NCBI GenBank assembly: GCA_001412365.1
Contig: LKUE01000283.1
Coordinates: forward strand, 1-10,669
Length of the DNA stretch: 10,669 nt
Source: Desulfuromonas sp. SDB
GTDB lineage: Bacteria > SDB-A
Direction: 5' to 3'
Part shown: piece by piece, positions 1 through 10,669 of the stretch
How positions within the stretch are numbered: position 1 is the first letter of the stretch
How the letters are laid out: each line of letters begins with the position of its first letter
The notes under the pieces: model-generated
The model's input: only the letters and a program-made list of their open reading frames with translations
Told to the model about the DNA's origin: nothing
Databases searched by the model: none
Translations under genes and position numbers: made by a program

Positions 1-24
1 TATTATTACTAATAATTTTTTCAT
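1..24 (-). CDS. Possible start of a gene running off the left edge (signal-peptide-like N-terminus)
   Basis: Read on the minus strand from position 24, the sequence gives MKKLLVII with no stop before the window ends. A Lys-Lys pair followed by an aliphatic run is the usual opening of a signal peptide or membrane anchor. A TATAAT hexamer on the same strand (50-55) lies at a distance fitting a short leader, and a weak GAAAG purine stretch directly precedes the ATG. Only eight codons are visible, so the product cannot be named and the call could be a chance ATG in AT-rich DNA. If real, it is oriented like the zinc ribbon gene beside it. Confidence 0.4.
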
Positions 25-49
25 CTTTCTATTTTTAATTTCTAATAAG

Positions 50-55
50 ATTATA
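50..55 (-). promoter_or_regulatory. Possible -10 box for the left-edge gene
   Basis: A perfect TATAAT occurs on the minus strand 25 bases upstream of the candidate ATG at 22-24. No convincing -35 element sits at the standard spacing: TTGCTG lies 20 bases away. The surroundings are very AT-rich, where TATAAT arises easily by chance. Confidence 0.25.
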
Positions 56-146
56 TTGCATTTTAAAACTATTATCAGCAATTATGAAATATAATATCAA
101 ATTGGTTAAATTCTTTTTGTCATATAATCTAAATAAAAAATTACTT

Positions 147-344
147 TCAGGATGTTTTCAGGTCTATTTCTTCATCAATCAGAGTTTTTCCGCAAACTGA
201 GCAGTATTCCGCAAAAGGAGTTCGAATTTTAGCTCCGCAGTGAGAACATTTGGATATTAATATCCTTCCACAGTGGGGGCAGTATTTCTCATTTTGATTT
301 CCCAGATAATGACAATTACAACATATATTTATTTCTTTTTTCAT
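147..344 (-). CDS. Small double zinc ribbon protein (65 aa)
   Basis: The protein has four CxxC-type knuckles in the spacing of a double zinc ribbon: C8/C11 with C22/C25 (CPHCGR), then C33/C36 (CSHCGA) with C48/C51 (CSVCGK). There are no other domains, no signal peptide and no membrane segment, so it should be a cytosolic two-zinc protein. Such ribbons usually mediate protein or nucleic acid contacts, and they are often found at the N-terminus of larger STAND ATPase or cyclase proteins. Here the ribbon is a separate gene, 46 bp downstream of and co-oriented with the STAND/SARP-like regulator, so it may be cotranscribed and may act as its partner (inference). No Shine-Dalgarno sequence is evident before its ATG. 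The biochemical role is unknown. Confidence 0.8.
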   Translation of the reverse strand: MKKEINICCNCHYLGNQNEKYCPHCGRILISKCSHCGAKIRTPFAEYCSVCGKTLIDEEIDLKTS

Positions 345-390
345 ATATTTAGTTGTAGGGAAAAGATATTAAAAATTTCTTAAAAATAAA

Positions 391-3300
391 TTATTTTTTT
401 GAGGAAAGTTTTTTATACAATTCTTCAGTCTTTTTTTCAGGTTCTACATCTAATTCTTCCAGGAGAATTTTACTCATACGCTGATAATGCTTGATCATTC
501 CGTTCCGGTCTTCCATCCCTGAAAAAGCTTGCAAAACCGCCCGGTGAGCTCTTTCATCAGTGGCATCAATTTCCAACAGCCGATGGGCGTAATTCAACAC
601 TTCCCGCCAATCCAATCTTTGTTCATTGATTTCAATCAGCCATAAGATGATCTCTTTGATATTTTCTTTAAGCACAATTTGTTCATCGTCAATGGGAAGA
701 GAATACATCTCCGGTAGAAAATCACCTTTATAAAGCTTTAAGGCATGTAAAGCTTTCTGCTCTGCTTTGGGGACCACTCCTTTTCTTCTATAATACAAAA
801 AATCCTGATAAGTTTGGGTAAAATCAAAATAATCAATATAGAAAAGATAATCATTCAGCTTGTAGAAAGGCTCTCCGCAGGTTATTCCCTCTGGTCCTAA
901 AAACTTCCTCAAGTAGGATAGAGTGACATGAAAGTTGTTTTGGGATTCTTTAAATCCCATATCCGGCCACAGATGAGTACTCAAAACTTCCCTGGTCACT
1001 CCCTGTTCCCCGGACATCACCAATAACAGTCCCAGCAATTCTTTTGCTTTCTTGGATCCCCATTTTTTCTCAGGTATAATTTCTCTTAATCTGGTATCCT
1101 TGACATATAACCCCCCGAAGGTATAAATGCCTTTGGTTGGTTTGAATTTAGGTTGATCCTGCTTCTCGACAATATAAGTTTTGAACAGTTTAGACAATTT
1201 TTTCTTTCCCTCTGTCTCAAAAATTTTCTGATAATATTTTAAAGATTCATTTAAACCTAGTTCAGATAATAGTTTTATCCCCTGGGTAATAATTATGTCC
1301 TTTTTCTTATCCTTTAAATTTATCCCAAAATCCATATATAACTCAGATAAAGCCACCTGAGCGTGATGTTTTTTCAATAATTTTTCTCCCTGGTGAAAAC
1401 TTTCCCATGCTTGCTCTGATTTATTCATTTTAAGATAAAATATAGCTCTGTATTTCAATATATTCGCTTCCATTAACTTCATCTTGTCTTTACGGGTTAT
1501 TTTAAGCGCTTGTTCAATTAACTGTTCTGCTTTTTTCAGCTCCTGTTTGTTAAATGCCTGTTGGATACAAAACTCCAGATAATCACATTGATAAGTTGAT
1601 CGAAGTTGTTCAAAATCGAATAATTCTTCAAATTCTTCCAAGTATTGCTCCACTTTACTGGCATTATTACCCAATTGATAAACTTTTATCATTTTCAAAT
1701 AGGATTCAATTTTCCTGTCAAAAATTTTTAAGGTTCTGGATAAGTTAAAAAATCTCTCTGCATACATCTTGGCAAAAACAAAATCTTTTTTAACTAAGTA
1801 ACAAGATGCAAGTAGGTTATAGGATTCTGCCTTCTTATGAATATGACCAATTTCAGTAATTAAATCAAGTTCACGATTTGCGTATTCGATGGAAAGATCC
1901 ACCTTACCCATTTCCCTGAGTACCAAAGCCAGGTTCCCGTAATTGGTAGCGGAAAAACCCTTGATATTTACATCCTCGGCAATCTTCAATGCTTGTTGAT
2001 AGTAATCCAGGGATTTTTTTAAATCCCCCAGATGATAACTTATGCCCCCCAGTAAATTCAGGGGGAACCACTTTCCGATTTTAAGAATTCGGGGATCAAT
2101 ATCCTCAACCAGCTTCTTTGCTTTCTGTTGAGCTTGTTTGAATTTATCCTGCTTTACCAGCATAACACAGTGATTGTACCTTATTCTCCATTGGGGAGGT
2201 AAATCTTCAGGGTCAATAATTTCCAGTGACTTTTGATATAATTTTTCTGCCTGGTTGAAATTGTTAATCTCAACCATCTCCCTAACATACATGCTGAGGC
2301 AGTACTGGGCTCGTTCAACCATATTAAATTTCATTAAATCATTAAATACTTGTTCACCTTCCGTCCAGGGGGGTAATCTCTCTCCAGAATATCTTTTGAT
2401 TTCAAATTCATCCATGTTCAAGTCAACATTAATTTTCTCATCCAGATCAGGGATATTCTTAGCAATAGCTAAGGCAATCATCAGATAGTGACGAGATTTA
2501 GTCCATTGACTGAAATAGGAGTACTTCTGAAATGCTTTTCTAACTATTTGCAACAACTTTAAAGAATACTCTTCGGGCAGCAACAACTGAGTCCGATGAT
2601 AGGCTATTTCTTCAATTAATTCATCATCTTTATCTTCAAGATAGTCAGCAATTTCTCGGTGTAATTTTCTGCACTGTAATTCAGGAATGTAATCCAGTAC
2701 TACCTTTCTGATCAAAGGATGAGAAAATTCAAAATTTCCTTGACTGCTTAAATATATGACCTGCTCCTGCTTTAACTTTCCTAATATCTTTTTTACATTT
2801 TTAATCTTAAAAGTTTTCAGGATTTCCTCTATCTGAGGAATAGTGAAACTCTCCCCCAATAATGCCGCTCCCCTTAATACAGTCAATTCCTGCGGGGAGT
2901 AGTTCATAATTTTCTTCTTGAAGAAAATACCCAGGTTATCCGGAACCGGAAAATCCTGATAAAAATCTTCAATTTGCCATCCTTGATCGGTAATTTTAAG
3001 AATATTCATCTTGTTCAGCGCAACCAGCAACTGTTCAATAAAATAAGGATTGCCTTGAGTATATTTATACATCCAGGAAACAAAACTAATCTGTCCTGCA
3101 TGATGATCCAGATTAACCAGGGCAGTTTTTACCTGATTAGGGGATAGTTTTTCTAAATTGATTATCTCGTCCACTCTTCCAGAATAATCCGGAGAATTAG
3201 AAGATTCAGCAATATCCAAAGTTAATACGATCAATATTGGGAGATTTTGAACCTGAGCTAACAAATAATCTAAAAATTCATGACTAATGCTGCTCAGCCA

Positions 3301-3771
3301 ATGGATATCATCAAATAACATCAACACCGGATAAACAGCCGCCAGATTTCCCAGGAATTTTATAATGGAATCGTAAACATCAGTTAAGGGAACATCCTGC
3401 CGGGTTTTTACTTCATAGGGGTAGTACTCTAAAATCTTTTCATCAACCGAAGCAATATTAGCTAAATCCGCAGAGCTAATAAATTTTGCTAACTTGGCGG
3501 TTCGATTTTCAATACTTAAAAAATAACTGCTGACTACAGAATCCAGGGGATAGGTAGATTTAGATCCATGATGTCCGCACAAATGAAATATCTGGAAGGG
3601 AGGGATTTTCAGATCCTGTTTGAATTTCTCCAGCAGTTCGGATTTTCCAATACCCGCTTCCCCTTTGATCAGAACTTTCCTGCTTCCGCCTTCAAGAATT
3701 GAAGATACACTGTTTTCCAACAACCTCAATTCTTTTTCCCGTCCAATGAATGGCAATTTAAAATTATGCAT
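391..3771 (-). CDS. STAND ATPase-TPR-SARP-like transcriptional regulator (1126 aa)
   Basis: A large signal-integrating transcription factor. Residues 8-360 form an AAA_16/STAND ATPase: Walker A GEAGIGKS (37-44), Walker B VLMLFDDIHW (149-158) and the LAL-like motif TQGNPYFIEQLL (238-249). Residues about 480-860 are TPR-like helical repeats, clearest at 574-680. Residues about 882-985 resemble the OmpR-type winged helix of SARP regulators, including SKKAKELLGLLLV (906-918) and SYLRKFLG (952-959). Residues about 985-1115 form a BTAD-like bacterial transcriptional activation domain, with YKGDFLPEMY (1014-1023). In most large SARPs the DNA-binding part is N-terminal; here it is C-terminal, as in MalT/LAL proteins. 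The family is expected to bind ATP, assemble upon sensing a ligand through the TPRs, and activate transcription. Its divergent position suggests control of the lux-type operon (inference). The ATG at 3771 starts just before the conserved PFIGREKEL entry to the ATPase, and it has no clear ribosome binding site. Confidence 0.88.
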   Translation of the reverse strand: MHNFKLPFIGREKELRLLENSVSSILEGGSRKVLIKGEAGIGKSELLEKFKQDLKIPPFQIFHLCGHHGSKSTYPLDSVVSSYFLSIENRTAKLAKFISSADLANIASVDEKILEYYPYEVKTRQDVPLTDVYDSIIKFLGNLAAVYPVLMLFDDIHWLSSISHEFLDYLLAQVQNLPILIVLTLDIAESSNSPDYSGRVDEIINLEKLSPNQVKTALVNLDHHAGQISFVSWMYKYTQGNPYFIEQLLVALNKMNILKITDQGWQIEDFYQDFPVPDNLGIFFKKKIMNYSPQELTVLRGAALLGESFTIPQIEEILKTFKIKNVKKILGKLKQEQVIYLSSQGNFEFSHPLIRKVVLDYIPELQCRKLHREIADYLEDKDDELIEEIAYHRTQLLLPEEYSLKLLQIVRKAFQKYSYFSQWTKSRHYLMIALAIAKNIPDLDEKINVDLNMDEFEIKRYSGERLPPWTEGEQVFNDLMKFNMVERAQYCLSMYVREMVEINNFNQAEKLYQKSLEIIDPEDLPPQWRIRYNHCVMLVKQDKFKQAQQKAKKLVEDIDPRILKIGKWFPLNLLGGISYHLGDLKKSLDYYQQALKIAEDVNIKGFSATNYGNLALVLREMGKVDLSIEYANRELDLITEIGHIHKKAESYNLLASCYLVKKDFVFAKMYAERFFNLSRTLKIFDRKIESYLKMIKVYQLGNNASKVEQYLEEFEELFDFEQLRSTYQCDYLEFCIQQAFNKQELKKAEQLIEQALKITRKDKMKLMEANILKYRAIFYLKMNKSEQAWESFHQGEKLLKKHHAQVALSELYMDFGINLKDKKKDIIITQGIKLLSELGLNESLKYYQKIFETEGKKKLSKLFKTYIVEKQDQPKFKPTKGIYTFGGLYVKDTRLREIIPEKKWGSKKAKELLGLLLVMSGEQGVTREVLSTHLWPDMGFKESQNNFHVTLSYLRKFLGPEGITCGEPFYKLNDYLFYIDYFDFTQTYQDFLYYRRKGVVPKAEQKALHALKLYKGDFLPEMYSLPIDDEQIVLKENIKEIILWLIEINEQRLDWREVLNYAHRLLEIDATDERAHRAVLQAFSGMEDRNGMIKHYQRMSKILLEELDVEPEKKTEELYKKLSSKK

Positions 3772-3794
3772 GATTAAATTTGGTTAAAACTCAG

Positions 3795-3804
3795 TTAATA
3801 TTAA
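3795..3804. promoter_or_regulatory. Palindrome TTAATATTAA upstream of the regulator gene
   Basis: A perfect 10-bp palindrome lies 24 bases upstream of the regulator start codon. It overlaps two GTTAA units, at 3783 and 3794, spaced 11 bp apart. SARP regulators are known to bind direct repeats with a helical-turn period of about 11 bp, so an autoregulatory operator is conceivable. The region is so AT-rich that chance is a strong alternative. Confidence 0.2.
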
Positions 3805-3812
3805 TTTTATAT

Positions 3813-3839
3813 ATTATAATTAAATGAGTTCAAATACAA
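3813..3839 (-). promoter_or_regulatory. Possible promoter of the regulator gene
   Basis: On the minus strand a perfect TATAAT (3813-3818) is preceded by TTGTAT (3834-3839) with a 15-bp spacer, which is shorter than the optimum of 17. It would give a leader of roughly 35 bases before the ATG at 3771. The call is weak because of the spacing and the AT-rich context. Confidence 0.3.
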
Positions 3840-3884
3840 CTGCTGGATTAAATTTATTATTATCAATTAAGCCGGTAAATCTGA

Positions 3885-3913
3885 TTGACCAGGGAATGTT
3901 TAGTGTTTATAGT
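3885..3913 (+). promoter_or_regulatory. Sigma70-type promoter of the lux-type operon
   Basis: TTGACC (3885-3890, five of six consensus bases) and TATAGT (3908-3913, five of six) are separated by exactly 17 bp. Transcription would begin near 3920. The leader would be about 50 bases to the candidate AUU start at 3969, or about 135 bases to the first ATG at 4056. It is the best-formed promoter in the divergent region and faces the operon. The upstream 3820-3884 stretch is where an activator would bind, but I see no clear heptad repeat array there. Confidence 0.55.
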
Positions 3914-3957
3914 TGATAATATAAAAAAGTTCATCCTTAATTACACATTTATCTAAT

Positions 3958-3962
3958 GAGGT
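3958..3962 (+). promoter_or_regulatory. Candidate ribosome binding site for an upstream luxE start
   Basis: GAGGT lies six bases before an ATT codon at 3969 that is in frame with the LuxE gene. This is ideal Shine-Dalgarno spacing. By contrast, the first ATG of the gene at 4056 has no purine-rich site at the right distance; the nearest, CAGGA at 4026-4030, is 25 bases away. This site is the main sequence support for initiation upstream of 4056. Confidence 0.45.
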
Positions 3963-3968
3963 TGAAAA

Positions 3969-4055
3969 ATTTCTTTTTCATCTATTGACCAGCTTTGTTC
4001 AACAGAATGTGCTTATGATTTTTCTCAGGATAATAAGAATTTATTCTTTAAAGCG
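3969..4055 (+). other. Likely N-terminal extension of the LuxE protein, in frame but without an ATG
   Basis: The frame of the downstream LuxE gene stays open back to a TGA at 3963-3965. The 29 extra codons encode a LuxE-like N-terminus: SSIDQL corresponds to the SSEIDDL segment I recall from Vibrio LuxE, and the following segment bridges smoothly to MRENFQFQFQRQSYVKFLC. Adding it gives 380 residues, close to the roughly 370-380 of classical LuxE. There is no ATG, GTG or TTG in the stretch; the first plausible start is ATT at 3969 behind GAGGT. Alternatively a one-base indel in the A5 (3965-3969) or T5 (3974-3978) run hides an ATG start at 3956. The homology rests on memory of LuxE rather than an alignment run. 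Confidence 0.55.
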
Positions 4056-5111
4056 ATGAGGGAGAATTTTCAATTCCAATTCCAGCGCCAGTCCTATGTA
4101 AAATTTCTCTGCGAACAGCATCAATTTTTTCCTGATAATTTAAATGATTATGAAGACTTGTTTAAAATCCCCCCTGTGTTTGTGGGTATTCTAAAAATAA
4201 ACCGTTTCTGCAATGTTTCCGAAGAAGATATCACCATGACCTTAACCAGCTCGGGAACCAAGGGTCAGAAAACCCAGCTTCTACTGGACAAACAGAGTCT
4301 AGAACGGCTGGAAAAGCTGGCAGATAGTTGTTTTACCAGCTTGGGATATAAAGATGATACTCCTGCCCATTACCTGGTTTTTGGATATGAGCGAAGTAAA
4401 GCTGAACATATCGGAACCAGCTGGAGCGACCAGCAGAATTTAAAATACGCTCCCCAGAAATCACTTCATTGGACCATCAAATGGAACGATCAAAAAGGTG
4501 AATTTGATTATGACGGAGAAGCAGTGGCTAGATTATTTCTGGAGTTAATTAATGATGCTCCGGTAAGATTAATTGGTTTTCCCGCTTTCATCCATGAAAT
4601 GGTTACCCTGGCTAGAAAACTTAAAACTAAGATCAAAGTTGATCCCCGGAGTTTTATAATTGCAGGGGGAGGATGGAAAAATCACCAGGGAACACCCTTG
4701 TCTCACCAGCAGTTTGCCCAGTTTATGGAAGAAAATACCGGGTTACCTCATGAAAATGTAAGAGATGCTTACGGGATGGCAGAGCACGGAGTTCCTTATG
4801 CCAGCTGTGGGCAAGGTCATCACCATGTGCCCATTTACAGCAGGTTGAAAGTAATTAATCCCCTTTCCTCCCAATGTTTAGATTACGGGCAGCAAGGTCT
4901 TCTTCAGTTGTTCACCCCTTATAATACCACTCAACCCAATCTGTCCATTCTTTCCACTGACCTGGTGGTACTGGAAAAAGACTGTCCCTGCGGACTTCAG
5001 GGCGATTACATAAAGTCCATTCAGCGGGGGGGGAAGAAGAAACACAAAGGCTGCGCTATTGCCGCCCAGGAAATTCTCAGCCAGCACCAGGAGTCAAACA
5101 ATAAATCATGA
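4056..5111 (+). CDS. luxE: LuxE-type acyl-protein synthetase (fatty acid activating subunit)
   Basis: LuxE activates a fatty acid with ATP to acyl-AMP, moves the acyl group to its own cysteine and passes it to LuxC for reduction. Diagnostic features are the adenylate-forming loop TSSGTKGQKTQ (64-74), GGGWK (204-208), DAYGMAEHG (237-245) and a C-terminal KGCA whose Cys333 matches the acylated cysteine of luminous-bacteria LuxE. It lacks the C-terminal lid domain of PaaK-type ligases, as LuxE does. Counted from the first ATG the protein has 351 residues and is N-terminally short; homology continues about 29 codons upstream (3969-4055). It is the first gene of the operon and its stop overlaps the next ATG (ATGA). 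A G8 run at 5026-5033 precedes the Cys333 codon. The substrate is unknown; a long-chain fatty acid is inferred from the family. Confidence 0.88.
   Translation: MRENFQFQFQRQSYVKFLCEQHQFFPDNLNDYEDLFKIPPVFVGILKINRFCNVSEEDITMTLTSSGTKGQKTQLLLDKQSLERLEKLADSCFTSLGYKDDTPAHYLVFGYERSKAEHIGTSWSDQQNLKYAPQKSLHWTIKWNDQKGEFDYDGEAVARLFLELINDAPVRLIGFPAFIHEMVTLARKLKTKIKVDPRSFIIAGGGWKNHQGTPLSHQQFAQFMEENTGLPHENVRDAYGMAEHGVPYASCGQGHHHVPIYSRLKVINPLSSQCLDYGQQGLLQLFTPYNTTQPNLSILSTDLVVLEKDCPCGLQGDYIKSIQRGGKKKHKGCAIAAQEILSQHQESNNKS
5026..5033 (+). repeat. Poly-G tract (G8) inside the luxE coding region
   Basis: Eight consecutive G residues encode part of RGG just before KKKHKGC. The tract ends 18 bases before the TGC codon of catalytic Cys333 (5052-5054). 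A one-base slip would replace the last 25 residues, including the cysteine. G runs of this length are known slippage sites in phase-variable genes. Confidence 0.6.
5089..5093 (+). promoter_or_regulatory. Possible ribosome binding site of the LuxC-PaaK gene
   Basis: AGGAG lies 14 bases before the ATG at 5108, inside the end of luxE. The spacing is longer than ideal. Together with the ATGA stop-start overlap it suggests translational coupling to luxE. Confidence 0.4.
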
Positions 5112-7750
5112 GTGAACAGCAGTTTCATCAGAGAATATTCGGCAAGTCATATCCCCCCAGGGAAATTGATATATCCCTGGTCAATCAGCTTTTTAATCCC
5201 TCCGTGCTCCTGGAAAAAAGCGTTAAATGCAGAGAAATCCCCATTGAAGATATCCTCATCACTCTGGATAAAACCGGACAGGTTTTAGGAGATCCCCAGG
5301 GATATTATTATCAGCAATGTCTATCCCTGATGCCAGCGTTGATAAATTATTCTCCGAAAATGGTGAAAAAAGGACTGCAAATTCTTAAACTGCTCTTATC
5401 CCGTGATTTTCTCATCACCAGGCTGAATTGTCTGGGGAACTACCATGCCCTTGACTACTTTGCCCCCATCCCCTACGGCAGATATCAACGGACAATGCCT
5501 ATCGGCACTATTTGTCATATCGCTGCAGGTAATGTGTTTCTAGGCTCTGTGGATTCGTTGATTTACGGAATGATTACTAAAAATGTAAATATTTTAAAAG
5601 CTTCCCGTCAGGATTTAATTTTTCCCACTTTATTTTTCCAGGCACTGGAGGAAGTTGATCAAAAAAACAATATTATACCCTATGTCAGTTTAGTTTACTG
5701 GAGCAGAGATCAACAGCAGGTTACTGACTACATCAAAAAAAATGTTGATGCAATTTTACTGTTTGGAGGAGAACAGGCAGTTAAAGAATACAAGCAGAAC
5801 CTTTCCCCCCAGACTGAATTTATATCCTTCGGACCCAAGATCAGTTTTGCGGTAATCACCGAAGAGCTGGATAATCAGCAGTTAAACCAAGCAGCTAAGG
5901 GACTGGCTATGGATGTGGTGATATGGGAGCAACGGGCTTGCACCAGCTGCCAGAATATTTTCATCGAGGACCGGGGACAAACTGAAATATTTGCCGGTTA
6001 TCTTGATCAATACCTGGCAGAGTTATCCGATCAATATCCCCAAAATAATCTGGATATAAATGATCAGGTGGAAATCAGAAAAGAAAGAGAATTGGCTGAC
6101 TGGCAAAAATTTCAGGGGGAGGGAGATGTGCTGACCACCGAAGGCAAACAATATACAGTTATTGTGGATAGTTCAAATGATCTCAAGGATTCGCCGTTAA
6201 ACCGTACCGTATTTATAAACAAAGTGGATAAATACCAGGATGTTCTCCAGGGAAACATACAGTTGATGAAATACTACATGTCTACGGTTTGTATATGTTC
6301 TGAAACCAAGGAAATGGAAATTACCGAGAATTTTATGGCCAGGGGGGTGATGAGATTTTGCAAGCCGGGAACCATGTCCCTGGGAAAGGACGGATCCACT
6401 CCCCATGATGGAGTTTACATCCCCACTCAGCTGGTTAGACTGATCAATTTGGAAGACCTCCCCCCTCAAAAATATTCAACCACCTACATTGCCTCAGAGG
6501 AAAAACAGAAAATTCTGCTTTCCCGGGTCAATGCTCAACTGTTAAATTCTCAAAAATGCGAATTTTACCGGGAATTGTTTAAAGAATCTAAAATAAATTT
6601 AGATAATCTCGAACAGTTTAAAACCCTCCCCGTTACTGAAAAAGATCATTTAGTAAAATACGGACCTCCTTCCAGTGCGAAAATGCTCACAGATAAGCCG
6701 GAGAGAGCTTATATATTTTCAGCAGGAGGTACTACCGGATCGTTAAAATACGTTTACTACCGCGCTGATGAATTTGCCCGGTCCGAACTGTACTGGGGAG
6801 AAGGATTTAAAGCAGCAGGGATAACTCCTGGAGACCGGACTGCAAACTATCTCAAGGCAGGAGCATTCTGGACTGCCTTCCCCGCCACTAACCAGGGTTT
6901 AGAACAGACCGGGTGCACTATCCTCTCCTTAACTGCCAATCAAACCGAAGGGGAAACCCTGGGTTATCTGAAAAGATTTCAACCTACTGCCATCTTCGGA
7001 GTGAGTACAAATCTAATTTTACTGGCGGAAACCGCCCGGGAACAGAAAATTGATGTGCACATTGAAAAACTTTATTATACCGGCGAACACCTGGCAAGCG
7101 GCGCCAGGGATTTTCTGAAAGATACTTTTCATGCCGGCTTTATCCGTTCCCTGGGCTATGCTGCTGTAGAAGTAGGTCCAATCGGTTTTCAGTGTGAACA
7201 TTGCCGTGAAAATGAATTTCATGTCTTTGAATTTTATAACTATGTGGAACTGGATTCGCAGGGAGACATTTTGGTGACTACTCTGGACCGTTTTCTGCAC
7301 CCGCTGATCAGATACCGTATCGGAGACCGGGCGGAACTGATTGCCCAACCATGCTCCTGCGGCCGCACCTCAGTTAAAATCAAACTCCTGGCTAGAGATA
7401 CGGATATGATTAAATTGAATTTCGCCCATATCTACTTGAAGGATTTATTTGAAATTGCCGATCAATATAAGCAGCTTTCTTTTCAATTCCAGGTGATCGT
7501 TGAACCTGAGGATACCTTTATAAAAATCAAGGTTGTCTTTGAAACCATTGATCACCAAATAGACCTGCAGGACAAACAGCTAATTGAAAATATTGAAAAG
7601 TCCATACTGGATAAATCCAAGGAGATTAAACAAAATTGGGAAAAACTTAAGATTTCTCAATTTTCAGTTGAACTGGTTGCTCCCGGTTCAATTAAACGGG
7701 TGAGCAGAACCGGAAAAATCAGGAGAATTATCGATCGGAGGTCATTTTAA
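5108..7750 (+). CDS. LuxC-type fatty acyl reductase fused to a PaaK-like adenylate-forming domain (880 aa)
   Basis: Residues about 1-450 are a LuxC acyl reductase, an aldehyde dehydrogenase relative that takes the acyl group from LuxE onto a cysteine and reduces it with NADPH to the aldehyde. Evidence is the PIGTICHIAAGNVFLGSVDS block (131-150), TKNVNILKAS (157-166) and the catalytic motif WEQRACTS with Cys278. Residues about 465-880 are a complete PaaK-like domain: LPVTEKDHL (507-515), the ATP loop SAGGTTGS (538-545), GYAAVE with Glu688, a probable zinc site C696/C699 with C749/C751, YRIGDR (736-741), and the C-terminal lid sequence ending SRTGKIRRIIDRR with Lys870. Classical LuxC is a single domain of just under 500 residues, so the second half is an added enzyme. 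No stop or frame change separates the halves. The ATGA overlap with luxE and the TAATG overlap with the next gene imply coupled translation. The acid used by the PaaK-like half is unknown. Confidence 0.87.
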   Translation: MSEQQFHQRIFGKSYPPREIDISLVNQLFNPSVLLEKSVKCREIPIEDILITLDKTGQVLGDPQGYYYQQCLSLMPALINYSPKMVKKGLQILKLLLSRDFLITRLNCLGNYHALDYFAPIPYGRYQRTMPIGTICHIAAGNVFLGSVDSLIYGMITKNVNILKASRQDLIFPTLFFQALEEVDQKNNIIPYVSLVYWSRDQQQVTDYIKKNVDAILLFGGEQAVKEYKQNLSPQTEFISFGPKISFAVITEELDNQQLNQAAKGLAMDVVIWEQRACTSCQNIFIEDRGQTEIFAGYLDQYLAELSDQYPQNNLDINDQVEIRKERELADWQKFQGEGDVLTTEGKQYTVIVDSSNDLKDSPLNRTVFINKVDKYQDVLQGNIQLMKYYMSTVCICSETKEMEITENFMARGVMRFCKPGTMSLGKDGSTPHDGVYIPTQLVRLINLEDLPPQKYSTTYIASEEKQKILLSRVNAQLLNSQKCEFYRELFKESKINLDNLEQFKTLPVTEKDHLVKYGPPSSAKMLTDKPERAYIFSAGGTTGSLKYVYYRADEFARSELYWGEGFKAAGITPGDRTANYLKAGAFWTAFPATNQGLEQTGCTILSLTANQTEGETLGYLKRFQPTAIFGVSTNLILLAETAREQKIDVHIEKLYYTGEHLASGARDFLKDTFHAGFIRSLGYAAVEVGPIGFQCEHCRENEFHVFEFYNYVELDSQGDILVTTLDRFLHPLIRYRIGDRAELIAQPCSCGRTSVKIKLLARDTDMIKLNFAHIYLKDLFEIADQYKQLSFQFQVIVEPEDTFIKIKVVFETIDHQIDLQDKQLIENIEKSILDKSKEIKQNWEKLKISQFSVELVAPGSIKRVSRTGKIRRIIDRRSF
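7737..7742 (+). promoter_or_regulatory. Shine-Dalgarno site of the ATPase-GNAT gene
   Basis: GGAGGT lies seven bases before the ATG at 7750, inside the last codons of the preceding gene. This is a strong site at ideal spacing. It fixes the start and shows that this genome uses Shine-Dalgarno initiation at least in part. Confidence 0.7.
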
Positions 7751-9228
7751 TGGATCCCATTTACAACACATCCCTTAACCTGCTAAATCAAAAACCTTAT
7801 GTAAATATTGCCTTAAATTATCTTAAAGGCGAATTGGAATTAGTAGGTTTTGACCAAACTTCAACTGACCAGATGTTAACTGCCTGTAAGCAGGCAATTG
7901 AAAACGTAATCCGTCATGCCTATCCCCAGGACCATCAAGCTCATTTTCAGATTATCACCATACATGTGCCCCGGGGTATTAAAGTGGTGATAAAAGATCA
8001 GGGAATCCCCTTTGATTTTGAAAAGATTGAAAAAGATGAACAAGTTAAATCTGATCAACAAAAAAAACCGGGCTTGATGATTATCAAGGATAATGTGGAC
8101 GGATTGGAATTTCATAATTTAGGTCCGGAAGGAAAAGAACTTCAGCTGGAGAAATTTCTTCACCATTCTTCCCCGGTAATTACAGATGAAAAACCGCCGG
8201 ATAAACTGCCGGAAGAAGAAAAATTAGCCGATCATACTCCCCTCCCCTTCACTATGAAAATAATTGAACCGGATGAAGCCATAGAAGTATCCAGACTGAT
8301 TTACAGATCCTATGGATACAGCTATCTTTCCGATGACCTCTACTATCCTCAGCGAATTATCAATCTCATTGAACACGGGCATCTAATCCCAGTAATCGCC
8401 CTCAGTCCGGATAAACAGATTGCCGGATACTGTTCACTACAGCTTGAAAACACTGAGGACAATATTGCGGAAATGGGACAAGCGGTGGTCACCCCTGAAT
8501 TCAGAGGTCATAAATGTCTGGAGCAGATGTCCGAATATTTACTACACACTGCAAAAGATATGGGATTGCACGGCTTGTTCGTTCAGGCAGTCACTAATCA
8601 TCTGTATTCCCAGAAAAGTTCCCACCGGTTCGGGACCAGGGATTGTGCTGTTCAACTGGGGTACTGTCCTGCGGATATGGAGTTTAAGAAAATTGAAGGA
8701 GCAAGCGACCAAAGGGTATCAGTGGTATTATCCTATTTGAATTTAAATCAAGAAAATTCACACTTCATCCGGATTCCGGAAAAATATGAAGATATAATCA
8801 AGGAAATTTACCAAAACTTAAATATTGAAATTAGCGACCTTCTCCCGGAAGCTCTGGATCATCCCGTACCTGAACATACTTTTTCCCGGATCAAGATCTT
8901 AAACAAAGCTAATATCGCCAAATTTCACGTATTTCGAATCGGCCAGGATTTCTCCAAAGTTTTAAACACCGGGTTGAAAAAACTCCGTCATCAGCATGTT
9001 GATGTAATCTATCTCCACCTGAGTATGGAGGATCCCCAGATTGAATCAGCGGTAACTGACTGCAGTTATCAGGGATTTATTTTTTCAGGGGTACTTCCCC
9101 ACGAATCAGCAGGGGACAGTATTATTTTGCAATATTTGAATGATATTGAAATTGACCTGGATTTACTTCAGCTGGAATCTGAAATTTCAGGTAAGATTAA
9201 ATCCTTGATAAAATCCGCTATAAAATAA
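7750..9228 (+). CDS. RsbW/SpoIIAB-like ATPase domain fused to a GNAT-like domain and an extra C-terminal domain (492 aa)
   Basis: Residues about 5-137 form a GHKL ATPase of the anti-sigma kinase type: N box ACKQAIENVIRHAY (45-58), G1 box DQGIPFDF (83-90) and a reduced G2 loop KPGLMIIKD (106-114). At the place where RsbW/SpoIIAB kinases carry the catalytic Glu there appears to be Gln48, while the Mg-binding Asn52 remains, so it may bind ATP without phosphorylating. After an acidic, proline-containing linker (140-166) comes a GNAT-like fold (168-330) with VVTPEFRGHKC (246-256); the usual second glycine of the acetyl-CoA loop is replaced. Residues about 338-492 are a further alpha/beta region with YQGFIFSGVLP (440-450) that I cannot name. 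No sigma factor or STAS partner lies nearby. Its place in a biosynthetic operon suggests an acyltransferase or a regulatory subunit; the function is unproven. Confidence 0.75.
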   Translation: MDPIYNTSLNLLNQKPYVNIALNYLKGELELVGFDQTSTDQMLTACKQAIENVIRHAYPQDHQAHFQIITIHVPRGIKVVIKDQGIPFDFEKIEKDEQVKSDQQKKPGLMIIKDNVDGLEFHNLGPEGKELQLEKFLHHSSPVITDEKPPDKLPEEEKLADHTPLPFTMKIIEPDEAIEVSRLIYRSYGYSYLSDDLYYPQRIINLIEHGHLIPVIALSPDKQIAGYCSLQLENTEDNIAEMGQAVVTPEFRGHKCLEQMSEYLLHTAKDMGLHGLFVQAVTNHLYSQKSSHRFGTRDCAVQLGYCPADMEFKKIEGASDQRVSVVLSYLNLNQENSHFIRIPEKYEDIIKEIYQNLNIEISDLLPEALDHPVPEHTFSRIKILNKANIAKFHVFRIGQDFSKVLNTGLKKLRHQHVDVIYLHLSMEDPQIESAVTDCSYQGFIFSGVLPHESAGDSIILQYLNDIEIDLDLLQLESEISGKIKSLIKSAIK

Positions 9229-9246
9229 AATACCCTATAATCTGCC

Positions 9247-10446
9247 ATGCTCATAAAAAACAATAAAAATTTCTTTTTGCTGTGGCAGGGTCAGCTGGTC
9301 AGCCAGGTGGGGAGCAAGGTTTACCTAATTGCTCTGGCTTGGTATTTTGTTTCAGTTCTGGATGACAATCATGCCTTCATCACCATAATGCTGATAAGTT
9401 CCCTCCCCGGATTGTTATTCGGTTTGTTGATCGGTCCGTTCATTGACCGCTGGAATAAGAAGTATATTTTAGTTATCAGCGATCTGATTTCCGGCATAAT
9501 TGTACTGCTTGTCGCTCTGCTGATCTGGTTTAAAGTTGACAATCCCCTGCCCATCTACGCCGCAGTATTTATCCTTAACATATCCGTAATTTTCTTCAAT
9601 CCCGCAGTGACTTCGATTATTCCCTCTCTGGTTAAAAAAGAGCAGATTCAGGAGGGGATTTCTATGAACACTATGGTTCAGTTCATCGCCCAGTTTATCG
9701 GATGTGCGGTGGGAGGACTGCTGGTGGCTTTTCTGGGTATTTTTGCCACTATTTTACTCAATGCAGTTTCCTACATCCTCTCAGCTTTTTCGGAGATGTT
9801 TATTAAATACAAATACCAACTCTCTCCGGTTAAGCTCAATCATTTTCATGAATTATCGGAAGGATTCAAGTACGTGCTGAAAAACCGGCTGATCTTCAGA
9901 CCGATGCTGATATTCAGTTTGCTGAATATTTTTGCGGTGCCCATAGTGGTGTTCATTCCCATCCTGGTTGATGATTACTTCCGGTTAAGCGCAGTGTACT
10001 ACGGTTTTGCCGAATCAGGAATTCCGGTGGGGGCAATAGTAGTGGCTTTGTTCATGGCTCGAAAGCAGGTTACTGATCATCTGAAGCTGATTAAGAGCGG
10101 TTTGATTTTGATTTCCACCAGCTTTTTCCTCATTTATTTTTTCAGGGAAATCTATCTGGTCATGGCGGCTCTGCTGGCTTTCGGGATATTTTTGAATTTA
10201 ATCAACATCAATGCGATCTCCTTTTACGCCAAAAATATTGAAGCAGGTTTCCGGGGACGATTTTTCACCCTTCTGGATACGGTATCTTTTGCCACCTTCC
10301 CCCTAGCTTACCTTTTAACCGGGATTCTACTCAAGCAGTTCAGCTTGTTCACCTTGATCCTGATCAACGGAATTGCCATGCTGGCTATCGGTCTGAGCTC
10401 GGTGGTTTACTTGAAAAAACCTTCCCACCCCTCCCCGGATATGTAA
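9247..10446 (+). CDS. MFS efflux transporter, MFS_3/EntS-like (399 aa)
   Basis: An inner-membrane proton-coupled exporter of the major facilitator superfamily. About twelve hydrophobic segments are visible, for example residues 25-36, 45-66, 74-95, 101-118, 145-162, 165-182, 218-240, 255-270, 282-298, 302-322, 342-362 and 367-388. The loop after segment 2, GPFIDRWNKKYI (63-74), is MFS motif A. The stretch FFNPAVTSIIPSLVKKEQI (116-134) and VGGLLVAF (155-162) resemble the enterobactin and macrolide exporter group. Family length is about 400 residues, so the gene looks complete. It starts 18 bp after the previous stop without a clear ribosome binding site, so translation probably depends on the upstream gene. 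As last gene of the operon it most likely exports the product or protects the cell from a reactive intermediate (inference). Confidence 0.85.
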   Translation: MLIKNNKNFFLLWQGQLVSQVGSKVYLIALAWYFVSVLDDNHAFITIMLISSLPGLLFGLLIGPFIDRWNKKYILVISDLISGIIVLLVALLIWFKVDNPLPIYAAVFILNISVIFFNPAVTSIIPSLVKKEQIQEGISMNTMVQFIAQFIGCAVGGLLVAFLGIFATILLNAVSYILSAFSEMFIKYKYQLSPVKLNHFHELSEGFKYVLKNRLIFRPMLIFSLLNIFAVPIVVFIPILVDDYFRLSAVYYGFAESGIPVGAIVVALFMARKQVTDHLKLIKSGLILISTSFFLIYFFREIYLVMAALLAFGIFLNLININAISFYAKNIEAGFRGRFFTLLDTVSFATFPLAYLLTGILLKQFSLFTLILINGIAMLAIGLSSVVYLKKPSHPSPDM

Positions 10447-10594
10447 CCACCTGCAAAACTGTCTTCTTAACCTAACCTGAACAGGCAAAAACCTTAATAT
10501 CCGATAATAATGTTGTCTTACTTTTGAAAAAAGAAAGAAATCAAAACATCATTCTATAGATAAAACATAGAGTTATAACAAGGTTTTCTAGATA
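10447..10594. other. Convergent intergenic region
   Basis: This 148-bp AT-rich stretch separates the end of the MFS gene from the end of a minus-strand gene. A terminator serving both would be expected. The only dyads found are short (CCTG-AA-CAGG near 10478-10487 and TCTATAGA near 10554-10561), and neither has a convincing stem plus T run. No small gene is seen. Confidence 0.5.
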
Positions 10595-10669
10595 TCAATA
10601 CACCTGGAACTTCCCTTTCCATTCCTCTTCCCCGCTTATCATCCGGTAGAAATACACTCCCGGTCGGTA
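10595..10669 (-). CDS. C-terminal end of an exported protein with a GVYFYR-type sorting/FlgD-like tail (partial)
   Basis: Read on the minus strand from the right edge, 24 codons end at a TGA (10595-10597) and begin YRPGVYFYRMISGEEE, followed by WKGKFQVY. The pattern P-G-V-Y-F-Y-R, a short Gly turn and a final K-F-x-V strand is the hallmark of type IX secretion C-terminal sorting domains and the related FlgD-like Ig domain in Bacteroidota/FCB bacteria and several candidate phyla. It would be the last strands of a large secreted or surface protein whose body lies outside the window. The match is short but characteristic. It is not linked to the lux-type operon, which is convergent with it. Confidence 0.65.
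   Translation of the reverse strand, partial: YRPGVYFYRMISGEEEWKGKFQVY

Follow-up and report, generated by a model that had tools for sequence, protein, structure and literature searches.

What does a pair of LuxC- and LuxE-type genes do in an operon that contains no luciferase? The question is raised by a stretch of 10,669 nucleotides from Desulfuromonas sp. SDB (hereafter the window), which spans the entire contig C283 of a 98.7%-complete genome of 3.14 Mb in 433 contigs. Four intact open reading frames lie on its forward strand and encode a LuxE-like protein (4056-5111), a LuxC-PaaK fusion (5108-7750), a HATPase-GNAT protein (7750-9228) and an MFS exporter (9247-10446), joined in this order by a 4 bp overlap, a 1 bp overlap and an 18 bp gap. 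Pfam and NCBIfam profiles identified LuxE in the first product, LuxC plus PaaK/AMP-binding in the second, HATPase_c_2 plus GNAT in the third and MFS in the fourth, and the tight operon described by an initial annotation of this DNA is thereby confirmed. The second ligase listed in that annotation exists as a PaaK-like ligase domain, but it is fused to LuxC and has no gene of its own.

The operon resembles luxCDABE in that it encodes LuxC and LuxE family proteins with their catalytic cysteines, which presumably perform acyl-protein transfer and NAD(P)H-dependent reduction. The conserved acyl-carrying cysteine of the LuxE-like protein (motif KHKGCAIAA, codon at 5052-5054) and Cys278 of the LuxC domain (5234-6439; motif RACTSCQ, with a conserved PHDG motif) align with their counterparts in the Photobacterium LuxC-LuxE complex 7xc6 and in the true lux proteins encoded by a luminous Enterobacterales genome. 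These residues, already pointed out in the initial annotation, are also conserved across homologous clusters, and we take them to be catalytic from what is established for the lux enzymes. The operon differs from luxCDABE in lacking luxAB and luxD, in carrying a fused ligase and in a LuxE that groups with LeupA of the leupeptin pathway; moreover, LuxE (105 bits against a lux equivalog cut-off of 550) and LuxC (144 against 750) stay far below the lux thresholds. The bacterial-luciferase family PF00296 had no match in the whole genome and matched 10 of 14 control genomes. A lux operon with its luciferase nearby was therefore rejected, and with it the possibility of luxAB genes just outside the window; the earlier suggestion that the operon does not serve bioluminescence holds.

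A characterised pathway with this gene content, which the initial annotation had been unable to name, is that of leupeptin (acetyl-Leu-Leu-argininal), a non-NRPS route in which AMP-dependent ligases form the amide bonds and a reductase forms the aldehyde (PMC11212599). Its four genes, leupABCD, form an operon next to a transporter gene (PMC8283571), described in Klebsiella, Photorhabdus and Xenorhabdus according to the accounts of Li et al. 2020 given in PMC8283571, PMC11480411 and PMC11212599. Enterobacterales genomes were searched in order to tie leupABCD to a sequence, and both published leupAB primers were found in a Klebsiella genome (G1144) with 0 mismatches and, as published, 1,235 bp apart. 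The operon at this site encodes a LuxE-like protein of 378 aa, a LuxC-PaaK fusion of 802 aa, a PaaK ligase of 446 aa and a GNAT of 305 aa, beside a 419-aa transporter. The ATG in the leupA primer (MKIAIHN) was considered as the leupA start and rejected, the primer lying inside the Klebsiella gene and out of frame.

The window shares with leupABCD the LuxE-like gene, the LuxC-PaaK fusion, the GNAT, a neighbouring transporter and the active-site motifs, and it likewise contains neither luciferase nor NRPS genes. Its LuxE gives 194 bits to Klebsiella LeupA (32% identity, E 1e-62) versus 82 bits to true LuxE (23% identity) and contains the GCA motif of the LeupA-type acyl-cysteine, most of the 880-aa fusion is alignable with LeupB (151 bits), and the GNAT matches LeupD (55 bits, E 6e-12). 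The PaaK-like AMP-forming ligase domain (6473-7747) has the GG(T/S)(T/S)G phosphate loop, the motifs GYA(A/S)V(D/E)xGP and RY-x-x-G-D and the C-terminal lysine; these motifs and the fusion to LuxC, the latter found in nearly all homologous clusters, are common to the window and the leup clusters, and generic PaaK differs. In contrast to leupABCD, the window lacks the stand-alone ligase LeupC, its GNAT bears an N-terminal RsbW-like domain, its exporter is another MFS, its proteins are only 23-32% identical to the Leup proteins, which weighs against the assignment, and it belongs to a deep sister clade. Assignment of the operon to the leup pathway type is well supported by sequence homology, and we put at roughly three in four the probability that it encodes a non-NRPS, leup-type pathway for an N-acylated peptide aldehyde, in a sister clade with one ligase instead of two.

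The match to leupABCD makes an N-acyl peptide the likely substrate, rather than the free fatty acid proposed earlier. A fatty acid reductase pathway in which the fatty aldehyde is converted to an alcohol, amine, amide or signal for export would be in line with the catalytic residues that LuxE and LuxC share with the bioluminescence enzyme, yet we regard it as improbable in view of the low lux scores, of a LuxE nearer to LeupA, and of the fused ligase and GNAT, which belong to the leup set. It is further opposed by genus g561, where all four genomes tested contain a true luxC that scores above the curated threshold, for which reason the genus is presumably Photorhabdus, and a separate leup fusion as well; true lux and leup-type systems thus coexist there, yet are distinct. 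The LuxC domain alone does not discriminate, a LuxC of another pathway scoring nearly as well on a leup profile (177 versus 212 bits). The lux-like 'dark operon' is a distant relative of leup rather than a crippled light-producing operon.

An AMP-forming activation coupled with reduction to an aldehyde is also found in GriC and GriD, which are PaaK/F390-like and LuxC-like, respectively. In grixazone biosynthesis, GriC (AMP-binding) and GriD (reductase) yield 3-amino-4-hydroxybenzaldehyde (PMC10179220). The LuxC-PaaK fusion of the window could by this likeness be an aromatic carboxylic acid reductase that supplies an exported aromatic aldehyde derivative. GriC and GriD are, however, encoded by separate genes, act on an aromatic substrate and come with neither an acyl-cysteine LuxE nor a GNAT, so that the LeupA-like LuxE with its conserved cysteine and the GNAT of the window would be left unexplained; there are no aromatic-acid genes nearby, and we consider this assignment very unlikely.

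How the window relates to the leupeptin clusters was deduced from trees. The fusion proteins fall into two deep clades separated by a long branch. Clade I comprises the window, its closest relative L031 (an unclassified bacterium), Clostridium senegalense, Desulfobacteraceae, Holophagales, Chloroflexi, Armatimonadetes, Eremiobacterota, Muiribacteriota and some Bdellovibrionota, and clade II consists of the leup clusters. A tree of the LuxC domain only was discarded, as the outgroups were too divergent and L002 was drawn to them. A second PaaK gene occurs in none of the clade I loci and lies nearby in 42 of the 43 clade II rows sampled in the tree; the single exception (L042) was dismissed as a cluster without a second ligase, because the gene, with 53% identity, sits elsewhere in its genome. 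Three clade II loci outside the tree sample show no second PaaK, namely L076 and L079, where the contig ends first, and L134, which is damaged. In L134 (6175-8103, genome G911) the LuxC-PaaK protein is shortened to 481 aa and a 160-aa PaaK end precedes the GNAT gene.

Neither another PaaK-like gene nor a stand-alone LeupC-type ligase was found in the 98.7%-complete genome of the window, and the window is therefore a sister variant that falls short of a leupeptin cluster proper. In a tree of ligase domains whose rooting is uncertain, the clade II ligases split into two sister groups, fused and stand-alone, which suggests, as far as such a tree can indicate, that they arose by duplication within that clade and that one ligase is ancestral. 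Rather tentatively, clade I may be seen as a second deep leup-type clade that makes distinct acyl-dipeptide or otherwise short aldehydes with only three enzymes, the first of them being controlled, in a part of the clade, by an RsbW-type partner-switching kinase to which the acyltransferase is fused, in Bacillota, Acidobacteriota, Thermodesulfobacteriota, Chloroflexota, Armatimonadota, Eremiobacterota, Muiribacteriota and Bdellovibrionota.

Substrates, order of steps, functions of single genes and dipeptide length can be proposed only by analogy with leupeptin. The GNAT would acylate the amino group of an amino acid, and the PaaK domain, which probably forms a peptide bond, would adenylate the acyl-amino acid and couple it to a second amino acid. 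The C-terminal carboxylate of the resulting acyl-dipeptide would then be adenylated by LuxE and held on its C-terminal cysteine, from which Cys278 of LuxC would take over the acyl group for NAD(P)H-dependent reduction to the aldehyde. The MFS protein would export the product, a putative inhibitor of serine or cysteine proteases. The earlier proposal that LuxE and LuxC act in the synthesis of a small exported metabolite agrees, by analogy, with this leup-type gene content, but the aldehyde, taken there for an intermediate, is more probably the active moiety of the product.

One ligase fewer than in leup leads to the prediction of an acyl-dipeptide aldehyde, and by the same analogy the product is probably shorter than leupeptin. 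A tripeptide aldehyde like leupeptin would still arise if the fused ligase acted twice or if an unrelated ligase added a bond; the remainder of the leup set is present and the second bond could come from LuxE or an unseen gene, but given that no further PaaK-like gene exists in the nearly complete genome and that the ligases of clade II resemble duplicated, specialised copies, such a product seems unlikely. As protease inhibitors, peptide aldehydes such as leupeptin are in wide use, and genome mining for them mostly goes through NRPS genes. The window, on the reading of a one-ligase leup-type pathway, marks an uncharacterised branch whose three-enzyme core should be easy to reconstitute, so that the number of ligases can be tested directly as a rule for peptide length.

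The start of the LuxE gene deserves a comment. Homology continues in frame on the 5' side of the ATG at 4056 up to an ATT at 3969, where the extension of the window (IDQLCSTECAYDFSQDNKNLFFKA) can be compared with that of Clostridium senegalense L032 (IDMLCNREDAFNFTKETEELFVKA). Because the conserved frame extends upstream of the ATG, the rare start codon ATT at 3969 is probably, judging from the alignment, the true start. A GAGG-like motif precedes this codon.

The third protein (492 aa) combines an RsbW-like GHKL ATPase domain (7762-8163), a GNAT N-acyltransferase domain (8242-8769) and a C-terminal alpha/beta domain, and by sequence it would be a LeupD homologue bearing an extra N-terminal kinase-like domain. 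Its AlphaFold model (mean pLDDT 81, pTM 0.76) was compared with known structures by VIA-align. Residues 5-138 adopt the fold of Bacillus subtilis RsbW (Z 18.6, rmsd 1.6 over 112 residues to 6m37; phmmer E 1.6e-4 to 6m36), residues about 165-340 a GNAT fold (Z about 13.7), and residues about 341-492, for which the fold search gave no clear coverage, have a strand-helix order like half a GNAT. The N box (ENVIRHAY) and the G1 box (DQGIPFD) of the ATPase domain are present; its G2 box reads KKPGLMIIK versus GxGL, which makes kinase activity uncertain. Among the loci examined, the HATPase-GNAT fusion is confined to the window, L031 and the Holophagales locus L034. Because L031 has lost the N-box asparagine and the GNAT of C. 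senegalense has no ATPase domain, the RsbW-like domain looks accessory and regulatory, outside catalysis. The RsbW fold is shared with RsbU/RsbV/RsbW modules, but the domain in the window forms part of an acyltransferase fusion and has no STAS or phosphatase gene next to it.

In L034 (3603-7884), genes for a STAS protein (3603-3929), an RsbU-like PP2C phosphatase with its own HATPase (3898-6357) and the HATPase-GNAT are followed by LuxE, LuxC-PaaK and MFS genes, all with the same orientation. This biosynthetic operon appears to incorporate a partner-switching module, the STAS and RsbU-like domains being called by eye and with a HATPase profile.

The distribution of the genes was surveyed by an alignment-based scan with one genome per species, which returned 285 encoding stretches and from which 80 were retained; a scan of genome contigs with a single protein gave no match, and an alignment query was required. 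The gene set is present in more than 80 sampled loci from many phyla. A chance grouping of four genes in one genome was thus rejected, and conservation of the neighbourhood without luxAB, as anticipated in the initial annotation, was borne out. A GNAT gene was seen in 81 of 86 loci examined and an MFS gene in 59 of 86, several clade I loci having no adjacent exporter. When flanking open reading frames were clustered, PaaK, MFS, GNAT, LuxE and LuxC-PaaK alone recurred across distant hosts, and the other common clusters corresponded to antisense or overlapping frames or to local genes. The MFS_3 / H+ antiporter-type exporter of the window was not significantly similar to the transporter beside the Klebsiella leup operon. 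Clade I is more heterogeneous than clade II, as illustrated by the Eremiobacterota locus L037 (8896-11574), where a LuxC-PaaK fusion stands without LuxE, GNAT or exporter in the surrounding 14 kb. In L031, a 463-aa frame (932-2323), by eye Schlafen/AlbA-like, separates the LuxE and LuxC-PaaK genes.

This non-NRPS pathway type recurs in Streptomyces, Bdellovibrionota, Enterobacteriaceae and many uncultured phyla. A plasmid search retrieved a PaaK-MFS-GNAT-LuxE-LuxC/PaaK set in Streptomyces and a LuxE-LuxC/PaaK-PaaK-GNAT set on Salmonella plasmids. Streptomyces roseus ATCC 31245 is a leupeptin producer (PMC10548850). Its genome contains the five-gene non-NRPS set (L086, 3932-11394), which suggests a route by which Streptomyces makes leupeptin. 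Leupeptin in this genus has also been attributed to NRPSs. On conjugative IncF plasmids of Salmonella (L026, 8578-14336; L023, 8578-13455), the leup-type operon lies beside recombinase and transposase genes, and in L023 the GNAT gene is unannotated. The Salmonella version was not found in Escherichia coli genomes by blastn, and phages gave weak partial matches only.

The three genomes from the same family as the window contain no homologue, and the operon has a G+C content of 0.40-0.44 compared with about 0.35-0.38 in sampled protein-coding contigs of the genome and 0.36 in the neighbouring regulator gene. Taken with the spread of clade I over many phyla, both findings indicate that the operon was acquired horizontally. 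The deviating G+C content (the genome sample lies at about 0.36), the atypical G2 box and a GNAT CoA loop that reads RGHKCL versus the consensus RxxGxG/A could also be signs of a decaying, non-functional remnant left after transfer. Such a fate is most improbable for four intact and tightly coupled frames with conserved catalytic motifs. The loop substitution was rejected as proof of decay, since lysine recurs at the same site in L035 and L058.

Upstream of the operon and divergent from it, a gene on the minus strand (391-3771; G+C 0.36) encodes an AAA_16/TPR/BTAD protein of 1126 aa. It is a candidate regulator of the operon outside the conserved cassette, and the first neighbourhood survey revealed no homologue at the 85 other loci. 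The A+T-rich region between the divergent genes (3772-3968) includes a promoter-like TTGACC-17-TATAGT at 3885-3913 on the forward strand, a kind of match that is no commoner here than in shuffled sequence. At its far end, the contig stops 223 bp past the MFS gene. Next to the regulator gene, a small minus-strand frame (150-345, fewer than 80 aa) is rich in CxxC pairs and resembles a double zinc ribbon.
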